A stretch of DNA of 64,000 nucleotides, taken from Salegentibacter mishustinae (GTDB taxonomy: Bacteria; Bacteroidota; Bacteroidia; Flavobacteriales; Flavobacteriaceae). Positions within the stretch are counted from its first letter, which is position 1. The number at the start of each line of letters is the position of its first letter. The position numbers and the translations under genes are program-made. The DNA lies in assembly GCF_002900095.1 (NCBI RefSeq), contig NZ_LLKN01000002.1, positions 2,418,001-2,482,000 of the forward strand, read 5' to 3'. The notes beneath the pieces are model-generated. The model ran no database searches. It had not been told where the DNA came from and saw only the letters and a program-made list of their open reading frames with translations. Of the stretch, positions 1 to 64,000 are shown piece after piece.

Positions 1-299
1 GGGTTTAAAAGTTTGATCAAAGAGATCCCTCTCACGTATGTTGAAAATATTAGGTCGTAACCAAGTGAAATTTCCTCGTGAAATGCTTTTAGCAAACTCA
101 CGTTTCTTTTTAAAAGATTAGCCTCTCTGCTAACGTATTTAACTTTAACGGCTGGTAACTCTATTTTGGGTAAATTATAATCCCAACCTAAGTAGGTAAT
201 ATCGAAGATTGAAGTTGAATATTGGCAATATTTAAGTAAAGTGGTAGAATATCCAAATTGATCTGAAGCCATTATAAGTACCTTCTTTTTATTTCTCAC
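1..299 (-). CDS. Glycosyltransferase, N-terminal part (cut by left edge)
   Basis: The minus strand is open from a GTG at 299 to the left edge, about 99 codons. It begins VRNKKKVLIMASDQFGY, a hydrophobic first beta-strand followed by a loop as in GT-B glycosyltransferases, and later reads YDLIFSTYVRGISLIKL. It lies 52 bp downstream of the GT14 gene and ends the visible exopolysaccharide operon, so a sugar transferase for repeat-unit assembly is the likely role. The acceptor and donor sites are outside the window, so the family (GT4-like) is inferred only from fold-like sequence and context. An in-frame stop lies 12 codons upstream of the GTG; an alternative start is the ATG at 272. Confidence 0.6.
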   Translation of the reverse strand, partial: MRNKKKVLIMASDQFGYSTTLLKYCQYSTSIFDITYLGWDYNLPKIELPAVKVKYVSREANLLKRNVSLLKAFHEEISLGYDLIFSTYVRGISLIKLLN

Positions 300-351
300 A
301 GTAAGTTCAGCTTTTTTAAATATTACAGGTTTCTAAAGCCTTAAATTATGA

Positions 352-1314
352 TCAATAGGATTGAAAGTTGATTTTCCTATCAAGTTCATCTAGAATAAAG
401 CTTCCTAATCTGGTGTCAAATTTCCTGGCAAATAGGTAATGGTCATTCAAAGTCAATAATTCTTGCAAATCTTCTTTAGTGTGGAATAGAACAGGACCAC
501 TATCATCGTCTCTTTTCCTTTCCCAGTTGGTGTAAGTAGTACTTTCTGCAATTTCACGAGGTTGCTTTATTAGATTGACAATACTTTGAAATAAAATCTC
601 ATCGGCTACATGAGTATACTCATGATAGTCTAAAAATTCAGGATGTTCATTTATGTATTTCAGTAATTCACCTACCGTTTCAATAGGAAGGGCCCAAAAA
701 GCTGAGCCTCCAACCGGCTCAATGTAAGATGGGTGCAATCTCCTGGATTTAAAGAAGGTTTGTATAACTTTAGCTAAACCCAGCTGTTTAATTAAATAAA
801 AAGATTTTTTAAAATTCCTGAAAGTAAAACACCGCTTATCAGCTAATGGAAAAATTCCGGTAAAAACGCGTTGGTTATTAGGAAAATGAAAATTGTAACG
901 CTCTAATCTAGTTCTCCATTCCGGCCAAATATCAGCCATTTTGTATATAGAAATAAAATTTTTGCCATAATGATTTTTTAAATAATTATAGATATAATTA
1001 TTATCCTTAAGCGGATAATCCTGGCCGGATAGAGATAGACAATAAGCATTTGTTTTTACTTTTTCATAAGCTTTTTTTAATAAAGTGATTAGAACCTTAC
1101 ATCCGTTAATATCGCTCCAGGGAGTAAACAGTCGGTCTTCATTTTGGAGAAAATAAACATTGCTTAAACCAGACAAACCTTTAGAGAAAGCCGAAATATC
1201 GACTGCTTTATCTATATGAATAAAAAAATTGACATTCCTGGAATCCAGTCGCATTACTAATCGGTACAACTGTTCAGGATTCTTATGGGCAAGTATTAAA
1301 TAATTGATAACCAA
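352..1314 (-). CDS. GT14 family glycosyltransferase (core-2/I-branching enzyme-like)
   Basis: This 320-residue protein has the marks of the GT14 beta-1,6-N-acetylglucosaminyltransferase/xylosyltransferase family (PF02485): an N-terminal NYLILAHKNPEQL strand, LSLSGQDYPL near residues 93-102, PVGGSAFWALP near 200 and HVADEILFQ near 240. No signal peptide or membrane segment is visible, so it is probably cytosolic or peripheral, adding a branch sugar to the lipid-linked repeat unit. The start is TTG: an in-frame stop lies a few codons upstream, and the next ATG (codon 21) would delete the conserved first strand. It follows the GT2 gene after a 294-bp gap, unusually large for this operon, so it may have its own promoter. 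Donor and acceptor cannot be read from sequence. Confidence 0.85.
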   Translation of the reverse strand: MVINYLILAHKNPEQLYRLVMRLDSRNVNFFIHIDKAVDISAFSKGLSGLSNVYFLQNEDRLFTPWSDINGCKVLITLLKKAYEKVKTNAYCLSLSGQDYPLKDNNYIYNYLKNHYGKNFISIYKMADIWPEWRTRLERYNFHFPNNQRVFTGIFPLADKRCFTFRNFKKSFYLIKQLGLAKVIQTFFKSRRLHPSYIEPVGGSAFWALPIETVGELLKYINEHPEFLDYHEYTHVADEILFQSIVNLIKQPREIAESTTYTNWERKRDDDSGPVLFHTKEDLQELLTLNDHYLFARKFDTRLGSFILDELDRKINFQSY

Positions 1315-1608
1315 GTCAGGTAATTTTATTATTTATATATATTTATTTAGAGTGCATGGCACTACTTTCTGTAATATTTGAAACCCTTATTTTTTTGGTG
1401 ATTGGCGCAATAAATGATTGTTCAATTATTTATGCCTATCTCGTCTTCTCTTTTTTAATAGACTGGAAACAAAAAGAAGTAAGCTAGTATGAATCATCTA
1501 TTCACTAGAAAATTCTACATTGAAATTAAATTCTGAGTAAAAAAGTAGGTGAATACATTTGTATCTATAGGTTTAATACTCTGCTTCCATCGAACATTTT
1601 AAGATTTT
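1315..1608. other. Gene-poor gap inside the exopolysaccharide locus
   Basis: A 294-bp, very AT-rich stretch between two genes of the minus-strand operon. It has no recognisable gene, hairpin terminator or clear TAnnTTTG promoter. A 43-codon open frame on the opposite strand (1356-1487) encodes a hydrophobic peptide starting MALLSVIFETLIFLV. With no homology evidence it may be chance in AT-rich DNA. Confidence 0.5.
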
Positions 1609-2658
1609 TTAAGTCAGCTTAAATTCAAACTTATCGTATTTCAAAGCACATCTAACTGCCAACTTAGAATAGTCTTTAGGATTTATTATCCATTTATTTT
1701 TTAAAGATTTTCGAACAAAAAACCACAAAGTTTTTAAACCAAAAGAAGAGGCTTTTTTAGAGAGAAAAAAGAATTGTTCTGTAATAATATGATTGAATAC
1801 TTTCCTGTTGTATTCTCTTTTTAAATCATTTTTAAGCTTTAAACTCTCTAACCAATAATAGCAAGCTTCATATTCAGAAAATTTAGAAAGAATCTTACTT
1901 GAACAAATGTCGTGATGAAGGCGCAGTTGCTCTTCAGTTGCTATAATATCTAAGCTGGCTAATGCTTTTTTATAAACTGTTTTTAAAATATTAAAAGTCT
2001 GCTCTTCCTGGTCTTCAAAAGTTTTCATAATACTCGTTTCAGAATCTCTATACCGGTATAAAATCTCCTGTATATTAGAAAATTTCAAATGCCTCGAGCA
2101 ATTAAATATAAAATCGTAATCCTCACTTATTTTAAGGCTTTCATTATATCTCAATCCATACTTTCTTATTTCGGCTAATCTCAACATCGCGGTAGCATTT
2201 GGAATACTGGCCGGTTTAAATAAAAGCGCTGCTCTAATCTTTTCTGGATTGCTATAAGCTTTTGTTACATAATGAGTTTTAGAGTCTTTGAACCTCGAAA
2301 GCCAGGTCCCACATCCTCCAAAATCCGGATTATGTTGCAGAAAATATATTTGCTTTTCAAACCTTGTAGGTTCATTGAGATCGTCGCTGTCTGTCCAGGC
2401 AATAAATTCACCACGGGCTTCTTGCAAAGCTAGATTGCGGCAATGAGCTATCCCTTTATTCTTTTCAAGATCAATCAGCCTAATTCGTGGGTCTGTATAA
2501 GAAGAAATTATTTCTAAGGTATGGTCTAATGACCCATCATTAATTATTAATAATTCAAAATCTTCAAATGTTTGATTAAGAACACTATTAATAGCTTCCC
2601 CAATATGCTTCTCTGCATTATATGTAGGCATGGCTACTGTTAAAATAGGATTGCTCAT
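1609..2658 (-). CDS. Family 2 glycosyltransferase
   Basis: A 349-residue GT2 (GT-A fold) enzyme. The N-terminus shows the family pattern ILTVAMPTYNAEKHI, then IINDGSLDHT near residue 40 and the metal/nucleotide-sugar motif D90-S-D-D93. The C-terminal half has no recognisable domain and no membrane segments. It probably transfers one sugar from a nucleotide donor to the undecaprenyl-linked repeat unit at the inner face of the cytoplasmic membrane. Its start codon overlaps the stop of the upstream polymerase gene by 4 bp, so the two are translationally coupled. Donor sugar and linkage are unknown. Confidence 0.88.
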   Translation of the reverse strand: MSNPILTVAMPTYNAEKHIGEAINSVLNQTFEDFELLIINDGSLDHTLEIISSYTDPRIRLIDLEKNKGIAHCRNLALQEARGEFIAWTDSDDLNEPTRFEKQIYFLQHNPDFGGCGTWLSRFKDSKTHYVTKAYSNPEKIRAALLFKPASIPNATAMLRLAEIRKYGLRYNESLKISEDYDFIFNCSRHLKFSNIQEILYRYRDSETSIMKTFEDQEEQTFNILKTVYKKALASLDIIATEEQLRLHHDICSSKILSKFSEYEACYYWLESLKLKNDLKREYNRKVFNHIITEQFFFLSKKASSFGLKTLWFFVRKSLKNKWIINPKDYSKLAVRCALKYDKFEFKLT

Positions 2659-3902
2659 TCGGAAACAAGTATTTCTCTGTCTAATTCTTTCTCAGACTCT
2701 TGCAGTTGGAGGTTATTCTCCTCTTGCTCTAAATAGACAGCTTGGTACATATAAAGCACATACACTGTAATAATTAAATAATGATAGTGGTAAGTGGTAT
2801 ACCAGGTTAAACTGGTTAGTAGCATAAACCACAAATAATATTTTAAATATTGAAATTGCTCTGGAAGCGGAATTATAAAACTTTTTATAAAAATAAGGAA
2901 GTAGGCCAAAATTGCCAGCACGCCAAACATCACATAAACTGCTATTATCCCCACATCAGATAAGAAGTATTCCTGGCTTACTCCTAAACTATCTACATAA
3001 AGACCAAAATTAGAAACTCCAAAATATGGCGCTCCGTTTCCTAGAAGTTGAGTCACCAAATTGGGCGAGAAGTCGCTTAAAAAATACTCTCCAGCCAGAA
3101 CACGAATATAGTTGGTGCCTAACCTGGCATCACTCCGTGTAGAATCAATTAGTCCCTCAATAATTGGATGATCAACATTCTGTAGGAATATTATAAGTGC
3201 AAGAAAAGAACCGAAGATTAGTACTTTTTTGGAGAGACTTATAGACCTTATAGCGTGATATAGATAGATTAAGAGTATTCCAGCTATAAATTGTCTGGTT
3301 ACCTGCATTACAGGGATTACAATCCCAGCTATAGTTAAGAGAAGCCAAAACCACCTATTTTTTTCCTGGGATGTTAATTTATTAATTGCGATAAAACTGG
3401 TTAAAACAAAAACTCCTCCTCCCGGAAATATAATTCTCATAATTCCACGAGATACGAGAAATTCCTCTCCCCATAAAGGCTTTCCAAAAAATACCGTTGG
3501 ACTATTTATGAACTCAAAAGCATATAAGAAAATATATAGTACTCCATAAATTACAATTATTTTTTCCAGAAGATCTACTGGAAACCTACTATGCAGTAGA
3601 TAAAAAAAGAACAAGAAAATTAAATAAGGTGCTATTGCTATTAGGCTATCTAATAAACTTTGATCCCAGTATAATCCTGCCATAATTATAGAAATAAACA
3701 TAGACACCAATAATAGTTGTACGGGAAAGACAAAACCTTTATTGGGTGGAAGTACATAGGGTACAGATATTATTACAGTAATAATTAGTGTTAAGAACAA
3801 CAAATAATTAAGAATACTGTCGTTTAAAAAACGTGCATCAAAAAATTTAAATGATATTATTACCAGCAGGAAAACAAAGGCTATTTCAAGTTGTCTTCTC
3901 AT
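2655..3902 (-). CDS. O-antigen/exopolysaccharide polymerase (Wzy-like)
   Basis: A 415-residue integral membrane protein with about ten hydrophobic helices from residue 8 to 390 and a longer polar loop near 250-300. This layout is typical of Wzy/O-antigen-ligase-like polymerases, which are poorly conserved and recognised mostly by topology and context. The C-terminal 25 residues are acidic and cytoplasmic. It sits between the flippase and the first GT2 gene and overlaps both neighbours by 4 bp. Predicted role: polymerisation of flipped undecaprenyl-diphosphate repeat units on the periplasmic side. An O-antigen ligase-type protein of the same fold is the main alternative. Confidence 0.72.
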   Translation of the reverse strand: MRRQLEIAFVFLLVIISFKFFDARFLNDSILNYLLFLTLIITVIISVPYVLPPNKGFVFPVQLLLVSMFISIIMAGLYWDQSLLDSLIAIAPYLIFLFFFYLLHSRFPVDLLEKIIVIYGVLYIFLYAFEFINSPTVFFGKPLWGEEFLVSRGIMRIIFPGGGVFVLTSFIAINKLTSQEKNRWFWLLLTIAGIVIPVMQVTRQFIAGILLIYLYHAIRSISLSKKVLIFGSFLALIIFLQNVDHPIIEGLIDSTRSDARLGTNYIRVLAGEYFLSDFSPNLVTQLLGNGAPYFGVSNFGLYVDSLGVSQEYFLSDVGIIAVYVMFGVLAILAYFLIFIKSFIIPLPEQFQYLKYYLWFMLLTSLTWYTTYHYHYLIITVYVLYMYQAVYLEQEENNLQLQESEKELDREILVSE

Positions 3903-5302
3903 TTAACAAATAAAGGCTTATAAAGTTTAAAAGAATAAGGGAGTAAAAGGCCTAAAACAGCCAGGCATATTATTAGTTTATAAATTAGCGAAATATCTGC
4001 AGTTAGGTAAAAGGAAATTATAAATAGACTTATTGCGAGCAACCAAATATGAAGGTCGTATTTGATCTTTATATTCAGGGATTTTTTAAAAGTAAGCCAT
4101 ACATAAATCAAACATGCTCCATAAGAAATCACATAGCCGTAAGAAATACCAAGGGCTCCATATTTACTGCTATAAAAAAGTACAGGTGTACAAATTAGAA
4201 AGTAAACAATACTAAATCTTAAAATAAGTTTTTCGCGATTTGCCGCACCTAACACTACTCCCACCAAACTATCTACCGATGTGAAGAACAAATACCACAC
4301 CTGCATCTGGCAAACCTTTATAGCTGGTGTATAATCATCTGGAAATAATAAAATGACTATCTCTTTAGAAAAAAGAGTAAATATAAAACAGATGAGCATA
4401 GACGCCATCATATACACTCCAAAGCCAATGGATAAATAACGATAAAATTTCTCCCTATTTTTGCTCCACATTGCCGATAAATTTGGAAATATGGCACTTA
4501 AAGACATTCCTACTACCAGGGAAATTGGACCTAATAATCTTTCTGAGAGATTAAAGTATCCTATTTGAATATTATTGGAGTTTATGTCTAAAAAATTGTT
4601 TGCAAGACTGGTTAAAGGCAATAAAATAAGGATCATTGCAAAATAAGGCCAACTTTCTTTAATAATTTGTTTAGAAGAAACCCTAAAGCTCTGAATCTTT
4701 CCTTTAAATAATTTATAATACTTAATGAAAGCTAAATAAAGTATTCCCTTTATTAGTGTAATTGAAATATAAAGTAAAAAAATGTAGGTAATACTTATGC
4801 CTTTCTCTAGCACAAAGAACACAATCACAAACCATATTACACTGTAAGTAAGATTAATAACCGCCGAGGGCAGCATTTTTTGATTACCGTGAAATATGAG
4901 TTCAAATAAATTCGCAAAGCAGCTAAAAAGCGAGAAAATAAAAATTAAAAAAAGATTGTTGAAAGATAAGCTTCCGAAGTAATGATTGTAAACATAGTAG
5001 ATAAGAGAGAGGGCTATAATGGCTAGCACCCTTAAAATTGCCCCATTCCACAATAAATCATTAGTATGCGATGGGTCTCGGGCAATTGTTCTTATAACAA
5101 TATTTCTATTTCCTAAATCTCCAATTCTTAACAAGAGCATACCTTGAGCTATTAGGAATGTAAAAAGGCCATAATCATCAGGATTTAAAATACTGGTGAT
5201 TTTAAGAACCGTAACCAGACTTATTAGTTGAGCTATGATAGTGCCTATGGTTAGATAGGAAAAATTTTTAAACACTATATTACCCAGGATTTTTTTTATC
5301 AT
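3899..5302 (-). CDS. Oligosaccharide flippase (Wzx-like, MOP superfamily)
   Basis: A 467-residue polytopic protein with 12-14 predicted membrane helices. It starts with the flippase-type signature FKNFSYLTIGTIIAQLISL and contains paired helices throughout, as in polysaccharide_synt proteins (PF01943/PF13440). It would move the lipid-linked repeat unit across the cytoplasmic membrane. Its stop overlaps the start of the Wzy-like gene by 4 bp, and it lies 87 bp downstream of the co-polymerase. With Wzx, Wzy, co-polymerase and export protein all present, the locus uses the Wzx/Wzy-dependent route rather than an ABC transporter or synthase. Confidence 0.85.
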   Translation of the reverse strand: MIKKILGNIVFKNFSYLTIGTIIAQLISLVTVLKITSILNPDDYGLFTFLIAQGMLLLRIGDLGNRNIVIRTIARDPSHTNDLLWNGAILRVLAIIALSLIYYVYNHYFGSLSFNNLFLIFIFSLFSCFANLFELIFHGNQKMLPSAVINLTYSVIWFVIVFFVLEKGISITYIFLLYISITLIKGILYLAFIKYYKLFKGKIQSFRVSSKQIIKESWPYFAMILILLPLTSLANNFLDINSNNIQIGYFNLSERLLGPISLVVGMSLSAIFPNLSAMWSKNREKFYRYLSIGFGVYMMASMLICFIFTLFSKEIVILLFPDDYTPAIKVCQMQVWYLFFTSVDSLVGVVLGAANREKLILRFSIVYFLICTPVLFYSSKYGALGISYGYVISYGACLIYVWLTFKKSLNIKIKYDLHIWLLAISLFIISFYLTADISLIYKLIICLAVLGLLLPYSFKLYKPLFVK

Positions 5303-5389
5303 TTGATAAAACCAAAAATCAACCTTCTAGCTATTATTCTTTAAAGGTTTCTTTAATTAGAAATATTCATTATATACTATTGTTTTAAA

Positions 5390-7702
5390 TCATTGTTTAG
5401 CATATGAAGCCATTCTATGTTTTAGATCATAGCCATAGCCGTAATCGGTCTTTATCATCCCACGGTTTTTTAACCCATTAAAAACAATAGAAACATTTTT
5501 AAGCGATTGTAAACCCGCAGATTCATCAAGTCTTTTAAGTGACTCCTTAGAAGTATGACCGTGTCTTATAATTAATAAAGTTTTCTCACTAAACTCGGCA
5601 ATGAGATTTACCTCGGCTAAAATATTTACCGGAGCTGCATCAATTACAACATACTCAAAATCATCAGATAGAGAATCCATTAGGAACTCTAATTTTCCAT
5701 TCAATAAAATCTCAGTATAATCATCTCCTTTAGCTCCTGTAGCTATTACAAATAAATTTGAATTCACTCCAGAGGGATGTATAATTTCATCGTAAGTTAC
5801 TTCTCCCTTTAGTAAGCCAATAATTCCATTAGAGCCAGAAAGATTAAATAAATCTGAGGTTTTATGTTTTCTGAAATCCATGTCTACCAGAACCACCTTC
5901 TTCCCGGTTTGGGCCAAACTAAAAGCAAGATTAGAACTCACAAAGCTCTTTCCTTCACCTGAAATTCCTGAGGTTACTAATATTCTTTTATTCTCAATAT
6001 CGCGCCTATATAATCCAAGCCTGGCGCCTAATTGCCTAAACTGTTCAATTAACACAAAGTCCTGTGGTTTAGTAAACCTCCTATTCTTTGAGTTTTTTGA
6101 GTGAAACACCTCAGCTATTACAGGGATACTGGTATACTCCTCAATATCTGATCTATATAAAACCTTCCCGCTTAGAATCTCCTTTCCTTTTACGTAGCCA
6201 GTACCAACACCCACAGCAAGTAAAATAGCAATTAGGTATGTAAAAAGTGGCTTAGGACTTACCGGATCAATTGAGGCCTCAGCTTTATCGATCATCGCAC
6301 TATTTTCATTTGTAGGAACATTTGCCAGGGCTGCTTCTTCTCTCTTTTGAAGAAGATATGAGAACAAATTATTCTTAATTGTCTTTCGCCTATTTATTTC
6401 CAGGAGTGTTCGTTCCTTTCCAGGGATATTACGCAGAGTCGAATTGAACCTCCTATTATTAGAATTTAAATTAGCTAACCTTGACTGTAAATTCTGCTTC
6501 TGGCTTTTTACATTCTCTAATATACTTGGTCTAATTTTAGAAATTTGATTAGAAATAGAAGTTAGAACCGGATTGTTCTCTGCCGTGGTTCTCTTCAATC
6601 TTTCATACTCTACCTCAAGATTATATAGCTTCTCTATAAGCTGTGATAAAATTGGATCGCTAATACCAAGAGTTGAAGGAACCATACCTCCTGCGCTACC
6701 TTTAGATATTACATAATTTTCCACGTTGTTTAATACCGCTAGCTGAAGTTCAAGTTCTGAAATTTGTTTGTCATTTTCCCCTACATCTTGTAGGTATAAT
6801 CTCCCCTGTTCACTTAAATCAACAACGCCCTGATTAGACTTATATTCCTGAATGTTATATTCAAGTTCATCTAATTCCGCTTCCACATTTTCAATCCTCT
6901 CATCAATAAAGGTCATCGTACTTGCAGCAAGCTCATTTTGATCTTTAATTATCTTTCGATTATATTCCAGAATTAATCGGTTTAAAATGTTTTCAGCTCT
7001 TTCAGGCACCGCATCCCTAATAGTTAAATTAACTACAGATGAAAGCTTATTAGAAGTACTTATATCTAATTCGTCAATCAATTCAGAAGAAATCATTTTA
7101 GGGTTCAATAAATAAAAGAACAATGGATTACTTGCTTTTTTATTTACATGATCATTTTTTACAAACATGATTGTTTGTCCCGCTGAAAACTCAAACCACT
7201 CATTTAGTGAATATTCCTTACCTGAAAAAATAACCTTTTCATCGTTAGCATTATATTTAAAAAAATGCTTTTCTGGTTCGTCCTCAGAGAGACTAATTTT
7301 ATTGGGATCTTCAACTATCACCTTAATTGGACTTGAAGTATAAGCTGAAATAGTTTTTATCCCGGCATCTTCATAAATGGGAGCATAAAGATTTAAGTCC
7401 CTAACTACTGCCTTCATTAAATCTCTGGACTTTAGAACTTCAATTTCATTTTCTACAATTTTCTTTGAATCAAAAGGATTTATACTTTCCATTATCTTAG
7501 AATCATCTACTCCTTTTTCCTCATCTTTTATCATAATTGAAGCTGAAGCCTCATAAATAGGGGTAGCATATTTTAAATATCCCCAGGCCGCTAAAATACA
7601 AACCACAACAAGTACTAAGAATAGAGGCCAAAAAGGAAAAAATGTTTTTATGATATACCTGAAAAGATTATCCTCTTTTCCGGTTTTAGAATTATACTTC
7701 AT
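5390..7702 (-). CDS. Polysaccharide co-polymerase with tyrosine autokinase domain (Wzc-like)
   Basis: A 770-residue fusion of a Wzz chain-length domain and a BY-kinase (PCP-2a type). A first membrane helix lies at about 23-42, a long periplasmic region follows with coiled coil at 255-460, and a second helix lies at 486-504. The cytoplasmic kinase has Walker A GISGEGKS at 579-586, Walker A' VVLVDMDFRK at 603-612 and Walker B VVIDAAP at 685-691. The C-terminal tail carries tyrosines 754, 756, 758 and 767, the usual autophosphorylation cluster. It controls polymer length and couples polymerisation to the export channel encoded just upstream (15 bp). No partner low-molecular-weight tyrosine phosphatase gene is visible in the window. 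Confidence 0.93.
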   Translation of the reverse strand: MKYNSKTGKEDNLFRYIIKTFFPFWPLFLVLVVVCILAAWGYLKYATPIYEASASIMIKDEEKGVDDSKIMESINPFDSKKIVENEIEVLKSRDLMKAVVRDLNLYAPIYEDAGIKTISAYTSSPIKVIVEDPNKISLSEDEPEKHFFKYNANDEKVIFSGKEYSLNEWFEFSAGQTIMFVKNDHVNKKASNPLFFYLLNPKMISSELIDELDISTSNKLSSVVNLTIRDAVPERAENILNRLILEYNRKIIKDQNELAASTMTFIDERIENVEAELDELEYNIQEYKSNQGVVDLSEQGRLYLQDVGENDKQISELELQLAVLNNVENYVISKGSAGGMVPSTLGISDPILSQLIEKLYNLEVEYERLKRTTAENNPVLTSISNQISKIRPSILENVKSQKQNLQSRLANLNSNNRRFNSTLRNIPGKERTLLEINRRKTIKNNLFSYLLQKREEAALANVPTNENSAMIDKAEASIDPVSPKPLFTYLIAILLAVGVGTGYVKGKEILSGKVLYRSDIEEYTSIPVIAEVFHSKNSKNRRFTKPQDFVLIEQFRQLGARLGLYRRDIENKRILVTSGISGEGKSFVSSNLAFSLAQTGKKVVLVDMDFRKHKTSDLFNLSGSNGIIGLLKGEVTYDEIIHPSGVNSNLFVIATGAKGDDYTEILLNGKLEFLMDSLSDDFEYVVIDAAPVNILAEVNLIAEFSEKTLLIIRHGHTSKESLKRLDESAGLQSLKNVSIVFNGLKNRGMIKTDYGYGYDLKHRMASYAKQ

Positions 7703-7717
7703 GTCTTTACTATTTAA

Positions 7718-8542
7718 TTACAGGAACCTGTCAAAGGCGATGACAGCTAGAGAAAGAGAACTAATAATAATAGGCAACCATTGATTGACCCTGCTTGTAG
7801 AAGCTACTTTAGATTTATTAGCTTCAACATAGATAATATCATTAGACTTAAGGTTATAATATGGAGAGGTAAATATTTCGTCTGAAGTTAGATCAAGCCT
7901 AACCAGCTTTTTTACATTATCTTCTTCCCTAATTAATAGAATGTTATCGCGTTTGGCGTATACCGTAAGATCACCGGCTAAGCCCAAAGCCTCCAATAAT
8001 GTTACCTTCTCGCTGGGAATTGTTAATACCGAAGGATCTTTTACTTCTCCCAATACTGAAACCCTGTAGTTTAGATATCTAATATCTACTATTGGTTCTA
8101 ATAAAAGCTTGCGGTCTACTAATTCTTTAGTAATTTCTTCCCTTAATTCTTGTTTGGTTTTCCCGGCTGCCTTTAAGGTCCCTAAGAATGGAAATCGAAT
8201 GAAGCCCTCATGGTCTACCAAATATCCCGAAGCTTGAGTAGTAGTTCCGGTAGCTGTTGAAGTTTGAGTTAAAGAAACATTAGAAGCGTTAAAAACTTCG
8301 GTAGCTTCTGGGTTTGGACTGCTAACAGAAATACTTAGCAAATCATTTTCCTTAATTACCGATTCCATGTTTTCAAATCTCGACTTAAATTCAGAATCGG
8401 AAATATCATTAAAATAAGTTGCTTTCTTTACATTAACGCAAGCGCTTAAAGAGATCACTGAGATAAAGATCAGTATTTTTAATCGAAAATTTTTAAAGCT
8501 TCCCCTTGAAGGAAGGAATAAAGGTTTTTTAAAATTTTTCAT
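7718..8542 (-). CDS. Polysaccharide export lipoprotein (Wza/OPX-like)
   Basis: A 274-residue outer-membrane polysaccharide export protein. After an unusually long basic n-region, a hydrophobic stretch ends in lipobox LSAC with Cys35 as the lipidated residue. The Poly_export domain spans about 60-150 (ISVSSPNPEA, YLVDHEGFIRFPFLG) and an SLBB domain about 155-215 (VSVLGEVKDPSVLTIPSEK). A hydrophobic helix at about 252-270 resembles the C-terminal membrane-spanning helix of Wza. It would form the channel that works with the Wzc-like protein encoded 15 bp downstream. It lies 40 bp after the initiating transferase gene, consistent with one operon. Confidence 0.92.
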   Translation of the reverse strand: MKNFKKPLFLPSRGSFKNFRLKILIFISVISLSACVNVKKATYFNDISDSEFKSRFENMESVIKENDLLSISVSSPNPEATEVFNASNVSLTQTSTATGTTTQASGYLVDHEGFIRFPFLGTLKAAGKTKQELREEITKELVDRKLLLEPIVDIRYLNYRVSVLGEVKDPSVLTIPSEKVTLLEALGLAGDLTVYAKRDNILLIREEDNVKKLVRLDLTSDEIFTSPYYNLKSNDIIYVEANKSKVASTSRVNQWLPIIISSLSLAVIAFDRFL

Positions 8543-8582
8543 AGGAGGTGACTAATTTTATTATTAAAATGATTAGCAAAAA

Positions 8583-9929
8583 TCAATAAGCTTTTTCTTC
8601 GCCATAAAAGCAGTTATAAATTGTTTGGTAAATAATTTTTAGATCTAGTAAGGCTGTCCATTTTTCCAGGTAAAAAATATCCATGCGTGTTCTGTTTATA
8701 ATGTCTGATTTTCTAATTATTTCGCCGCGATAACCTCTTACCTGAGCCAGCCCGGTTATTCCCGGTTTAGCGAAATGCCTTACCAGATATTTATCTACAT
8801 TATTTTCATATTCCATTGTATGAAGCTCCATGTGCGGTCTGGGTCCTACCACGCTCATATCGCCAAGAAAAACGTTTATAAACTGTGGTAACTCATCTAT
8901 ACTGGTCTTTCTAAGAAATTTACCAATTGTGGTTACTCTTAAATCATTACGGGTGCACATTCTACTATTCGCTTCTGGATTAACTGCCATAGATCTAAAC
9001 TTGTAACACCAGAAGATCTTTTTGTCCTTCCCGTGTCTTAACTGCCTAAATATCACCGGCCCCTTAGATTCAAAAAGATTTAAAACAAAAATTAGCGGTA
9101 TTAACCAGGATAATATCAACAGAATAACCAATGAGGAGAAACCAATATCAAAAATACGTTTGCTATACTTTGCATAGTTTTTATCAAGAGGAGATTTTCT
9201 TAGATTAAGAATGGGTAGATTTTCAAAGATTTCAAATTCCATTGAACTGGAATAAATATCCTTATTATCAGGAATCAACTTTAATTTAGTTAGATGATTA
9301 TCTGAAAAAGCCCTAATTCTTAGAAGCTCCGATTTAGTAAACTGACTAACTGAACAATAAATTTCATCTACCTCCTGATCGGTAATAAAACGGAAACAAT
9401 CTTCAAAATCACCGAGATATTTCCCTGTTATATGCTTTGCCTTCTTGCTTTGAAAATAACCAAGATATCTATAACCATAATCTGGGTCATTAAAAATACG
9501 TTCCAGGCGAATTAAGTTTCTATCATTACCTAAAATCACTACTTTCAAAGAATTACCACCTCCCTGGCGATAAAATTTTCTAAATTCGAAAAATGCCCAT
9601 CTATAGAAAAGTAGAAGTACTAAGAGTGTGGATAAAACTAAAATTTGTCTTTGAGGATCAAAGTCAATTTTCACAAAGGCTAAGACGCTAAAATATGAAA
9701 GTACAAAAACGAAAAAGTGCCTTAGGAATTTATGAAATTTGTGCCTAAACTTCTCTTTCCTATCAATGCTGTAAAAATTAAGTCCAATCCCAATTAACAA
9801 CCAGGATATATTAATACTTATAGCTACAGTTTCTGTATATGTCTCTGGTGTGAGCACATACAAGCTCAGATTGATAATCACTAAATGAATGACTACGGAT
9901 AACGGAATAATAAAATAGGACCCCTTCAC
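8583..9929 (-). CDS. Undecaprenyl-phosphate sugar phosphotransferase (WbaP/WcaJ-like)
   Basis: A 448-residue initiating enzyme of the polyprenyl glycosylphosphotransferase family. It has four N-terminal membrane helices (about 4-26, 36-53, 68-87, 95-113), a Rossmann-like CoA-binding domain (128-235), a fifth hydrophobic helix (260-286) and the Bac_transf catalytic domain with YKFRSM (309-314), TSIDELPQF (342-350), VGPRP (361-365) and KPGITGLAQ (388-396). It transfers a sugar-1-phosphate, often glucose or galactose, to undecaprenyl phosphate. The start is GTG: an in-frame stop lies two codons upstream and there is no nearby ATG. It is the first gene of the locus, after a long non-coding leader. 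Confidence 0.92.
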   Translation of the reverse strand: MKGSYFIIPLSVVIHLVIINLSLYVLTPETYTETVAISINISWLLIGIGLNFYSIDRKEKFRHKFHKFLRHFFVFVLSYFSVLAFVKIDFDPQRQILVLSTLLVLLLFYRWAFFEFRKFYRQGGGNSLKVVILGNDRNLIRLERIFNDPDYGYRYLGYFQSKKAKHITGKYLGDFEDCFRFITDQEVDEIYCSVSQFTKSELLRIRAFSDNHLTKLKLIPDNKDIYSSSMEFEIFENLPILNLRKSPLDKNYAKYSKRIFDIGFSSLVILLILSWLIPLIFVLNLFESKGPVIFRQLRHGKDKKIFWCYKFRSMAVNPEANSRMCTRNDLRVTTIGKFLRKTSIDELPQFINVFLGDMSVVGPRPHMELHTMEYENNVDKYLVRHFAKPGITGLAQVRGYRGEIIRKSDIINRTRMDIFYLEKWTALLDLKIIYQTIYNCFYGEEKAY

Positions 9930-10577
9930 AATTCAAATTTTAGATTAATAATTTAAATTACCTGGGTTAGAATCTTTCGTGAAAAATAAAACCAGGAAAA
10001 AAATTGTAGGTCTTAAATATTGATTTGGGCGGGGGATGAAACTTGCTTTAATAATTATAAAACGTCATGACTTCGTCACTGTGAGTCCCATATTCTTTTA
10101 CGGAAATTCACATATTTAAACGGGTTACTTAAAGAGTCAAACAAAAATAGAAGTGGGGTCTTCTGTATTTTTAAAATCAAAAATTTTAAGATAAGGGTAT
10201 ACTAACCTTACCATTTTCCTGGGGTAGTTACTATTAGGGCATTCAAAAATTAAATGGTGAATGGGGGGCGAAATAGAAGGTGGGGCGTCTAATCCTGTAG
10301 TAAATCTACATATAAATTATACGTATAAAACATTTTTTCGATATAATACCAAAAATTTTGTTAATCCGCTGTGATATCAACACTCGAAAAAGAATAAAAT
10401 AAACAATATCATATTTAAAATTGGAGGAAATCTTCTATTTGATAGATAAAAATCAATTTTTGTGCAAAAAAAAGAAAGTCCTTTAATGAAAAAAGACTAA
10501 GGTTGCAATACTCAAAAAAAACAATTAGTTCTTCAAATTAAAGAATTTTCTTACAAATACTTCTATAAGAGCGTCGG
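9930..10577. other. 648-bp non-coding leader upstream of the exopolysaccharide operon
   Basis: There is no plausible gene in this stretch. It must hold the promoter of the exopolysaccharide operon, but no clean TTG-N19-TAnnTTTG was found. On the plus strand it carries several G-runs in otherwise AT-rich DNA (near 10027, 10155, 10220, 10263 and 10282). It also has two near-identical 20-bp copies of AAATAGAAG(G)TGGGG..TCT at 10145-10164 and 10271-10290, which could be regulator sites. A small inverted repeat GTAG-TAAAT-CTAC lies near 10298. The sensor gene ending at 10578 has only a weak 5-bp hairpin followed by a T-run near 10515-10545. Confidence 0.5.
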
Positions 10578-11264
10578 TTAGTTCAGCTCAAATTTTTGTT
10601 CAGACCGTCGAAGTAATTGCTCTAAACCAAGCAGTCGTAAGACAAAAATACCTATAAGAATGGTAAGGGCAATTTTAAAATAATACAGTAGTGAAGTCAA
10701 TCCAGAGCTTGATTTATAATGAGCCATGAGCTGCTCTCCAACTTCGGGCTGAATACTTGCTATATTATGTAAATCGAGATTTAGAGTTCTAAAATAGTGG
10801 TTTGCATTTTTATCGATAAGGTAACTAGCGGTGTTAAAATCTTCTTCTTGCAAATTCTTGAGGATTGTAGTTTCCAACAACAGATATTCCTTATAATGCT
10901 TATTAAATTCTTTAAAATATAATTCCTCCCTATCTACTAAATAGGTTTTCCCGTAATCTTTTAAAACTTCATCAATTTGGCCGTTATAAGCCTTAATTTC
11001 TTTTAAATTTAATTCAGCAATTAACTGTCCGTCATCTTTTATATTCTCGAAAAGCATTCTCTTTTTGTGTAATAATTCTGCAAGCTCATACATTTGGGAA
11101 GCTGGCAGCAATCGATCCTGATAAAGCGAAGAAAAGTCCTGGTCTATGCTTTTTAAGCTCCTTTTTTCAATGAATTCTGTAATTAACAATAAAACGAAAA
11201 AAGCAGTTAATATAAAAATAAGACGTTTGCGTTTTTCAGGCTTTAGGGAATAGAGCTCTTTCAT
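10578..11264 (-). CDS. Orphan membrane protein with MCP-type four-helix-bundle sensor domain
   Basis: A 228-residue protein built as short cytoplasmic N-terminus, membrane helix (IFILTAFFVLLLITEFI), about 150 residues of mostly helical periplasmic sequence, and a second membrane helix (YYFKIALTILIGIFVLRLL) with a 15-residue basic tail. This matches the 4HB_MCP ligand-sensing module (PF12729-like) of chemoreceptors, but no HAMP, kinase, cyclase or methyl-accepting domain follows. It is a sensor without visible output and may act through a partner. The upstream TTG at 11300 also opens the frame, but an excellent promoter (TTG-N19-TATATTTG) lies inside that extension, so the ATG at 11264 is chosen. 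Its place beside the exopolysaccharide leader is suggestive only. Confidence 0.72.
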   Translation of the reverse strand: MKELYSLKPEKRKRLIFILTAFFVLLLITEFIEKRSLKSIDQDFSSLYQDRLLPASQMYELAELLHKKRMLFENIKDDGQLIAELNLKEIKAYNGQIDEVLKDYGKTYLVDREELYFKEFNKHYKEYLLLETTILKNLQEEDFNTASYLIDKNANHYFRTLNLDLHNIASIQPEVGEQLMAHYKSSSGLTSLLYYFKIALTILIGIFVLRLLGLEQLLRRSEQKFELN

Positions 11265-11284
11265 TTCAATAGAATTTAACCGTG

Positions 11285-11314
11285 CAAATATACCCTTCAA
11301 TTTAATGATTTCAA
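11285..11314 (-). promoter_or_regulatory. Bacteroidota-type promoter for the four-helix-bundle gene
   Basis: On the minus strand, TTG (11314-11312) is followed by 19 bases and then TATATTTG (11292-11285), a full match to the -33/-7 consensus TTG-N17-23-TAnnTTTG. Transcription would start about 15 bases before the ATG at 11264. Confidence 0.7.
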
Positions 11315-11339
11315 GCCGTTTATTTTAGAATAACGCATA

Positions 11340-11376
11340 AAAAAAAGCTCTAATTGAAAAATTATCAATTAGAGCT
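11340..11376 (-). terminator. Rho-independent terminator of the outer-membrane barrel gene
   Basis: A perfect 12-bp stem AGCTCTAATTGA / TCAATTAGAGCT (11346-11357 and 11365-11376) with a 7-base loop is followed on the minus strand by a run of T. It separates the barrel gene from the promoter of the next gene. Confidence 0.85.
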
Positions 11377-11399
11377 ATATGTTATTTAATTGTAAATTT

Positions 11400-12089
11400 T
11401 TAGAAATAACAACCTCTTCCTCTTCTTCGACCTGTATTAGATTCGCTATCGCCAATTTTAAAACTAAGGCTAACTAGAAATTGGTTCACCCTTAAATCAT
11501 CATATTCTGTAAGGTTAATTCCATATTGGCCATTATCAAAATCTAGCCCTTGTGTTTCTTGACTGGCCATAGATCTATCATATCTTAAACCCAATTCAAA
11601 TCTACCTAAACTCACTTTTGCTCCTGCTTGTATAGCTAGTGGAGTATTTTGAACAATTATAGTTTGGTTTATTGGCTGAGTGCCTTCAATATTGGCGTTC
11701 ATTATATTTTGATAAGCAGGCCCAGCATAAACATCTACTGGACCCCAAATATTATAACCGAAAAGCAAAGGAATACTTAATTTTTCAACTGAATAAGCTG
11801 AATTTTGTAATGGAAATTCAAATTCCATTTCCATAGAATTATATATTACTTCGGGACGCACAAAAAATTTTCCGAAATTCAATTCAAAAAATACACCTGC
11901 ATGAAAACCTACCTTAGGTTTTCCTTCAACAATTCCATCAAAAAAACCTGCACCTCCAGAGGTACTACCATCAATTTCTCCAGTCATAGAGTAGTTGGCA
12001 CCACCCTTTATTCCAAAACTATATTCCTGAGCCTGGGCGAAAGACAAAGAGAAAATGCTAATAAAAATCAGTAGAAAATATTTGTTCAT
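11400..12089 (-). CDS. Outer-membrane beta-barrel protein (PorT family)
   Basis: A 229-residue protein with a clear signal peptide (MNKYFLLIFISIFSLSFAQA, cleavage near residue 20), then YSFGIKGGANYSMTG and alternating hydrophobic/polar strands with Gly-Tyr pairs, typical of the OMP_b-brl_2/PorT-like porin family (PF13568) common in Bacteroidota. The C-terminus has a strand FLVSLSFKIG, then a short GRRRGRG tail and Cys-Tyr-Phe. It is probably a small 8-10-strand barrel of unknown substrate. It is monocistronic: a strong terminator follows and its own promoter region precedes (TATATTTA about 40 bases upstream, one mismatch to the -7 box). Confidence 0.85.
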   Translation of the reverse strand: MNKYFLLIFISIFSLSFAQAQEYSFGIKGGANYSMTGEIDGSTSGGAGFFDGIVEGKPKVGFHAGVFFELNFGKFFVRPEVIYNSMEMEFEFPLQNSAYSVEKLSIPLLFGYNIWGPVDVYAGPAYQNIMNANIEGTQPINQTIIVQNTPLAIQAGAKVSLGRFELGLRYDRSMASQETQGLDFDNGQYGINLTEYDDLRVNQFLVSLSFKIGDSESNTGRRRGRGCYF

Positions 12090-12255
12090 AAAAATAGATT
12101 TAGTAGGTCTGTTCTTGCGGGTAAATATATCAATTATCTAAAATAATCATAGAGTTCCCGGTTTCTTTTTAACGCATAAAAATTCAATAGCGTATATATC
12201 TTTTGGGAAATATGTTCTACCTCTATATTTAAATAGGTATTAGGGGTGTTTTATA

Positions 12256-12284
12256 TAAAAAAGCGCCGCTGTTAGCGACGCTCT
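12256..12284 (-). terminator. Terminator of hsp20
   Basis: The minus strand reads AGCGTCGC-TAACA-GCGGCGCT followed by TTTTTT. The 8-bp stem (12262-12269 with 12275-12282) contains one G-T pair. It lies just past the hsp20 stop. Confidence 0.8.
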
Positions 12285-12309
12285 TAATTAATCAAACCAA
12301 AGATGTCAA

Positions 12310-12753
12310 CTAAGAAATTTCAATCATTCGTTTAGCCTGCACCTTAGCTTCTTCCCTTTTTGGAAGCAAAATTTCCAAAACTCCATTGTTATATTGAGCA
12401 GAAATTTTTTCACTATCTACAGAATCAGGCAAACTAAAGGCTCTTTTAAAGGTGCTATAACTAAACTCCTTCCTGGTGTACCTACCATTCCTTTCGGTTG
12501 ATTCATTCTCTTTTTTGTCTTCAGAAGAAATTGTTAGTACATCATTTTCCAGCTCGATATTAAAATCTTCTTTAGTCTTCCCTGGCGCTGCAACTTCAAC
12601 GCTAAAACTTTCCTCGGTTTCCTGAATATTTACCGCCGGAATACTGGTTCCAATGCTATTAACATTTGTAGTTCCTCCTAACCAATCTGTTTTAAACATA
12701 TCGTCAAAAACCGAAGGCTGCCAATTGGCTTCATTTCTATTAATTAAACTCAT
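12310..12753 (-). CDS. Small heat-shock protein, Hsp20/alpha-crystallin family
   Basis: A 147-residue ATP-independent holdase chaperone. It starts MSLINRNEANWQPSVFDDMF. The alpha-crystallin domain runs from about residue 40 (VNIQETEESFSVEVAAPG) through FNIELENDVLTISSE to NNGVLEILLPK, with the conserved G-V-L near the C-terminus. A GTG eight codons upstream also opens the frame, but homologues start at MSL and the extension MKPLKIKV has no domain match, so the ATG at 12753 is used. The gene is monocistronic with its own terminator. A TGTCA-type repeat like that upstream of htpG lies 109 bp upstream, hinting at shared stress control. Confidence 0.93.
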   Translation of the reverse strand: MSLINRNEANWQPSVFDDMFKTDWLGGTTNVNSIGTSIPAVNIQETEESFSVEVAAPGKTKEDFNIELENDVLTISSEDKKENESTERNGRYTRKEFSYSTFKRAFSLPDSVDSEKISAQYNNGVLEILLPKREEAKVQAKRMIEIS

Positions 12754-12862
12754 AACTTTTATTTTTAAAGGTTTCACTTTATTGTTTTCTCAAATCATAT
12801 TAGCAATTTAAGTTCCAATCAAAATAATTATGCCTTTTTGACGTATTTAATGAATTTTATGG

Positions 12863-12875
12863 TGTCATTTTGTCA
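12863..12875 (+). promoter_or_regulatory. TGTCA-N3-TGTCA motif between hsp20 and DUF2254 gene
   Basis: TGTCATTTTGTCA on the plus strand lies in the divergent region, 109 bp before hsp20 and 57 bp before the DUF2254 gene. It is flanked by the inverted pair TTTTTGAC (12835-12842) and GTCAAAAA (12872-12879). The same spaced repeat occurs upstream of htpG at 57900. Candidate stress-regulator site; inferred from recurrence only. Confidence 0.4.
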
Positions 12876-12932
12876 AAAATCTAAAAATATCACATCTTTA
12901 AACGGATTTGAGTAACTTTCGCTAAAAATTGA

Positions 12933-14222
12933 ATGAAACATTTTTTTAACCGTATCTATATCCTGCTTTCTAACCTGCAAAGTAAAATTGCTTTCTACCC
13001 CAGTCTTTTCGCGATTTTTGGATTCCTTACTGCTTTTTTGCTGATTTATCTGGAGAACCAGGGAATTTCCGAATATCTCATTAAGAAAGCCCCTATGCTA
13101 ATGGTGAATGATGGCAGTACGGCTCTTAGTATATTAACTGCCTGTATTACCGGCCTTATCTCTATGATGGTTTTTAGTTTTTCTATGGTGATGGTACTTT
13201 TAAATCAAGCTGCCAGTAATTACTCCCCAAGATTATTACCCGGACTTATTTCTGATAAAATTCACCAGGTTATTTTAGGGGTTTATATGGCCACAATTCT
13301 CTACTGTATCTTTGTGATGGTGTCTATTAAACCAGAGGCAGACAATTACCAAACACCAAGTTTCTCGGTATTTATAGGTATTATTTTTACCGTAATTTGT
13401 ATTGGAGCTTTTATCTATTTTATTCATAATATCTCGCAGAGTATCCAAATTAATAATATCCTGGATCGCATCTTCCGCCAGGCAAAAAAGCGTTTAAATT
13501 TTCTGTTGGAAACCGAAGAAAACGATAAACAAAATTTTCCTGATACCAAAAATTGGCATCAATATCACTCCAAAAAGAGTGGATATTTTCAAAATTTATC
13601 GTCAGATAACCTTTTGGATATTTGTATCGAGCAAGAAACTCAAATCGAAATATTGCCTGTAAAGGGAGTTTTTATCTTAAATGGTATTCCGCTTTTTAAG
13701 TCAAAAAAGGAGCTTGATGACGAAACTTTAAAAAAAGTACTCTCAAACTTTAGCCTTGCCAGAGGAGAATTAGTTAACACCAATTACGTCCTGGCTTTTA
13801 AACAAATAACCGAAGTAATTGTGAAATCTATGTCTCCCGGAATTAATGATCCCGGCACCGCTTTAAACGCACTTGATTATTTAACCGAACTTCTGGCTCT
13901 TAGAATGCAGAAGCAAGATGAACAGTATTTAAAGAATGATGACGATATAATTATAAAAATGAAAAGTGTTAGTTTCGGGGAACTGCTCTATCAGGTTTTA
14001 GCACCGATTAGGGGCTACTGTAAACATGATATAATTATCGTACAGAAATTAGGCTGGATGTTTAAATACCTAAAAACACAGAAATCTGTTAATGAAGAGT
14101 ATTATAAAATAATGGACAATGAAGCCAAAAATATTATTTCTGATGCAAAATCTGTTATAGACAATAAGGCTGATCTTGAAAAAATAAATACTATTCAGAA
14201 ACAATTAAACCTGGAATTCTAA
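12933..14222 (+). CDS. DUF2254 family membrane protein
   Basis: A 429-residue protein matching the DUF2254 family (PF10011). It has four membrane helices in the first 165 residues (about 20-40, 63-90, 110-132, 142-162), including the conserved TACITGLISMMVFSFSMVMV stretch and LLNQAASNYSPRLLPGL. A soluble C-terminal half contains SPGINDPGTALNALDYL, a family hallmark. Function is unknown; a channel-like or envelope role has been suggested only from topology. It is divergent from hsp20, and the TGTCA-type repeat in the shared region has the same orientation and similar distance to this start as the copy before htpG. It may be co-transcribed with the DUF1456 gene 33 bp downstream. Confidence 0.88.
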   Translation: MKHFFNRIYILLSNLQSKIAFYPSLFAIFGFLTAFLLIYLENQGISEYLIKKAPMLMVNDGSTALSILTACITGLISMMVFSFSMVMVLLNQAASNYSPRLLPGLISDKIHQVILGVYMATILYCIFVMVSIKPEADNYQTPSFSVFIGIIFTVICIGAFIYFIHNISQSIQINNILDRIFRQAKKRLNFLLETEENDKQNFPDTKNWHQYHSKKSGYFQNLSSDNLLDICIEQETQIEILPVKGVFILNGIPLFKSKKELDDETLKKVLSNFSLARGELVNTNYVLAFKQITEVIVKSMSPGINDPGTALNALDYLTELLALRMQKQDEQYLKNDDDIIIKMKSVSFGELLYQVLAPIRGYCKHDIIIVQKLGWMFKYLKTQKSVNEEYYKIMDNEAKNIISDAKSVIDNKADLEKINTIQKQLNLEF

Positions 14223-14255
14223 AAAGAATAACTCTGGAAAAACTACTTTTGCCTT

Positions 14256-14513
14256 ATGGGATTAACAAACAACGATATTTTTAAAAAATTAAGAGTCGCT
14301 CATAAATTACGAGATGACGATATTGTAAAAATTTGCGCTTTGGTAGATTTTAAAGTAACCAAAAGCGAATTAGGAGCAATTTTTAGAGCTGAAGATCACC
14401 CGAAATACGTAGAGTGTGGCGATCAATTTCTTCGAAATTTTCTAAACGGACTCATTATTCATCTTCGAGGCCCGATGCCGGAAAAGAAGAATCCAAAACC
14501 CAAGAAAGACTAA
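14256..14513 (+). CDS. DUF1456 (YehS-like) protein, single-repeat form
   Basis: An 85-residue protein beginning MGLTNNDIFKKLRVAHKLRD with the DUF1456 signature (NNDxxxxLR..L.L.D, then CGDQFLRNFLNGLI). E. coli YehS carries two copies of this module in about 156 residues; here only one is present with a lysine-rich tail. The molecular function is unknown. It follows the DUF2254 gene by 33 bp and ends at a strong bidirectional terminator. Confidence 0.85.
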   Translation: MGLTNNDIFKKLRVAHKLRDDDIVKICALVDFKVTKSELGAIFRAEDHPKYVECGDQFLRNFLNGLIIHLRGPMPEKKNPKPKKD

Positions 14514-14526
14514 TTGCTAAAAAGCA

Positions 14527-14563
14527 AAAAACCTCAAAGATTATCAATCCTTGAGGTTTTTAT
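14527..14563. terminator. Bidirectional terminator between DUF1456 gene and ettA
   Basis: A stem AAACCTCAA / TTGAGGTTT with an inner GAT/ATC pairing, flanked by A-rich sequence on the left and T-rich on the right, could stop both converging transcripts. Confidence 0.8.
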
Positions 14564-14569
14564 TTTTTA

Positions 14570-14599
14570 CTTCACCCTAAACTTGTTTCAGGGTCTAAG
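14570..14599 (+). repeat. Solitary REP-like hairpin beside ettA
   Basis: CACCCTAAACTTGTTTCAGG continuing to GTCTAA matches one arm of the repeats at 48871-48951 and 55501-55562: (C)x-CTGAA-CTTG-TTTCAG-x-TCTAA. Its arms ACCCT(A/G)AA and TTCAGGGT pair with one mismatch. It abuts the ettA stop codon. Confidence 0.55.
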
Positions 14600-14600
14600 T

Positions 14601-16292
14601 TTATCTTACCAATTTCTTATACTTAATACGTTTCGGCATAATATCTCCACCTAAACGTTTTTTCTTGTTCTCTTCATAGTCAGAGAAACTTCCTTCGAAG
14701 AAATAAACCTGAGAATCTCCTTCAAAAGCAAGTATGTGAGTACAAATTCTATCCAGGAACCAACGGTCGTGAGAAATAACCACAGCACAGCCGGCAAAAT
14801 TTTCTAAACCTTCTTCCAGCGCTCTAAGCGTGTTTACATCCAAATCGTTTGTAGGCTCATCCAACAGCAAGACATTCCCTTCTTCTTTTAGAGTCATCGC
14901 TAAATGCAGTCGGTTTCTCTCACCACCAGAAAGCATATTTACTTTCTTATTCTGCTCGCTTCCGCTAAAGTTAAATCGGCTTAAATATGCTCGGGAATTT
15001 ACCTGGCGGCCGCCCATCATTATCATTTCCTGTTCATCACTAAAATTTTGCCAGATGGTTTTTTCAGGATCAATATTAGAGTGCGCCTGGTCTACATAAG
15101 CGATCTTAGCCGTTTCACCTACTTCAAAGCTTCCCTTATCGGGCTCTTCTTCTCCCATAATCATTTTAAAAATCGTGGTTTTACCGGCACCGTTTGGACC
15201 AATAACTCCTACAATTCCAGCCTGCGGAAGTTTAAAGTTTAGATCTTCATATAAAAGTTTATCGCCAAAAGCTTTACTAACCCCATTAGCCTCAATTACA
15301 TTATTACCAAGTCTTGGGCCATTTGGAATATATATTTCCAGTTGCTCATCCATCTGCTTCTGGTCCTGGCTCATTAACTTATCATAATTTTTAAGCCTGG
15401 CCTTTTGTTTACTTTGGCGACCTTTAGGATTCATTTTTGCCCATTCTAGCTCGCGCTCCAATGTCTTTTGGCGTTTGCTGGCCTGTTTTTGTTCCTGTGC
15501 CATTCGTTTAGACTTCTGGTCTAACCAGGAAGAATAATTCCCTTTCCAAGGAATACCTTCCCCTCTATCCAGTTCTAAAATCCAACCGGCCACGTTATCA
15601 AGGAAATAACGGTCGTGCGTTACAGCGATTACTGTCCCTTTATACTGGGCTAAATGATGCTCTAACCAATGCACAGATTCAGCATCTAAGTGGTTAGTTG
15701 GCTCATCCAGAAGTAAAATATCCGGTTCCTGAAGTAAAAGTCTACAAAGAGCTACACGCCTTCTTTCCCCTCCGGAAAGTACCGATATCTTTTTATCGGC
15801 ATCAGGAGTTCTTAGAGCGTCCATCGCGATTTCCAACTTAGTATCAAGTTCCCAGGCGTTAGAAGAATCAATTTTATCCTGAAGTGCAGCTTGTTTATCC
15901 ATAAGCTTCTGCATCTTATCGGCATCCTCGTATACTTCAGGTAAACCAAATTGATCGTTTATTTTATTGTATTCATCAAGAATTGCTACGGTCTCAGCAA
16001 CTCCTTCTTTTACAACTTCCAAAACGGTTTTATCTTCATCCAATTTTGGCTCCTGTTCAAGGTAACCAATAGAATATCCCGGAGAAAAAACCACATCTCC
16101 CTGGTAATTTTTATCTTCTCCTGCTATAATTCGAAGCAAGGTAGATTTACCAGAGCCGTTTAAACCAAGAATTCCAATTTTTGCACCATAGAAAAAACTA
16201 AGGTATATATTCTTCAAAACCGGGGTGTTCGCATTTTTAAAGGTCTTTGTCACCCCAGACATTGAAAAAATCACTTTTTTATCGTCTGCCAT
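14601..16292 (-). CDS. ettA: Energy-dependent translational throttle protein EttA (ABC-F ATPase)
   Basis: A 563-residue ABC-F protein (E. coli EttA has 555). The first ABC domain has Walker A GLNGSGKS at 43-50 and signature LSGGERRRVALCRLLL; a charged linker near 240-310 corresponds to the P-site tRNA interaction motif; the second domain has GPNGAGKTT and LSGGERNRLHLAM. Both Walker B regions (DILLLDEPTNHLD, VLLLDEPTNDLD) are intact. EttA binds the ribosomal E site and gates the first peptide bond according to ATP/ADP ratio. It lacks membrane segments. The gene is monocistronic, ending at a REP-like hairpin and a bidirectional terminator. Confidence 0.95.
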   Translation of the reverse strand: MADDKKVIFSMSGVTKTFKNANTPVLKNIYLSFFYGAKIGILGLNGSGKSTLLRIIAGEDKNYQGDVVFSPGYSIGYLEQEPKLDEDKTVLEVVKEGVAETVAILDEYNKINDQFGLPEVYEDADKMQKLMDKQAALQDKIDSSNAWELDTKLEIAMDALRTPDADKKISVLSGGERRRVALCRLLLQEPDILLLDEPTNHLDAESVHWLEHHLAQYKGTVIAVTHDRYFLDNVAGWILELDRGEGIPWKGNYSSWLDQKSKRMAQEQKQASKRQKTLERELEWAKMNPKGRQSKQKARLKNYDKLMSQDQKQMDEQLEIYIPNGPRLGNNVIEANGVSKAFGDKLLYEDLNFKLPQAGIVGVIGPNGAGKTTIFKMIMGEEEPDKGSFEVGETAKIAYVDQAHSNIDPEKTIWQNFSDEQEMIMMGGRQVNSRAYLSRFNFSGSEQNKKVNMLSGGERNRLHLAMTLKEEGNVLLLDEPTNDLDVNTLRALEEGLENFAGCAVVISHDRWFLDRICTHILAFEGDSQVYFFEGSFSDYEENKKKRLGGDIMPKRIKYKKLVR

Positions 16293-16347
16293 ATATTATT
16301 TTTTTAAGCTGTTTAAGTTTGCAAATATCTAAAATTAAAATCACCCA

Positions 16348-16821
16348 CTATTTATAAAGTCCCAGAAGACGCAAAATAATGAGCATCTGCCCGGTGTGGT
16401 AAGCTGTATGTTCTATAATTAGTAGCGTTTCGCGTAGTAACGTATGATTTTCAGAATTTCTAACCGAGATATTAAGATCGTTTTTAGGATCCATCAGGAA
16501 GTTTTCAAGAATATCTCGATCATCAAAATAATCTTTTTTGAGCTTTTCCCAGGTTTCCCTGTTTTGAGGCGCAGATTCATCAGGCCAGTAATCCTCCGGC
16601 CAATTAGAGGTTTTATAATCACCCGAAATCGAGTATTCTAAAATATCTTTTTGAGAAAAAACAATATGGTAAAAAAGTTCATAGAAAGAATAGGGTAAAT
16701 TATAGGGACGCTCTCCCAGTTTCTCAAACGGAATTTTATCTATAAAAATTTCTAAGGAAGTAAAAGCCTCTCCTCCTTTTAAATGTTTTACCAGTTGCTC
16801 CTTTTCACCTTTTTCATTCAT
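16348..16821 (-). CDS. DinB-like four-helix metal-binding family protein
   Basis: A 157-residue protein with the DinB/YfiT four-helix pattern: FYELFYHIVFSQKDIL in helix 2 and LLIIEHTAYHTGQMLIILRLLG at the C-terminus, giving the His residues that usually bind a divalent metal. Members are often thiol-dependent S-transferases or have no known activity, so no reaction is assigned. It lies 17 bp downstream of a 59-residue membrane protein gene and is probably co-transcribed with it. Confidence 0.8.
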   Translation of the reverse strand: MNEKGEKEQLVKHLKGGEAFTSLEIFIDKIPFEKLGERPYNLPYSFYELFYHIVFSQKDILEYSISGDYKTSNWPEDYWPDESAPQNRETWEKLKKDYFDDRDILENFLMDPKNDLNISVRNSENHTLLRETLLIIEHTAYHTGQMLIILRLLGLYK

Positions 16822-16838
16822 AATTAATATTTTTTGTT

Positions 16839-17018
16839 TTAAATCCTGCCTTTTAGTGCATTAAAAGCCCAGGAAATAGCAAAAAATCCAATTCCTACCA
16901 CTGAGAATCCAATTGCATATTCACGATATTTAAGAACACCCAATAAAATTATTGCGGCACCAATTATAAACAAAGCAAAAGAAGCCCATGCGAAAATGGT
17001 ATTTTTATTCATTCCCAT
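16839..17018 (-). CDS. CAL67264-type small membrane protein
   Basis: A 59-residue reading frame beginning MGMNKNTIFAWASFALFIIG, with two hydrophobic helices (about 8-28 and 35-53) joined by LKYREYA and ending ALKGRI. This matches the small Flavobacteriales membrane protein family named after CAL67264 of Gramella forsetii; no function is known. Two ATGs are possible (17018 and 17012). The upstream sequence has GATATTTG, one mismatch to the -7 box, about 30 bases before the start. The DinB-like gene follows after 17 bp. Confidence 0.75.
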   Translation of the reverse strand: MGMNKNTIFAWASFALFIIGAAIILLGVLKYREYAIGFSVVGIGFFAISWAFNALKGRI

Positions 17019-17195
17019 AATAAAAGGTTTTATACAAATATCGGATATTTTAGCCTTCTAAACCACAACTGAAATTCACTCTATTTTGTATTTTAGCCAA
17101 AAGACAGCTTTAATTTCAATAATTACTGAAATTTTCATAAAAATTATCCCTTAATAAAGGATATTTTGAATTTCAGAATTTAAAAATTACAATAT

Positions 17196-18839
17196 ATGAA
17201 TATGAAATTCAATAAAAATGAAGACCATAACAAACTTTTGGTTTCTTCATTAAATCATAAACTCAAACGCGTAAAACTTGGCGGCGGTGAAAAACGCATC
17301 GAAAAACACCACGCCAAAGGCAAAATGACTGCCCGCGAGCGTATTGATTTTCTTCTTGACGAGAAGTCAAATTCTATAGAAATTGGCGCTTTTGCAGGTG
17401 AAGGAATGTACGAAGAACATGGTGGCTGCCCTTCGGGAGGTGTTGTTGTCAAGATAGGTTATGTTTCGGGGAAGCAATGTATTGTGGTTGCTAATGATGC
17501 TACCGTAAAAGCAGGGGCCTGGTTTCCCATTACCGGAAAGAAAAACCTACGCGCCCAGGAAATAGCGATTGAAAACAGGTTGCCAATTATCTACCTTGTT
17601 GATAGCGCCGGAGTGTATTTACCAATGCAGGATGAAATTTTCCCAGATAAAGAACACTTCGGAAGAATTTTTAGAAATAACGCAGTAATGAGCAGTATGG
17701 GAATTACCCAAATTGCGGCCGTTATGGGTAGCTGTGTAGCCGGTGGTGCTTACCTTCCTATTATGAGTGATGAAGCACTTATCGTAGAAAAAACCGGGAG
17801 TATTTTCCTTGCCGGAAGCTACCTGGTAAAAGCTGCAATTGGCGAATCTATAGATAATGAAACGCTTGGTGGCGCAACCACACATTCTGAAATTAGCGGG
17901 GTGACCGATTATAAAGCGAAAGATGATAAAGACGCGCTTACCCGTATTAAGAATATTATGGATAAAATGGGCGACTTCGATAAAGCCGGATTTAGCCATA
18001 AAAAAGCCGTAAAGCCTAAGGAGAAGCAGGAAGATATTTACGGGATTCTCCCGAAAAAACGTAGCGACCAATACGATGTTAGGGAAATTATTTCCCGCCT
18101 GGTTGATGGTTCAGAGTTTGAAGAATATAAAGAAGGCTATGGGCAAACCATTATTACCGGCTACGCCAGGATAGATGGTTGGGCCGTGGGTATTGTGGCT
18201 AATCAGCGTAAAATTGTAAAAACTACGGCGTCGAAAACAAAACCTACTGAAATGCAATTTGGCGGTGTGATCTATTCTGATTCAGCCGATAAAGCCACTC
18301 GTTTTATTGCAAACTGCAACCAGAAAAAAATTCCGTTGGTTTTTCTTCAGGATGTTACCGGGTTTATGGTAGGCAGCAAAAGCGAGCACGGCGGTATTAT
18401 TAAAGACGGTGCTAAAATGGTTAGCGCGGTTAGTAATTCGGTAGTACCTAAATTTACCATCATTATGGGGAATTCTTATGGTGCCGGAAATTACGCGATG
18501 TGCGGAAAAGCCTACGATCCAAGACTTATCGCAGCCTGGCCAAGTGCAGAACTTGCAGTAATGGGTGGCACACAAGCCGCCAAAGTTTTAGCACAAATTG
18601 AAACCGCTGCAATGGAGAAAAAAGGTGAGAAGGTTGATGAGGAAAAAGAAAAAGAAGTTTTTGAGGCGATAAAATCACGTTATGATGAACAGACTTCTCC
18701 ATATTACGCTGCTGCACGTTTATGGACAGACGCGGTAATAGACCCTTTAGACACCAGGAAATGGATTTCCATGGGAATTGAAGCCGCAAACCACGCGCCT
18801 ATTGAAAAAGATTTTAATTTAGGAGTGATCCAAACATAA
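17196..18839 (+). CDS. Acyl-CoA carboxylase carboxyltransferase (beta) subunit, methylcrotonyl-CoA type
   Basis: A 547-residue crotonase-fold carboxyltransferase. The N-half has HHAKGKMTARERIDFLLD and the acyl-CoA site region VDSAGVYLPMQDEIFPDKEH, followed by HFGRIFRNNAVMSSMGITQI and GSCVAGGAYLPIMSDEALIV, closest in my reading to methylcrotonyl-CoA carboxylase beta subunits. The C-half carries the carboxybiotin-side motif FLQDVTGFMVGSKSEHGGII and GNSYGAGNYAMCGKAYDP. It transfers CO2 from biotin carboxyl carrier protein to a branched acyl-CoA, as in leucine catabolism. No biotin carboxylase/BCCP subunit is in the window. The M1 peptidase gene follows after 14 bp, probably in the same transcript. 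Confidence 0.88.
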   Translation: MNMKFNKNEDHNKLLVSSLNHKLKRVKLGGGEKRIEKHHAKGKMTARERIDFLLDEKSNSIEIGAFAGEGMYEEHGGCPSGGVVVKIGYVSGKQCIVVANDATVKAGAWFPITGKKNLRAQEIAIENRLPIIYLVDSAGVYLPMQDEIFPDKEHFGRIFRNNAVMSSMGITQIAAVMGSCVAGGAYLPIMSDEALIVEKTGSIFLAGSYLVKAAIGESIDNETLGGATTHSEISGVTDYKAKDDKDALTRIKNIMDKMGDFDKAGFSHKKAVKPKEKQEDIYGILPKKRSDQYDVREIISRLVDGSEFEEYKEGYGQTIITGYARIDGWAVGIVANQRKIVKTTASKTKPTEMQFGGVIYSDSADKATRFIANCNQKKIPLVFLQDVTGFMVGSKSEHGGIIKDGAKMVSAVSNSVVPKFTIIMGNSYGAGNYAMCGKAYDPRLIAAWPSAELAVMGGTQAAKVLAQIETAAMEKKGEKVDEEKEKEVFEAIKSRYDEQTSPYYAAARLWTDAVIDPLDTRKWISMGIEAANHAPIEKDFNLGVIQT

Positions 18840-18853
18840 TTTCAGATTTAAAT

Positions 18854-20491
18854 ATGAAAAAATTAATTTTAGCCTTAGTTGTCTTAATTTCTGCCGCTAA
18901 TATTTCCTGCGCCCAGGTTTTAAGCAACAAAAAAGGCAATTATACCGAAGCCGATTCATTAAGAGGCTCACTAAGACCTGAGCGCGCTTTCGATGTTCAG
19001 AAATATCATTTAAAGCTTAAAGTTGAACCCGAAAAGCAGTTTATTTCTGGTTCAAATACGATTAGTTTTATTGCTGACGATGATCTTTCTACCATTCAAA
19101 TAGATCTTTTTGAAAACATGAAGGTGGATTCTATCCTTCAGAATAATCAAACTTTAGCTTACAATAGAAAGCACAATGCGGTTTTTATCGATTTGAAAGA
19201 AACAGTAAGAGCCAATGAGAAAGGAGAAATTCAATTTTATTATTCCGGAAAACCTATCGTAGCAAAAAATGCACCCTGGGATGGCGGTTTTGTGTGGGAT
19301 ACAGATAAAAACGGAGATCCGTGGATTGGTGTTGCCGTTCAGGGAACAGGCGCCAGCCTTTGGTACCCAAATAAAGACCATCAAAGTGACGAGCCGGAAG
19401 AAGTTCAGCTAGATATCGCAGTTCCAAACGGACTTATGAATGTTTCTAACGGGCAATTTTTAGGTAAAAAAGATCTGGGCAACGGCTTTACTCAGTGGAG
19501 CTGGAAAACAGTGAATCCCATTAATAATTACAACGTAATGATCAATATCGCGAATTATGAGCATTTTTCAGATTCCTATGGTGATCTGGATCTTGATTAC
19601 TATGTTTTGCCTTACAACCTGGAAAAAGCTAAAGAGCAATTCAAGGAAGTTAAACCAATGATGGATTGCTTTTACGAAAAATTCGGGGAATATCCTTTTG
19701 TGGAAGACGGCTTTAAACTTATTGAAACTCCTTACCTTGGGATGGAACACCAGAGCGCGGTAGCCTATGGAAATGAATACGAAATGGGTTATTTAGGCAA
19801 TGACCTTTCCGGAACCGGTATTGGCTTAAAATGGGATTACATCATTATTCACGAATCGGGTCACGAATGGTATGGGAACAGTATTACCGCAAAAGATATT
19901 GCCGATATGTGGATTCACGAAGGCTTTACTTCCTACTCGGAAGCTGTCTATGTGGAATGCCGCTGGGGTAAAGAAGAAGCGCTGGAATATCTTAAAGGAA
20001 CACGCCGTGGCCTTGGTAATAATGCAACAATTATTGGTGATTACGGTGTGAATAGCGAAGGCTCTGGGGATATGTATTTTAAAGGTGCCAATTTGCTAAA
20101 TACCATTCGTAGCATTTATGATAACGATGAATTATGGTGGAAAACCTTAAAAGATTACACCGAAACTTATAAACACCAGATCATCGATACCGAGACCACT
20201 GAGAATTTCTTTAATGAATCTACAGGGGTAGACCTGGAACCTATTTTTGATCAATATCTAAGACATACTGATCTACCGAAATTGCAGTTCAGAAAAAAAG
20301 AAGGAAAAACCCAGGCAAGATGGATAGCTGATGTTGAAGATTTTAAAATGCCGGTAGATATTTTTATCGACGGAAAAGAAATTAGAATCACGCCAACAGA
20401 TGAATGGGGCGATTTAAAGGAGAACATAGCCCTTAATAAAATTGAAGTAAACGACCTGGAATTTTACATTAAAACCAGTTACAAGAAGTAA
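18854..20491 (+). CDS. Exported M1 family zinc metallopeptidase
   Basis: A 545-residue aminopeptidase-like protein with a signal peptide (MKKLILALVVLISAANISCA; the Cys19 context ISCAQ is more signal-peptidase I than lipobox). The N-terminal beta domain (45-240) is followed by a thermolysin-like domain with GMEHQSAVAYG at 296-306, HESGH at 333-337 and the third zinc ligand Glu356 in IHEGFTSYSE, the HEXXH-X18-E pattern of family M1. It is shorter than full aminopeptidase N and lacks the large C-terminal helical domain, like leukotriene-A4-hydrolase-type minimal forms in Bacteroidota. Likely periplasmic or surface peptide degradation. Confidence 0.9.
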   Translation: MKKLILALVVLISAANISCAQVLSNKKGNYTEADSLRGSLRPERAFDVQKYHLKLKVEPEKQFISGSNTISFIADDDLSTIQIDLFENMKVDSILQNNQTLAYNRKHNAVFIDLKETVRANEKGEIQFYYSGKPIVAKNAPWDGGFVWDTDKNGDPWIGVAVQGTGASLWYPNKDHQSDEPEEVQLDIAVPNGLMNVSNGQFLGKKDLGNGFTQWSWKTVNPINNYNVMINIANYEHFSDSYGDLDLDYYVLPYNLEKAKEQFKEVKPMMDCFYEKFGEYPFVEDGFKLIETPYLGMEHQSAVAYGNEYEMGYLGNDLSGTGIGLKWDYIIIHESGHEWYGNSITAKDIADMWIHEGFTSYSEAVYVECRWGKEEALEYLKGTRRGLGNNATIIGDYGVNSEGSGDMYFKGANLLNTIRSIYDNDELWWKTLKDYTETYKHQIIDTETTENFFNESTGVDLEPIFDQYLRHTDLPKLQFRKKEGKTQARWIADVEDFKMPVDIFIDGKEIRITPTDEWGDLKENIALNKIEVNDLEFYIKTSYKK

Positions 20492-20515
20492 AATTTAATT
20501 TAGAATTTTAAAAAA

Positions 20516-20539
20516 GGCTGTCTTATACAGCCTTTTTTT
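20516..20539 (+). terminator. Terminator after the M1 metallopeptidase gene
   Basis: GGCTGT-CTTAT-ACAGCC followed by TTTTTTT. It is the plain form of the GGCTGT-type stem that is interrupted by REP-like repeats at 48842 and 55477. Confidence 0.88.
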
Positions 20540-20629
20540 ATGCTTACAAACGAACTCTCAGAGCAATCTCACAAGGTACCCATTAAAACCTTTATTTACT
20601 TTTCAAAGCTCGCCCCATAGCATTTAAAT

Positions 20630-20642
20630 CTCGATTTTCGAT
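20630..20642 (+). promoter_or_regulatory. CTCG-type palindromic motif upstream of doxX-like gene
   Basis: AAATCTCGATTTTCGATTAAA (core 20630-20642) resembles the perfect palindrome CTCGATTATCGAG at 46324 and the copy at 26502. It lies about 80 bp before the start at 20722. Candidate regulator site or dispersed repeat. Confidence 0.3.
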
Positions 20643-20721
20643 TAAAAGAATAACGAATAATTAAAACAATAATACATTTATTTTCAGTAACTTATAGTTC
20701 ACAAACTTTAACACTAAAGTT

Positions 20722-21144
20722 ATGATAAGCGTAAAATCCCTCAATAAGTGGGCGAATGCGCACACTTATTATTTCATTGATGTTTTAAGGATTGCTTTAG
20801 GTGTTTTCCTGTTTATAAAAGGAATCAACTTTATTTCCCAAACAGAAACACTTATAGAACTCATAAAGCCACTTGAAGGTTATGGAGGTACCATGCTAAC
20901 CGTTCATTATGTAGCCTTTGCCCATTTAATTGGCGGAGTACTTATAGCTGTGGGTTTACTTACCCGTTGGGCTATTCTCGTTCAACTCCCAATTATTATT
21001 GGCGCGATCTTAATAAATTTTATAGGAGTTATGCAACCGGGCCGGTTATTTGAAGCCAGTATCATACTAATTTTAAGCCTATTCTTTTTATTCTATGGCT
21101 CTGGAAAACATTCCACAGATTATTATATGAAAATGCAACAATAG
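20722..21144 (+). CDS. DoxX family membrane protein
   Basis: A 140-residue protein with four membrane helices (about 22-38, 60-78, 83-102, 110-128) and the DoxX/DoxD-type pattern LRIALGVFLFIKGINFI, then AHLIGGVLIAVGLLTRWA. DoxX proteins are inner-membrane proteins linked in some bacteria to redox stress complexes; the reaction here is unknown. It stands alone, converging on the M24 peptidase gene with no clear terminator between them. Confidence 0.82.
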   Translation: MISVKSLNKWANAHTYYFIDVLRIALGVFLFIKGINFISQTETLIELIKPLEGYGGTMLTVHYVAFAHLIGGVLIAVGLLTRWAILVQLPIIIGAILINFIGVMQPGRLFEASIILILSLFFLFYGSGKHSTDYYMKMQQ

Positions 21145-21206
21145 ACAGGAAAAAGGAGAGAAATTTTTAATTTGAGTTAGGAATTCACTTAAATGAAATT
21201 CAACCT

Positions 21207-22559
21207 TTATTTATGTGAAATCAGCAAAAGTTCTTCCTGCCTGCCATTTACATAGCGAAAATCCTCGGCTCCCCAAAAACCGGACTCTTCCAACATGATT
21301 CTAACCTCCTGGTCCCATTCAGGCAAAAAGACACTGGTTTTAAGTTCAATAGCATATACAGTATTTTCCTGTAAGGGATAATCCCCACTTCCCGGCACGC
21401 CTTCCTGCGAATCCCACATACCAATGGTAGTACCTGAAGAATGGCCATAAAGACCTAGAGGATGCGTATAGATCATAGGTTTTAAACCTTTTCTTTTAGC
21501 TTGCTCTAAACTTTCTAAAAGAATTTTATTTCCGGTTTTTCCGGTTTCGAAATTTCCGGTTAAAATATCCTGTAACTGGTTGCCTTTATCAAATGCTTCC
21601 GAAAGAAATTTTGGAGCTTCACTTTCTCCCGCTTTCAAAACATAAGCCATTTGCTGGCAATCGGTATTTAGTCCCAAATAAGAAATACCAAAATCGCAAT
21701 GAATAAGATCTCCAGGCATAATCACTTTTCTTTCTTTAGCTGAAGAAAAGGCACTCACGTGATCTTGCAGGGCATCTTCATCTCGCTGAATTGCAACCGT
21801 TGGATGAAACCAGGTTTCAAGGCCAAGATCAGTTACTTTTTGACGCATCCACCAAACTACATCTTCAGTACTAGTTTCTCCGGGCACAATCACCTTATTA
21901 CTAAATGCTTCCCGAATAATAGTTTTAGTAATCTGCACCAATTCTGGGTAGATTTCCATTTCTTTTTCACTTCGGGTTTCTATCCAGCCTATTGCAAGAT
22001 CTTCTGCCGAAACGATTTTTGAATGAAATTCCTGAGGAAGAGCTTCCATAAATTCATCATAATCGGTTTTTACCAGGCCATCGGCAATACCATCTATTTC
22101 AGAATAATTCAGTCCAATTTTCTCTGGGTTTCGGTCTTTTATTATCTGCACCAAAGCTTTCCATTGTTCGGGTTGCTTTTCAGGATTCCAGGCAGAGCTT
22201 ATATTTTTTCCAACATCATATCGCGCTACTGCCAAACGTTCTAAACTATCCTGTTCTTTATTTCTGTAAAAGACAAGAATTGTTCGCCGGCGGGCATTTA
22301 ACCAGGTAGGCGGCAGCATAGTTTTTAAAACGGGATCTTCATTATATTCTCGCGCGATTACCAGCCACATATCAATTTCGGTGCGATCCATTAGTTTGGA
22401 AAGAAGATTATCAAACCTATCCTGTTGTATTTCTTCTATAAGTTGTGCGCGTTCGCGTTCTGGTAATATTTGTGCTGAAACTGGAAAACAAAAAGCTAGT
22501 AAAAATATTAGTAGGATAGAATTGCATATCCCGCCCCTAAATTCTATTAATTTTCTCAT
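21207..22559 (-). CDS. Exported M24 family metallopeptidase (Xaa-Pro aminopeptidase-like)
   Basis: A 450-residue protein with a signal peptide ending near residue 30 (FCFPVSAQ), an N-terminal creatinase-like domain (40-195) and a pita-bread catalytic domain. Metal ligands are visible: Asp289 in HCDFG, Asp300 in LNTDCQ, a His in THPLGLYGH (366 or 373), Glu405 in AIELKT and Glu424/425 in IMLEES. It probably removes N-terminal residues before proline in the periplasm. Its start lies 11 bp after the menE stop, so it rides on the menaquinone-cluster transcript although no metabolic link is evident. Confidence 0.88.
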   Translation of the reverse strand: MRKLIEFRGGICNSILLIFLLAFCFPVSAQILPERERAQLIEEIQQDRFDNLLSKLMDRTEIDMWLVIAREYNEDPVLKTMLPPTWLNARRRTILVFYRNKEQDSLERLAVARYDVGKNISSAWNPEKQPEQWKALVQIIKDRNPEKIGLNYSEIDGIADGLVKTDYDEFMEALPQEFHSKIVSAEDLAIGWIETRSEKEMEIYPELVQITKTIIREAFSNKVIVPGETSTEDVVWWMRQKVTDLGLETWFHPTVAIQRDEDALQDHVSAFSSAKERKVIMPGDLIHCDFGISYLGLNTDCQQMAYVLKAGESEAPKFLSEAFDKGNQLQDILTGNFETGKTGNKILLESLEQAKRKGLKPMIYTHPLGLYGHSSGTTIGMWDSQEGVPGSGDYPLQENTVYAIELKTSVFLPEWDQEVRIMLEESGFWGAEDFRYVNGRQEELLLISHK

Positions 22560-22570
22560 AAAATAAAAGC

Positions 22571-23668
22571 TTAGTTTACCTTGCTTGTAAAAGTATTTTC
22601 CCTGTGAATTTTCCCGGTATGGGTTTCTTCAAATTTTTCTATGAAATAGATCTTTTTAGGGCGCTCGTATTTTTCAAGGCTTTTTAACTGGTTAATCTCC
22701 TTTTCCAATTTCTGAAGAAAATCTTCTGAAAATTCATTCTCAACAAACAGTACCAATTTTTCACCCAGGGCATCATCTGGCATACCTATAACAAATAACC
22801 GCTGATCTATAATTTTGGAAAGCTTATTTTCTATTTGTTCAGGGTGCAGTTTAATGCCACCAGAATTGATCACATTATCTAATCTACCCTTCCATTGAAA
22901 TTTTTTATAGGTAAGAATTTCAACCACATCATTGGTGGTAATAATTTCATCTGAAAGTTTGGGCGCTTTAATCACTAAACAGCCTCTTTCGTCCTGGGAA
23001 ATATTAATATTTGGCAGTACCTTAAATACTCGTGATTTTTTCTTGTTTTTTGATGGATTTAGCCTTTTGGCCGCGATGTGGGTAACGGTTTCCGTCATTC
23101 CATAAGTTTCATAAACTTTGGTGCTAACTTCCTTCACCATTTTTTGCAGACGTGGTGAAACGGCTCCGCCGCCAACAATAAGTTTTTTTATAAGGTGCAG
23201 GCGACCAACAGAATTATCCAGTTGGAACGGCGTCATTGCACAAAAATCGTAACGTTTGAAGACCTGGTCTAAAGGATTGGAAGATGGTGGCACCATATCT
23301 AATTGCCAACCTAAAACCATAGCGCGAACCAGCATCATTTTTCCGGCAATATAGGTTGCCGGCAAGCATAGCAAAGCAGTCGTTTTTTCTGGTAAATCAA
23401 AGAAACGAGAAGTAGCAATGGCCGAATTGATCATATGCTCCTTTTTGATCCTAATAACTTTTGGTGTACCTGTAGAACCAGAGGTTTTTACCTCAACATA
23501 CTTAGAAGGCTTGATCCACTCCAATAAGAAACTTCCTACTTTTTCTTCAAAAGCTTCACCTTCTTTTATAAAACTATAGGCCACAAGATGTAACTCTGCA
23601 TTAGTAAAATGCCGCTTGTTCAGTCTGAAATCAGGGTGGGTTTCCCTTACTTTATACTTATCTGCCAT
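22571..23668 (-). CDS. menE: O-succinylbenzoate-CoA ligase-like AMP-forming enzyme (MenE)
   Basis: A 365-residue ANL-superfamily ligase, shorter than the usual 450 or more because of a reduced N-terminal domain. The P-loop is VKTSGSTGTPKVIRIKKEHM near residue 60, followed by KVYETYGMTETVTHIA (adenylate motif), WKGRLDNVINSGGIKLHPEQ (hinge) and a C-terminal catalytic Lys in ETHTGKIHR. It would convert o-succinylbenzoate to its CoA thioester in menaquinone synthesis; menC and menA in the same cluster support this. An in-frame TTG four codons upstream is less likely than the ATG at 23668. CATATTTG, one mismatch to the -7 box, lies just before it, so a secondary promoter is possible. Confidence 0.88.
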   Translation of the reverse strand: MADKYKVRETHPDFRLNKRHFTNAELHLVAYSFIKEGEAFEEKVGSFLLEWIKPSKYVEVKTSGSTGTPKVIRIKKEHMINSAIATSRFFDLPEKTTALLCLPATYIAGKMMLVRAMVLGWQLDMVPPSSNPLDQVFKRYDFCAMTPFQLDNSVGRLHLIKKLIVGGGAVSPRLQKMVKEVSTKVYETYGMTETVTHIAAKRLNPSKNKKKSRVFKVLPNINISQDERGCLVIKAPKLSDEIITTNDVVEILTYKKFQWKGRLDNVINSGGIKLHPEQIENKLSKIIDQRLFVIGMPDDALGEKLVLFVENEFSEDFLQKLEKEINQLKSLEKYERPKKIYFIEKFEETHTGKIHRENTFTSKVN

Positions 23669-23729
23669 ATTTAAAACCAAATATGTTACATTACTTTGTA
23701 TTGAAAGTTAGGAAATTGTAATGATTAAT

Positions 23730-24671
23730 TTAACTTTCTTCTGAAAGTTTTATGGTTTCAGGCTTTTCTACTCTTCCGAAGAGTTTATTTTTCCAATCGC
23801 TCCAACCATATTTTTTAGCCATAATAAAAAGAAAAAGCGGATAAATTATAAATACCGGCACCAAAACATCAATCCCCGCGGTTGGATCTGAAATATCCTT
23901 AAAAATAGATTCGGTTTGGAAGGCAGTCCAATCGGCAGTAACGAGCAGAGCTGCAGTAAGGTTGTTACCGGCATGAAAGCCTAAAGCCAGTTCCATACCT
24001 TCATCCATTAATGTCATTATTCCCAGCAAAAACCCGGTACCAATATAATAGATCATGATCAAGTTCCCCATTTGGGTTACTTCGGGGTTAAAGAAATGTA
24101 ATCCCCCAAAACATACTGAAGTAATTATTAAAGGCACCCAACGATTTTTAACAAGTGTGCCAAGCCCCTGCATAAAATATCCGCGGAATAAATATTCTTC
24201 AAAACTGGTTTGCAGCGGAATCATTATAATGGCGATTCCTACCAAAATAGCAAAGGGAACCGGCTGAAAGTTTACCAGGAAATCTTCAGGATTCACCGAA
24301 TACTCTATTAATGTAACAATAATGGTAAAAGCAGCTACAAGACCAAAACCAAACCACACACGCCCCCAGTCAACCTTTTTTCGGCTGGTGGTAATTGATT
24401 TTACGGGTTGATTATGCAATAATTTTACAACTAGTAAAAGAACACCAAGACCTGCAGCGAAAGTGAGCAAGATTAGAAAAAATGTAAAATTAGAATCTAA
24501 AACCTGCATAAGTTCTCCTTCAGTCATTTCCGCTATTTCCATTCCTCGCTCTAAAAAAACGGCTATACCTAGAGGAATTTGTCCTATAACAACTCCAACG
24601 AAAACCAATAAAGTTCCAATAACATATCGCCAAAAATCATAGCGATATTTAAAAGCTTCAGCTATATACAT
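23730..24671 (-). CDS. CPBP family intramembrane metalloprotease
   Basis: A 313-residue membrane protein with about eight helices and all CPBP (Abi/Rce1-like) motifs: Glu158-Glu159 with Arg163 in SFEEYLFRGYF, His192 in FGGLHFF, and His233/Asn237 in GFHAGNN. Bacterial members cleave or process membrane proteins or peptides and some confer bacteriocin self-immunity; the substrate here is unknown. It sits between menE and menC, 3 bp after the menC stop region, so it is co-transcribed with menaquinone genes. Confidence 0.88.
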   Translation of the reverse strand: MYIAEAFKYRYDFWRYVIGTLLVFVGVVIGQIPLGIAVFLERGMEIAEMTEGELMQVLDSNFTFFLILLTFAAGLGVLLLVVKLLHNQPVKSITTSRKKVDWGRVWFGFGLVAAFTIIVTLIEYSVNPEDFLVNFQPVPFAILVGIAIIMIPLQTSFEEYLFRGYFMQGLGTLVKNRWVPLIITSVCFGGLHFFNPEVTQMGNLIMIYYIGTGFLLGIMTLMDEGMELALGFHAGNNLTAALLVTADWTAFQTESIFKDISDPTAGIDVLVPVFIIYPLFLFIMAKKYGWSDWKNKLFGRVEKPETIKLSEES

Positions 24672-24674
24672 TTA

Positions 24675-25709
24675 CTAAAAATTAAATTCCCAGCTTTTAG
24701 CCGGATTATATTGAATATTTCCTTTCGCCACTTCTAACGGACTCTCTATATTGTTAGTATACAAACTTCCGGTACCCAGTCCCTGCGGCATTTTACTGTA
24801 TTTAGTATAAGTAAATTGCGAAATTGCGCTGAGCCCTACGTTGCTTTCCAACGCACTGGTAATCCACCAACCAATATGTTGTTCTTCCGCAAGCTCAATC
24901 CACTCTTGTGTACCTTTAAAACCGCCAATTAAACTGGGCTTTAGAATAATATACTGTGACTTTATTGTTTGTAGTAATTCTTTCTTCTTAGTTACATCAA
25001 AAACTCCTATAAGTTCTTCATCCAGAGCAATAGGAAGCGGTGTTCTTTCACACAAACCTCTCATTTGTTCCCATTGGCCCTGTTTTATAGGTTGCTCTAT
25101 ACTGTGTAACTGATATTCACTTAAGCGCTTCAATTTTTCTAAAGCTTCAGTAGGTTTAAAAGCTCCATTTGCATCTACGCGTAATTCTATTTCTTCGGAA
25201 GAAAATTCGGTTCTAATATATTTTAAAAGCTCTAATTCGGTCTCAAAATCTATGGCTCCAATCTTCATCTTAATACAATCGAAACCGGCTTCAATTTTCT
25301 CCTGAATTTGAGATTTCATAAAAGACTTTTCTCCCATCCATATCAAGCCATTAATTGGTATTGCAGCCTTTCCATCAGTGAATTCAGAAGGAAATATTTC
25401 GAAAGGATTTTTAGCTTTTAAAGATCTAAAAGCCATTTCTACTCCAATTTGAATGCTCGGAAATTCTTTTAATTCTTCCCAAAGCATGGTTTCGCCCAGA
25501 TTGATATTGTTGCAAACCCACTGCAATTTTTCTTCATAATCTGGCCTGTCGTCTATACTTAGACTTCTAAGAATTCCGCATTCGCCATAACCAACCTTAT
25601 CACCATCGGTAATTTTTAGAAACCAGGTCTCTTTAGTAGTAAGAACGCCCCGCGAAGTTCCGCTGGGGCGTTTAAAATTTAGGATATACTTTTTATAATC
25701 TGCCTGCAT
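24675..25709 (-). CDS. menC: o-Succinylbenzoate synthase (MenC)
   Basis: A 344-residue enolase-superfamily enzyme that dehydrates SHCHC to o-succinylbenzoate. It has the N-terminal capping domain (YGECGILRSLSIDD), the catalytic KxK pair in FDCIKMKIGAID, metal ligands Asp in LRVDANGAF, Glu in HSIEQPIKQG and Asp in IALDEELIG, and the second catalytic Lys in IILKPSLIGGF. Context with menE and menA favours this over dipeptide epimerase. It is 27 bp downstream of the UPF0173 hydrolase gene. Confidence 0.9.
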   Translation of the reverse strand: MQADYKKYILNFKRPSGTSRGVLTTKETWFLKITDGDKVGYGECGILRSLSIDDRPDYEEKLQWVCNNINLGETMLWEELKEFPSIQIGVEMAFRSLKAKNPFEIFPSEFTDGKAAIPINGLIWMGEKSFMKSQIQEKIEAGFDCIKMKIGAIDFETELELLKYIRTEFSSEEIELRVDANGAFKPTEALEKLKRLSEYQLHSIEQPIKQGQWEQMRGLCERTPLPIALDEELIGVFDVTKKKELLQTIKSQYIILKPSLIGGFKGTQEWIELAEEQHIGWWITSALESNVGLSAISQFTYTKYSKMPQGLGTGSLYTNNIESPLEVAKGNIQYNPAKSWEFNF

Positions 25710-25736
25710 ATATTTTATTATTTGTACAAGCCGAAA

Positions 25737-26417
25737 CTAAAGTTCCAGACTTTCTCCAATTTCAAGAAGCATAAGGTCTTTCCCTTCATCAAAAAACTTC
25801 CTTTTAGCTTCTTCGTGATCTATTTCAATGTAACCAAAGGTATCATAATGGCAACCTAAAACTTTATCGCATTCCACAAAATCACTGGCAATTATTGCAT
25901 CTTCTACACCCATGGTAAAATTGTCTCCAATGGGAAGAATTGCCAAATCTAAAGTAGTGTGATGCGGAATTAATTTCATATCCATAGTAAGGGCGGTATC
26001 GCCGGCAATATAGATATTCTTATGCTCGCCTTCTATCACAAAACCACCGGGTTGCCCACCGTATTTACCATCTGGAAAAGAACTGGTATGTATGGCATTT
26101 ACGTATTTCACTTTCCCGAATTCGAATTCCCAGTTTCCACCGTGATTCATAGGATGTACTTCTATGCCTTTTTCTTCATAATGATTAGCGATCTCAAAAT
26201 TACTTACGATTACCGCTCCGGTATTTTTCGCAATTTCTTCAGCATCTAAAGTATGGTCCTGGTGTGCGTGGGTTAGCAAAATATAATCGGCCTTTAAATC
26301 TTTGATATCGATTTTGTCTTTAGCAAGATCATTTCCGGTTATAAATGGATCAACCAAAACGTTGATATCTCCTATTTTAATTCCCAAACAACTCTGTCCG
26401 TAAAAAGTGATTTTCAT
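25737..26417 (-). CDS. UPF0173 metallo-beta-lactamase-fold hydrolase
   Basis: A 226-residue cytosolic protein with the metal motif HAHQDH (His50, His52, Asp54, His55 in LLTHAHQDHTLD), NHGGNWEF, the ligand region IAGDTALTMDM and a C-terminal GCHYDTFG. This is the UPF0173 (YtkL-like) family; the substrate is not established. In this window it starts the menC-CPBP-menE run, separated from menA by 189 bp. A hydrolase role near isoprenoid-quinone synthesis is only a contextual guess. Confidence 0.87.
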   Translation of the reverse strand: MKITFYGQSCLGIKIGDINVLVDPFITGNDLAKDKIDIKDLKADYILLTHAHQDHTLDAEEIAKNTGAVIVSNFEIANHYEEKGIEVHPMNHGGNWEFEFGKVKYVNAIHTSSFPDGKYGGQPGGFVIEGEHKNIYIAGDTALTMDMKLIPHHTTLDLAILPIGDNFTMGVEDAIIASDFVECDKVLGCHYDTFGYIEIDHEEAKRKFFDEGKDLMLLEIGESLEL

Positions 26418-26501
26418 AACTTAATTTTTATGGTTTGCCCTAATTTAAGAATTCGATAAAAAAAGCCTCAAATTACCGAATATATAATTTTGTTAAACTT
26501 A

Positions 26502-26514
26502 CTCGATAAACGAG
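26502..26514 (-). promoter_or_regulatory. CTCG-type palindromic motif upstream of UPF0173/men operon
   Basis: On the minus strand this reads AATCTCGTTTATCGAGTAAG, core CTCGTTTATCGAG, differing at one base from the perfect palindrome before pheT. It lies 84 bp upstream of the UPF0173 start in the 189-bp gap after menA. A hairpin TCCCGA-AGCA-TCGGGA (26528-26543) is nearby. Confidence 0.35.
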
Positions 26515-26606
26515 ATTAAATGCTCTGTCCCGAAGCATCGGGATGCCTCCAAATCAAATGATATTTTCTAATAATAATTCTTCTTGAACTTGCTCCAAGT
26601 GGTTTA

Positions 26607-27509
26607 CTACCAGATCTGCCCCAGCCCAAAAAGAACTGCCGTGGCAAAGGTAGAAAGTGCTAAAACCTTTAATTCAGGATCCAGAAGTGTAGCATTTTCA
26701 TTTTCTACCACTCTTTTAAGATGCAGGATTAAAGGAATAAAAGCCGGGAGATAAAGAAAATCATTTATACTTTTCAGGTTAAGCACCGTAAATAAAACCA
26801 AACAAAGTATGGCTCCCAGAATGAGTGCAAAATGATAGTTTTTTGCTCTTTTGGCGCCAAGTTTTACCACTAAGGTAATTTTACCCGCTTTTTCGTCAGA
26901 AGCGCGGTCTCTCATATTATTGAGATTCAAAACACCCATACTTAAAAACCCGATACTAAATGCCGGAAGCAATACGAGCCAATTCCATTGATGTGCGTAT
27001 AAAAAATAAGAACCGTATACCGCAACTAATCCAAAGAAGATAAAAACAAAGACATCTCCAAGCCCACGATACCCGTAAGCCGATTTACCGACTGTATATT
27101 TTATAGCAGCAGCAATTGCAGCTATTCCAAGAAGAAAGAAAAATAGCGCATAACCCAAATTTTCTTTTCCAAAAGCCACATAAATAAGGAGAATAGCAAA
27201 AAGCAAGGTGACAATGGCAGTAATTATAATTCCCTGAAGCATTTCCTTCTGGGTAATTAGCCCGCTTTGTAAAGCTCGTTGTGGGCCTACCCTATCTTCG
27301 TTATCTGTTCCCTTAACACCATCACCATAATCGTTGGCAAAATTAGAAAGCACCTGTAAGCCTAAAGTGGTGGCTAGTGCGAGACTAAAAATAATAATAT
27401 TAAACACACCTTCACTAACCGCAATGGTGGTTCCCACAATAATACCCGAGATTGATAAAGGTAAAGTTCTTAACCGGGCAGCACTAATCCATGAATTTAT
27501 TTTACCCAT
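26607..27509 (-). CDS. menA: 1,4-Dihydroxy-2-naphthoate polyprenyltransferase (MenA)
   Basis: A 300-residue UbiA-superfamily membrane prenyltransferase with about nine helices. The first Asp-rich site is N59-D60-xx-D63 in FANDYGDGVKGTDNEDR and the second is NMRDRASDEKAGKITL. It attaches the polyprenyl chain to DHNA to give demethylmenaquinone. Its start lies 1 bp after the holA stop codon, so the two are translationally adjacent. The partner genes menC and menE lie downstream on the same strand; menF, menD, menB and menG are not in the window. Confidence 0.92.
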   Translation of the reverse strand: MGKINSWISAARLRTLPLSISGIIVGTTIAVSEGVFNIIIFSLALATTLGLQVLSNFANDYGDGVKGTDNEDRVGPQRALQSGLITQKEMLQGIIITAIVTLLFAILLIYVAFGKENLGYALFFFLLGIAAIAAAIKYTVGKSAYGYRGLGDVFVFIFFGLVAVYGSYFLYAHQWNWLVLLPAFSIGFLSMGVLNLNNMRDRASDEKAGKITLVVKLGAKRAKNYHFALILGAILCLVLFTVLNLKSINDFLYLPAFIPLILHLKRVVENENATLLDPELKVLALSTFATAVLFGLGQIW

Positions 27510-27510
27510 T

Positions 27511-28515
27511 TTAGTTTAAGATCTTAACCATTAATTCCTTGAGCAAATCGCCATGAGAAATATTAACCGCTCCCACACCTTTTCCTTTAACATCGCTTTC
27601 GTGCAACAAACCAATTACCTGGCTCACTTTTTTCATCGGATAATTTTTAGCTGCTACTACATAATCGCCCACAAAATAGGGATGCACTTTAAGCTGTTTG
27701 GCAACGTTAGCCTTAGATTTATCTGGCAGCCCGTGATATTGCATAATTTGTGAGAAATAAGAAAACAATAGCGAAATGGTAACTACCATTGGATTATCCT
27801 TTGGGTTCTGGGCAAAATAATTCACAATGCGGTGTGCCTTTAAAGAATCCCGCATTCCTATGGCTTTTCGCAATTCAAAATTATTGAAGTCTTTACTTAT
27901 TCCTATATTTTGTTCAATAAGCTCTGGAGTAATTTGAGTACCCTCTGGAGTGATAAGCTGAAGTTTATTTAATTCGTTATCAATTTTTCCAAGATCAATT
28001 CCTAAAAATTCTACAAGCATTTGTGCTGCTTTAGGAGAGATAGTATAGTTCCTTGCCTTCAGTGTTTTCATGATCCAGTCGGCCACCTGGTTTTCATATA
28101 GGCGCTTGCTTTCAAACAAAATCCCGCTTTTCTTCAGAACTTTAGAAAGTTTCTTACGTTTATCAAGGCTTTTATATTTGTAACAAAAAACCAAAGTGGT
28201 GGTAGGCTGCGGATTTTCGGCATAATCTACCAGTTTTTCTATGCTTCTGGATAGATCCTGTGCTTCTTTAACAATAATCACCTGTCTTTCGGCCATCATA
28301 GGGTAGCGCTTGGCATTGCTCACAATTTCGTCTATACTGGTGTCGCGACCATACATAATGATCTGGTTAAAACCTTTTTCTTCTTCCGCCAGTAAATTTT
28401 GCGCAATAAAATCTGAGATCCTGTCTATATAATAAGGTTCTTCGCCCATTAAAAAGTAAAGCGGCGATACACTACCTTTTTGAATATTATTTACAATCTC
28501 TTTTGCTTCTTCCAT
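27511..28515 (-). CDS. holA: DNA polymerase III subunit delta (clamp-loader)
   Basis: A 334-residue protein with the HolA pattern: YFLMGEEPYYIDRISDFIAQ at the N-terminus, RYPMMAERQVIIVKEAQDL near 75, LVFCYKYKSLDKRKKLSKVL near 110, and the C-terminal collar domain (FELRKAIGMRDSLKAHRIVN). Delta opens the beta sliding clamp within the clamp loader. It is divergent from the HsdR-N protein gene and immediately upstream of menA. Confidence 0.92.
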   Translation of the reverse strand: MEEAKEIVNNIQKGSVSPLYFLMGEEPYYIDRISDFIAQNLLAEEEKGFNQIIMYGRDTSIDEIVSNAKRYPMMAERQVIIVKEAQDLSRSIEKLVDYAENPQPTTTLVFCYKYKSLDKRKKLSKVLKKSGILFESKRLYENQVADWIMKTLKARNYTISPKAAQMLVEFLGIDLGKIDNELNKLQLITPEGTQITPELIEQNIGISKDFNNFELRKAIGMRDSLKAHRIVNYFAQNPKDNPMVVTISLLFSYFSQIMQYHGLPDKSKANVAKQLKVHPYFVGDYVVAAKNYPMKKVSQVIGLLHESDVKGKGVGAVNISHGDLLKELMVKILN

Positions 28516-28555
28516 TAAGGTGAAGGATTTTTGAATTTTAAAATTAAACTGAAGC

Positions 28556-28587
28556 TTGCTGCGCTGTGGTTTTCTTTTTTACTTTTG
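28556..28587 (+). promoter_or_regulatory. Promoter with -7 box next to the start codon
   Basis: TTG (28556-28558), 21 bases, then TACTTTTG (28580-28587), a full match to TAnnTTTG. Only 4 bases separate the box from the ATG at 28592, so the mRNA may be leaderless. Confidence 0.5.
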
Positions 28588-28591
28588 GCCT

Positions 28592-29059
28592 ATGTTAGCG
28601 CTTAATTTTCCAAAATATTCGTTCCGGTTCAAAAATAGTGAAAATAAAATAGCCGTTTTTGATGAACTCCGGAAAAAATTTGTGGTTTTAACTCCCGAAG
28701 AATGGGTGAGACAACACGTGGTGAAATTCCTTACTTTAGATAAGAATTATCCTAAAAACCATATTAATGTTGAGAAACAACTGAAACTGGGAAAGCTTAC
28801 TAAGCGTTATGATGCGGTAGTTTTTTATCCCGACGGAAAAATAAAAGTGGTGGTAGAATGTAAAGCCCCGCATATAAAAATAACCCAGGAAGTTTTTGAC
28901 CAGATCGCCAGGTATAATTTGAGTCTAAAAGCCGATTATTTAATGCTCACCAACGGATTGCAGCATTATTTTTGCAAACTGGATTACAAAGAAGAAAAGT
29001 ATCATTTTCTCCCTGAAATCCCCGATTATATTTCTTCTAAAACTTCTGAAAGATCATGA
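28592..29059 (+). CDS. Stand-alone HsdR N-terminal-like nuclease-domain protein
   Basis: A 155-residue protein consisting only of the type I restriction HsdR N-terminal-like domain (PF13588-type). The PD-(D/E)xK core is visible: Asp74 in KRYDAVVFY, and Glu89 and Lys91 in VVVECKAP, followed by a helix QEVFDQIARYNLSLKADYLM. No helicase, methylase or specificity gene is near, so this is not a classical restriction system; nuclease activity is inferred from the motif only. A TTG 12 codons upstream opens the frame but overlaps the promoter, so the ATG at 28592 is preferred. Its stop overlaps the start of the GT2 gene by 4 bp. Confidence 0.82.
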   Translation: MLALNFPKYSFRFKNSENKIAVFDELRKKFVVLTPEEWVRQHVVKFLTLDKNYPKNHINVEKQLKLGKLTKRYDAVVFYPDGKIKVVVECKAPHIKITQEVFDQIARYNLSLKADYLMLTNGLQHYFCKLDYKEEKYHFLPEIPDYISSKTSERS

Positions 29060-30051
29060 GTACGGCAGTAGTAATTTTAAACTGGAATGGCCGCAATTTA
29101 CTGGAGCAGTTTTTACCTTCGGTAATTCGTTTTTCTGAAGGAGCCAATATTTACGTAGCCGATAATGCTTCTACCGATGATTCGGTAGTATTTGTACAGG
29201 AAAATTTTCCGCAGGTAAAAATTATTCAGAATAAAGAGAACGGCGGATTCGCCAAAGGGTACAACGATGCGCTTTCCGGTTTAACCGAAGATATTTTTGT
29301 TTTGTTAAACAGCGACGTAGAAGTTTCCAAAAACTGGTTAGAACCAATACTGGAAATTTTTAAAAATCAACCTAAAACAGCTGCGGTTCAACCTAAAATT
29401 CTCGATTATAAAAGAAAAAACTACTTTGAATATGCCGGGGCTGCAGGCGGATATATAGACAAATATGGCTACCCGTTTTGTCGTGGAAGGATTTTTGAAA
29501 CTTTAGAGGTAGACCACGGGCAGTATAATAATGATGTTCCTATTTTTTGGGCCAGCGGTGCCTGTATGGTGATAAGGAAAAACGTTTATTGGGAAGCCGG
29601 CGCATTAGATGAGGATTTTTTTGCTCACCAGGAAGAAATAGATTTATGCTGGCGCATTCATAATTTAGGCTATCAAATAAAATCTTGTGGCATTTCCACC
29701 GTTTACCATGTGGGTGGCGCTACATTAGATAGTATGAATCCAAGAAAGACTTTTTTCAATTTTAGAAATAGCTTGTATATGCTTTTAAAAAATGTGCCCG
29801 CACCAAATGTTTATAGTATTTTATTTATTAGAATGATCCTTGACGGAGTTGCGGGAATTAAATTTATTGCAGAAGGTAAATTCTCACATTTATATGCTAT
29901 TCTTCAAGCACATACCGCATTTTATGGTAACTTCAAAAAAATTCAATCAAAGCGAAAAAGAGTTCCAAAAAACATGAAGTATTTTCAGTTAAAATCTATT
30001 ATTTGGTCTTATTTTTGCTTAAGCAAAAAACAATTTTCTAAATTAAAATAA
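29056..30051 (+). CDS. Family 2 glycosyltransferase (rhamnosyltransferase-like)
   Basis: A 331-residue GT2 enzyme starting STAVVILNWNGRNLLEQFLP, with ADNASTDDS near residue 35, VLLNSDVEVSKNW (metal site) near 90, and DEDFFAHQEEIDLCWRIHNLGY near 180, which is the acceptor-side ED/W motif of WbbL-like enzymes. The C-terminus has FFNFRNSLYMLLKNVP and a weakly hydrophobic segment, suggesting membrane association. It probably modifies a cell-surface glycan. Start-stop overlap couples it to the HsdR-N protein, an arrangement whose meaning is unclear. Confidence 0.9.
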   Translation: MSTAVVILNWNGRNLLEQFLPSVIRFSEGANIYVADNASTDDSVVFVQENFPQVKIIQNKENGGFAKGYNDALSGLTEDIFVLLNSDVEVSKNWLEPILEIFKNQPKTAAVQPKILDYKRKNYFEYAGAAGGYIDKYGYPFCRGRIFETLEVDHGQYNNDVPIFWASGACMVIRKNVYWEAGALDEDFFAHQEEIDLCWRIHNLGYQIKSCGISTVYHVGGATLDSMNPRKTFFNFRNSLYMLLKNVPAPNVYSILFIRMILDGVAGIKFIAEGKFSHLYAILQAHTAFYGNFKKIQSKRKRVPKNMKYFQLKSIIWSYFCLSKKQFSKLK

Positions 30052-30102
30052 AAGGATTCAAACTTATGCTAAAGCTTCTTTTTCCGCTTTACATTTTTTT
30101 GA

Positions 30103-30110
30103 TACTTTTG
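30103..30110 (+). promoter_or_regulatory. -7 promoter box of the OmpA lipoprotein gene
   Basis: TACTTTTG fully matches TAnnTTTG, 32 bases before the ATG at 30143. No TTG lies at the expected -33 position; only a T-rich stretch is there. Confidence 0.5.
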
Positions 30111-30142
30111 AAACATCTAACATTAATAACAATTACAAGATT

Positions 30143-30976
30143 ATGAAACGAATTATGCTTTTATCGGCTACCGCCGTTCTTTTGTTTTCCTCTTGCGTAT
30201 CTAATAAAAAATATGCTGAGCTTGAAGAACAACAAAAACAAACCCAGGATGAGTTAAACACTGCAACCATTAAACTAAATGCGTGTTTAGAGGATAAACA
30301 AAACCTGAATCAGCAAATTTCAAGACTTAACAATACCAACGCGGCATTGCTAAACAACGTAGGTGACCTTGCTACTCTTTCTAAGAAAGAAGCTGAAAAC
30401 CTTGAGCGTTCTCTTGAAAGCATCAAAGAAAAGGATTTGGCTATTCAATCTATGCGTGATGCAATTAGCAAAAAAGACTCTGTAACTTTAGCGCTTGTAA
30501 CTAGCTTAAAAGGTGCTTTGGGTAATATGGCTGATGAAGACATCGAAATTAATGTTGAAAAAGGTGTAGTTTACGTTTCTATTTCAGATAAACTTTTATT
30601 TGACAGTGGAAGATACAATGTAACCGATCGTGCTAAAGAAGTACTTGGTAAAGTTGCTACTGTAGTTAAAAACAAGCCGGACATCGAATTTATGGTAGAA
30701 GGACATACTGATGATAAAGCTATCAAAACTTCAATGTTTGAAGATAACTGGGATCTTAGTGTGAAAAGAGCTACTTCTGTAGTTAGAATTCTTCAGGATG
30801 AGTTTGGTGTAGAGCCAGCTAGAATGACTGCCGCTGGTAGAAGTTACTATGTGCCTGTTGCAACTAACGAAACTGCTGAAGGTCGTGCTAAAAACAGAAG
30901 AACAAGAATTGTAGTTCTTCCTAAGCTTGACCAATTCTACGGAATGATCGAAGAAGGAATGAAATCTGCTAAATAA
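30143..30976 (+). CDS. OmpA family peptidoglycan-associated lipoprotein
   Basis: A 277-residue lipoprotein: lipobox LFSSC with Cys18, a coiled coil from about 22 to 115 (heptads in ELEEQQKQTQDELN and onward) and a C-terminal OmpA-like domain with LLFDSGRYNVTDRAKEVL, MVEGHTDDKAI, DLSVKRATSVVRIL and the peptidoglycan-binding stretch EGRAKNRRTRIVVLP. It probably tethers the outer membrane to peptidoglycan. The base composition and codon use look like a highly expressed gene, and a perfect palindromic terminator follows. Confidence 0.93.
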   Translation: MKRIMLLSATAVLLFSSCVSNKKYAELEEQQKQTQDELNTATIKLNACLEDKQNLNQQISRLNNTNAALLNNVGDLATLSKKEAENLERSLESIKEKDLAIQSMRDAISKKDSVTLALVTSLKGALGNMADEDIEINVEKGVVYVSISDKLLFDSGRYNVTDRAKEVLGKVATVVKNKPDIEFMVEGHTDDKAIKTSMFEDNWDLSVKRATSVVRILQDEFGVEPARMTAAGRSYYVPVATNETAEGRAKNRRTRIVVLPKLDQFYGMIEEGMKSAK

Positions 30977-31000
30977 GCTTTTTGATTCTTTTAAATATAG

Positions 31001-31027
31001 AAAAACCCCGCAATTGCGGGGTTTTTT
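31001..31027. terminator. Bidirectional terminator after the OmpA gene
   Basis: AAAAACCCCGCAATTGCGGG continuing to GTTTTTT forms a perfect palindrome, a strong terminator for the OmpA gene and, in reverse, the alpha/beta hydrolase gene. Confidence 0.92.
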
Positions 31028-31049
31028 ATTTTCTATTAAGATGATAATA

Positions 31050-31886
31050 CTATTTCTTTAAAAAGCGCAATAAGATCTCCTTAAACTCTTTTTTGTGCGT
31101 CATTATCAATCCATGTGGTGCGCCTTTAATTACTTCAAAAGTATTATCCTTAACCAGGTCTTTACTTTTCTTACCGGCAATATCTATCGGCACAATTTCA
31201 TCATCATCTCCGTGGACTATAAGCGTTGGTACATCAAACTGCTTTAGATCTTCTCTAAAATCTGTCAATCCAAAAGAATCTACACAATCCAATGTTGCTT
31301 TTGAGGAAGCTCTACAGGCAATACTCCAATCGTAATGTTTTTGATCTTTACTAACACGATCTTTATTTTTATCGTAATTGTAAAACTTATCGCCAAATCC
31401 AGCTAAGAAACCTGCGCGGTCTTTTCTAATCTCCTTTTTAAATCCTTCAAAAACTTCTTTTTCAAGTCCATCAGGATTATTATCGGTTTTCAACATAAAA
31501 GGAGGTACTGCAGAGATTAATGCTGCTTTAGATACATTGGCGGTTCCATATTTTCCTATAAAACGGGCAACTTCTCCTCCACCCATAGAGAAACCTACAA
31601 TAATTGTATCTGAAAGTCCCAGTGCGGTAATAACATCGTTTAAATCAGAGGCTAAAGTATCATAATCGTAGCCTTCCCAGGGTTTATCACTATCACCAAA
31701 TCCGCGGCGATCGTAACTTATGCATCTAAACCCGGCATCTACGATTTTCTCTACCTGATATTCCCACATTTTATGACTTAAAGGCCAGCCGTGAATTAAT
31801 ATAACCGGTTGCCCTTCGCCATAATCTTCATAAAATAGTTTTATCTTATTTCCGTGCTCTTCGTTCTTAGTTTCAATATAATTCAT
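31050..31886 (-). CDS. Alpha/beta hydrolase (non-haem chloroperoxidase/arylesterase-like)
   Basis: A 278-residue cytosolic hydrolase with oxyanion motif LIHGWPLSHKMW near 30-41, YDRRGFGDSDKPWEGYDYDT, nucleophile Ser100 in GFSMGGGE, an acid in HGDDDEIVP near 229 and the catalytic His258 in GAPHGL. This set is typical of cofactor-free chloroperoxidase-like esterases; a physiological substrate cannot be named. It is monocistronic, with the start close to the terminator of the gene upstream. Confidence 0.9.
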   Translation of the reverse strand: MNYIETKNEEHGNKIKLFYEDYGEGQPVILIHGWPLSHKMWEYQVEKIVDAGFRCISYDRRGFGDSDKPWEGYDYDTLASDLNDVITALGLSDTIIVGFSMGGGEVARFIGKYGTANVSKAALISAVPPFMLKTDNNPDGLEKEVFEGFKKEIRKDRAGFLAGFGDKFYNYDKNKDRVSKDQKHYDWSIACRASSKATLDCVDSFGLTDFREDLKQFDVPTLIVHGDDDEIVPIDIAGKKSKDLVKDNTFEVIKGAPHGLIMTHKKEFKEILLRFLKK

Positions 31887-31929
31887 TGTATGTTTTTTTT
31901 TAAGTTATGGACTATAACTCGCTATAAAA

Positions 31930-31957
31930 AAGTAAAGCCTGCATTTAGCAGGCTTTT
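31930..31957 (-). terminator. Terminator of the YrdC/Sua5-like gene
   Basis: AGCCTGC-ATTTA-GCAGGCT (31936-31954) followed on the minus strand by T-rich sequence. Confidence 0.82.
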
Positions 31958-31985
31958 AACGTGTTATCAAAAATTTTATTTAAAA

Positions 31986-32606
31986 CTATAAATTTTCGGC
32001 ACTTCCTTTTCCTTCTCTAATTACTTCTGGTTGCGTCGTAGTTAGATCTACCACCGTTGAGGGTATATTATCTCCATAACCCCCGTCAATAACAATATCT
32101 ACTAAATGGTCCCACTTTTCTTTAATCAATTCCGGATCGGTGGTATATTCCAGTACTTCATCTTCATCATAAATTGAAGTAGAAACAATAGGATTTCCTA
32201 AAGTGGCCACAATACTTTTACAAATAGCATTATCCGGGACTCTAATCCCAACTGTTTTTTTCTTTTTAAAGACATTTGGGAGATTATTATTTCCGGGAAG
32301 AATAAAAGTAAAGGGCCCGGGTAGATTTCTCTTTAGTATTTTAAAGGTGGCAGAATCTATCTGCTTCACATAATCTGAAAGATTGCTAAGATCTTCGCAA
32401 ACAAACGAGAAATTAGCCTTTTCAAGTTTTACACCTTTAATTTGCGCAATTTTTTCTAATGCCGAGGTATTGGTTATATCGCAGCCTAAACCATAAACAG
32501 TGTCTGTAGGGTAAATTATAAGTCCGCCGTTTCTTAAAGTTTCTACTACTTTATTAATATGTTTCTGACTTGGGTTTTCGTCATAAATTCTAAGTAATTC
32601 AGCCAT
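31986..32606 (-). CDS. YrdC/Sua5/YciO family protein (threonylcarbamoyl-AMP synthase-like)
   Basis: A 206-residue protein with GGLIIYPTDTVYGLGCDI near 28-45, KANFSFVCEDLSNLSDYV, LPGPFTFILPGNN near 95-108, TVGIRVPDN and PIVSTSIYDEDEVL, ending with STVVDLTTTQPEVIREGKG. These are the nucleotide-binding features of the YrdC superfamily. True TsaC makes threonylcarbamoyl-AMP for the t6A modification of tRNA; the LEKANFSFVCED variant resembles YciO, whose activity is weak, so the subfamily is uncertain. No Sua5 C-terminal domain is present. Confidence 0.85.
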   Translation of the reverse strand: MAELLRIYDENPSQKHINKVVETLRNGGLIIYPTDTVYGLGCDITNTSALEKIAQIKGVKLEKANFSFVCEDLSNLSDYVKQIDSATFKILKRNLPGPFTFILPGNNNLPNVFKKKKTVGIRVPDNAICKSIVATLGNPIVSTSIYDEDEVLEYTTDPELIKEKWDHLVDIVIDGGYGDNIPSTVVDLTTTQPEVIREGKGSAENL

Positions 32607-32671
32607 AGTTATAAATTTTAATACCCGAGAATTTACAAATTTTCGAGCAGATATTTTTTAAATTGGTTCAA

Positions 32672-32884
32672 TTAATCCGATTTAGAAACTTCACTTTCCA
32701 GCTTCAGCACTTTACTACCATCTTCCTGCTCTATAAAAAGCGCTTTATTCCCTTCTTCTCCTTTTCGGGTAATTTCGCTTCCATCTATGGTTTTTGTAAC
32801 TTCTTCAGCATAAGTTTTGGTTACTTTGCCTTTTGCTTCTCCATTACCCCATTTCCACTTGACATTACTTCCTTCTTTAATCAT
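32672..32884 (-). CDS. DUF2945 (Hva1-TUDOR-like) small protein
   Basis: A 70-residue basic-acidic protein beginning MIKEGSNVKWKWGNGEAKGK, with VTKTYAEEVTKTIDGSEITR and LFIEQEDGSKVLKLESEV. This is the DUF2945/hypervirulence-associated TUDOR-domain pattern, an SH3-like beta barrel with unknown ligand. An open frame on the opposite strand is its shadow. The gene lies between the helicase terminator and the YrdC-like gene. Confidence 0.85.
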   Translation of the reverse strand: MIKEGSNVKWKWGNGEAKGKVTKTYAEEVTKTIDGSEITRKGEEGNKALFIEQEDGSKVLKLESEVSKSD

Positions 32885-32904
32885 ATTTTTTCTTTTGAAG
32901 ATAA

Positions 32905-32931
32905 AAAGAAAGCCGCGTGAAGCGGCTTTAA
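32905..32931 (-). terminator. Terminator of the UvrD/PcrA gene
   Basis: AAAGCCGC-GTGAA-GCGGCTTT (32909-32929); the minus strand continues with TTTCTTTTTATC, just past the helicase stop and before the DUF2945 start. Confidence 0.85.
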
Positions 32932-32952
32932 ATAACAGAAGTTTAACGAGAT

Positions 32953-35274
32953 TTAGGAGATCAATTTCAATTTAGCGAACCTTAGCAGTAACTTTTTAAT
33001 TCCTCCGTTCTCAAAATCTATTTCAGCTTTTTTATCCTGCCCAACACCATCTATAGCCAGAACTTTTCCTTTGCCAAAACGCATATGCTCCACCACATTC
33101 CCGGCTTCCAGCTTTATAGAATTTGAAGCTTTTTCAGGCTCCGGGCTGGCAGGTTTTAATTTTCTAAGTTTTCTTAATTGAGATTCGCTTGGTTTGTGTG
33201 CAGGCGGCGGAGTTCCTTTTTTAGGTTTGGTTTGTCGCAGTTTACTTTTATCAACCTCATCACCAAAAATATCGGTATCAATTAGGGGCTTGTATTTATA
33301 ATCATCTTGCGGAATCATATAATTCACATACTGCTCATCTACTTCTTCTATAAACCTACTCGGTTCTGCATCTACTAATTTTCCCCAACGGTAACGGGAC
33401 TGGGTATAAGTTAAATAAGCCTGTTTTTCGGCACGGGTAAGCGCCACATAGAATAATCGGCGTTCTTCTTCCAGCTCGCTTCGGGTATTCATACTCATTC
33501 CTGAAGGAAAAAGATCTTCTTCCAGGCCAACAATATATACATAGGGAAACTCCAAACCTTTTGCCAGGTGAATAGTCATTAAGGCAACACGATCATCATC
33601 TCCGGTATCTTTGTCCATATCTGTAGCTAGCGCTACATCCTCAAGGAATTCAGCCAGAGAACCATCGGCATCTGCCAGTTCCTTTTGGCCTTCCACAAAA
33701 TCCTTGATCCCGTTTAATAATTCTTCGATATTTTCAATCCTGGCAATTCCTTCGGGAGTACCATCTTTCTTTAATTCCTGAACTAAACCTGTTTTTTTGG
33801 TTACAGTATCGGCTACGGTAAATGCATCGGCGTTTTCAGCAAGAATCGTGAAACTCTTGATCATGTTCACGAAATTATCCAGCTTGGTACGCGTACTCTT
33901 ATTGATCTTTAGATCCAGATGATCTATATTTTCAATAATTTCAAAAATGGTCTTCCCATATTGATTTCCGGCTATGCTCAATTTATCCATTGTAGTTTGC
34001 CCAATTCCACGGGCAGGATAATTGATCACGCGCTTAAGTGCTTCTTCATCTTTCGGGTTTATCAACAAACGTAAATAAGAAAGCACATCTTTAATCTCCT
34101 TTCGCTGGTAGAATGAAAGTCCGCCGTAAATTCTATACGGAATTTCTTTTTTTCGAAGCGCATCTTCCATCGCCCTACTCTGGGCGTTGGTTCGGTAAAG
34201 AATCGCAAAATCGCCATTACTCATTTGGTTTTGCATTCTATTTTCAAAAATAGAACCTGCAACAAAACGACCTTCTTCCCCATCGGTTAGCAAGCGATTT
34301 ACTACAATTTTTGGCCCTTCATCATTGGCCGTCCAAACTACTTTTTCAAGCTTGGTTTTATTCTTTTCAATTATCGAGTTAGCAGCATTCACAATGTTCT
34401 TGGTAGAACGGTAATTTTGCTCCAGCCGGTACATTTGCACATTCTCATAATCTTTCTGGAAATTCAGAATGTTATTAATATTCGCTCCGCGGAAAGCATA
34501 AATACTCTGCGCATCATCTCCCACCACGCATATATTCTGAAACTTATCGGAAAGTGCTTTTACAATTAAGTATTGCGAATGGTTTGTATCCTGGTACTCA
34601 TCTACCAAAATATACCGGAAACGATTCTGGTATTTCTGAAGCACTTCTGGAAATCTGTTTAAAAGCTCGTTTGTTTTCAGCAGCAAATCATCAAAATCCA
34701 TTGCGCCGGCTTTAAAACACCGCTCTACATATTCCTGGTAGATTTCCCCTAAACGTGGTTTTTTAGACATCGCATCAGCTTCCTTCAATTCCGGATTTTG
34801 GAAATAAGCTTTTACAGTTATCAAACTGTTTTTATAAGAAGAAATCCTGCTATAAACCTGCTTGTATTTATAAACGTCTTTATCCAGACGCATATCTTTT
34901 ATAATCGCTCTAATTACACTTTGCGAATCCTGTGTATCGTAAATCGTAAAATTTGAAGGATAGCCCAATTTATCGGCTTCAAAACGCAAAATTTTGGCAA
35001 AAATAGAGTGAAAAGTACCCATCCAAAGGTTTTTCGCTTCACTGTTACCTACAATCTTAGCGATACGGGTTTTCATTTCCCGTGCAGCTTTATTGGTAAA
35101 AGTTAAAGACAAAATATTAAAAGGATCTACACCCTGGCTCATAAGATAAGCAATACGGTAAGTAAGCACCCTTGTTTTTCCAGATCCTGCTCCTGCAATC
35201 ACAATCATTGCGCCATCCTTTTGCAGTACAGGTGCACGTTGTGCGTCATTTAATTCGGCTAAATAAGCTTCCAA
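32953..35274 (-). CDS. UvrD/PcrA family DNA helicase
   Basis: A 773-residue SF1A helicase, full length for PcrA/UvrD. It has the Q-motif LNDAQRAPV, Walker A AGAGSGKTR near 28-36, LSLTFTNKAAREMKTRI, Walker B YILVDEYQDTNHSQY, GDDAQSIYAFRGANI, YRSTKNIVNAANSII, and VALMTIHLAKGLEFPYVYI with QAYLTYTQSRYRWG near the end; a C-terminal Tudor-like tail ends in RFGKGKVLAIDG. It acts in nucleotide excision and mismatch repair and clears RNA polymerase. The start is TTG: an in-frame stop is close upstream and the next ATG (codon 23) would remove the Q-motif. Confidence 0.93.
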   Translation of the reverse strand: MEAYLAELNDAQRAPVLQKDGAMIVIAGAGSGKTRVLTYRIAYLMSQGVDPFNILSLTFTNKAAREMKTRIAKIVGNSEAKNLWMGTFHSIFAKILRFEADKLGYPSNFTIYDTQDSQSVIRAIIKDMRLDKDVYKYKQVYSRISSYKNSLITVKAYFQNPELKEADAMSKKPRLGEIYQEYVERCFKAGAMDFDDLLLKTNELLNRFPEVLQKYQNRFRYILVDEYQDTNHSQYLIVKALSDKFQNICVVGDDAQSIYAFRGANINNILNFQKDYENVQMYRLEQNYRSTKNIVNAANSIIEKNKTKLEKVVWTANDEGPKIVVNRLLTDGEEGRFVAGSIFENRMQNQMSNGDFAILYRTNAQSRAMEDALRKKEIPYRIYGGLSFYQRKEIKDVLSYLRLLINPKDEEALKRVINYPARGIGQTTMDKLSIAGNQYGKTIFEIIENIDHLDLKINKSTRTKLDNFVNMIKSFTILAENADAFTVADTVTKKTGLVQELKKDGTPEGIARIENIEELLNGIKDFVEGQKELADADGSLAEFLEDVALATDMDKDTGDDDRVALMTIHLAKGLEFPYVYIVGLEEDLFPSGMSMNTRSELEEERRLFYVALTRAEKQAYLTYTQSRYRWGKLVDAEPSRFIEEVDEQYVNYMIPQDDYKYKPLIDTDIFGDEVDKSKLRQTKPKKGTPPPAHKPSESQLRKLRKLKPASPEPEKASNSIKLEAGNVVEHMRFGKGKVLAIDGVGQDKKAEIDFENGGIKKLLLRFAKLKLIS

Positions 35275-35435
35275 TCTCTTCAGTTTTTTAGATGCGTGAA
35301 ATTAACCAAAATGAGACAATTTATAAACCCGAAATCCACTTTGTTTTAAACAAACTAAGATTGACTGGGAGCCATTGCTTAAGTTTTTAATATCTTTAAA
35401 ATTCTACAAACCAGCTTCAACGCGAAACAAAACCT

Positions 35436-36716
35436 ATGAGAAGAATTATTTTCAGCCTGCTTGGGCTTTTCAGTTTTACTTTAACCGCCCAGGAAATTGA
35501 TTCAGAGATCAATACTTCTGCAGAAGAAATAGAAGAACAGGTAATCGAGTGGCGAAGAGATTTTCACCAGTATCCCGAACTTTCCAACCGGGAAACCGAA
35601 ACCGCTAAAAAAATTGCAGCTCATTTACAAAGTCTGGGAATTGAAACTACTACCGGAATCGCAAAAACCGGCGTGGTAGGAATTTTAAAAGGTGATAATG
35701 AAGGAAAAACGGTGGCCTTAAGAGCAGATATTGATGCGCTCCCGGTAACCGAAAGAAATGATCTCCCATTTAAATCTGAAGTAAGAACAGAATTTTTAGG
35801 TTCTGAAACCGGGGTAATGCACGCCTGTGGACACGATACACATATCGCGATTATGATGGGTGTCGCTGAAGTGCTTTCAAAAAATAAGGATAAAATAAAT
35901 GGCACGGTAAAATTTATATTCCAACCCGCCGAGGAAGGTCCGCCGCCGGGTGAAGAAGGCGGTGCCTCTCTCATGATCAAGGAAGGTGTGCTAAAAAATC
36001 CTGATGTAGATGCGATTTTCGGGCTTCATATTAACTCGGAAACACCGGTAGAAACCATTCGTTATAAACCAGAAGGCACGATGGCCGCGGTAGAACGTTT
36101 TGTAATAAACGTAAAGGGAAAACAAACTCATGGTTCTGCACCCTGGAGCGGTACCGATCCCATTTTAATTTCAGCAAAAATCATAGATGGTTTACAAACC
36201 ATCATTAGCCGGGAATCTAAACTGGTAGATGCCGCAGCAGTAATTACTGTTGGAAAAATAACAAGTGGCGTACGATTTAATATTATTCCTGAAACCGCTG
36301 AAATGATTGGAACCATAAGAACCCTGGATCCAGATATGAAAAAATTAATTTTAAAAAGAATGAACGAAATGGTTCCGGCCATTGCTAAAGCTTATGGCGG
36401 GGAGGCTACCGTAGAAATTCAAAATAATACTGCGATTACCTACAATGATCCTGAATTAACCAGCAAAATGCTGCCTACGTTACAGGCTGTAGCAGGAGAA
36501 GAAAATGTAGTTTTAGCTAAAGCCACCACCGGCGGGGAAGATTTTTCTTTCTTTCAGGAGGAAGTACCCGGTTTTTATTATTTTCTTGGCGGAAAACCAT
36601 TAGATTCTACCGAACCGGCACCTCATCACACTCCCGACTTTTATATAGATGAAAGCGGAATGTTGCTGGGTGTAAAAACTATGTCTCAACTGGCTATAGA
36701 TTACCTAAATCAATAA
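35436..36716 (+). CDS. Exported M20 family amidohydrolase (hippurate hydrolase-like)
   Basis: A 426-residue metallopeptidase with a signal peptide (MRRIIFSLLGLFSFTLTAQ, cleavage near 19). It has WRRDFHQYPELSNRE at 40-54, ALRADIDALPVTE, metal ligands in MHACGHDTHIA, FQPAEEGPPPGEEGG, FGLHINSETPV, a dimerisation/lid domain and the C-terminal ATTGGEDFSFF. Such enzymes hydrolyse N-acyl amino acids or IAA-amino-acid-type conjugates; the substrate is unknown. TATCTTTA about 50 bases upstream is one base off the -7 box. Two bp separate it from the next gene. Confidence 0.9.
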   Translation: MRRIIFSLLGLFSFTLTAQEIDSEINTSAEEIEEQVIEWRRDFHQYPELSNRETETAKKIAAHLQSLGIETTTGIAKTGVVGILKGDNEGKTVALRADIDALPVTERNDLPFKSEVRTEFLGSETGVMHACGHDTHIAIMMGVAEVLSKNKDKINGTVKFIFQPAEEGPPPGEEGGASLMIKEGVLKNPDVDAIFGLHINSETPVETIRYKPEGTMAAVERFVINVKGKQTHGSAPWSGTDPILISAKIIDGLQTIISRESKLVDAAAVITVGKITSGVRFNIIPETAEMIGTIRTLDPDMKKLILKRMNEMVPAIAKAYGGEATVEIQNNTAITYNDPELTSKMLPTLQAVAGEENVVLAKATTGGEDFSFFQEEVPGFYYFLGGKPLDSTEPAPHHTPDFYIDESGMLLGVKTMSQLAIDYLNQ

Positions 36717-36718
36717 TT

Positions 36719-38341
36719 ATGGAAAATGTATTTGATGTTTTAGCTTCAATTGAATGGTGGAGATGGATCTTAATTGTTATTGTTTTTATCGCGATTAAAG
36801 ACATTTTCTTCAACAGGGAACATACCATTAAACACAATTTCCCTGTGGTGGGACATCTGCGTTATTTTCTGGAAGGGATTGGCCCTGAATTACGCCAGTA
36901 TATTGTTGCCAGTAATAGAGACGAATTACCCTTTAACCGTATAGAACGGGGCTGGATATACGCTTCGGCGAAAAATGAGAATAATTACGAAGGTTTTGGA
37001 ACCGATCAGGATATATTTTCTACGCATTATATTTTCATAAATAATGCGATGATTCCGTTTAAACTAAAAGAAGATCATCCCAATACATTAGATCCTAATT
37101 TTATTGCCTGCGGAAAAGTAATGGGATTATACAACGAACGGAAGCGCCCATTTAGACCTGCATCAATCATCAATGTGTCAGCAATGAGCTTTGGATCGCT
37201 TTCAGCAAAAGCAATTGCTTCTTTAAACGAAGGTTGCAAGGAAGCTGGGGCATATCACAATACAGGCGAAGGCGGACTTTCGAAATACCACCAAAGAGGC
37301 GCCGATGTGATTTTTCATTTTGGTACCGGTTATTTTGGAGTGCGTGACAACGATGGTAACTTTTCTATGGAAGAAATGGTAAAACTAGTAAAAGAAAATC
37401 CACAGATAAGAGCTATTGAAATTAAACTTTCCCAGGGCGCCAAACCGGGAAAAGGAGGTGTTTTACCTGCTTCAAAAATCACTAAAGAAATTTCTGAAAT
37501 TAGAAATGTTCCTTTAGGAAAAGACGTGCTTTCCCCGCCCAATCATTCTGCATTTAGTGATATTCCTGAGTTAGTTGATTTTGTTGAAGATATTGCTGAA
37601 GCAACAGGCCTACCTGTTGGAATCAAATCGGCGGTAGGAAAATTAGACCAGTGGGAAGAGCTGGCAAAATTTATGGCTAAAACCAAACGTGGACCGGATT
37701 TTATCACCATAGATGGTGGCGAAGGTGGTACCGGTGCTGCCCCGCCAAGTTTCGCCGATCACGTTTCCCTACCCTGGATATATGCGTTTACCGATGTTTA
37801 TCAAATCTTTTTAAACCACGGAATTACCGATAGAATTGTATTTATTGGAAGCGGAAAACTTGGTTTTCCGGCACAGGCGGCTATGGCTTTTGCGCTTGGT
37901 GTTGATTGCATAAATGTAGCCCGGGAGGCAATGATGAGCATTGGTTGCATCCAGGCCCAAGCCTGCCACAATAATACCTGCCCCACCGGCGTTGCTACAC
38001 AAAACAAATGGCTACAGGCGGGAATTAATATTAAGGACAAATCAAAAAGGGTAAATTATTACTTTACAAAGTTTAGAAAAGAACTACTGGAAATTACCCA
38101 CGCCTGTGGTTACGAGCATCCCTCTCAATTTACTATGGACGATGTGGAGATAAATCTAAGCGATAAGAACCTGGCAAAAACCCTGGCGACCACTTTTTCT
38201 TATCACAAAGAAAAAGTACCTTTCGACGGAATTAAAGCACATTTAGAGTGCCCGCATTTGGGTGGAAAATACAAACAAAAAGAAGTTGAAACCAAAGAGG
38301 CAGAAACCGAAGAAACTACGCCTCACAATAAAGACAAATGA
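36719..38341 (+). CDS. FMN-binding glutamate synthase-like protein
   Basis: A 540-residue protein with one N-terminal membrane helix (about 14-29, WRWILIVIVFIAIKDIFF) and the glutamate synthase central/FMN barrel domain: SFGSLSAKAIASLNEGCKEA, NTGEGGLSKYH, EIKLSQGAKPGKGGVLP, ITIDGGEGGTGAAPPSFADH and the iron-sulfur cysteines in CIQAQACHNNTCPTGVATQ. The amidotransferase and GXGXG domains of true GltB are absent, so it cannot be a complete glutamate synthase; it belongs to the stand-alone GltB2-like flavoprotein group with unknown electron partner. It sits between the M20 gene (2 bp) and a membrane-anchored protein gene (4-bp overlap). Confidence 0.88.
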   Translation: MENVFDVLASIEWWRWILIVIVFIAIKDIFFNREHTIKHNFPVVGHLRYFLEGIGPELRQYIVASNRDELPFNRIERGWIYASAKNENNYEGFGTDQDIFSTHYIFINNAMIPFKLKEDHPNTLDPNFIACGKVMGLYNERKRPFRPASIINVSAMSFGSLSAKAIASLNEGCKEAGAYHNTGEGGLSKYHQRGADVIFHFGTGYFGVRDNDGNFSMEEMVKLVKENPQIRAIEIKLSQGAKPGKGGVLPASKITKEISEIRNVPLGKDVLSPPNHSAFSDIPELVDFVEDIAEATGLPVGIKSAVGKLDQWEELAKFMAKTKRGPDFITIDGGEGGTGAAPPSFADHVSLPWIYAFTDVYQIFLNHGITDRIVFIGSGKLGFPAQAAMAFALGVDCINVAREAMMSIGCIQAQACHNNTCPTGVATQNKWLQAGINIKDKSKRVNYYFTKFRKELLEITHACGYEHPSQFTMDDVEINLSDKNLAKTLATTFSYHKEKVPFDGIKAHLECPHLGGKYKQKEVETKEAETEETTPHNKDK

Positions 38342-38859
38342 ATCAGATAGAACTTTCACAATTATTATTGGCTATTTTACCCGCACTTATTGTTGGAATG
38401 GTAGCCTTTTATTTTTTTAGTTCCTACAACAAAAACGAAGAGAACAGGAGAAATTTCTTATTACATCGTGAAACCCAAAAAACAGCGCTTCCGCTTAAAT
38501 TACAAGCATACGAGAGAATGACGCTATTTTTAGAACGAATTTCACCCGGTAAAATCTTATTCAGGGTAAAGCCAAATTCTGATGACAAAAAAGCTTACGA
38601 GCGTTTATTGATCAATACTATAGAACAGGAATTTGAACATAACCTGGCCCAACAAATTTATCTTTCTACAGAATCCTGGGATTATATAAAAACGGCTAAA
38701 AACGCTACCATAGGGATCATTAGGAAAGCCAATCAACAGGAAAGTGTAACCGATGCCGATAAATTAAGGGAAGTGATCTTAAAAAATCTCATAGAGAAAC
38801 AATCCCCAACCGAAGCTGCTATTGCTTATCTAAAAAATGAAGTGAAACGCTTTATTTAA
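38338..38859 (+). CDS. Uncharacterised membrane-anchored protein
   Basis: A 173-residue protein with one N-terminal membrane helix (LLAILPALIVGMVAFYFF, about 10-28) and a cytoplasmic helical domain (45-173): ALPLKLQAYERMTLFLERIS, FEHNLAQQIYLSTESWDYI and TEAAIAYLKNEVKRFI. I recognise it as a conserved flavobacterial type of unknown function but cannot name a domain with confidence. It overlaps the flavoprotein stop by 4 bp and its own last 4 bases overlap the convergent patatin gene. Confidence 0.8.
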   Translation: MNQIELSQLLLAILPALIVGMVAFYFFSSYNKNEENRRNFLLHRETQKTALPLKLQAYERMTLFLERISPGKILFRVKPNSDDKKAYERLLINTIEQEFEHNLAQQIYLSTESWDYIKTAKNATIGIIRKANQQESVTDADKLREVILKNLIEKQSPTEAAIAYLKNEVKRFI

Positions 38860-39779
38860 AACAAGCCGAAAAAACCTTTTCTTTTAGTAGCCAGGTATTG
38901 TAAATGTTTTTCTTTTGCATGATCGTAACCTTGCTGCCACCATTCGCCCATTAATTTCTTATTAAAAACGAGGGAGTTTTCTGTGAGCTTTGTAGGGGTA
39001 TAATAGGTGTTTAATTTCACTTTTTTATTTAGAGCGGCAAGCTTCCCCTCCACGATATCGTGATATTCTACTTGGTCCAGTAAAAATCCAAAAAGGTTGA
39101 TCATTAAAGAAAATGGATTTTTACCTAAAACCTTATTGTATTCCATATTTTCGGCTTCAAGGATAATAGCGTCAACCTCTGTAGCGCCCCGCTTTATTGC
39201 TTCCCGAATTGGTACTACGCAACCCAGCCCTCCATCGGCATATTCAAATCCGTCTTTTTTGGCTAAACTCATAAAAGGAATGTAATTACAGCTAATCCAA
39301 ATCCAGTCACAAAAATCTTCATAAGTAAAATCGTTAATCGATTTATACTCTACGCGATTTTTAGACAAATTAGAAACGGTAACCACTACATCTTCCACCT
39401 GGTTTTTAAGATGATCGAAATTTTCCTCAGAAAAATTACGCTTTATATGTTTTCGTAGGTTTTGACTTTCTCCAAACGTTCTTTTCTTCCGAACAAACTG
39501 CCAGAACATATTAAAGTAATTAATCGTCACATACTCCCTACCTTCCTTTCGTTTTACTACAAAAGGATTAACATTAAAAATTTTACGCTGATTTACATTG
39601 GTGTAGATATCATAGACCTTGTCTATATTTCCCATAGCAAGGTGCGGAATTAAAAGACTTCCGGTAGAAGTGCCCAGAAATAAATCGTACTTCTTGCCTT
39701 CTTCCTGAATTAAATATTGGGCAACGCCGCCTGCAAAAGCGCCTTTACTGCCCCCGCCCGATATTACCAGTGCACGCAT
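38856..39779 (-). CDS. Patatin-like phospholipase, downstream copy
   Basis: A 307-residue patatin-family lipid acyl hydrolase. The oxyanion loop is SGGGSKGAFAGG (7-18), the nucleophile is Ser38 in GTSTG, and the catalytic Asp182 lies in YADGGLG, completing the Ser-Asp dyad. No signal peptide or membrane helix is visible. It is about as long as, and clearly homologous to, the gene directly upstream, with identical motif positions, so the pair is a tandem duplication. The upstream copy's stop and this start share a base (TAATG). Confidence 0.9.
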   Translation of the reverse strand: MRALVISGGGSKGAFAGGVAQYLIQEEGKKYDLFLGTSTGSLLIPHLAMGNIDKVYDIYTNVNQRKIFNVNPFVVKRKEGREYVTINYFNMFWQFVRKKRTFGESQNLRKHIKRNFSEENFDHLKNQVEDVVVTVSNLSKNRVEYKSINDFTYEDFCDWIWISCNYIPFMSLAKKDGFEYADGGLGCVVPIREAIKRGATEVDAIILEAENMEYNKVLGKNPFSLMINLFGFLLDQVEYHDIVEGKLAALNKKVKLNTYYTPTKLTENSLVFNKKLMGEWWQQGYDHAKEKHLQYLATKRKGFFGLF

Positions 39780-40681
39780 TAAGGTTCAATTTGGTTCATT
39801 TCCTCGCTTTTTTCTCTAGCATAAGTATAGCCAGTTTTCCACCAGGATTTCATTTGTTTCTCATCAAAAATAAGGGAATTGGTAGTTAATACCGTAGGTG
39901 TGTAGTAAAAATTTATGGTCGTATTTTTATTGGCTGCGGCAAATTTCCCAATTTGAATATTCTGTTTCTCTATTCTATCTAGCATAAACCGAAACAAATT
40001 AGTGATCAATCCAAAAACGTTTTTAGAAGGCATTCTATTATAAAAAGTAGCTTCGGTTTGCAAAATAACAGCATCTATATGGGTTGCTCCTCTTTTAATA
40101 GCTTCTTCAATAGGCACCATAGTTCCAAGTCCACCATCGGCATATTCGCAACCATCTTTTTGCACCAGGCTCATAAATGGTGTGTAATTACATGAAATCC
40201 AGATCCATTCACAAAATTCATCGTAGTCAAAATCTTTAATCGATTTATATTCTACAGTATTAAGGGAAATATTAGAAACAGTAACCACAATATCCTTTTT
40301 ACTGGATTTTAAGCTTAAAAATTCATCTTCGGTTAAGGTACTTTGAATAAGCTTTTTCAAGTTTTTGCTTTCGCCAAAAGTTTTTTTCCCCTGAATAAAA
40401 TTACGAACTACATTAATGTGATTTATACTTATTTGATCGTAACCGTGACGCCGCTTTATAAGAAAAGGCCGATTGCTAAAAATACTTTCTTGATTTACCG
40501 AGGTGTAAATTTCCTTTATCTTTTCGCACTTATTCAAAGCCAGGTGAGAAATTAGCAAACTACCCGTAGAAGTTCCCAGGTAAAGCTCGTAATCCCGCTT
40601 TAATTCTTCAATTAAATATTGGGCAACACCGCCGGCAAAAGCGCCTTTGCTTCCTCCACCAGATATTACTAATGCCCGCAT
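39779..40681 (-). CDS. Patatin-like phospholipase, upstream copy
   Basis: A 300-residue paralogue of the neighbouring gene: SGGGSKGAFAGG at 7-18, Ser38 in GTSTG, Asp182 in YADGGLG, and shared KTFGES, VVTVSN, VEYKSI and EWIWISCNYTPFMSL blocks. Divergence is greatest at the C-terminus, which may reflect different membrane or lipid targets. Both keep the catalytic dyad, so neither is an obvious pseudogene. It lies 3 bp after the M1 aminopeptidase gene, making a three-gene unit. Confidence 0.9.
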   Translation of the reverse strand: MRALVISGGGSKGAFAGGVAQYLIEELKRDYELYLGTSTGSLLISHLALNKCEKIKEIYTSVNQESIFSNRPFLIKRRHGYDQISINHINVVRNFIQGKKTFGESKNLKKLIQSTLTEDEFLSLKSSKKDIVVTVSNISLNTVEYKSIKDFDYDEFCEWIWISCNYTPFMSLVQKDGCEYADGGLGTMVPIEEAIKRGATHIDAVILQTEATFYNRMPSKNVFGLITNLFRFMLDRIEKQNIQIGKFAAANKNTTINFYYTPTVLTTNSLIFDEKQMKSWWKTGYTYAREKSEEMNQIEP

Positions 40682-40684
40682 TAA

Positions 40685-42799
40685 TTAAAGTTTAGTTTGC
40701 AAATACTCTTGCTCTTTTTGAGAAAGACGATCATCTAAAGCTAAGAATTTTTGCCGATATTCTTCCTTCTTTAGCAACTCGGCCAACAATTGCCTGCTAT
40801 AATCCCTAAACCTATACGCATGATGCTGTGTTCCCTGCATTAGATCCAGTAAGTTCTGAGTAGAAAAACTATTTATTTGGTATAAATAACCAAAAGCGTT
40901 TTCCCTTACTTCTATAGGATAGTAGGTTGATGTGTAACCCGAAAGCTCCTTGTAAATTTCCTGTTGTTTTTCAGGCTCATAGTCTGGGGTTATAAGGTTT
41001 AAGGTTAACCAGAGCATTCGTACGTTTTTATTGGTGAATCCGGTAATTCCTTTTGTTTTATCCAAATAAGTGGAAACCTCCTGCGGAAAATTCATCCATA
41101 ATTTTAGCAGCGCTACTTCTTTTGTGAGATAAGATTCATCCTCAAGCAAAGATTCAAAATCGTCTTTAAGCTGCTTCGGAATTCTTTCCATGCTGGTAGC
41201 AATAGCCTGCCGAACATAAATGTTATTGGTTTCAAATGCTTTTTTATAAAGCTTTATTGCTGTTTCTGAAGTTTCTCCTGCCAATTGGTAAACCACTTCC
41301 TGCCCGGTATAATCATTTACCGGAAAATCTAAAGCGGCACTTAAAACCTCTTCTTTTTTCTCCAAAGGAGTTTCTCTTAGCGCAAGTATTTCTAAATGCT
41401 TTTTTATAAATTCAGAATTTTTCAAAGAATTTAAAGCCGCAAATCCCTGAAAAGCGGTTTGATTTAACCACTTCGCCATAAAATCAGACAAATCTACGTT
41501 GGCAGCTGCTTCAACTTCGGCAATAAAATTACTAGTAGTGGCTGTTTTAAGTTTATATTGTTCCAGGTAATTCTTTACCGCGGTGTTAAAGGCTTCTTCA
41601 CCCACTTTTTCTCTCAAAATATGCAAAGCCCAGGCTCCTTTTTGATAATAGGTAAGCGAACTCGCGTTAGCTTTAGTTACCTTTTCGCCTTTTCCCTGAT
41701 CGCTTAATTCTTTTAATTGCTCGGCAGATTGGTAGAGCTTCCAGTAATAATAATCGTCTCCAAAAATTTCCCGTTCTGCCAGTAATGCATAAAAAGTGGC
41801 AAAACCTTCGTGTAACCAATGATCGTTCGCTGTCTCTGCAGTTACCAAATTTCCAAACCATTGATGGGCCATTTCGTGCGCATTTACACTTACATAATTT
41901 CGATCTTTAAAAGCTATAGAATCGGTGATAAAGGCGTGGTCAAAAATAGTTGCAGCAATATTTTCCATCCCAGAATATAGAAAATCGCGCACCGGTGCCT
42001 GTTTATAATTTTGCCACGGATAAGCCACACCGATTTCACCTTCCAGGAAATCAAAAATCTGTTTGGTATGGCGATAAGTAGGCTCTAATTTATCTTCCTC
42101 AGAAACCGGCATATAAAATTGCAATTCAACTCCTGAATTAGATTCGGTTGCCTCCATTAAATAATTTCCCGCAGCAAATGCCAGCAAATAACTACTCATA
42201 GGCCGCTTCATATCAAAACTCCAATTTTTTAGAGAATCGGTTATAGAAGTCGTGGTGAGTTTACCATTCGCCATCACTTCCAGGTTTTCAGGAAATTGAT
42301 ACGAAATATCAAATTCAACTTTTTCGCGTTGATCGTCAAAAGACGGTAACCAATTGGAAGTGTACCTTCCCTGCCCTTGCGTCCAGACTTGCTTTGGTGC
42401 ATCTATAGAATCAGGAAGTTCCCAGTTGATAAAATAAACTGCTTTCTTTGGCGCTACTGAATATTTCAGTTGAAGGGAATTGTTTTCCGAAGGTGATAAT
42501 TCATTCTTTATCCAAATGCGCTGCCCGGTGTTTCTAAAAGCTACCGATTTTTCGTTCAGCAGAATTTTATCAAAATTCATATTCCTGGCATCTACATAAA
42601 ACGAATCAATGTTTTTTAGAATCTGAAAATTATATTTGATTGTACCAGAAACCCGTTTTTCCTTTGGAAAAACCCTAACTTCAGCTTCAGCTTTTTTAAA
42701 ATCTATACTATTGATCTGATCTAGCGAATCAGCTAATGGCGCCTGGCTGTAAGTATTCCAACAAAAGAAACAAAGAAGGGCAATAAGGGGATATTTCAT
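40685..42799 (-). CDS. Exported M1 family aminopeptidase
   Basis: A 704-residue aminopeptidase N-type enzyme with signal peptide (to about residue 19, NTYSQA). It has the exopeptidase motif GMEN at 277-280, zinc motif HEMAH at 308-312 and third ligand Glu331 in HEGFATFYA (HEXXH-X18-E). The C-terminal helical domain from about 450 to 700 is present, unlike the shorter M1 protein at 18854. It likely trims peptides in the periplasm for nutrition. It is first in an operon with two patatin-like lipases. Confidence 0.92.
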   Translation of the reverse strand: MKYPLIALLCFFCWNTYSQAPLADSLDQINSIDFKKAEAEVRVFPKEKRVSGTIKYNFQILKNIDSFYVDARNMNFDKILLNEKSVAFRNTGQRIWIKNELSPSENNSLQLKYSVAPKKAVYFINWELPDSIDAPKQVWTQGQGRYTSNWLPSFDDQREKVEFDISYQFPENLEVMANGKLTTTSITDSLKNWSFDMKRPMSSYLLAFAAGNYLMEATESNSGVELQFYMPVSEEDKLEPTYRHTKQIFDFLEGEIGVAYPWQNYKQAPVRDFLYSGMENIAATIFDHAFITDSIAFKDRNYVSVNAHEMAHQWFGNLVTAETANDHWLHEGFATFYALLAEREIFGDDYYYWKLYQSAEQLKELSDQGKGEKVTKANASSLTYYQKGAWALHILREKVGEEAFNTAVKNYLEQYKLKTATTSNFIAEVEAAANVDLSDFMAKWLNQTAFQGFAALNSLKNSEFIKKHLEILALRETPLEKKEEVLSAALDFPVNDYTGQEVVYQLAGETSETAIKLYKKAFETNNIYVRQAIATSMERIPKQLKDDFESLLEDESYLTKEVALLKLWMNFPQEVSTYLDKTKGITGFTNKNVRMLWLTLNLITPDYEPEKQQEIYKELSGYTSTYYPIEVRENAFGYLYQINSFSTQNLLDLMQGTQHHAYRFRDYSRQLLAELLKKEEYRQKFLALDDRLSQKEQEYLQTKL

Positions 42800-42907
42800 A
42801 ACATAAAAACTACGAACGGCAAATTACGAAAACTTCATAAAATTCTGGCTTCAGAAAAATTCAGGTTTATTTTTTTAGGAAATTCAACCTAAAAAACCTG
42901 ATTTTAA

Positions 42908-42915
42908 TATCTTCG
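42908..42915 (+). promoter_or_regulatory. Candidate -7 box of recG
   Basis: TATCTTCG, one mismatch to TAnnTTTG, ends 5 bases before the recG ATG. This again suggests a leaderless or nearly leaderless mRNA; no good -33 TTG is present. Confidence 0.35.
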
Positions 42916-42920
42916 TTTTC

Positions 42921-45020
42921 ATGAACGCTAATATTCTGCAAACGCCCATAGATTACCTAAAAGGGGTCGGCCCAAACCGCGCCGATCTACTGCGGAAAGA
43001 ACTTGGCATTCATACCTACCAGGATCTGGTAAATTTCTTCCCAAATCGGTATCTGGACAAAACCCGGTTTTACAAAATAAACGAATTACAACGAAATTCA
43101 GCCGAAGTTCAGGTAGTGGGAAAAATCACCCACATAAGAAGCGTAGATCAAAAACGTGGAAAGCGGCTGGTAGCAGATTTTATAGACGATACGGGAAAAA
43201 TGGAACTTGTTTGGTTTCGTGGTCAAAAATGGATCCGGGAGAATTTAAAGATCAACACACCTTATGTGATCTTTGGAAAGATCAATTGGTTTAACGGTCT
43301 CTTTAGTATGCCGCATCCCGAAATGGAATTGGTGGAAGAATATAAAAAACAACTGCGCACTGCAATGCAGCCTATTTATCCTTCTACCGAAAAACTGGCA
43401 AAATCTGGCATTACCAACCGGGTAATCAATAAACTGATGCAGCAGCTTTTTATTGAAACCAAAGGGAAATTCTACGATACGCTTTCTGAAGAAATCACTA
43501 CAGAATTAAAACTTATTCCAAAGGCAGAAGCGGTATTCAATATTCATTTTCCGCAGAGCCAGGAATTGTTGGCCAAAGCTCAGTTTCGATTAAAGTTTGA
43601 AGAACTATTTTATATTCAATTACAATTACTGATTAAAAATATGCTGCAAAAGCAAAAAATAAAAGGTTTTGTTTTTGAAGAAATTGGGCAAAATTTTAGT
43701 GAATTCTATAGCAATCATCTCCCTTTCGAACTTACCGGTGCGCAAAAGAGAGTGATCAAAGAAATTAGAGCCGATCTTGGCAGCGGCGCGCAAATGAACC
43801 GTTTGCTGCAGGGCGATGTAGGTTCTGGAAAAACCATTGTCGCACTAATGTCTATGTTTATTGCATTAGATAACGGTTTCCAGGCGTGCCTGATGGCGCC
43901 CACCGAAATTCTTGCAATTCAGCATTATAACGGCCTGGTAGAACTTTGCAAAGATCTGGACACCAGTATTTATCTACTTACCGGTTCTTCAAAAACTAAA
44001 GCCCGGCGCGAAATTCACGAAAAGCTTGAAAATGGTGAAATAGACATCCTCATTGGTACTCATGCTTTGCTGGAAGACAAGGTGAAATTCAAAAATTTAG
44101 GCCTGGCTGTTATAGATGAACAACATCGTTTTGGGGTGGCACAACGGGCAAGATTATGGCGAAAAAACCAGATGCCGCCACATATTTTAGTGATGACGGC
44201 TACACCAATTCCGCGAACCCTGGCAATGAGCCTTTACGGCGATTTAGACATTTCGGTAATAGATGAATTACCGCCGGGCAGAAAACCTATTAAAACCGTA
44301 CACCGCTACGATAGCAACCGACTTAAAGTTTTCGCTTTTATTAAAGATGAAATAAAAAAAGGGAGGCAGGTTTACGTGGTTTATCCATTGATCCAGGAAT
44401 CGGAAAAAATGGACTATAAAGATTTAATGGATGGGTATGAAAGTATTGCCCGCGAATTTCCAAATGAACAAATTTCTATAGTTCACGGCCAGATGAAATC
44501 TGACGCTAAAGATTATGAAATGGATCGTTTTGTTAGAGGCGAAACTCAAATTATGGTCGCCACTACCGTAATTGAAGTTGGAGTAAATGTTCCAAATGCC
44601 AGTGTGATGATTATTGAAAGTGCAGAGCGATTTGGCCTTTCTCAACTTCACCAGCTTAGAGGCCGTGTAGGCCGCGGTGCCGAGCAGAGCTTTTGTATTT
44701 TAATGACCGGTCACAAATTATCTAACGATAGCAAAACCCGTCTGGAAACCATGACCGCCACTAACGATGGTTTTGAGATTGCTGAAGTAGATTTAAAATT
44801 ACGAGGGCCGGGTGATATTATGGGCACGCAGCAAAGCGGTGTTTTAAATTTAAAAATCGCCGATATTGTAAAGGATAACGAAATCCTAAAATTGGCGCGC
44901 CATCATGCGATGAGAATTTTAAAAGAGGATCCCAGCCTTTCCCTCGAAAAAAATAAAGTACTGCGTTTCACCTATGCGCAACTGGCAAAACATAAAAATA
45001 TCTGGAATTACATTAGTTAA
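42921..45020 (+). CDS. recG: ATP-dependent DNA helicase RecG
   Basis: A 699-residue SF2 helicase. The N-terminal wedge/OB domain (LQTPIDYLKGVGPNRADLLR, then AEVQVVGKITHIRSV) is followed by Walker A GDVGSGKT near 293-300, LMAPTEILAIQHY, LIGTHALLED, the DEQH box AVIDEQHRFGVAQR, VMTATPIPRTLAMS, VATTVIEVGVNVPNASVMII and QLRGRVGRG, and the C-terminal RDLELRGPGD-equivalent AEVDLKLRGPGDIMGTQQSG. RecG remodels stalled forks and Holliday junctions. It is monocistronic and divergent from the M1 aminopeptidase gene. Confidence 0.96.
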   Translation: MNANILQTPIDYLKGVGPNRADLLRKELGIHTYQDLVNFFPNRYLDKTRFYKINELQRNSAEVQVVGKITHIRSVDQKRGKRLVADFIDDTGKMELVWFRGQKWIRENLKINTPYVIFGKINWFNGLFSMPHPEMELVEEYKKQLRTAMQPIYPSTEKLAKSGITNRVINKLMQQLFIETKGKFYDTLSEEITTELKLIPKAEAVFNIHFPQSQELLAKAQFRLKFEELFYIQLQLLIKNMLQKQKIKGFVFEEIGQNFSEFYSNHLPFELTGAQKRVIKEIRADLGSGAQMNRLLQGDVGSGKTIVALMSMFIALDNGFQACLMAPTEILAIQHYNGLVELCKDLDTSIYLLTGSSKTKARREIHEKLENGEIDILIGTHALLEDKVKFKNLGLAVIDEQHRFGVAQRARLWRKNQMPPHILVMTATPIPRTLAMSLYGDLDISVIDELPPGRKPIKTVHRYDSNRLKVFAFIKDEIKKGRQVYVVYPLIQESEKMDYKDLMDGYESIAREFPNEQISIVHGQMKSDAKDYEMDRFVRGETQIMVATTVIEVGVNVPNASVMIIESAERFGLSQLHQLRGRVGRGAEQSFCILMTGHKLSNDSKTRLETMTATNDGFEIAEVDLKLRGPGDIMGTQQSGVLNLKIADIVKDNEILKLARHHAMRILKEDPSLSLEKNKVLRFTYAQLAKHKNIWNYIS

Positions 45021-45245
45021 ATTCTAATTTAAGGCGTAAAAAGTCTACGTATTTTCCCTCGATTTTTACCAAAATAGAAATCTCTATTCAAACCTGGCTA
45101 CATCCTACTTTCCTAGTAAAACTAAGGCTTTCCAACCAAATAAAACCAAATAAACACCTGATTTACAGTAACAAACAATAATTTATGAGAGTTTTTGAGC
45201 CACATTATTCCGTAAATTTAGGTAATAATCAAAACGTCAAACATT

Positions 45246-46160
45246 ATGAAAGAGGGAATAGTTTTAAGAAGGTTGATAAGCTTGATGCTTATTTTATGTG
45301 GCGGATTGCTGTTTGCTCAGGAAGACAGTGAAATGGCACTTGAAGAGAAATTATATGAAGAATATAAAAGTAACGGGCTTGATAAAGCTATGCAAATGTA
45401 TAAAAAGCATAAAACTGCAGAATATGAAGGCTTGCAAGAACCCTTAAATCTCCTCGGTTATAAGTTGATGATGGAAGATAACGACCTGAAAACCGCAGAG
45501 CAGGTTTTTCAAGCACAAATTGAAGAATATCCCGAAGAAGCCAATCCTTATGATTCTTATGGCGATCTATTATTGGAAAAAGGAGAAAATGAGAAGGCTA
45601 AAGAGAATTTTAAGAAAGCAGCAAAATTAGCGGAAAATATAGAAGATGAAGCAGAAAAAACCGAAATGAAACAAGCCTCGCTTTCTAAATTAGCCCGTTT
45701 AGAAAACAAGCATCGAAAATTAGATTTTCTAGCCGGAGATTGGGAAATAACACAAACCGGTTACAGAGATGGTAAGGCGATAAACATACCTAAAAGTAAA
45801 CAAAACGTCACTTACTTACCTGGAGAATCGGTTTTAAGAATAACTCATACTAAGGAGGATAATGCGGCTTGCTGTGAAAGAATAGTAGCTTATGACGCCA
45901 TGGATGGCACTTTCCAAATGGCTTATGTTAACGCAATCAATCCTAATGGCATTCAGGTTTCTGATCTTACTATAACCGAAACAGGGGACGGTGAATTTGA
46001 ATTTATGGAAGACTACATGCAAAACAATAAGAAAAAACAAGCTAAACACGTAATCCTCCAAAAAGATAAAGATCATGTAGAATGGAATGTCTATCTACCA
46101 AAAGAAGGCAGCCAGGACTGGGAACTCGTAAATAAAATGGAGTTTAAAAGAGAAGCTTAA
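45246..46160 (+). CDS. Exported TPR protein with lipocalin-like C-terminal domain
   Basis: A 304-residue protein with a signal peptide (ISLMLILCGGLLFAQ, cleavage near 25), two to three TPR-like helix pairs at 35-150 (AEQVFQAQIEEYPEEANPYD, GDLLLEKGENEKAKENFKKA) and a beta-rich domain from about 160: LDFLAGDWEITQTGYRDG, VTYLPGESVLRITH, DHVEWNVYLPKEG. The LAGDWE start resembles DUF1579-type lipocalin-fold domains. A periplasmic binding or scaffolding role is plausible, but none is demonstrated. It ends at a good terminator. Confidence 0.72.
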   Translation: MKEGIVLRRLISLMLILCGGLLFAQEDSEMALEEKLYEEYKSNGLDKAMQMYKKHKTAEYEGLQEPLNLLGYKLMMEDNDLKTAEQVFQAQIEEYPEEANPYDSYGDLLLEKGENEKAKENFKKAAKLAENIEDEAEKTEMKQASLSKLARLENKHRKLDFLAGDWEITQTGYRDGKAINIPKSKQNVTYLPGESVLRITHTKEDNAACCERIVAYDAMDGTFQMAYVNAINPNGIQVSDLTITETGDGEFEFMEDYMQNNKKKQAKHVILQKDKDHVEWNVYLPKEGSQDWELVNKMEFKREA

Positions 46161-46191
46161 TTATTAGTTTAAGTTTAATTAGCGTTTGAAA

Positions 46192-46218
46192 GGAGCAACT
46201 TAGGTTGCTCCTTTTTTT
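46192..46218 (+). terminator. Terminator after the TPR/lipocalin-like gene
   Basis: GGAGCAAC-TTAG-GTTGCTCC (46192-46211) followed by TTTTTTT. Confidence 0.92.
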
Positions 46219-46323
46219 ATGAATTTCCCTGAAATTAATCCATTAAAGACCCCGGCCAGTATTCTTTAGATTTTAATCAAAAAATCATTTTTTTAATCGA
46301 AGAAACTTACAAAGGATATAAAT

Positions 46324-46336
46324 CTCGATTATCGAG
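46324..46336 (+). promoter_or_regulatory. Perfect CTCG-type palindrome upstream of pheT
   Basis: CTCGATTATCGAG within AAATCTCGATTATCGAGTAA, 70 bp before the pheT start and 42 bp before its -7 box. Related copies are at 26502 and 20630, with a half-site at 50301. Candidate operator; the binding protein is unknown. Confidence 0.4.
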
Positions 46337-46378
46337 TAAAATTAAAATTTGAAATTATGCCAAAACTATTCGTAATAC

Positions 46379-46386
46379 TATCTTTG
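46379..46386 (+). promoter_or_regulatory. -7 promoter box of pheT
   Basis: TATCTTTG fully matches TAnnTTTG and lies 20 bases before the ATG at 46407. A TTTG occurs 27 bases upstream, longer than the usual spacer, so the -33 element is uncertain. Confidence 0.55.
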
Positions 46387-46406
46387 CGAACTGAAAATAT
46401 TGAGAC

Positions 46407-48833
46407 ATGAAAATTTCATATAACTGGCTTAAACAATTCATTAAACTTCCTGAAGCTCCAGAAGCAACCGGAGAACTACTTACTGATCTTGGACTTGAGG
46501 TGGAAGGCCTGGACAGTTTTCAGAGTATTAAAGGTGGTCTTGAAGGGATTGTAGTTGGCCATGTGCTAGAATGTAAAAGTCATCCTAATGCCGATAAATT
46601 ACAACTTACCAATGTAGATCTGGGCAATGGCGAGCAGGTGCAAATCGTTTGTGGCGCGCCTAATATTGCAGCAGGACAAAAGGTTCCGGTTGCCACAATT
46701 GGCACTACCCTTTTCGGCGAAAATGGAGAGGCATGGCCAATTAAAAAAGGCAAGATTAGAGGTGAAGCCAGTTTTGGAATGATTTGTTCTGAAAAAGAAC
46801 TTGGGCTTGGCCAAAGCCATGAAGGAATTATGGTGATGAAAGATGACCTTATTCCAGGAACTCCCGTAGCTGAAATTTTTGAGGTAGAAAACGACCAGGT
46901 TTTTGAAATAGGACTAACACCAAACCGTGCCGATGCCATGAGCCATTGGGGCGTTGCCAGAGATCTTAAAGCCGGTTATACCCAACAAGGGAAAAATCTG
47001 GAACTTATCACTCCTTCGGTTAGTAGTTTTCATGTAGATAATAGAAGTCTTAAGATCCAGATACAAGTTGAAGATTCGGCGCTTGCTCCCAGATATTGCG
47101 GAGTAACGATCTCAGGGCTTAAGGTTGAAGAATCTCCAAAATGGCTTCAGAATAGATTAAAAGCAATAGGCCTTGGCCCAAAGAATAACGTGGTAGATGC
47201 TACTAATTACGTAATGCACGAGCTTGGGCAACCGCTACACGCATTTGATGCCGGAAAAATTGCCGGTAATGAAATCAATGTAAAAACATTAGAAAAAGGG
47301 ACAAAATTTACCACCTTAGATGATGTAGAACGTGAACTCCACGAAGAAGATCTTATGATCTGTGACGCCGAAAAACCACTGTGTATTGCCGGTGTATTTG
47401 GTGGAGCCACAAGCGGAGTTACCTCAGCTACCACACAAATTTTCCTGGAAAGCGCTTATTTTAATCCAGTAAGTGTTAGAAAAACCGCAAAAAGACACGC
47501 TTTGAACACCGATGCTTCTTTTAGATTTGAACGGGGAATTGATCCTAATATTACGGAATATGCTTTAAAACGTGCTGTGCTTTTAATTACTGAAATTGCC
47601 GGCGGCGAAGTAACAAGTGATATTGATGATCTTTACCCGAAGAAAATTGAAGACTTCCAGGTTTTTCTAACTTTCGATAAAGTAAATAAACTTATTGGCG
47701 AAAACCTTCAGCAAGAAACCATTAAATCTATCCTTGCTTCTCTTGAAATTCGTGTAAATAATGTTACCGAAACCGGGATGGGCCTTACTATTCCATCTTA
47801 CCGAGTAGATGTGCAGCGCGAAGCCGACGTAATTGAAGAGATTTTAAGAGTTTATGGTTATAACAATATTAAGTTTGGTGAAAAGCTAAATGCCTCAGTA
47901 GCCAATTCTTCTAAATTTGAAGATTACCGACTTCAAAATTTAATCGCCAACCAGTTAGTAGGGCAAGGTTTTTACGAAACTATGGCTAACTCACTTACCA
48001 CACCTGCCTATACCGAATTGAGTGAGCAATTGAATGCCTCCCAAAATGTAAAAATGCTGAATCCTTTAAGTCAGGATTTATCAGTTTTACGCCAATCTAT
48101 GTTGTATTCTGGTTTGGAATCTGTGAGTTATAATATTAACAGGAAACGCAGCGATTTAAAATTATTTGAATTCGGAAAAACCTATCACGATTTTAACGGT
48201 AGCCGGGTTGAGAACAAACATCTTTCTATTTTTATTAGTGGAAACCGAAATGCAGAACGCTGGAATTCAACTTCAGAAAGAACAGATTTCTTTTTATTGA
48301 AAGGTATTATCGAATCTATTTTTCAAAGGTTGGGTATTGAAAATTTAAAACCTTCCGCAGTAAAATCTGATGTATTTTCTGAAGGACTTATATTTTCTTC
48401 TGCAAAAAGTAATTTGGTTTCATTTGGGGTAATTCGTAAAAAGGTATTGAAGCATTTTGATATTGAACAGGAGGTATTGTATGCCGATTTTAACTGGGAT
48501 GCTTTATTAGAAGTTACCAAAGCCAGAAAGACCAGCTTTAGCGCTATTCCTAAATATCCAGCGGTTAGACGTGATTTTGCCCTTCTATTAAACAATAACG
48601 TTTCTTATGAAGAAATTGAGCAAATCGCTCTAAAAACAGAGAAAAAACTTCTTAAAGAAGTAGACCTTTTTGATGTTTACCAGGGAAGTAATCTTCCGGA
48701 AGGAAAGAAAAGTTACGCGGTAAGTTTTAAGTTTCAGGATGAAAATAAAACCCTTACCGATAAGCAGGTAGATAAAATGATGAAAAAGCTTCAGCACAGG
48801 TTTGAAGAAGAACTTCAGGCAGAATTGAGGTAA
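46407..48833 (+). CDS. pheT: Phenylalanine-tRNA ligase beta subunit
   Basis: An 808-residue PheT of normal length. It starts MKISYNWLKQFIKL; the tRNA-binding/EMAP-like domain is at about 40-150 (VGHVLECKSHPNADKLQLTN, VCGAPNIAAGQKVPVA), then B3/B4 editing domain (RYCGVTISGLKVEESP, NVVDATNYVMHELGQPLHAF), B5 (DIDDLYPKK and after), the catalytic-like core (LRVYGYNNIKF, LNPLSQDLSVLRQSMLYSGL) and the C-terminal ferredoxin-fold anticodon-binding domain (IPKYPAVRRDFALLLNNNVS). It charges tRNA-Phe together with PheS, whose gene is not adjacent. Confidence 0.97.
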   Translation: MKISYNWLKQFIKLPEAPEATGELLTDLGLEVEGLDSFQSIKGGLEGIVVGHVLECKSHPNADKLQLTNVDLGNGEQVQIVCGAPNIAAGQKVPVATIGTTLFGENGEAWPIKKGKIRGEASFGMICSEKELGLGQSHEGIMVMKDDLIPGTPVAEIFEVENDQVFEIGLTPNRADAMSHWGVARDLKAGYTQQGKNLELITPSVSSFHVDNRSLKIQIQVEDSALAPRYCGVTISGLKVEESPKWLQNRLKAIGLGPKNNVVDATNYVMHELGQPLHAFDAGKIAGNEINVKTLEKGTKFTTLDDVERELHEEDLMICDAEKPLCIAGVFGGATSGVTSATTQIFLESAYFNPVSVRKTAKRHALNTDASFRFERGIDPNITEYALKRAVLLITEIAGGEVTSDIDDLYPKKIEDFQVFLTFDKVNKLIGENLQQETIKSILASLEIRVNNVTETGMGLTIPSYRVDVQREADVIEEILRVYGYNNIKFGEKLNASVANSSKFEDYRLQNLIANQLVGQGFYETMANSLTTPAYTELSEQLNASQNVKMLNPLSQDLSVLRQSMLYSGLESVSYNINRKRSDLKLFEFGKTYHDFNGSRVENKHLSIFISGNRNAERWNSTSERTDFFLLKGIIESIFQRLGIENLKPSAVKSDVFSEGLIFSSAKSNLVSFGVIRKKVLKHFDIEQEVLYADFNWDALLEVTKARKTSFSAIPKYPAVRRDFALLLNNNVSYEEIEQIALKTEKKLLKEVDLFDVYQGSNLPEGKKSYAVSFKFQDENKTLTDKQVDKMMKKLQHRFEEELQAELR

Positions 48834-48841
48834 TTATATAC

Positions 48842-48978
48842 AAAATTGGCTGTTTAAACTTTAATCTTTACGTCAATCTGAATTTATTTCAGGTTCTAAC
48901 TTGAACTAAGTTTCAATTTAGCTTAGACTCTGAAACAAGTTCAGAGTGACGTTAGGAGTATTTAAACAGCCAATTTTT
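48842..48978 (+). repeat. REP-like double hairpin nested in a terminator stem (pheT end)
   Basis: Outer arms AAAATTGGCTGTTTAAA (48842-48858) and its exact complement (48961-48977) form a 17-bp stem followed by T-rich sequence, a terminator for pheT. Between them lie two inverted arms: 48871-48899 (CGTCA-aTCTGAA..TTTCAGgt-TCTAA) and 48923-48951 (TTAGA-CTCTGAA..TTCAGAG-TGACG). The right arm is itself a hairpin ACTCTGAA/TTCAGAGT; the left is CTGAA/TTCAG. A similar composite lies at 55477-55590. Confidence 0.75.
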
Positions 48979-48996
48979 ATTTTCTGCTAAAGAGAA

Positions 48997-49584
48997 TTAT
49001 GGAAATTCTTTAAAAATCTCATCTACATAATCTCTTATATCTCTTTCTAATCTTTTTGAACCAATTTCTTCATCGGCAGTTCCACGCCATAAGATTTCGT
49101 TTGTTCTTCTATCTATAAGATCTATAACAATAGATTTTTCTTTATAAGGAAGTTGTTTAACCTTATCTGCTGCCGTAATTCGCTGAACGGTGAAATAGTT
49201 GTCATAAGTATAATCTTCATAGTATGGCCCTATATAAAGCCCGGGGCGATAGTATGAAAAATTGGTATAAACAGGATCTGCATTTACATCTGCTATTCTT
49301 TCATCAAACATTGCGTGAACATACACTAGCACATCTGGCCGGCTATTATCTATAGCATAACCTTCGCTAGACATATTATTGTTTATAGTAGATATAATCA
49401 CTTCGTGAATGCGATTATTATCATAACCCGTATCCTTAATAGTATCCTTATTAGGTAAATAAGAATACGTATTGTACTTCTTTATTTTTTTTGCAGAGTC
49501 TTTAGAAATATTGCTTCCAGAACCACAAGACATCATAAAGGCTCCCGCCATAATTAATGTGATAAGTAATTTTACTTTCTTCAT
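48997..49584 (-). CDS. DUF4136 family lipoprotein
   Basis: A 195-residue lipoprotein with lipobox MMSC (Cys20) and the DUF4136 pattern: an early KIKKYNTYSYLPNKD strand, PDVLVYVHAMFDE, an aromatic Tyr-rich loop (NFSYYRPGLYIGPYYEDYTY) and KSIVIDLIDRRTNEILWRGT near the C-terminus. Function is unknown; it probably faces the periplasm from the outer membrane. It converges with pheT at the nested-terminator repeat. Confidence 0.87.
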   Translation of the reverse strand: MKKVKLLITLIMAGAFMMSCGSGSNISKDSAKKIKKYNTYSYLPNKDTIKDTGYDNNRIHEVIISTINNNMSSEGYAIDNSRPDVLVYVHAMFDERIADVNADPVYTNFSYYRPGLYIGPYYEDYTYDNYFTVQRITAADKVKQLPYKEKSIVIDLIDRRTNEILWRGTADEEIGSKRLERDIRDYVDEIFKEFP

Positions 49585-49665
49585 AAATTTTAATTTTCAT
49601 TCAAAATAAGCCTTCCTCGAGAACTAGAAAAAGGATATAACTTTTTTGATATTTAATTAACAAAT

Positions 49666-49690
49666 AAGAGCGGCCATTTAGGCCGCTCTT
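49666..49690 (-). terminator. Terminator of the fasciclin gene
   Basis: AAGAGCGGCC-ATTTA-GGCCGCTCTT, a perfect 10-bp GC-rich stem just past the stop; the following minus-strand sequence is moderately T-rich. Confidence 0.8.
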
Positions 49691-49714
49691 TAATTCTTCT
49701 TTTTCAATAGCAAT

Positions 49715-50269
49715 TTATTTCCCTGGCAATACTACTGTATCTATAACATGAATAACTCCATTTGACTGGTTGACATCTGCTGTAGTTACTGTAGCTACAT
49801 TACCTGAAGCATCTTTAAGCTTTACTTTGCCATCTTCCATCATGGCATAAAGTTTTCCACCTTGCACGGTTTCAAAAGTAGCTTTTCCATCACCTTCTTC
49901 AATTGCGGCAACAACATCTTTTGCTCCAAAATCACCTGCAATTACGTGGTAAGTAAGCACAGCTTGCAATTGTTCTTTATTCTCTGGCTTTAAAAGGCTT
50001 TCTACGGTTCCTGCTGGCAGTTTTTCGAAAGCTGCGTTAGTTGGTGCAAATACTGTAAAAGGACCTTCACTTTGAAGAGTTTCAACTAAACCCGCAGCTT
50101 TCACTGCAGCTACCAAAGTGGTGTGATCATTAGATTGCGAGGCATTTTCTACAATGTTTTTGTTAGGATACATTTCTGCACCACCAACCATAGTAGATCC
50201 GTTCTGGGCCATTAAAGTCCCGCCAATGAATAGGAAACAAAAAATTCCTAATAGTTTTAAATTTCTCAT
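49715..50269 (-). CDS. Exported fasciclin-domain protein
   Basis: A 184-residue protein with signal peptide (FCFLFIGGTLMAQ, cleavage near 21) and one fasciclin (FAS1/BIgH3) domain at about 45-182: TTLVAAVKAAGLVETL, GPFTVFAPTNAAFEKLPAGT, LQAVLTYHVIAGDF and the H-box-like SNGVIHVIDTVVLP. FAS1 domains mediate adhesion or protein contacts at the cell surface; the partner is unknown. The upstream region has a GTTTATT-A-AATAAAC palindrome and a half-site of the CTCG motif (50301). Confidence 0.92.
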   Translation of the reverse strand: MRNLKLLGIFCFLFIGGTLMAQNGSTMVGGAEMYPNKNIVENASQSNDHTTLVAAVKAAGLVETLQSEGPFTVFAPTNAAFEKLPAGTVESLLKPENKEQLQAVLTYHVIAGDFGAKDVVAAIEEGDGKATFETVQGGKLYAMMEDGKVKLKDASGNVATVTTADVNQSNGVIHVIDTVVLPGK

Positions 50270-50504
50270 AACAATAATTTTTAAATGGTTTATTAAATAA
50301 ACGAGATTAAGGCTGCTTCGGTTTTAATTATTATTCGATTTAGCATTTACTTAGCTACTCGTATATTTTAATTTTTGTCTAATTTAATTTTAATTATGTT
50401 AAACAGTATTTAAAAATATCCAATTAGGATAGATTTAACATCAAGAGGATCAGAATTAAAAATAGGATTGCAAGAATCATCTTAATTACTTAATTTAGTG
50501 ACAG

Positions 50505-51251
50505 ATGCTAAAGAAAAAGAAAATGAAGTTGAATTTAAACTTGCCCCGCACTAATCTAGAAGTGCAGTTGCATAAGTCTCGCGAAAAAAGAATTTCTACT
50601 GAAAAAATTTTAAAACAAGTACAGGAGATATTTGAAAATGAAGCAAGAAAGGAAGATGAAATTCTTAATGAAATTCATCACGGAGATGCCGGAATTAATA
50701 ATTTTAACCTGGATCTATTAGAAAGCAATAGAATTTTTCACCTCTCAGATATTGAAAAGCTCTGTATTGATTATCGCCTGCGTTTCTTAGACAGTACTTA
50801 TTTTAAAGGGGAAATTCCTTACGAAGCCCTCTGTAAAATTAAAGCCCTGGAAAAGGAACAACAAAAATCTTTAAAAGGGTTTAAAATCGTTGCGCCTTCT
50901 AAACTTTTTAAACTTGAAAATGCCGATGACCCTTTACTTTTCGCTCCTATGGGGAACGATTATTTTTACCTAATTCACAAATGGGGTAATGATTTGCATC
51001 CTTTAAGAAAGTTAATGATGTGGCCATTTAAGCATTTAGAAAATTTTATTGCTTTGCTGCTGGTTCTTAGCTTTCTAGTTGCTCTATTAATTCCCGACGG
51101 ACTTTTCTCACCACAACAAACCACCACGCAGTTTTTAATGATTTTTTTCTTTGCATTCAAATGGGTTGCCGGCCTTTCTATTTTCTACGGATTTAAAAAA
51201 GGAAAGAATTTTAGTTCGGCTATTTGGCGAAGCAAATACTATAATGCCTAG
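50505..51251 (+). CDS. Uncharacterised protein with two C-terminal membrane helices
   Basis: A 248-residue protein not recognised as a known family. The first 170 residues are soluble and helical, with a basic N-terminus (MLKKKKMKLNLNL), an acidic stretch near 45-60 and IEKLCIDYRLRFLDSTYFKG. Two membrane helices follow (about 180-200 and 208-230), ending in a short basic tail. The order suggests a cytoplasmic domain anchored at its C-terminus. The ATG at 50523 is an equally possible start. The DUF2007 gene follows after 77 bp. Confidence 0.7.
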   Translation: MLKKKKMKLNLNLPRTNLEVQLHKSREKRISTEKILKQVQEIFENEARKEDEILNEIHHGDAGINNFNLDLLESNRIFHLSDIEKLCIDYRLRFLDSTYFKGEIPYEALCKIKALEKEQQKSLKGFKIVAPSKLFKLENADDPLLFAPMGNDYFYLIHKWGNDLHPLRKLMMWPFKHLENFIALLLVLSFLVALLIPDGLFSPQQTTTQFLMIFFFAFKWVAGLSIFYGFKKGKNFSSAIWRSKYYNA

Positions 51252-51328
51252 AACGTTAAACTCTGTATAAAATGGCCATTAAGCTATATTATACTTCGTA
51301 TTTTAGATAGTGCTAAAAACTATACATT

Positions 51329-51574
51329 ATGAGTTCAGACGAATCTTACGAGCGTGTTTATACGGGTTCTGATACCAACGTTCAATACCTACAGGAACTT
51401 TTTGGTAAAGCAGGAATTTCCTCCCGCGTTAGAAACGATTTTGATTCAGGATTACGCGCCGGATTTGGCGGTGGTCTACCGGGACAGGTTCAGCTGTTTG
51501 TGGTAAAAAATCATTACGATGAAGCCTTAAAAATCGCAAAAACAACCTTCCCAAAAGATTATAAAGATGAGTAA
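51329..51574 (+). CDS. DUF2007 domain protein
   Basis: An 81-residue soluble protein: YERVYTGSDTNVQYLQELFG, AGISSRVRNDFDSG, then VQLFVVKNHYDEALKIA. This is the DUF2007 (putative signal-transducing, PF09413) ferredoxin-like fold with unknown ligand. It overlaps the next gene by 8 bp, and the pair is one transcription unit. Confidence 0.87.
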   Translation: MSSDESYERVYTGSDTNVQYLQELFGKAGISSRVRNDFDSGLRAGFGGGLPGQVQLFVVKNHYDEALKIAKTTFPKDYKDE

Positions 51575-51758
51575 CCTCAAAGGAGGAAAACGTAACAAAT
51601 GGTATTTAATACTGGGAATTATTTTTCTTGTATACGGTACCTACCGGCTCTACACCCACTTAACTGCAGAAAAAACCGATAACTTTGGATCTGTTTTGGC
51701 AGTAGGTTTTATTGTCTTTGGGATCTATGATCTATTTAGATACTTTAGAAAAGTCTAG
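51567..51758 (+). CDS. Small membrane protein with two helices
   Basis: A 63-residue protein with a basic N-terminus (MSNLKGGKRNKW), helix WYLILGIIFLVYGTYRLY, a short polar loop and helix SVLAVGFIVFGIYDLFRYF. It overlaps the DUF2007 gene by 8 bp and ends before a bidirectional terminator, which supports a real gene. The family is not recognised. Confidence 0.7.
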   Translation: MSNLKGGKRNKWYLILGIIFLVYGTYRLYTHLTAEKTDNFGSVLAVGFIVFGIYDLFRYFRKV

Positions 51759-51791
51759 AAAATAAAATGCATTAAACATATAAAAATAAAG

Positions 51792-51828
51792 AAAGGTCAT
51801 TCTATAAAAGAAATGACCTTTTTTTATT
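51792..51828. terminator. Bidirectional terminator between small membrane protein and KAS III genes
   Basis: AAAGGTCATT / AATGACCTTT (51792-51801, 51812-51821) with a 10-base loop, then a T-run on the plus strand and T-rich sequence on the minus strand. Confidence 0.85.
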
Positions 51829-51843
51829 GAAGTTCAGTTATTA

Positions 51844-52854
51844 TTACCAGCTTATCACGGCACTAGCCCACGTAAATCCGCTACCAAATGCGGCTAATAC
51901 CACAACATCTTCATCTTTAATCTTTCCTTTCTCCCAGGCTTCGCATAAAGCAATAGGAATAGACGCTGCAGTAGTGTTTCCATATTTCTGAATATTGTTA
52001 AAAATCTGGTCGTCACTTAATCCAAATTTTTGCTGCACAAATTGTGAAATTCTTAAATTGGCTTGATGCGGAATCAACATATCAATATCCTTAACTTCAA
52101 GTCCGTTGGCTTTTAAGCCTTCCATGATTACTTCAGAAAAACGCTGAATCGCATTTTTAAAAACAAATTGACCATTCATATAAGGATAATAAGGAATATC
52201 ATCTCCCTGCGGGTTTTCAGCAATAATTTCAGGAACCCAGTGCTCTGTACTTGGTCCTTTTAGAGAAAGTTCTAAAGCGTGTTTTCCTTCAGAATGTAAA
52301 TGAGTAGATAGAATTCCCTCACCATTATGATCGCTTCTTGTTAAAACCACTGCTCCTGCCCCATCACCAAAAATAACCGAAACCGAACGCCCACGGCTCG
52401 TAAAATCAAGTCCGCCACTGTGATTCTCACTACCAATAACCAGTACATTTTTATACATCCCGGTTTTTATAAATTGATCGGCAGTAGAAAGGCCGTAGAT
52501 AAATCCGCTGCATTGGTTTCTAACATCCAAAGCAGGACAGGTATTTATATCTAACATTTCCTGAACCTGCACTCCGCAACCAGGAAAATAATAATCTGGA
52601 CTAAGGGTTGCAAAAACGATCAGGTCAATATCATCTTTATCAATTTTAGCGCGCTCAATAGCAATTTTGGCAGCTTTCACACCCATAATAGCGGTAGAAT
52701 TACCATCTCCTTTTTTAATGTGCCGCCTTTCTTTGATACCGGTTCTCTCCTGAATCCATTCATCGCTGGTATCCATTATTTTGGCCAAATCATCATTAGT
52801 AACAACATTCTCTGGCACATAACTCCCAACTCCGGCTATTTTAGATTGATACAT
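51844..52854 (-). CDS. 3-Oxoacyl-ACP synthase III (KAS III, FabH-like)
   Basis: A 336-residue thiolase-fold condensing enzyme with catalytic triad Cys115 (RNQCSGF), His263 (IPHQAN) and Asn293 (YGNTTAAS). It also has DEWIQERTGIKERR, FGDGAGAVVL and the C-terminal AAFGSGFTWASAVI. FabH-type enzymes start fatty acid synthesis from acyl-CoA and malonyl-ACP. The usual plsX/rpmF neighbours are absent, so this may be an accessory paralogue with different acyl specificity; hence no gene symbol. Confidence 0.92.
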   Translation of the reverse strand: MYQSKIAGVGSYVPENVVTNDDLAKIMDTSDEWIQERTGIKERRHIKKGDGNSTAIMGVKAAKIAIERAKIDKDDIDLIVFATLSPDYYFPGCGVQVQEMLDINTCPALDVRNQCSGFIYGLSTADQFIKTGMYKNVLVIGSENHSGGLDFTSRGRSVSVIFGDGAGAVVLTRSDHNGEGILSTHLHSEGKHALELSLKGPSTEHWVPEIIAENPQGDDIPYYPYMNGQFVFKNAIQRFSEVIMEGLKANGLEVKDIDMLIPHQANLRISQFVQQKFGLSDDQIFNNIQKYGNTTAASIPIALCEAWEKGKIKDEDVVVLAAFGSGFTWASAVISW

Positions 52855-52993
52855 ATTCTATTGTTTAGTATATTTAGACCTTATTCAATTTAAATTTAAG
52901 CATTTAATAAAAAACGGGGTCGCAATATAGTAAAGATTAACATTACTGCGATTATAGCCCCTTTTTATTTTCATTTCCAAAAACCACATTATT

Positions 52994-55453
52994 ATGAGAA
53001 AAATTTTTTTAAGTCTTTTCAGTTTAATGCTGAGTTTTCCTGCTCTCTTTGCACAGGAAGATCTAACCTACCAAAAACCACCCGAGGAAATCCTTGAACT
53101 GGTAGATGTACCACTAGCTCCTTCTACAATTTTAGATAGCGATGGTGAAATGATGGTATTCCTATATCGCGACCAATACAAATCTATTGCTGAACTTAGT
53201 GAAGAAGAACTAAGACTTGGCGGATTAAGAATTAACCCGGTAACAAACATTAGTAGTCGCGCCAGGTATTATAATAACCTGGAGGTTAAACCTATTGATG
53301 CCGAAACTCCAACCCAGGTAAAAGGTTTACCCGAAAATGCCCGCCTGGCAAATTTTAACTGGTCTCCAGATGAAACAAAAATAGCTTTTACCCATACTAC
53401 AAATAACGGGGTAGAGCTTTGGGTTATGGATTTGGAAAATGGCCAGGCCAAAAAGTTGACCGAAGCCAAGCTTAACGCGAATATGCGCGATGTGATTAAC
53501 TGGTTTAAAGATAATTCATCGGTATTAGTTAAAATGCTTCCTGAAGATCGTAAAGCTCTAATCAATACCGAAACTGCTATTCCTACAGGACCTACAGTTT
53601 CAGTAAGTGATGGGAAAGAAGCCCAAAATCGTACCTACCAGGATTTACTTAAAAATCCTAACGACGAATATAATTTTGAACAATTAGCTCGGTCAGAATT
53701 AGTAAAAGTAAATTTAGACGGTACTTCAGAGAAATGGATGGACGCTAAAATGTACAACAGCGTTTCATTCTCTCCAAACGGAGAATATGTGATGGTGAAT
53801 CACCTCAAAAAGCCTTTTTCTTATTTGGTTCCCTATTACAGGTTCCCTTCAGAAACAAATATTTACTCCATTGATGGAGATTTGGTAAACCAGGTAAACG
53901 ATGAGCCTTTATTGGAAGATCTACCCAAAGGTTTTATGTCTACTCAAACAGGTAGAAGAAATGTACAATGGCGCAGCGACAAACCGGCCACGCTGGTTTA
54001 CGTAAAAGCTTTAGATGAAGGAGATCCTGAAATTGAAGTTGATTTTAGAGATGAAGTTTTTGTTTTAGAAGCTCCATTTAGCGGGGAAGGAAATTCTATC
54101 CTGAAAACCCAGGATCGTTTTTCTGGAATTACCTGGGGAGATGATGAAATTGCTATTGCCTATGATTATTGGTGGAATACACGTAATACAAAAACCTATG
54201 TTTTTAATCCATCTGATGCTTCAGAAGAGCCGGAAGTGATCTTTGACAGGAATTATCAGGATCGTTACAGCGACCCTGGAAGTTTTGTGACCACAAAAAA
54301 TGATTTTGGCCAGAGCATTTTAAAACTGGATGGTGAAGATGCTTTTCTGCTTGGTGACGGTTATAGCGAGGAAGGACAATTTCCTTTTGTAGATAAAATT
54401 GACCTGGAAGATGGCGAAACCGAACGCCTATACCAATCTGAATACAACGACAAGAAAGAGACTCTTGTAGAGGCTTTAGATATTGAAGATGGAGAAATCC
54501 TGGTAAGGATAGAATCGGCTACCGAATATCCTAATTATTATATTAGAGACATAAACGATAAAGAAGACCTAACACAAATCACTTCTTTTGAAAATCCTTT
54601 TAAAAGTCTTGAAAACGTAAGTAAAGAAGTAATTACTTACGAGCGCGAAGATGGGTTGGAACTAAACGGAACACTTTATTTACCTGCCGGTTTTGACAAA
54701 GAAAACCCTGAAGAACATCCTATGATCGTTTGGGCTTACCCAAGAGAATACAAGGATAAAAATTCGGCTTCACAGAATACTTCAAACGCAAACGACTTCA
54801 CTTATCCTTATTATGGCTCGCCAATCTATTGGGTAAACCGAGGTTATGTAGTATTAGACGATGCTTCTTTCCCAATTATTGGAGAAGGTGAAGAAGAACC
54901 AAATGACAGCTTTAGAAAACAACTGGTTGCAAATGGAAAAGCAGCAATTGATGCTGTTGCCGAAATGGGTTATATAGATCGTAATCGTGTTGCAGTTGGT
55001 GGCCATAGTTATGGCGCTTTTATGACGGCAAACCTGTTATCCCATTCTAATCTTTTTGCGGCCGGGATTGCCAGAAGTGGTGCTTATAACAGAACCCTAA
55101 CTCCTTTCGGTTTCCAGAGTGAAGAGAGAAGCTATTGGGAAGCTCCGGAGGTTTATTATAATATGTCTCCTTTTATGCACGCCGATAAAATGAAAACCCC
55201 GCTTTTATTGATTCACGGGGAAGCAGATAATAATTCGGGAACTTACCCTATGCAAAGTGAGCGTTATTTTAACGCCTTGAAAGGACTGGGCGCTACTGCA
55301 CGTTTGGTAATGTTGCCAAAGGAAAGTCATGGTTACAGCGCCAAAGAATCTGTTCTACATGTACTTTGGGAGCAAGACCAGTGGCTAGAACAATACGTGA
55401 AGAATAAAGAAAAGGCAGGAAATATTGAAACTGCAGAGGAAATGAAAGATTAA
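52994..55453 (+). CDS. Exported S9 family prolyl-oligopeptidase-type serine peptidase
   Basis: An 819-residue enzyme with a signal peptide (SLFSLMLSFPALFAQ, cleavage near 21), a beta-propeller region at about 60-530 (FNWSPDETKIAFTHTT, VSFSPNGEYVMVNH) and a C-terminal alpha/beta-hydrolase domain. The triad is Ser672 in GGHSYGAFM, Asp745 in GEADNNSG and His779 in ESHGYS. The arrangement resembles glutamyl endopeptidase-like S9 enzymes. Likely a periplasmic peptidase. The leader carries a hairpin (TCGCA/TGCGA with GTAA/TTAC, 52916-52961) followed by TTTTTATTTT; its role is unknown. Confidence 0.92.
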   Translation: MRKIFLSLFSLMLSFPALFAQEDLTYQKPPEEILELVDVPLAPSTILDSDGEMMVFLYRDQYKSIAELSEEELRLGGLRINPVTNISSRARYYNNLEVKPIDAETPTQVKGLPENARLANFNWSPDETKIAFTHTTNNGVELWVMDLENGQAKKLTEAKLNANMRDVINWFKDNSSVLVKMLPEDRKALINTETAIPTGPTVSVSDGKEAQNRTYQDLLKNPNDEYNFEQLARSELVKVNLDGTSEKWMDAKMYNSVSFSPNGEYVMVNHLKKPFSYLVPYYRFPSETNIYSIDGDLVNQVNDEPLLEDLPKGFMSTQTGRRNVQWRSDKPATLVYVKALDEGDPEIEVDFRDEVFVLEAPFSGEGNSILKTQDRFSGITWGDDEIAIAYDYWWNTRNTKTYVFNPSDASEEPEVIFDRNYQDRYSDPGSFVTTKNDFGQSILKLDGEDAFLLGDGYSEEGQFPFVDKIDLEDGETERLYQSEYNDKKETLVEALDIEDGEILVRIESATEYPNYYIRDINDKEDLTQITSFENPFKSLENVSKEVITYEREDGLELNGTLYLPAGFDKENPEEHPMIVWAYPREYKDKNSASQNTSNANDFTYPYYGSPIYWVNRGYVVLDDASFPIIGEGEEEPNDSFRKQLVANGKAAIDAVAEMGYIDRNRVAVGGHSYGAFMTANLLSHSNLFAAGIARSGAYNRTLTPFGFQSEERSYWEAPEVYYNMSPFMHADKMKTPLLLIHGEADNNSGTYPMQSERYFNALKGLGATARLVMLPKESHGYSAKESVLHVLWEQDQWLEQYVKNKEKAGNIETAEEMKD

Positions 55454-55476
55454 AATTTAGGTTTTATACCTAAATT

Positions 55477-55590
55477 AGGCTGTTTGAGAAGCTCTTCTTC
55501 CGTCAAGCTGAACTTGTTTCAGCTTCTAACATCATAGATCCTGAAACAGGTTCAGGATGACGATTTTAAGTCTTCTCAAACAGCCTTTTT
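55477..55590 (+). repeat. REP-like double hairpin nested in a terminator stem (S9 peptidase end)
   Basis: Outer arms AGGCTGTTTGAGAAG (55477-55491) and its exact complement (55572-55586) form a 15-bp stem followed by TTTT. Inside are inverted arms 55501-55529 and 55535-55562, each beginning CGTCA and ending TCTA(A) when read inward. Each arm is also a self-hairpin: AAGCTGAA/TTCAGCTT on the left and ATCCTGAA/TTCAGGAT on the right. Confidence 0.8.
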
Positions 55591-55691
55591 TAATTCAGTG
55601 TTTATGAGAAAATTTTTCGGAAATCCTGGTTGAAAATTCCTATTTGAAACGGAAGAATTTAGCATCTCATTTAGCGACCAAAAATAGGAAA

Positions 55692-55723
55692 AGCGCTGTT
55701 ACCATAGGGACGGTAACAACGCT
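55692..55723 (-). terminator. Terminator of the ABC1 kinase gene
   Basis: Stem AGCG(C)TGTTACC / GGTAACA(A)CGCT with an 8-base loop and one central mismatch, followed on the minus strand by TTTTCCTATTTT. With the composite repeat at 55477-55590 it accounts for most of the 304-bp convergent gap 55454-55757; no gene is seen there. Confidence 0.78.
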
Positions 55724-55757
55724 CTTCCACAACCTAACCAATAAATAAAACCAACAA

Positions 55758-57068
55758 TTATGACATATAATCGCGGAACCTATTAACTTCTATCTTTGCT
55801 TTGAGATCGTGCAGTAAATTATATAATCCAAAAAATGTGCGGTTTATATAAAGAAAGTGTTTACTTCCTCTATTTCCATTCATTTTTCGCAATTCGGTAT
55901 CCTTACTATATTTTTCGCTGAGTGCTGTAATTGAATTCCAAAAGCTTTCGTCTGCAAAATCAAAAGTCTCTTCGTGAAATGGACCTGTGAATAAGCTCAG
56001 CATCTCATAAAACAACTCTGAAAAATATTTGATCTCTCGCTCAGAATCATCTTCTCGTAAAATTTCTAATTGAAAAAGTTTCTCGTTGAAAAATTCAGGA
56101 TTATCAATATTTTCTTTTTTTGCCAGTTCAAAGTAAGGCACATAGAAATCATCTGGCACCTGCTTGATACAACCAAAATCTATAGCAATTAGATTAGCTT
56201 CTTTATCAATAAGGAAATTTCCCGGGTGAGGATCGGCGTGCACTTCTTTTAGACCGTGCATTTGGTACATATAAAAATCCCAAAGTGCCTGCCCAACCTT
56301 ATTCGCTTTTTCCTGGTCTGTATTTTCCTTTGCAAATTCACTTAAATGTTTCCCATTCATCCAATCCATCGTGATTATTCGCTCACTGGATAGATCTTCG
56401 TAATATTTAGGAAATTTAAGATTAGGAATATGTGCACAGGCTTCAGAAATTTCTTTACTCTGTTTTACTTCTAGAATGTAATCAGTTTCCTCGAGCAATT
56501 TTCCTTCAACTTCTTTAAAATACTTTGCGGAATCCTTACCCTGAAGATTAAACATTCGGGTAGCAATAGGTTTAACCATTGCAAGATCTGAACTTATACT
56601 ATCTGCAACGCCGGGATATTGAATTTTCACAGCAAGTTTTTTCCCATCTTTTTCGGCTTTGTGAACCTGGCCAATGCTGGCAGCATTCACAGATTCGCTC
56701 GCAAATTTATCGTATAATTCTTCAGGGTAAGCTCCGTTATATTTTTTAAATGTTTTTCTAACTAAAGGAGCAGAGAGCGGCGGCACACTAAATTGCGCCA
56801 AACTAAATTTCTCTACATAGGCATTTGGCAAAAGGCTTTTTTCCATAGAAAGCATTTGCGCGACTTTAAGAGCACTTCCTTTTAAGCTTTTCAGGCTATC
56901 ATAAATATCATCGGCATTATCCTTATCTAATTCGTCTCTTGTAAAGTCAGAATTAAAAGCTTTTTTGCTGTAATATTTAAGGTAATTGCCTCCTAACTTC
57001 ACTCCGGTTTGCATCAGTTTTGAAGTTCGGCCAATTTTGCCGGTTGGTATGTTATCTATTGTTTTCAT
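55758..57068 (-). CDS. ABC1/UbiB-like atypical kinase
   Basis: A 436-residue member of the ABC1/UbiB/ADCK family. The KxGQ motif appears as K68-V-A-Q71 (LKVAQMLSMEKSLLP), a Gly-to-Ala change. The Ala-rich loop SVNAASIGQVHKAE, the catalytic Lys in LAVKIQYPGV, the catalytic loop VHADPHPGNFLID and the metal Asp in IAIDFGCIKQV are intact. No membrane helix is evident. Family members support isoprenoid quinone synthesis; with menaquinone genes 30 kb away that is possible but not shown. It lies 21 bp downstream of the TetR-type gene. Confidence 0.88.
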   Translation of the reverse strand: MKTIDNIPTGKIGRTSKLMQTGVKLGGNYLKYYSKKAFNSDFTRDELDKDNADDIYDSLKSLKGSALKVAQMLSMEKSLLPNAYVEKFSLAQFSVPPLSAPLVRKTFKKYNGAYPEELYDKFASESVNAASIGQVHKAEKDGKKLAVKIQYPGVADSISSDLAMVKPIATRMFNLQGKDSAKYFKEVEGKLLEETDYILEVKQSKEISEACAHIPNLKFPKYYEDLSSERIITMDWMNGKHLSEFAKENTDQEKANKVGQALWDFYMYQMHGLKEVHADPHPGNFLIDKEANLIAIDFGCIKQVPDDFYVPYFELAKKENIDNPEFFNEKLFQLEILREDDSEREIKYFSELFYEMLSLFTGPFHEETFDFADESFWNSITALSEKYSKDTELRKMNGNRGSKHFLYINRTFFGLYNLLHDLKAKIEVNRFRDYMS

Positions 57069-57089
57069 GGTAATTTGAGGTAGACTTTC

Positions 57090-57758
57090 TTAAGCCATTT
57101 TTTCTTTCCATAGGAATTTTCCTAAATCTATAACCCTTTCTAGAGGGGTATTGTCGAACACATCAAAAACAGTGTTTACTGACTTTTCTATCGCAACATC
57201 AGTGCTTTCAAATTGAGCAGAATTGTCATCCATCCAAAATTTCATTAGGAACATTAGTTGTACCCAGGCTGCTTCAGAAAATATTTTTTCTGATTGCTGT
57301 AAAGCCTGAACTCCTTTATCTGCATTACCGTCCTGGATTAGATCTCTGGCAAAGGATTTTACTCTTTTCCTTAATCCTTTTAATTGCTGAAGATTTTTAA
57401 GTTGACTTTCATGCTCCTTCAATGAAAAGAGCACATAACTTCTATTTGCAGTCAGCATTTCAAAGAAGGTGTAATAGAAGGTGAGCATCTTTTCACGGTT
57501 GGTGAAAGTCTCAAACTCAGGACTTTTATGAAGCACGGTGATAGTGTGCTCGTAGAATCTTTCCCAAATTCCTTTCTGCAATCCTTCAAAACTTCCATAG
57601 AAATTGTAGAATTCCTCTTCCTTGATCTTATTCTCCTTACAAAATTTATAAACCGTTTTAGGACGCTTCTCTTCTTCCAATACATAATCCATATATATTG
57701 AAATAAGCTTGTCATTATCTAAAACTTTCTTCGTTGTATTTTTTTTAGCTGTAGCCAT
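57090..57758 (-). CDS. TetR family transcriptional regulator
   Basis: A 222-residue protein with an N-terminal helix-turn-helix region after a basic tail (MATAKKNTTKKVL), reading PKTVYKFCKENKIKEEEFYNFYGSFEGLQ, the TetR HTH pattern. An all-helical C-terminal domain of about 150 residues follows, suited to ligand binding and dimerisation. It heads the operon with the ABC1 kinase. A 10-bp inverted repeat overlaps its promoter, consistent with autoregulation. The ligand is unknown. Confidence 0.82.
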   Translation of the reverse strand: MATAKKNTTKKVLDNDKLISIYMDYVLEEEKRPKTVYKFCKENKIKEEEFYNFYGSFEGLQKGIWERFYEHTITVLHKSPEFETFTNREKMLTFYYTFFEMLTANRSYVLFSLKEHESQLKNLQQLKGLRKRVKSFARDLIQDGNADKGVQALQQSEKIFSEAAWVQLMFLMKFWMDDNSAQFESTDVAIEKSVNTVFDVFDNTPLERVIDLGKFLWKEKMA

Positions 57759-57775
57759 AATTGTTATTTCTTTTT

Positions 57776-57822
57776 CAAAGATACACTTTTGTTTAAGTTT
57801 TAATTCATAATATTAAACAAAA
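57776..57822 (-). promoter_or_regulatory. Promoter and inverted-repeat operator of the TetR/ABC1 operon
   Basis: On the minus strand the -7 box TATCTTTG (57783-57776) fully matches TAnnTTTG, 17 bases before the ATG. Directly upstream lies a perfect inverted repeat TTTTGTTTAA-N16-TTAAACAAAA (57787-57796 and 57813-57822) that covers the -33 region. A binding site for the TetR protein is inferred. Confidence 0.6.
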
Positions 57823-57899
57823 AGTTTGTTAAATATATTCTTTGGTTAAATTGTGTTTCAGAAAGTTAGACGCTATGCTGCGTTTCACATTACAGCTTA

Positions 57900-57912
57900 T
57901 GTCAGTTTGTCA
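57900..57912 (+). promoter_or_regulatory. TGTCA-N3-TGTCA motif upstream of htpG
   Basis: TGTCAGTTTGTCA, 68 bases before the htpG ATG. The same repeat with the same spacer length lies between hsp20 and the DUF2254 gene at 12863. Confidence 0.45.
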
Positions 57913-57980
57913 GCGGAGTTTTAATGGTATTTTTTTTGACTATAAAAAGGCAACGTAAAATATTATTAAAACAAACATAT

Positions 57981-59867
57981 ATGGCAACCGGAAAAATTAA
58001 TGTTTCTGTAGAGAACATTTTCCCACTGATAAAGAAGTTTCTTTACAGTGACCACGAAATCTTTTTAAGGGAGTTAATCTCTAATGCGACTGATGCAACC
58101 TTAAAATTAAAACACCTTACCGATATTGGCGAAACCGATGTAAAATATGGTAACCCGGTAATTGAGGTAAAGATTGACAAAGAGGGCAAAAAACTTCACG
58201 TTATAGACCAGGGTGTTGGAATGACGAAAGAAGAAGTTGAAAAATATATTAATGAAGTAGCTTTCTCTGGTGCTGAAGAATTCCTTGAAAAATATAAAGA
58301 CTCTGCTAAAGACAGCGGAATTATTGGTCATTTTGGTCTAGGGTTCTATTCTGCCTTTATGGTGGCAAACAAAGTAGAGATCCTTACCAAATCTTACAAA
58401 GATGACCAGGCTGCACATTGGGTTTGTGAAGGTACTACTGATTTCACACTGGAAGACGCCGATAAAAAAGAGCGAGGAACCGAAATCATACTTCATATAA
58501 ATGAAGAAGATGAAGAGTTCTTAGAAGAAAACAGGATTCAGGAATTATTGGTAAAGTATAACAAGTTTATGCCTATCCCAATTAAGTTTGGTACAAAGGA
58601 AGAAACTTTACCATTACCAGAAGATGCTCCTGAAGATGCTGAGGCTGAAACCAAAACGGTAGATAACATCATCAACAATCCTTCTCCAGCCTGGACTAAA
58701 CAGCCAACCGATTTAGAAGACCAGGATTATAAAGATTTTTACCGCGAATTGTATCCAATGCAATTTGAGGATCCATTATTCCACATCCACCTTAATGTAG
58801 ACTACCCGTTTAATCTTACCGGAATTCTTTATTTCCCTAAGATGACGCAGGATATGAACATTCAGAAGGATAAAATTCAGCTTTATCAAAACCAGGTTTT
58901 TGTAACCGATAATGTTGAAGGAATTGTTCCGGAATTCTTAACCATGCTTCGCGGGGTTATAGATTCTCCAGATATTCCGTTGAACGTTTCCCGTTCTTAT
59001 CTTCAGGCAGATGGTGCCGTTAAAAAGATTTCCAGCTACATTACCCGTAAAGTAGCAGATAAATTGAAATCTCTTTTCAATAATAATCGTGAAGATTTTG
59101 AGCAAAAATGGAACGATATTAAGATCGTTATCGAATACGGAATGCTTTCTGAAGATAAATTCTACGAAAAAGCGCAGAAGTTTGCACTTTACCCAACCGT
59201 AGATAACGAGTATTATACTTTTGATGAACTTCAGGAGAAATTAAAAGATAACCAAACCGATAAGAATGGAAATCTAGTAGTGCTTTATGCTTCTAACCAG
59301 GATGAGCAACACAGTTATATTGATGCGGCTAAAGCCAAAGGTTATAAGGTATTGTTATTAGATTCTCCAATTATTTCTCACCTACTTCAAAAGATGGAAG
59401 GCGAAAAAGAGAAAATCTCTTTTGTTCGTGTAGACTCAGATCAGGTAGATAACCTTATCAAAAAAGACGAAGAGAAGATTTCAAAACTTTCTGAAGAAGA
59501 AAAAGAGAAACTTAAGGCAGACTTTGAAAAAGTAATTCCGAAGGAAAAATATACCGTTCAAATGGAAGCGATGGATAGCGACGCAGCGCCATTGCTAATC
59601 ACGCAACCAGAATTTATGCGCCGAATGAAGGAAATGCAGCAAACCGGTGGCGGCGGAATGTTTGGAATGGGAAATATGCCAGAAATGTATAACCTAGTGG
59701 TAAATACCAATCACCCGTTAATTTCCGAAATCCTAAATACCAAAACCGAGAAGAAACAGGAACGCTTAATTAAGCATTCTCTAGATCTTGCGAGATTATC
59801 TCAAAACCTGCTTAAAGGAGAAGAGCTTACTAATTTCGTAAAACGTAGTTTCGATATGGTAAAGTAA
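57981..59867 (+). CDS. htpG: Molecular chaperone HtpG (Hsp90)
   Basis: A 628-residue Hsp90. The N-terminal GHKL ATPase domain has FLRELISNATDA (catalytic Glu and metal Asn), VIDQGVGMTKEEV and IGHFGLGFYSAFM; the middle domain contains FPLNVSR-equivalent DIPLNVSRSYLQAD; the C-terminal dimerisation region ends in NFVKRSFDMVK. A charged linker near 215-235 is short, as in bacteria. The ATG at 57924 would add 19 residues (MVFFLTIKRQRK...) absent from the family, so MATGKINVSVE at 57981 is the start. It folds client proteins under stress. Confidence 0.96.
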   Translation: MATGKINVSVENIFPLIKKFLYSDHEIFLRELISNATDATLKLKHLTDIGETDVKYGNPVIEVKIDKEGKKLHVIDQGVGMTKEEVEKYINEVAFSGAEEFLEKYKDSAKDSGIIGHFGLGFYSAFMVANKVEILTKSYKDDQAAHWVCEGTTDFTLEDADKKERGTEIILHINEEDEEFLEENRIQELLVKYNKFMPIPIKFGTKEETLPLPEDAPEDAEAETKTVDNIINNPSPAWTKQPTDLEDQDYKDFYRELYPMQFEDPLFHIHLNVDYPFNLTGILYFPKMTQDMNIQKDKIQLYQNQVFVTDNVEGIVPEFLTMLRGVIDSPDIPLNVSRSYLQADGAVKKISSYITRKVADKLKSLFNNNREDFEQKWNDIKIVIEYGMLSEDKFYEKAQKFALYPTVDNEYYTFDELQEKLKDNQTDKNGNLVVLYASNQDEQHSYIDAAKAKGYKVLLLDSPIISHLLQKMEGEKEKISFVRVDSDQVDNLIKKDEEKISKLSEEEKEKLKADFEKVIPKEKYTVQMEAMDSDAAPLLITQPEFMRRMKEMQQTGGGGMFGMGNMPEMYNLVVNTNHPLISEILNTKTEKKQERLIKHSLDLARLSQNLLKGEELTNFVKRSFDMVK

Positions 59868-59893
59868 TTTCTTCCTAGGAGGAAAATTTTGAG

Positions 59894-59927
59894 AAGGCCT
59901 GGAAACTTAACTTTCCAGGCCTTTTTA
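59894..59927. terminator. Bidirectional terminator between htpG and hybrid kinase
   Basis: AAGGCCTGGAAA / TTTCCAGGCCTT, a perfect 12-bp stem with a 6-base loop, then TTTTTATTTT on the plus strand. Confidence 0.92.
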
Positions 59928-59975
59928 TTTTATATAAACTAGAAGTTTGAAAAAGATAGATAGAGAACAAAAAGT

Positions 59976-62189
59976 TTAGTTCTTAGAGATAGATTCAACC
60001 CCTGCACTTAAATTCCGCTTAATAATTTGATAAAATCTTTCTACATCGTAGGGTTTCACAATAATATCATTCATCCCAGAGGCGTAAATCTCGTTTCTAA
60101 CCTCTTCGATTTCTACCGCGGTTAATGCCACTACCGGTACGTGTTTATTGAAGTTCCTAATACGTTTAGTAGTTTCCATTCCATTAATTCCCGGCATATT
60201 CAAATCCATTAGAATAAGGTCAAAATTTTCAGAAGATGCTTTTTCTATAGCTTCCACTCCATTGGAAGCCACTATGCATTCAAAATTTTGTTTTTCCAAA
60301 ATTCTCCTGGTAACCACCTGGTTGATTCTATTATCATCTACCACAAGAATTTTTTGTTTTTCCTTTAAATTATCTAAATAAACCTCGTGGGCAAAACCGG
60401 CTTTTTTAGTAGGAGACTGATCCTCTTTAAGACTAAGACTAAAACAAAACAACGAGCCCTCGCCTTCTTTGCTTTTTAAATGAATTTGGGAATCAAACAA
60501 TTCAAGCAAACGTTTAACAATAGGCAAACCAAGCCCCGTTCCCTGATAATTATAATTAGAAGATTTAAGTTGAGAAAATTCCTCAAAAATTACTTTCTGT
60601 TTACTTTTTGGAATCCCTATGCCATCATCTTTTACTTCAAAATAAACTACGGACCTGTCTTCCACCCGGGCCTGTAACTTAACACTTATAAAAACATTAC
60701 CATTTTCGGTAAATTTTACCGCGTTCCCCACGAGGTTCATAAGTATTTGAGACAAGCGTACAGGATCACCAATTAGGTCTTCCGGTATTTTTTCGTCTAT
60801 ATGATAATGCACCTTGTTTTTATTCTGAAGACGGGTAAACTCGAAAGTATTTACAATACTTAACACCAGCTCCCTAATATTAAACGGAATATTCTCCAGC
60901 TTTACCTGGTTAGACTCCATTTTATTCATTTGTAGCACATCATTGATAAGTGCCAAAAGATAATCGGCTGAAAATTTTAATGATTTTAGATCGCTTTCAT
61001 GTTTTTTCAGGCTTTTATCATCTAATAATAAGGAAGCAAGCCCTACTACACCATATAGTGGCGTTCGCAACTCGTGACTTACAGTGGAAAGGAATTCCGT
61101 TTTCAGTTTAGAAAGACGTTCTGCATTATCCCGGGAATCCCTTAGCTGGTTGTTCTTTTCCTTTAGCTGGTGAATAAGCTTTTTTCTATCCTGGTTAATT
61201 TTATTCAAGATTAAAAGAATGATAATTAGAATAAGAGAAGCAACTACCATAATGAGAATTTTTTCGGTAGATTTTGCGATTAATTCATCCTGATAAGCCT
61301 GCTCTTTCTTTGATATCTCCAGGTTTCGGCGATATTCATTTACATCAAACCGGGCATTGGCGGCTTCGATTTGTGCCAGTTTATCTTTTTCGAAAAGCTG
61401 AGCATTATAATTATCATATTTTTCAAGGCTTTTGTAAGCCGCTTCAAATTCCCCTTTTTCAAACAACATTGCGGCGTAATCTTTACAAATTAAAGAGGCA
61501 GGCAACACCAAAGAATCTTTTTCTGCCAGTTTTAAACCCTGGGTAAAATAATATTCAGCAGAATCGAGTGCATTCGTTTTATGGTGATATTTCCCTAATA
61601 ACATATAAAGTTGAGAACGGGCATTATTATTTTCTTTACCCTCTAAAAGTTTGAGAGATTCATTAAGGTAAGGGTACGCCTGCGAATATTTCTTCTCATC
61701 CATATAAGTCCAGGCAATATTAACAGTGGGAATTAATTTTTCTTCCGGAACTTTTAAACTATCTGCCAGGCCAATTACCTTGTTATAATATGCAATCCCT
61801 TTTTCCTCATTACCCTTTTCTTCAGAATATATATTTCCTAAATTATTATAGATATAAATTAGTAAAGTATCGTTTTCCAAACTATGGGCAATCTTCAACG
61901 CTTTTACATAATTAGATTTTGCGCGCGGGTTATCTTTTAATTCATTGTAAGCTATCCCTAAGTAATTGTGAGCATGGAATTTGTAGTAATTATCTCCTGA
62001 ATTTTCGGCGTGTTCAAGTAGAATATAGGCATGCTCAATACCATCCTTATAATTGTATTTGGTTAAATATTCTGTAGTAATCTCGGTTAAATGCTCAAGA
62101 CTATCTTTAGAAACAGGCTTATTATTTTGCGCAGAAAGCAAATTAAAACCTATTAAACAAAAAGTAAGCAGAAGGTAATTATGTTTCAA
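59976..62189 (-). CDS. TPR-containing hybrid sensor histidine kinase
   Basis: A 737-residue membrane sensor. A signal peptide (to about 20, NLLSAQ) is followed by six to seven periplasmic TPR units (40-260), a coiled coil, one membrane helix (about 311-328), a second coiled coil, HisKA with His372 in STVSHELRTP, an HATPase domain with N-box NLVGNAVKF (485-493), DDGIGIPKSK and GTGLGLPIVKR, and a C-terminal receiver with Asp662 in LILMDLNMPG and Lys712 in IIVKPYD. No response-regulator gene is adjacent, so phosphotransfer targets are unknown. The start is TTG: a stop lies five codons upstream and the signal peptide begins there. Confidence 0.93.
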   Translation of the reverse strand: MKHNYLLLTFCLIGFNLLSAQNNKPVSKDSLEHLTEITTEYLTKYNYKDGIEHAYILLEHAENSGDNYYKFHAHNYLGIAYNELKDNPRAKSNYVKALKIAHSLENDTLLIYIYNNLGNIYSEEKGNEEKGIAYYNKVIGLADSLKVPEEKLIPTVNIAWTYMDEKKYSQAYPYLNESLKLLEGKENNNARSQLYMLLGKYHHKTNALDSAEYYFTQGLKLAEKDSLVLPASLICKDYAAMLFEKGEFEAAYKSLEKYDNYNAQLFEKDKLAQIEAANARFDVNEYRRNLEISKKEQAYQDELIAKSTEKILIMVVASLILIIILLILNKINQDRKKLIHQLKEKNNQLRDSRDNAERLSKLKTEFLSTVSHELRTPLYGVVGLASLLLDDKSLKKHESDLKSLKFSADYLLALINDVLQMNKMESNQVKLENIPFNIRELVLSIVNTFEFTRLQNKNKVHYHIDEKIPEDLIGDPVRLSQILMNLVGNAVKFTENGNVFISVKLQARVEDRSVVYFEVKDDGIGIPKSKQKVIFEEFSQLKSSNYNYQGTGLGLPIVKRLLELFDSQIHLKSKEGEGSLFCFSLSLKEDQSPTKKAGFAHEVYLDNLKEKQKILVVDDNRINQVVTRRILEKQNFECIVASNGVEAIEKASSENFDLILMDLNMPGINGMETTKRIRNFNKHVPVVALTAVEIEEVRNEIYASGMNDIIVKPYDVERFYQIIKRNLSAGVESISKN

Positions 62190-62295
62190 TATTCCAGTAA
62201 GTTAGGTTGTAGAAAAGGGTCTCGAAAATTACTTTATTTTTGCCAAATACACAAGATTTTCAGTATTTTACAGACAATTTTCTTAAAAAATATAA

Positions 62296-62324
62296 TTGAT
62301 GCTGAAAATATATTTTTATCTTTA
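62296..62324 (+). promoter_or_regulatory. Candidate promoter of DoxX-like/alkB operon
   Basis: TTG (62296-62298), 18 bases, TATCTTTA (62317-62324), one mismatch to the -7 box, ending 4 bases before the ATG at 62329. Confidence 0.45.
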
Positions 62325-62328
62325 AAAT

Positions 62329-62688
62329 ATGCAATACCCCTGGCATCTTTATCTCATGGGCGCGATGTATATCGTAGCCGGAACAATACACTTTATAAAA
62401 CCTAAAATGTATATGCGTATTATGCCTCGCTATTTGCCTGCGCATAAAACTCTGGTTTTACTCAGCGGCCTGGCCGAAATCTTTCTTGGATTTATGCTAT
62501 TCTTTCCTGAAACAAAAGATCTTGCGATCTACGGAATTATTTTAATGTTACTGGTTTTTCTCCTGGTACATTTCTATATGCTTTCCTCAAAAAAAGCCGG
62601 TGCCGGTATTCCAAAATGGGCTTTGTTGCTAAGGGTCCCACTGCAATTTTTTCTTATGTATTGGGCCTGGTTCTATTTACAATTTTAA
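62329..62688 (+). CDS. DoxX-like small membrane protein
   Basis: A 119-residue protein with four membrane helices (about 8-22, 43-58, 66-86, 98-116) and MGAMYIVAGTIHFIKPKMYM, a motif of DoxX-like/MauE-type membrane proteins with a conserved His in helix 1. Its reaction is unknown. The AlkB gene follows after 3 bp in the same operon. Confidence 0.8.
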   Translation: MQYPWHLYLMGAMYIVAGTIHFIKPKMYMRIMPRYLPAHKTLVLLSGLAEIFLGFMLFFPETKDLAIYGIILMLLVFLLVHFYMLSSKKAGAGIPKWALLLRVPLQFFLMYWAWFYLQF

Positions 62689-62691
62689 AAG

Positions 62692-63276
62692 ATGAAATCA
62701 GAAATTTTTAGTTTACCTGATGCAGAGCTGGAGTATTTCCCAAATTTTCTAAACAAAGAAAAAGCTGATCTTTTGCTCGAGAAGTTGTTAAAAGAAGTTC
62801 ACTGGCAACAACAAAATATTAAGCTCTTTGGGAAAGAGATTCCGCAGCCACGCTTAACATCATTCTATGCCGAACAGGGAATTTCCTATACTTACTCCGG
62901 ATTACAGCTTAAACCAAATAGTTTTTCAACTGAATTGTGGGAATTAAAACAAGCTACCGAAGAACTTTCAGGCTTTGATTTCAATACCTGCCTTGCCAAT
63001 CTTTATCGGCATGGAAATGACAGCATGGGCTGGCACGCCGATGATGAAAAGGTGCTAGGTAAGAATCCCGTGATCGCTTCAATTAGTTTAGGAGGCATCA
63101 GAAGGTTTCAATTTAAACATAAAACCAATAAAGATTTAAAGGAAAGTATTGAACTACAACACGGCAGCCTGCTAATTATGAAAGGCAGTATGCAGCATTT
63201 CTGGAAACACCAACTCCCAAAAACTAAAAAAGAAGTTGCTCCCAGGATCAATCTTACTTTTAGGAAAATAAATTAA
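62692..63276 (+). CDS. AlkB-like Fe(II)/2-oxoglutarate dioxygenase
   Basis: A 194-residue protein of the AlkB/ALKBH2-type family. Iron ligands are His115 and Asp117 (GWHADDE) and His173 (WKHQLP); the 2-oxoglutarate Arg185 and substrate-side Arg191 lie in APRINLTFRKI. PRLTSFYAEQGISYTYSG near 53-70 is the nucleotide-recognition lid. It oxidatively removes alkyl lesions such as 1-methyladenine from DNA or RNA. It is co-transcribed with the DoxX-like protein; no adaptive-response ada gene is near. Confidence 0.93.
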   Translation: MKSEIFSLPDAELEYFPNFLNKEKADLLLEKLLKEVHWQQQNIKLFGKEIPQPRLTSFYAEQGISYTYSGLQLKPNSFSTELWELKQATEELSGFDFNTCLANLYRHGNDSMGWHADDEKVLGKNPVIASISLGGIRRFQFKHKTNKDLKESIELQHGSLLIMKGSMQHFWKHQLPKTKKEVAPRINLTFRKIN

Positions 63277-63277
63277 A

Positions 63278-63313
63278 AAAGCCATTGCGAATGGTGCTCC
63301 ACAATGGCTTTTC
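63278..63313 (+). terminator. Terminator after alkB-like gene
   Basis: AAAGCCATTG / CAATGGCTTT (63278-63287, 63302-63311) with a 14-base loop, then TTCT. It may also serve the converging S1/P1 nuclease gene. Confidence 0.75.
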
Positions 63314-63335
63314 TAAAATAATTTCAGGCTTAAAT

Positions 63336-64000
63336 TTATCCGTAAATCTCATTTAATATTTTCGCTAAGCGTATGCCGCCTTTTTGCAATTGCTTTAGCA
63401 CAGTTGGTAAATGCTTATACATATACTCGTAACCCAGCTTCTCTCCTACTTCAACCGAATCGTAAAGTTCATCTGCCATTTCGCGAGACTCATATACCCA
63501 GTCTATAACCTCACCTTTTTCAATAGCTTCTATTTGCGCTCGGCTTAGTGTGCGGCTATTTTCAGCAAGTTCGGTATAACTCATCTGGTAAGAATCTATC
63601 ATTTGGCTATCCCAAACCCTGTGAATATTAGAACCCTCATTGTACCAACGCACCTGTATATCGTTTCCACCTTTATCAGCTCCTCTTCCTACGTGAAAAG
63701 GCTGATGAAGGTCACCCACAAAATGCACCAACATTTTAAGGTAGAATTGTTTGTCTTCTTTAGAGGCATTTTCGTCCTTTAAAACCTCTTTACATTTTAA
63801 AATTGCCTGGTATAGATCTCCCTTAGGATTTGCGGTTTCTTCATTATATTTTTCCTCATCTGGAGCTAGATTCACGTAATGCCATGGCCCATATTTTCTA
63901 AAATCTGGATCACTTTTAATATCATCGGCATAATTTGCTACAAAAGCTAAGCCCTGTCCGTTTAAAATTTTATCAATTGCTTTTTTAGCTTTCTTGTTCA
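63336..64000 (-). CDS. S1/P1 nuclease family protein (5' end beyond right edge)
   Basis: The minus-strand frame is open from the stop at 63336 to the right edge, about 221 codons, so the beginning (signal peptide and first zinc ligand) is outside the window. Visible parts are ANYADDIKSDPDFRKYGPWH, then VHFVGDLHQPFHVGRGADKG with zinc-binding His and Asp residues, and NIHRVWDSQMID. These are the hallmarks of the S1/P1 phospholipase C-like nucleases, which degrade RNA and single-stranded DNA outside the cytoplasm. The GTG at 63875 is internal because the conserved WHYVNL continues upstream of it. Confidence 0.92.
   Translation of the reverse strand, partial: NKKAKKAIDKILNGQGLAFVANYADDIKSDPDFRKYGPWHYVNLAPDEEKYNEETANPKGDLYQAILKCKEVLKDENASKEDKQFYLKMLVHFVGDLHQPFHVGRGADKGGNDIQVRWYNEGSNIHRVWDSQMIDSYQMSYTELAENSRTLSRAQIEAIEKGEVIDWVYESREMADELYDSVEVGEKLGYEYMYKHLPTVLKQLQKGGIRLAKILNEIYG

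Follow-up and report, generated by a model that had tools for sequence, protein, structure and literature searches.

Small REP-carrying mobile elements of Salegentibacter seem to target the stop hairpins at gene ends, removing them and installing a hairpin made of their own two ends

How does a mobile hairpin come to lie inside the stem of an intrinsic terminator, and how can this arrangement occur twice within a single stretch of 64,000 nucleotides (the window)? Two CGTC-tagged REPs in head-to-head orientation are enclosed by a perfect outer stem with a T-run after it, both at positions 55477-55591 (stem of 15 bp) and at 48842-48978 (17 bp; Table 1). A preliminary description of this DNA left two readings side by side: either the element targets terminator loops, or stem and repeat together are one composite unit that spreads between genes and supplies termination as it does so. 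Having compared 15 Salegentibacter genomes, we suggest, with a probability of roughly three in four, that the nested structure is a MITE of ~110-155 bp, in which terminal inverted repeats of the IS1182 type surround a CGTC-REP dimer, and which swaps the terminator of its host for a stem formed by its own ends.

Both sites are built in the same order. First come an arm of 15 or 17 bases, a stretch of about 9-12 bases and a REP half; after a spacer there follow the opposite REP half, another 9 bases or so, the complementary arm and the T-run. Both sites sit between convergent genes, and each has the features of an intrinsic terminator, in that a G+C-containing stem with a T-run behind it lies at the 3' end of a gene. 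When the plus strand was folded as RNA, energies of -63.2 kcal/mol (55477) and -54.8 kcal/mol (48842) were obtained, and none of 200 dinucleotide shuffles was as stable at either site (z about -11). The predicted minimum is a single long hairpin in which REP pairs with REP; two separate hairpins are not predicted. Coordinates, folding and shuffles all bear out the nested arrangement as it was originally described. Two details of that description did not survive: the element GGCTGTTT, seen in both stems, is not constant, the arm sequence differing between copies, and the hairpin GGCTGT-CTTAT-ACAGCC at 20516, taken for the uninterrupted form, is an ordinary terminator, the REP-free counterpart in the window being 59896-59921.

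Table 1. Features of the two nested sites, their neighbouring genes and related hairpins (window positions)
Feature	Position	Strand	Basis or comparison
Left outer terminator stem arm, site 48842 (AAAATTGGCTGTTTAAA)	48842..48858	+	sequence
CGTC-tagged REP half 1, site 48842	48871..48892	+	sequence
CGTC-tagged REP half 2, site 48842, reverse orientation to half 1	48930..48951	-	sequence
Right outer-stem arm (TTTAAACAGCCAATTTT, from 48961) and start of T-run, site 48842	48961..48978	+	sequence
Left outer terminator stem arm, site 55477 (AGGCTGTTTGAGAAG)	55477..55491	+	sequence
CGTC-tagged REP half 1, site 55477	55501..55522	+	sequence
CGTC-tagged REP half 2, site 55477, reverse orientation to half 1	55541..55562	-	sequence
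Right outer-stem arm and T-run, site 55477 (CTTCTCAAACAGCCTTTTTT; arm alone CTTCTCAAACAGCCT, 55572-55586, T's reaching 55591)	55572..55591	+	sequence
Phenylalanyl-tRNA synthetase beta chain (pheT), upstream of site 48842	46407..48833	+	Pfam B3_4, tRNA_synthFbeta, FDX-ACB
DUF4136 protein gene, downstream of site 48842, convergent	48997..49584	-	domain annotation
S9 family peptidase gene, upstream of site 55477	52994..55453	+	domain annotation
ABC1 atypical kinase gene, downstream of site 55477, convergent	55758..57068	-	domain annotation
Short-loop terminator GGCCTGGAAA-CTTAAC-TTTCCAGGCC, REP-free	59896..59921	+	orthologous locus in eight other species: REP pair between the same arms
Lone REP half, decayed and un-nested, just past an ordinary terminator	14571..14591	+	sequence
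Ordinary short-loop terminator GGCTGT-CTTAT-ACAGCC, no REP link shown	20516..20532	+	sequence

The inner repeat has the form CGTC-ATCCTGAA-CTTGT-TTCAGGAT, with AAGCTGAA variants, and occurs in head-to-head dimers that match the definition of CGTC-tagged REPs by Di Nocera and co-workers, as given in the accessible part of PMC3733652. The CGTC tag, an 8-bp stem that begins with A-T pairs (8-9 bp by the family definition) and a loop of 5 bases (4-5 by the definition) agree, as do the outward-facing tags of the dimers, the location at gene 3' ends and the occurrence in Bacteroidetes. The three-base tail is CTA here, while the CGTC-REP tails in the same text mostly, although not all, fit CCA. The window's genome (G000) belongs to Salegentibacter, its S9 peptidase being 98% identical to that of S. 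salarius and 96% to that of S. holothuriorum, the closest named records. It contains 158 REP halves at up to 2 mismatches, compared to 1 for a reversed control pattern. Head-to-head dimers predominate, as they do in the definition: the 75 REP sites assembled in this genome comprise 38 outward-tagged (+-) pairs, 2 further ones with a third half, 33 single halves and 2 in the -+ arrangement.

No dedicated transposase for CGTC REPs is reported in the accessible text of PMC3733652. A RAYT/Y1 transposase was considered as the mover and rejected, as Y1_Tnp occurs in 14 of the 15 genomes irrespective of REPs, and REPs are found at just 2 of 30 Y1_Tnp loci. The REPINs mobilised by RAYT, according to the available parts of PMC3116915 and PMC2817692, are likewise REP dimers spreading as non-autonomous units, but they bear a GTAG tag and belong with a linked, REP-flanked Y1 transposase gene, unlike the CGTC-tagged repeat of Salegentibacter. 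In S. maritimus (G005), an insertion sequence of the IS110 family (model NF033542, 157 bits, cut-off 140) has an end that adjoins REP halves (..ATCAG/CTTGACG and /GATGACG, the slash marking the junction), at L363-L366 (contigs C14, C21, C27 and C23, in about the first 1.2 kb) and at L372. Because its end adjoins REP halves, this RNA-guided element seems to take CGTC-REPs as its target, and it was therefore discarded as the mover of the unit; the use of other REPs as targets by IS110 has been described previously (PMC1525189, accessible part). A second repeat of ~100 bp, with copies mostly 92-98% identical, is numerous in S. holothuriorum (G012) and S. maritimus, where it neighbours REP units (e.g. 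L368:2233-2334, on G005:C11).

Among 108 distinct REP pairs, part of which were drawn from loci found through an arm pattern, complementary arms are present at a score of at least 14 in 57 and of at least 12 in 59; for Markov-shuffled flank pairs (n=864), 2.7% reach a score of 14 and 8.5% a score of 12. The sequences of the arms are diverse (GGCTGTTTGAGAAG, GGTCTGAGAAG, ACCGTTTAGAA, GAGTTTGTTTG, GGCCTGGAAAG and others), and 39 of the 57 units have 5 T within 9 bases past the right arm, the remaining 18 not. It is conceivable that ordinary terminators and ordinary REPs coincide by chance, and that selection for stable 3' ends has preserved the combination. REPs in general favour gene 3' ends (PMC3733652, accessible text), and the armed units of G000 do lie at such places (11 convergent, 7 codirectional and 0 divergent, n=18; for arm-less pairs 6, 17 and 1, n=24). 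We give this explanation hardly any credence, however, as more than half of the 108 pairs have arms at a score that so few shuffled flanks attain, and as the units are homologous from end to end.

The outer arms do not always accompany the double hairpin. In an unselected set of 78 pairs (G000 sites and syntenic stretches, not chosen by arms), arms with a score of at least 12 are found in 38 and none in 40, and for G000 alone arms at score 12 are found in 18 of 44 pairs, with 26 lacking them; within G000 most copies thus lie without outer arms, and the unselected set comes close to this. With 40 of 78 unselected dimers arm-less, REP pairs must spread or persist in another way too. Some arm-less pairs were gained at non-terminator positions, and one (G000:C2:803084) retains one good arm and one decayed arm. 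A further arm-less pair, at position 383836 of the G012 stretch and at L328 (G013:C4), with an empty allele in G000, is flanked by direct repeats of ~15-25 bases that are not paired in G000; these are possibly a target duplication left by a different mode of gain.

The boundaries of the unit can be read from S. maritimus. The sequence AGGCTGTYTGAAAAGT, at up to 1 mismatch, occurs 43 times in this species, 25 times in S. holothuriorum, 6 times in G000 and twice in G001. In 30 such loci that were read, both REP halves lie beside the arm in 21, one half in 5 and none in 4, with 4 mismatches allowed for the halves. The right arm is present in 9 of 10 examined S. maritimus copies, and these nine are 129-154 bp long, with a mean pairwise identity of 0.79 inside (minimum 0.48, gaps counted as differences) and of 0.33 and 0.31 in the 40 bases beyond either end. 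As the copies are alike inside and unlike outside, the arms are the ends of a repeated unit. With its discrete ends, its several copies in unrelated flanks and its lack of a transposase gene, the unit as seen in these nine copies has the make-up of a MITE.

The arm of the S. maritimus unit, GAGGCTGTCTGAAAAG, recurs as the left end of an insertion sequence that belongs to the IS1182 family. Genome G004 has this left end, starting GAGGCTGTCTGAAAAGGCAGCC, where orthologues of one S. maritimus locus carry a terminator, and G002 has it at another terminator; in both, the 16-base IS end is identical to the unit arm, and the recent copies in S. maritimus and S. holothuriorum match it at 16/16 positions (left end). 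The IS1182 left end forms a short hairpin of its own, with T's after it. A close relative of this IS is complete in S. maritimus, with the left end GAGGTTGTCTGAAAAG and a transposase of 511 residues (467.5 bits versus the IS1182 model, cut-off 270) that contains the domains DDE_Tnp_1_6 and DUF772. Among the unselected pairs, an arm at most 4 mismatches away from the IS end is found in 14 of 38 armed and 3 of 40 arm-less pairs, compared to 13 of 4000 random genomic places. The arms in the window differ from the 16 bases of the IS end by 3 mismatches (55477) and by 6-7 (48842), and the 48842 arm alone is not recognisable as an IS1182 end. The suggestion that stem and repeat form a composite unit spreading between genes is supported by end-to-end conserved S. 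maritimus copies with unrelated flanks and by arms that are shared with IS1182; that the unit also supplies termination is likely in view of stem and T-run.

The complete S. maritimus IS1182 is 1717 bp long and has A-rich and T-rich flanks. It sits exactly where G000, G012, G010, G014, G002, G009, G004, G003 and G001 carry the terminator AGGTTCAGC..GCTGAACCT (G007 differs); in S. maritimus the hairpin is absent, and there is no target duplication. In G013, this same terminator carries the right end of an IS1182 that points the other way. Both junctions of a terminator replacement by IS1182 are visible at this one locus, and one junction is visible in G004 and in G002. The search of the 15 genomes gave 14 IS1182 hits in G013, 10 in G004, 8 in G001, 2 in G002 and one each in G005, G011 and G007, with more distant single hits in G014, G009 and G006 and none in G000, G012, G010, G003 and G008. 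REP dimers are present without any IS1182 hit in G000 (22), G012 (54) and G010 (48), and conversely G001 has its 8 hits and 0 dimers; the two counts being discordant by genome, the present distribution of the IS does not track that of the dimers. A lone IS1182-like left end with a hairpin and T-run, and with no transposase hit in the locus, is found at L361 (G012:C5:838857), and is perhaps an IS relic in S. holothuriorum. For the IS1182 copies at L445 and L452 (G013), the left flank resembles, by eye, the 3' end of a tRNA gene, which suggests tRNA terminators as further targets.

Orthologous loci with and without the unit show what it does upon arrival. There are 13 comparable loci, each with an armed unit in one genome and a unit-free orthologue in another, tallied by eye; one further S. 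maritimus locus, the right side of which is not alignable, stands outside this tally. At 9 of the 13, the unit stands where the orthologue has a different resident hairpin, the outer A-run and T-run being largely kept, i.e. it has inserted as the IS does, replacing a stem-loop without target duplication; this is not displayed at the other 4. The nine are window sites 48842 and 55477 (versus outgroup species), a unit in G009 (versus six genomes with GGTCATTTC-type hairpins and G005 with one of another kind), G012 365501 (versus G000), a degenerate unit at G005 50560 (versus seven genomes), a unit shared by G005, G012 and G014 (versus GCCAGCT..AGCTGGC in G000, G013, G002, G009 and G010), and units from G009:C12, G002:C1 and G012:C10. 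Of the notion that the element targets terminator loops, the terminators stand and the loops, at most loci, do not, since the whole resident hairpin is replaced at these nine; two others show kept arms, and in the last two (L398 and L365) no hairpin is clearly visible in the empty allele.

The two loci at which the same arms occur with and without a REP are window 59896 and L207, and they speak for a rival history, in which it is the REP dimer that moves, entering the loops of terminators already in place, so that the arms belong to the host site. At L207, the unit is filled in G012, G002 and G014, while the same GGCTGTTTGA arms enclose a short loop in G000, G004 and G006; as G006 has the REP-free form but no REP dimers, the arms there may predate the REP. 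The many arm-less pairs in the unselected set would also fit. Window 59896 is less telling: it is REP-free in G000 only and filled in eight species, and since outgroups carry another hairpin, its G000 allele is most simply read as a loss of the interior. Moreover, the arms are unlike the resident hairpin at the nine loci above and are part of the amplified unit in S. maritimus. We have thus rejected loop targeting by the REP as a general rule, and consider it unlikely as a rival, which it stays through two loci.

A survey of one arm type leads in the same direction. GCTGTYTGA arms spaced 78-108 bases apart form 53 palindromes, in 9 of the 15 genomes and in none of the five without REP dimers; judged by eye on the first 80 bases of each, all of them appear REP-bearing. 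With a short loop, the same arms form 16 palindromes in 11 of the 15 genomes, and the five REP-dimer-free genomes account for just 3 of these. If REPs merely filled GCTGTYTGA terminators, many empty ones would be left in REP-free genomes; there are few, which argues against filling. The arm TGTYTGA was absent among 148 and 190 short-loop terminator-like hairpins in two 0.4-Mb stretches.

Once in place, the units change further. Relative to the first species listed (at 48842, relative to the window copy), 3 of 9 species have the interior of 48842 inverted between unchanged arms; for 55477 the count is 1 of 8, and for 59896 it is 5 of 8. At 48842 the locus-specific spacer is inverted as well, so this is a true inversion and no replacement by another copy. 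Loop inversion across inverted repeats of 12-17 bp is thereby recurrent at the orthologues of all three sites. Two-sided changes in the outer stem between species are few at these three loci, at most one per species and locus, and as covariation they would support the stem weakly.

That such inversions demonstrate strand exchange between arms is a point in favour of a history without any transposase, where template switching or gene conversion would overwrite one terminator hairpin with another that shares its A-runs, T-runs and a few stem bases; the retained A- and T-runs at the flanks fit this too. We nonetheless find it quite improbable, considering that the end sequence of the unit is an IS1182 end, that a complete IS1182 makes a like replacement, and that copies are also found at places without a subsequent T-run (L339, L345).

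We thus return to terminator replacement by a MITE with IS1182-type ends, and envisage it as follows. An IS1182-type transposase, acting in trans, would recognise a stem-loop as the target, in most cases the intrinsic terminator that follows a gene. The element would take the place of the hairpin, which is lost without target duplication, while the A-run and T-run remain as flanks. In the RNA, the paired terminal repeats together with the retained T-run would then make up a new terminator. Copies might later diverge, invert between their arms, or drop their interior to become short-loop terminators. Of these steps, we infer the mobilisation in trans, and the older, diverged copies in the window presumably arose by the same replacement. 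Judging by its stem and T-run, the new stem would be expected to terminate transcription.

The mode of transposition is already known from IS1272; the variant and its REP cargo are new. According to the accessible part of PMC5678879, IS1272 targets inverted repeats of 21-85 bp, the stem-loop disappears without any duplication of the target, and the terminal repeats are 16 bp long. TnSha1 carries IS1272, and as described in the available text of PMC4923244, several of its target hairpins are terminators confirmed by RNA-seq, with both orientations found at one target. These elements of the IS1182 family thus share with the Salegentibacter case an inverted-repeat target, often a terminator hairpin, that is deleted wholly or partly, the missing target duplication, the 16-bp terminal repeats, insertion in either orientation and the transposase family. 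What moves in these sources, however, is either a complete IS or a fabI transposon, in staphylococci, whereas the Salegentibacter unit is 110-155 bp long, gene-less, found in Bacteroidota, and has a REP dimer inside and ends able to pair as a new terminator stem. The pneumococcal SPRITE, RUP and BOX and the Porphyromonas gingivalis BrickBuilt MITE are also small mobile repeats that lie close to Rho-independent terminators or look like them, but the accessible parts of PMC10969869 and PMC4596501 do not describe a resident terminator being swapped for the element's own ends. For the CGTC-REPs of PMC3733652, the accessible text does not contain the word 'terminator', nor does it describe nesting in IS1182-type ends. 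A literature search, for which subscription papers were mostly outside reach, returned no report of an IS1182-type MITE replacing terminators, or of REPs in terminator loops.

Our reading joins two threads that have been separate so far, the CGTC-REPs, left without a transposase in the paper that defined them, and the IS1182 family with its replacement of stem-loops. As a tentative extension, to which we give rather less than even odds, CGTC-REP dimers may spread, at least in Salegentibacter, as cargo of IS1182-type ends by a self-renewing replacement of terminators. If this is true, the stem of own ends that has been installed is again a stem-loop, and hence a target for the next copy, and host terminators would turn over through transposition as well as through mutation. 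This also offers a reason why REPs at gene ends may do little harm, in that the element can put another stop signal in place of the one that its insertion destroys. Two ideas become testable in this way: that terminators are renewed by mobile DNA, and that inverted repeats are targeted by shape rather than by sequence.
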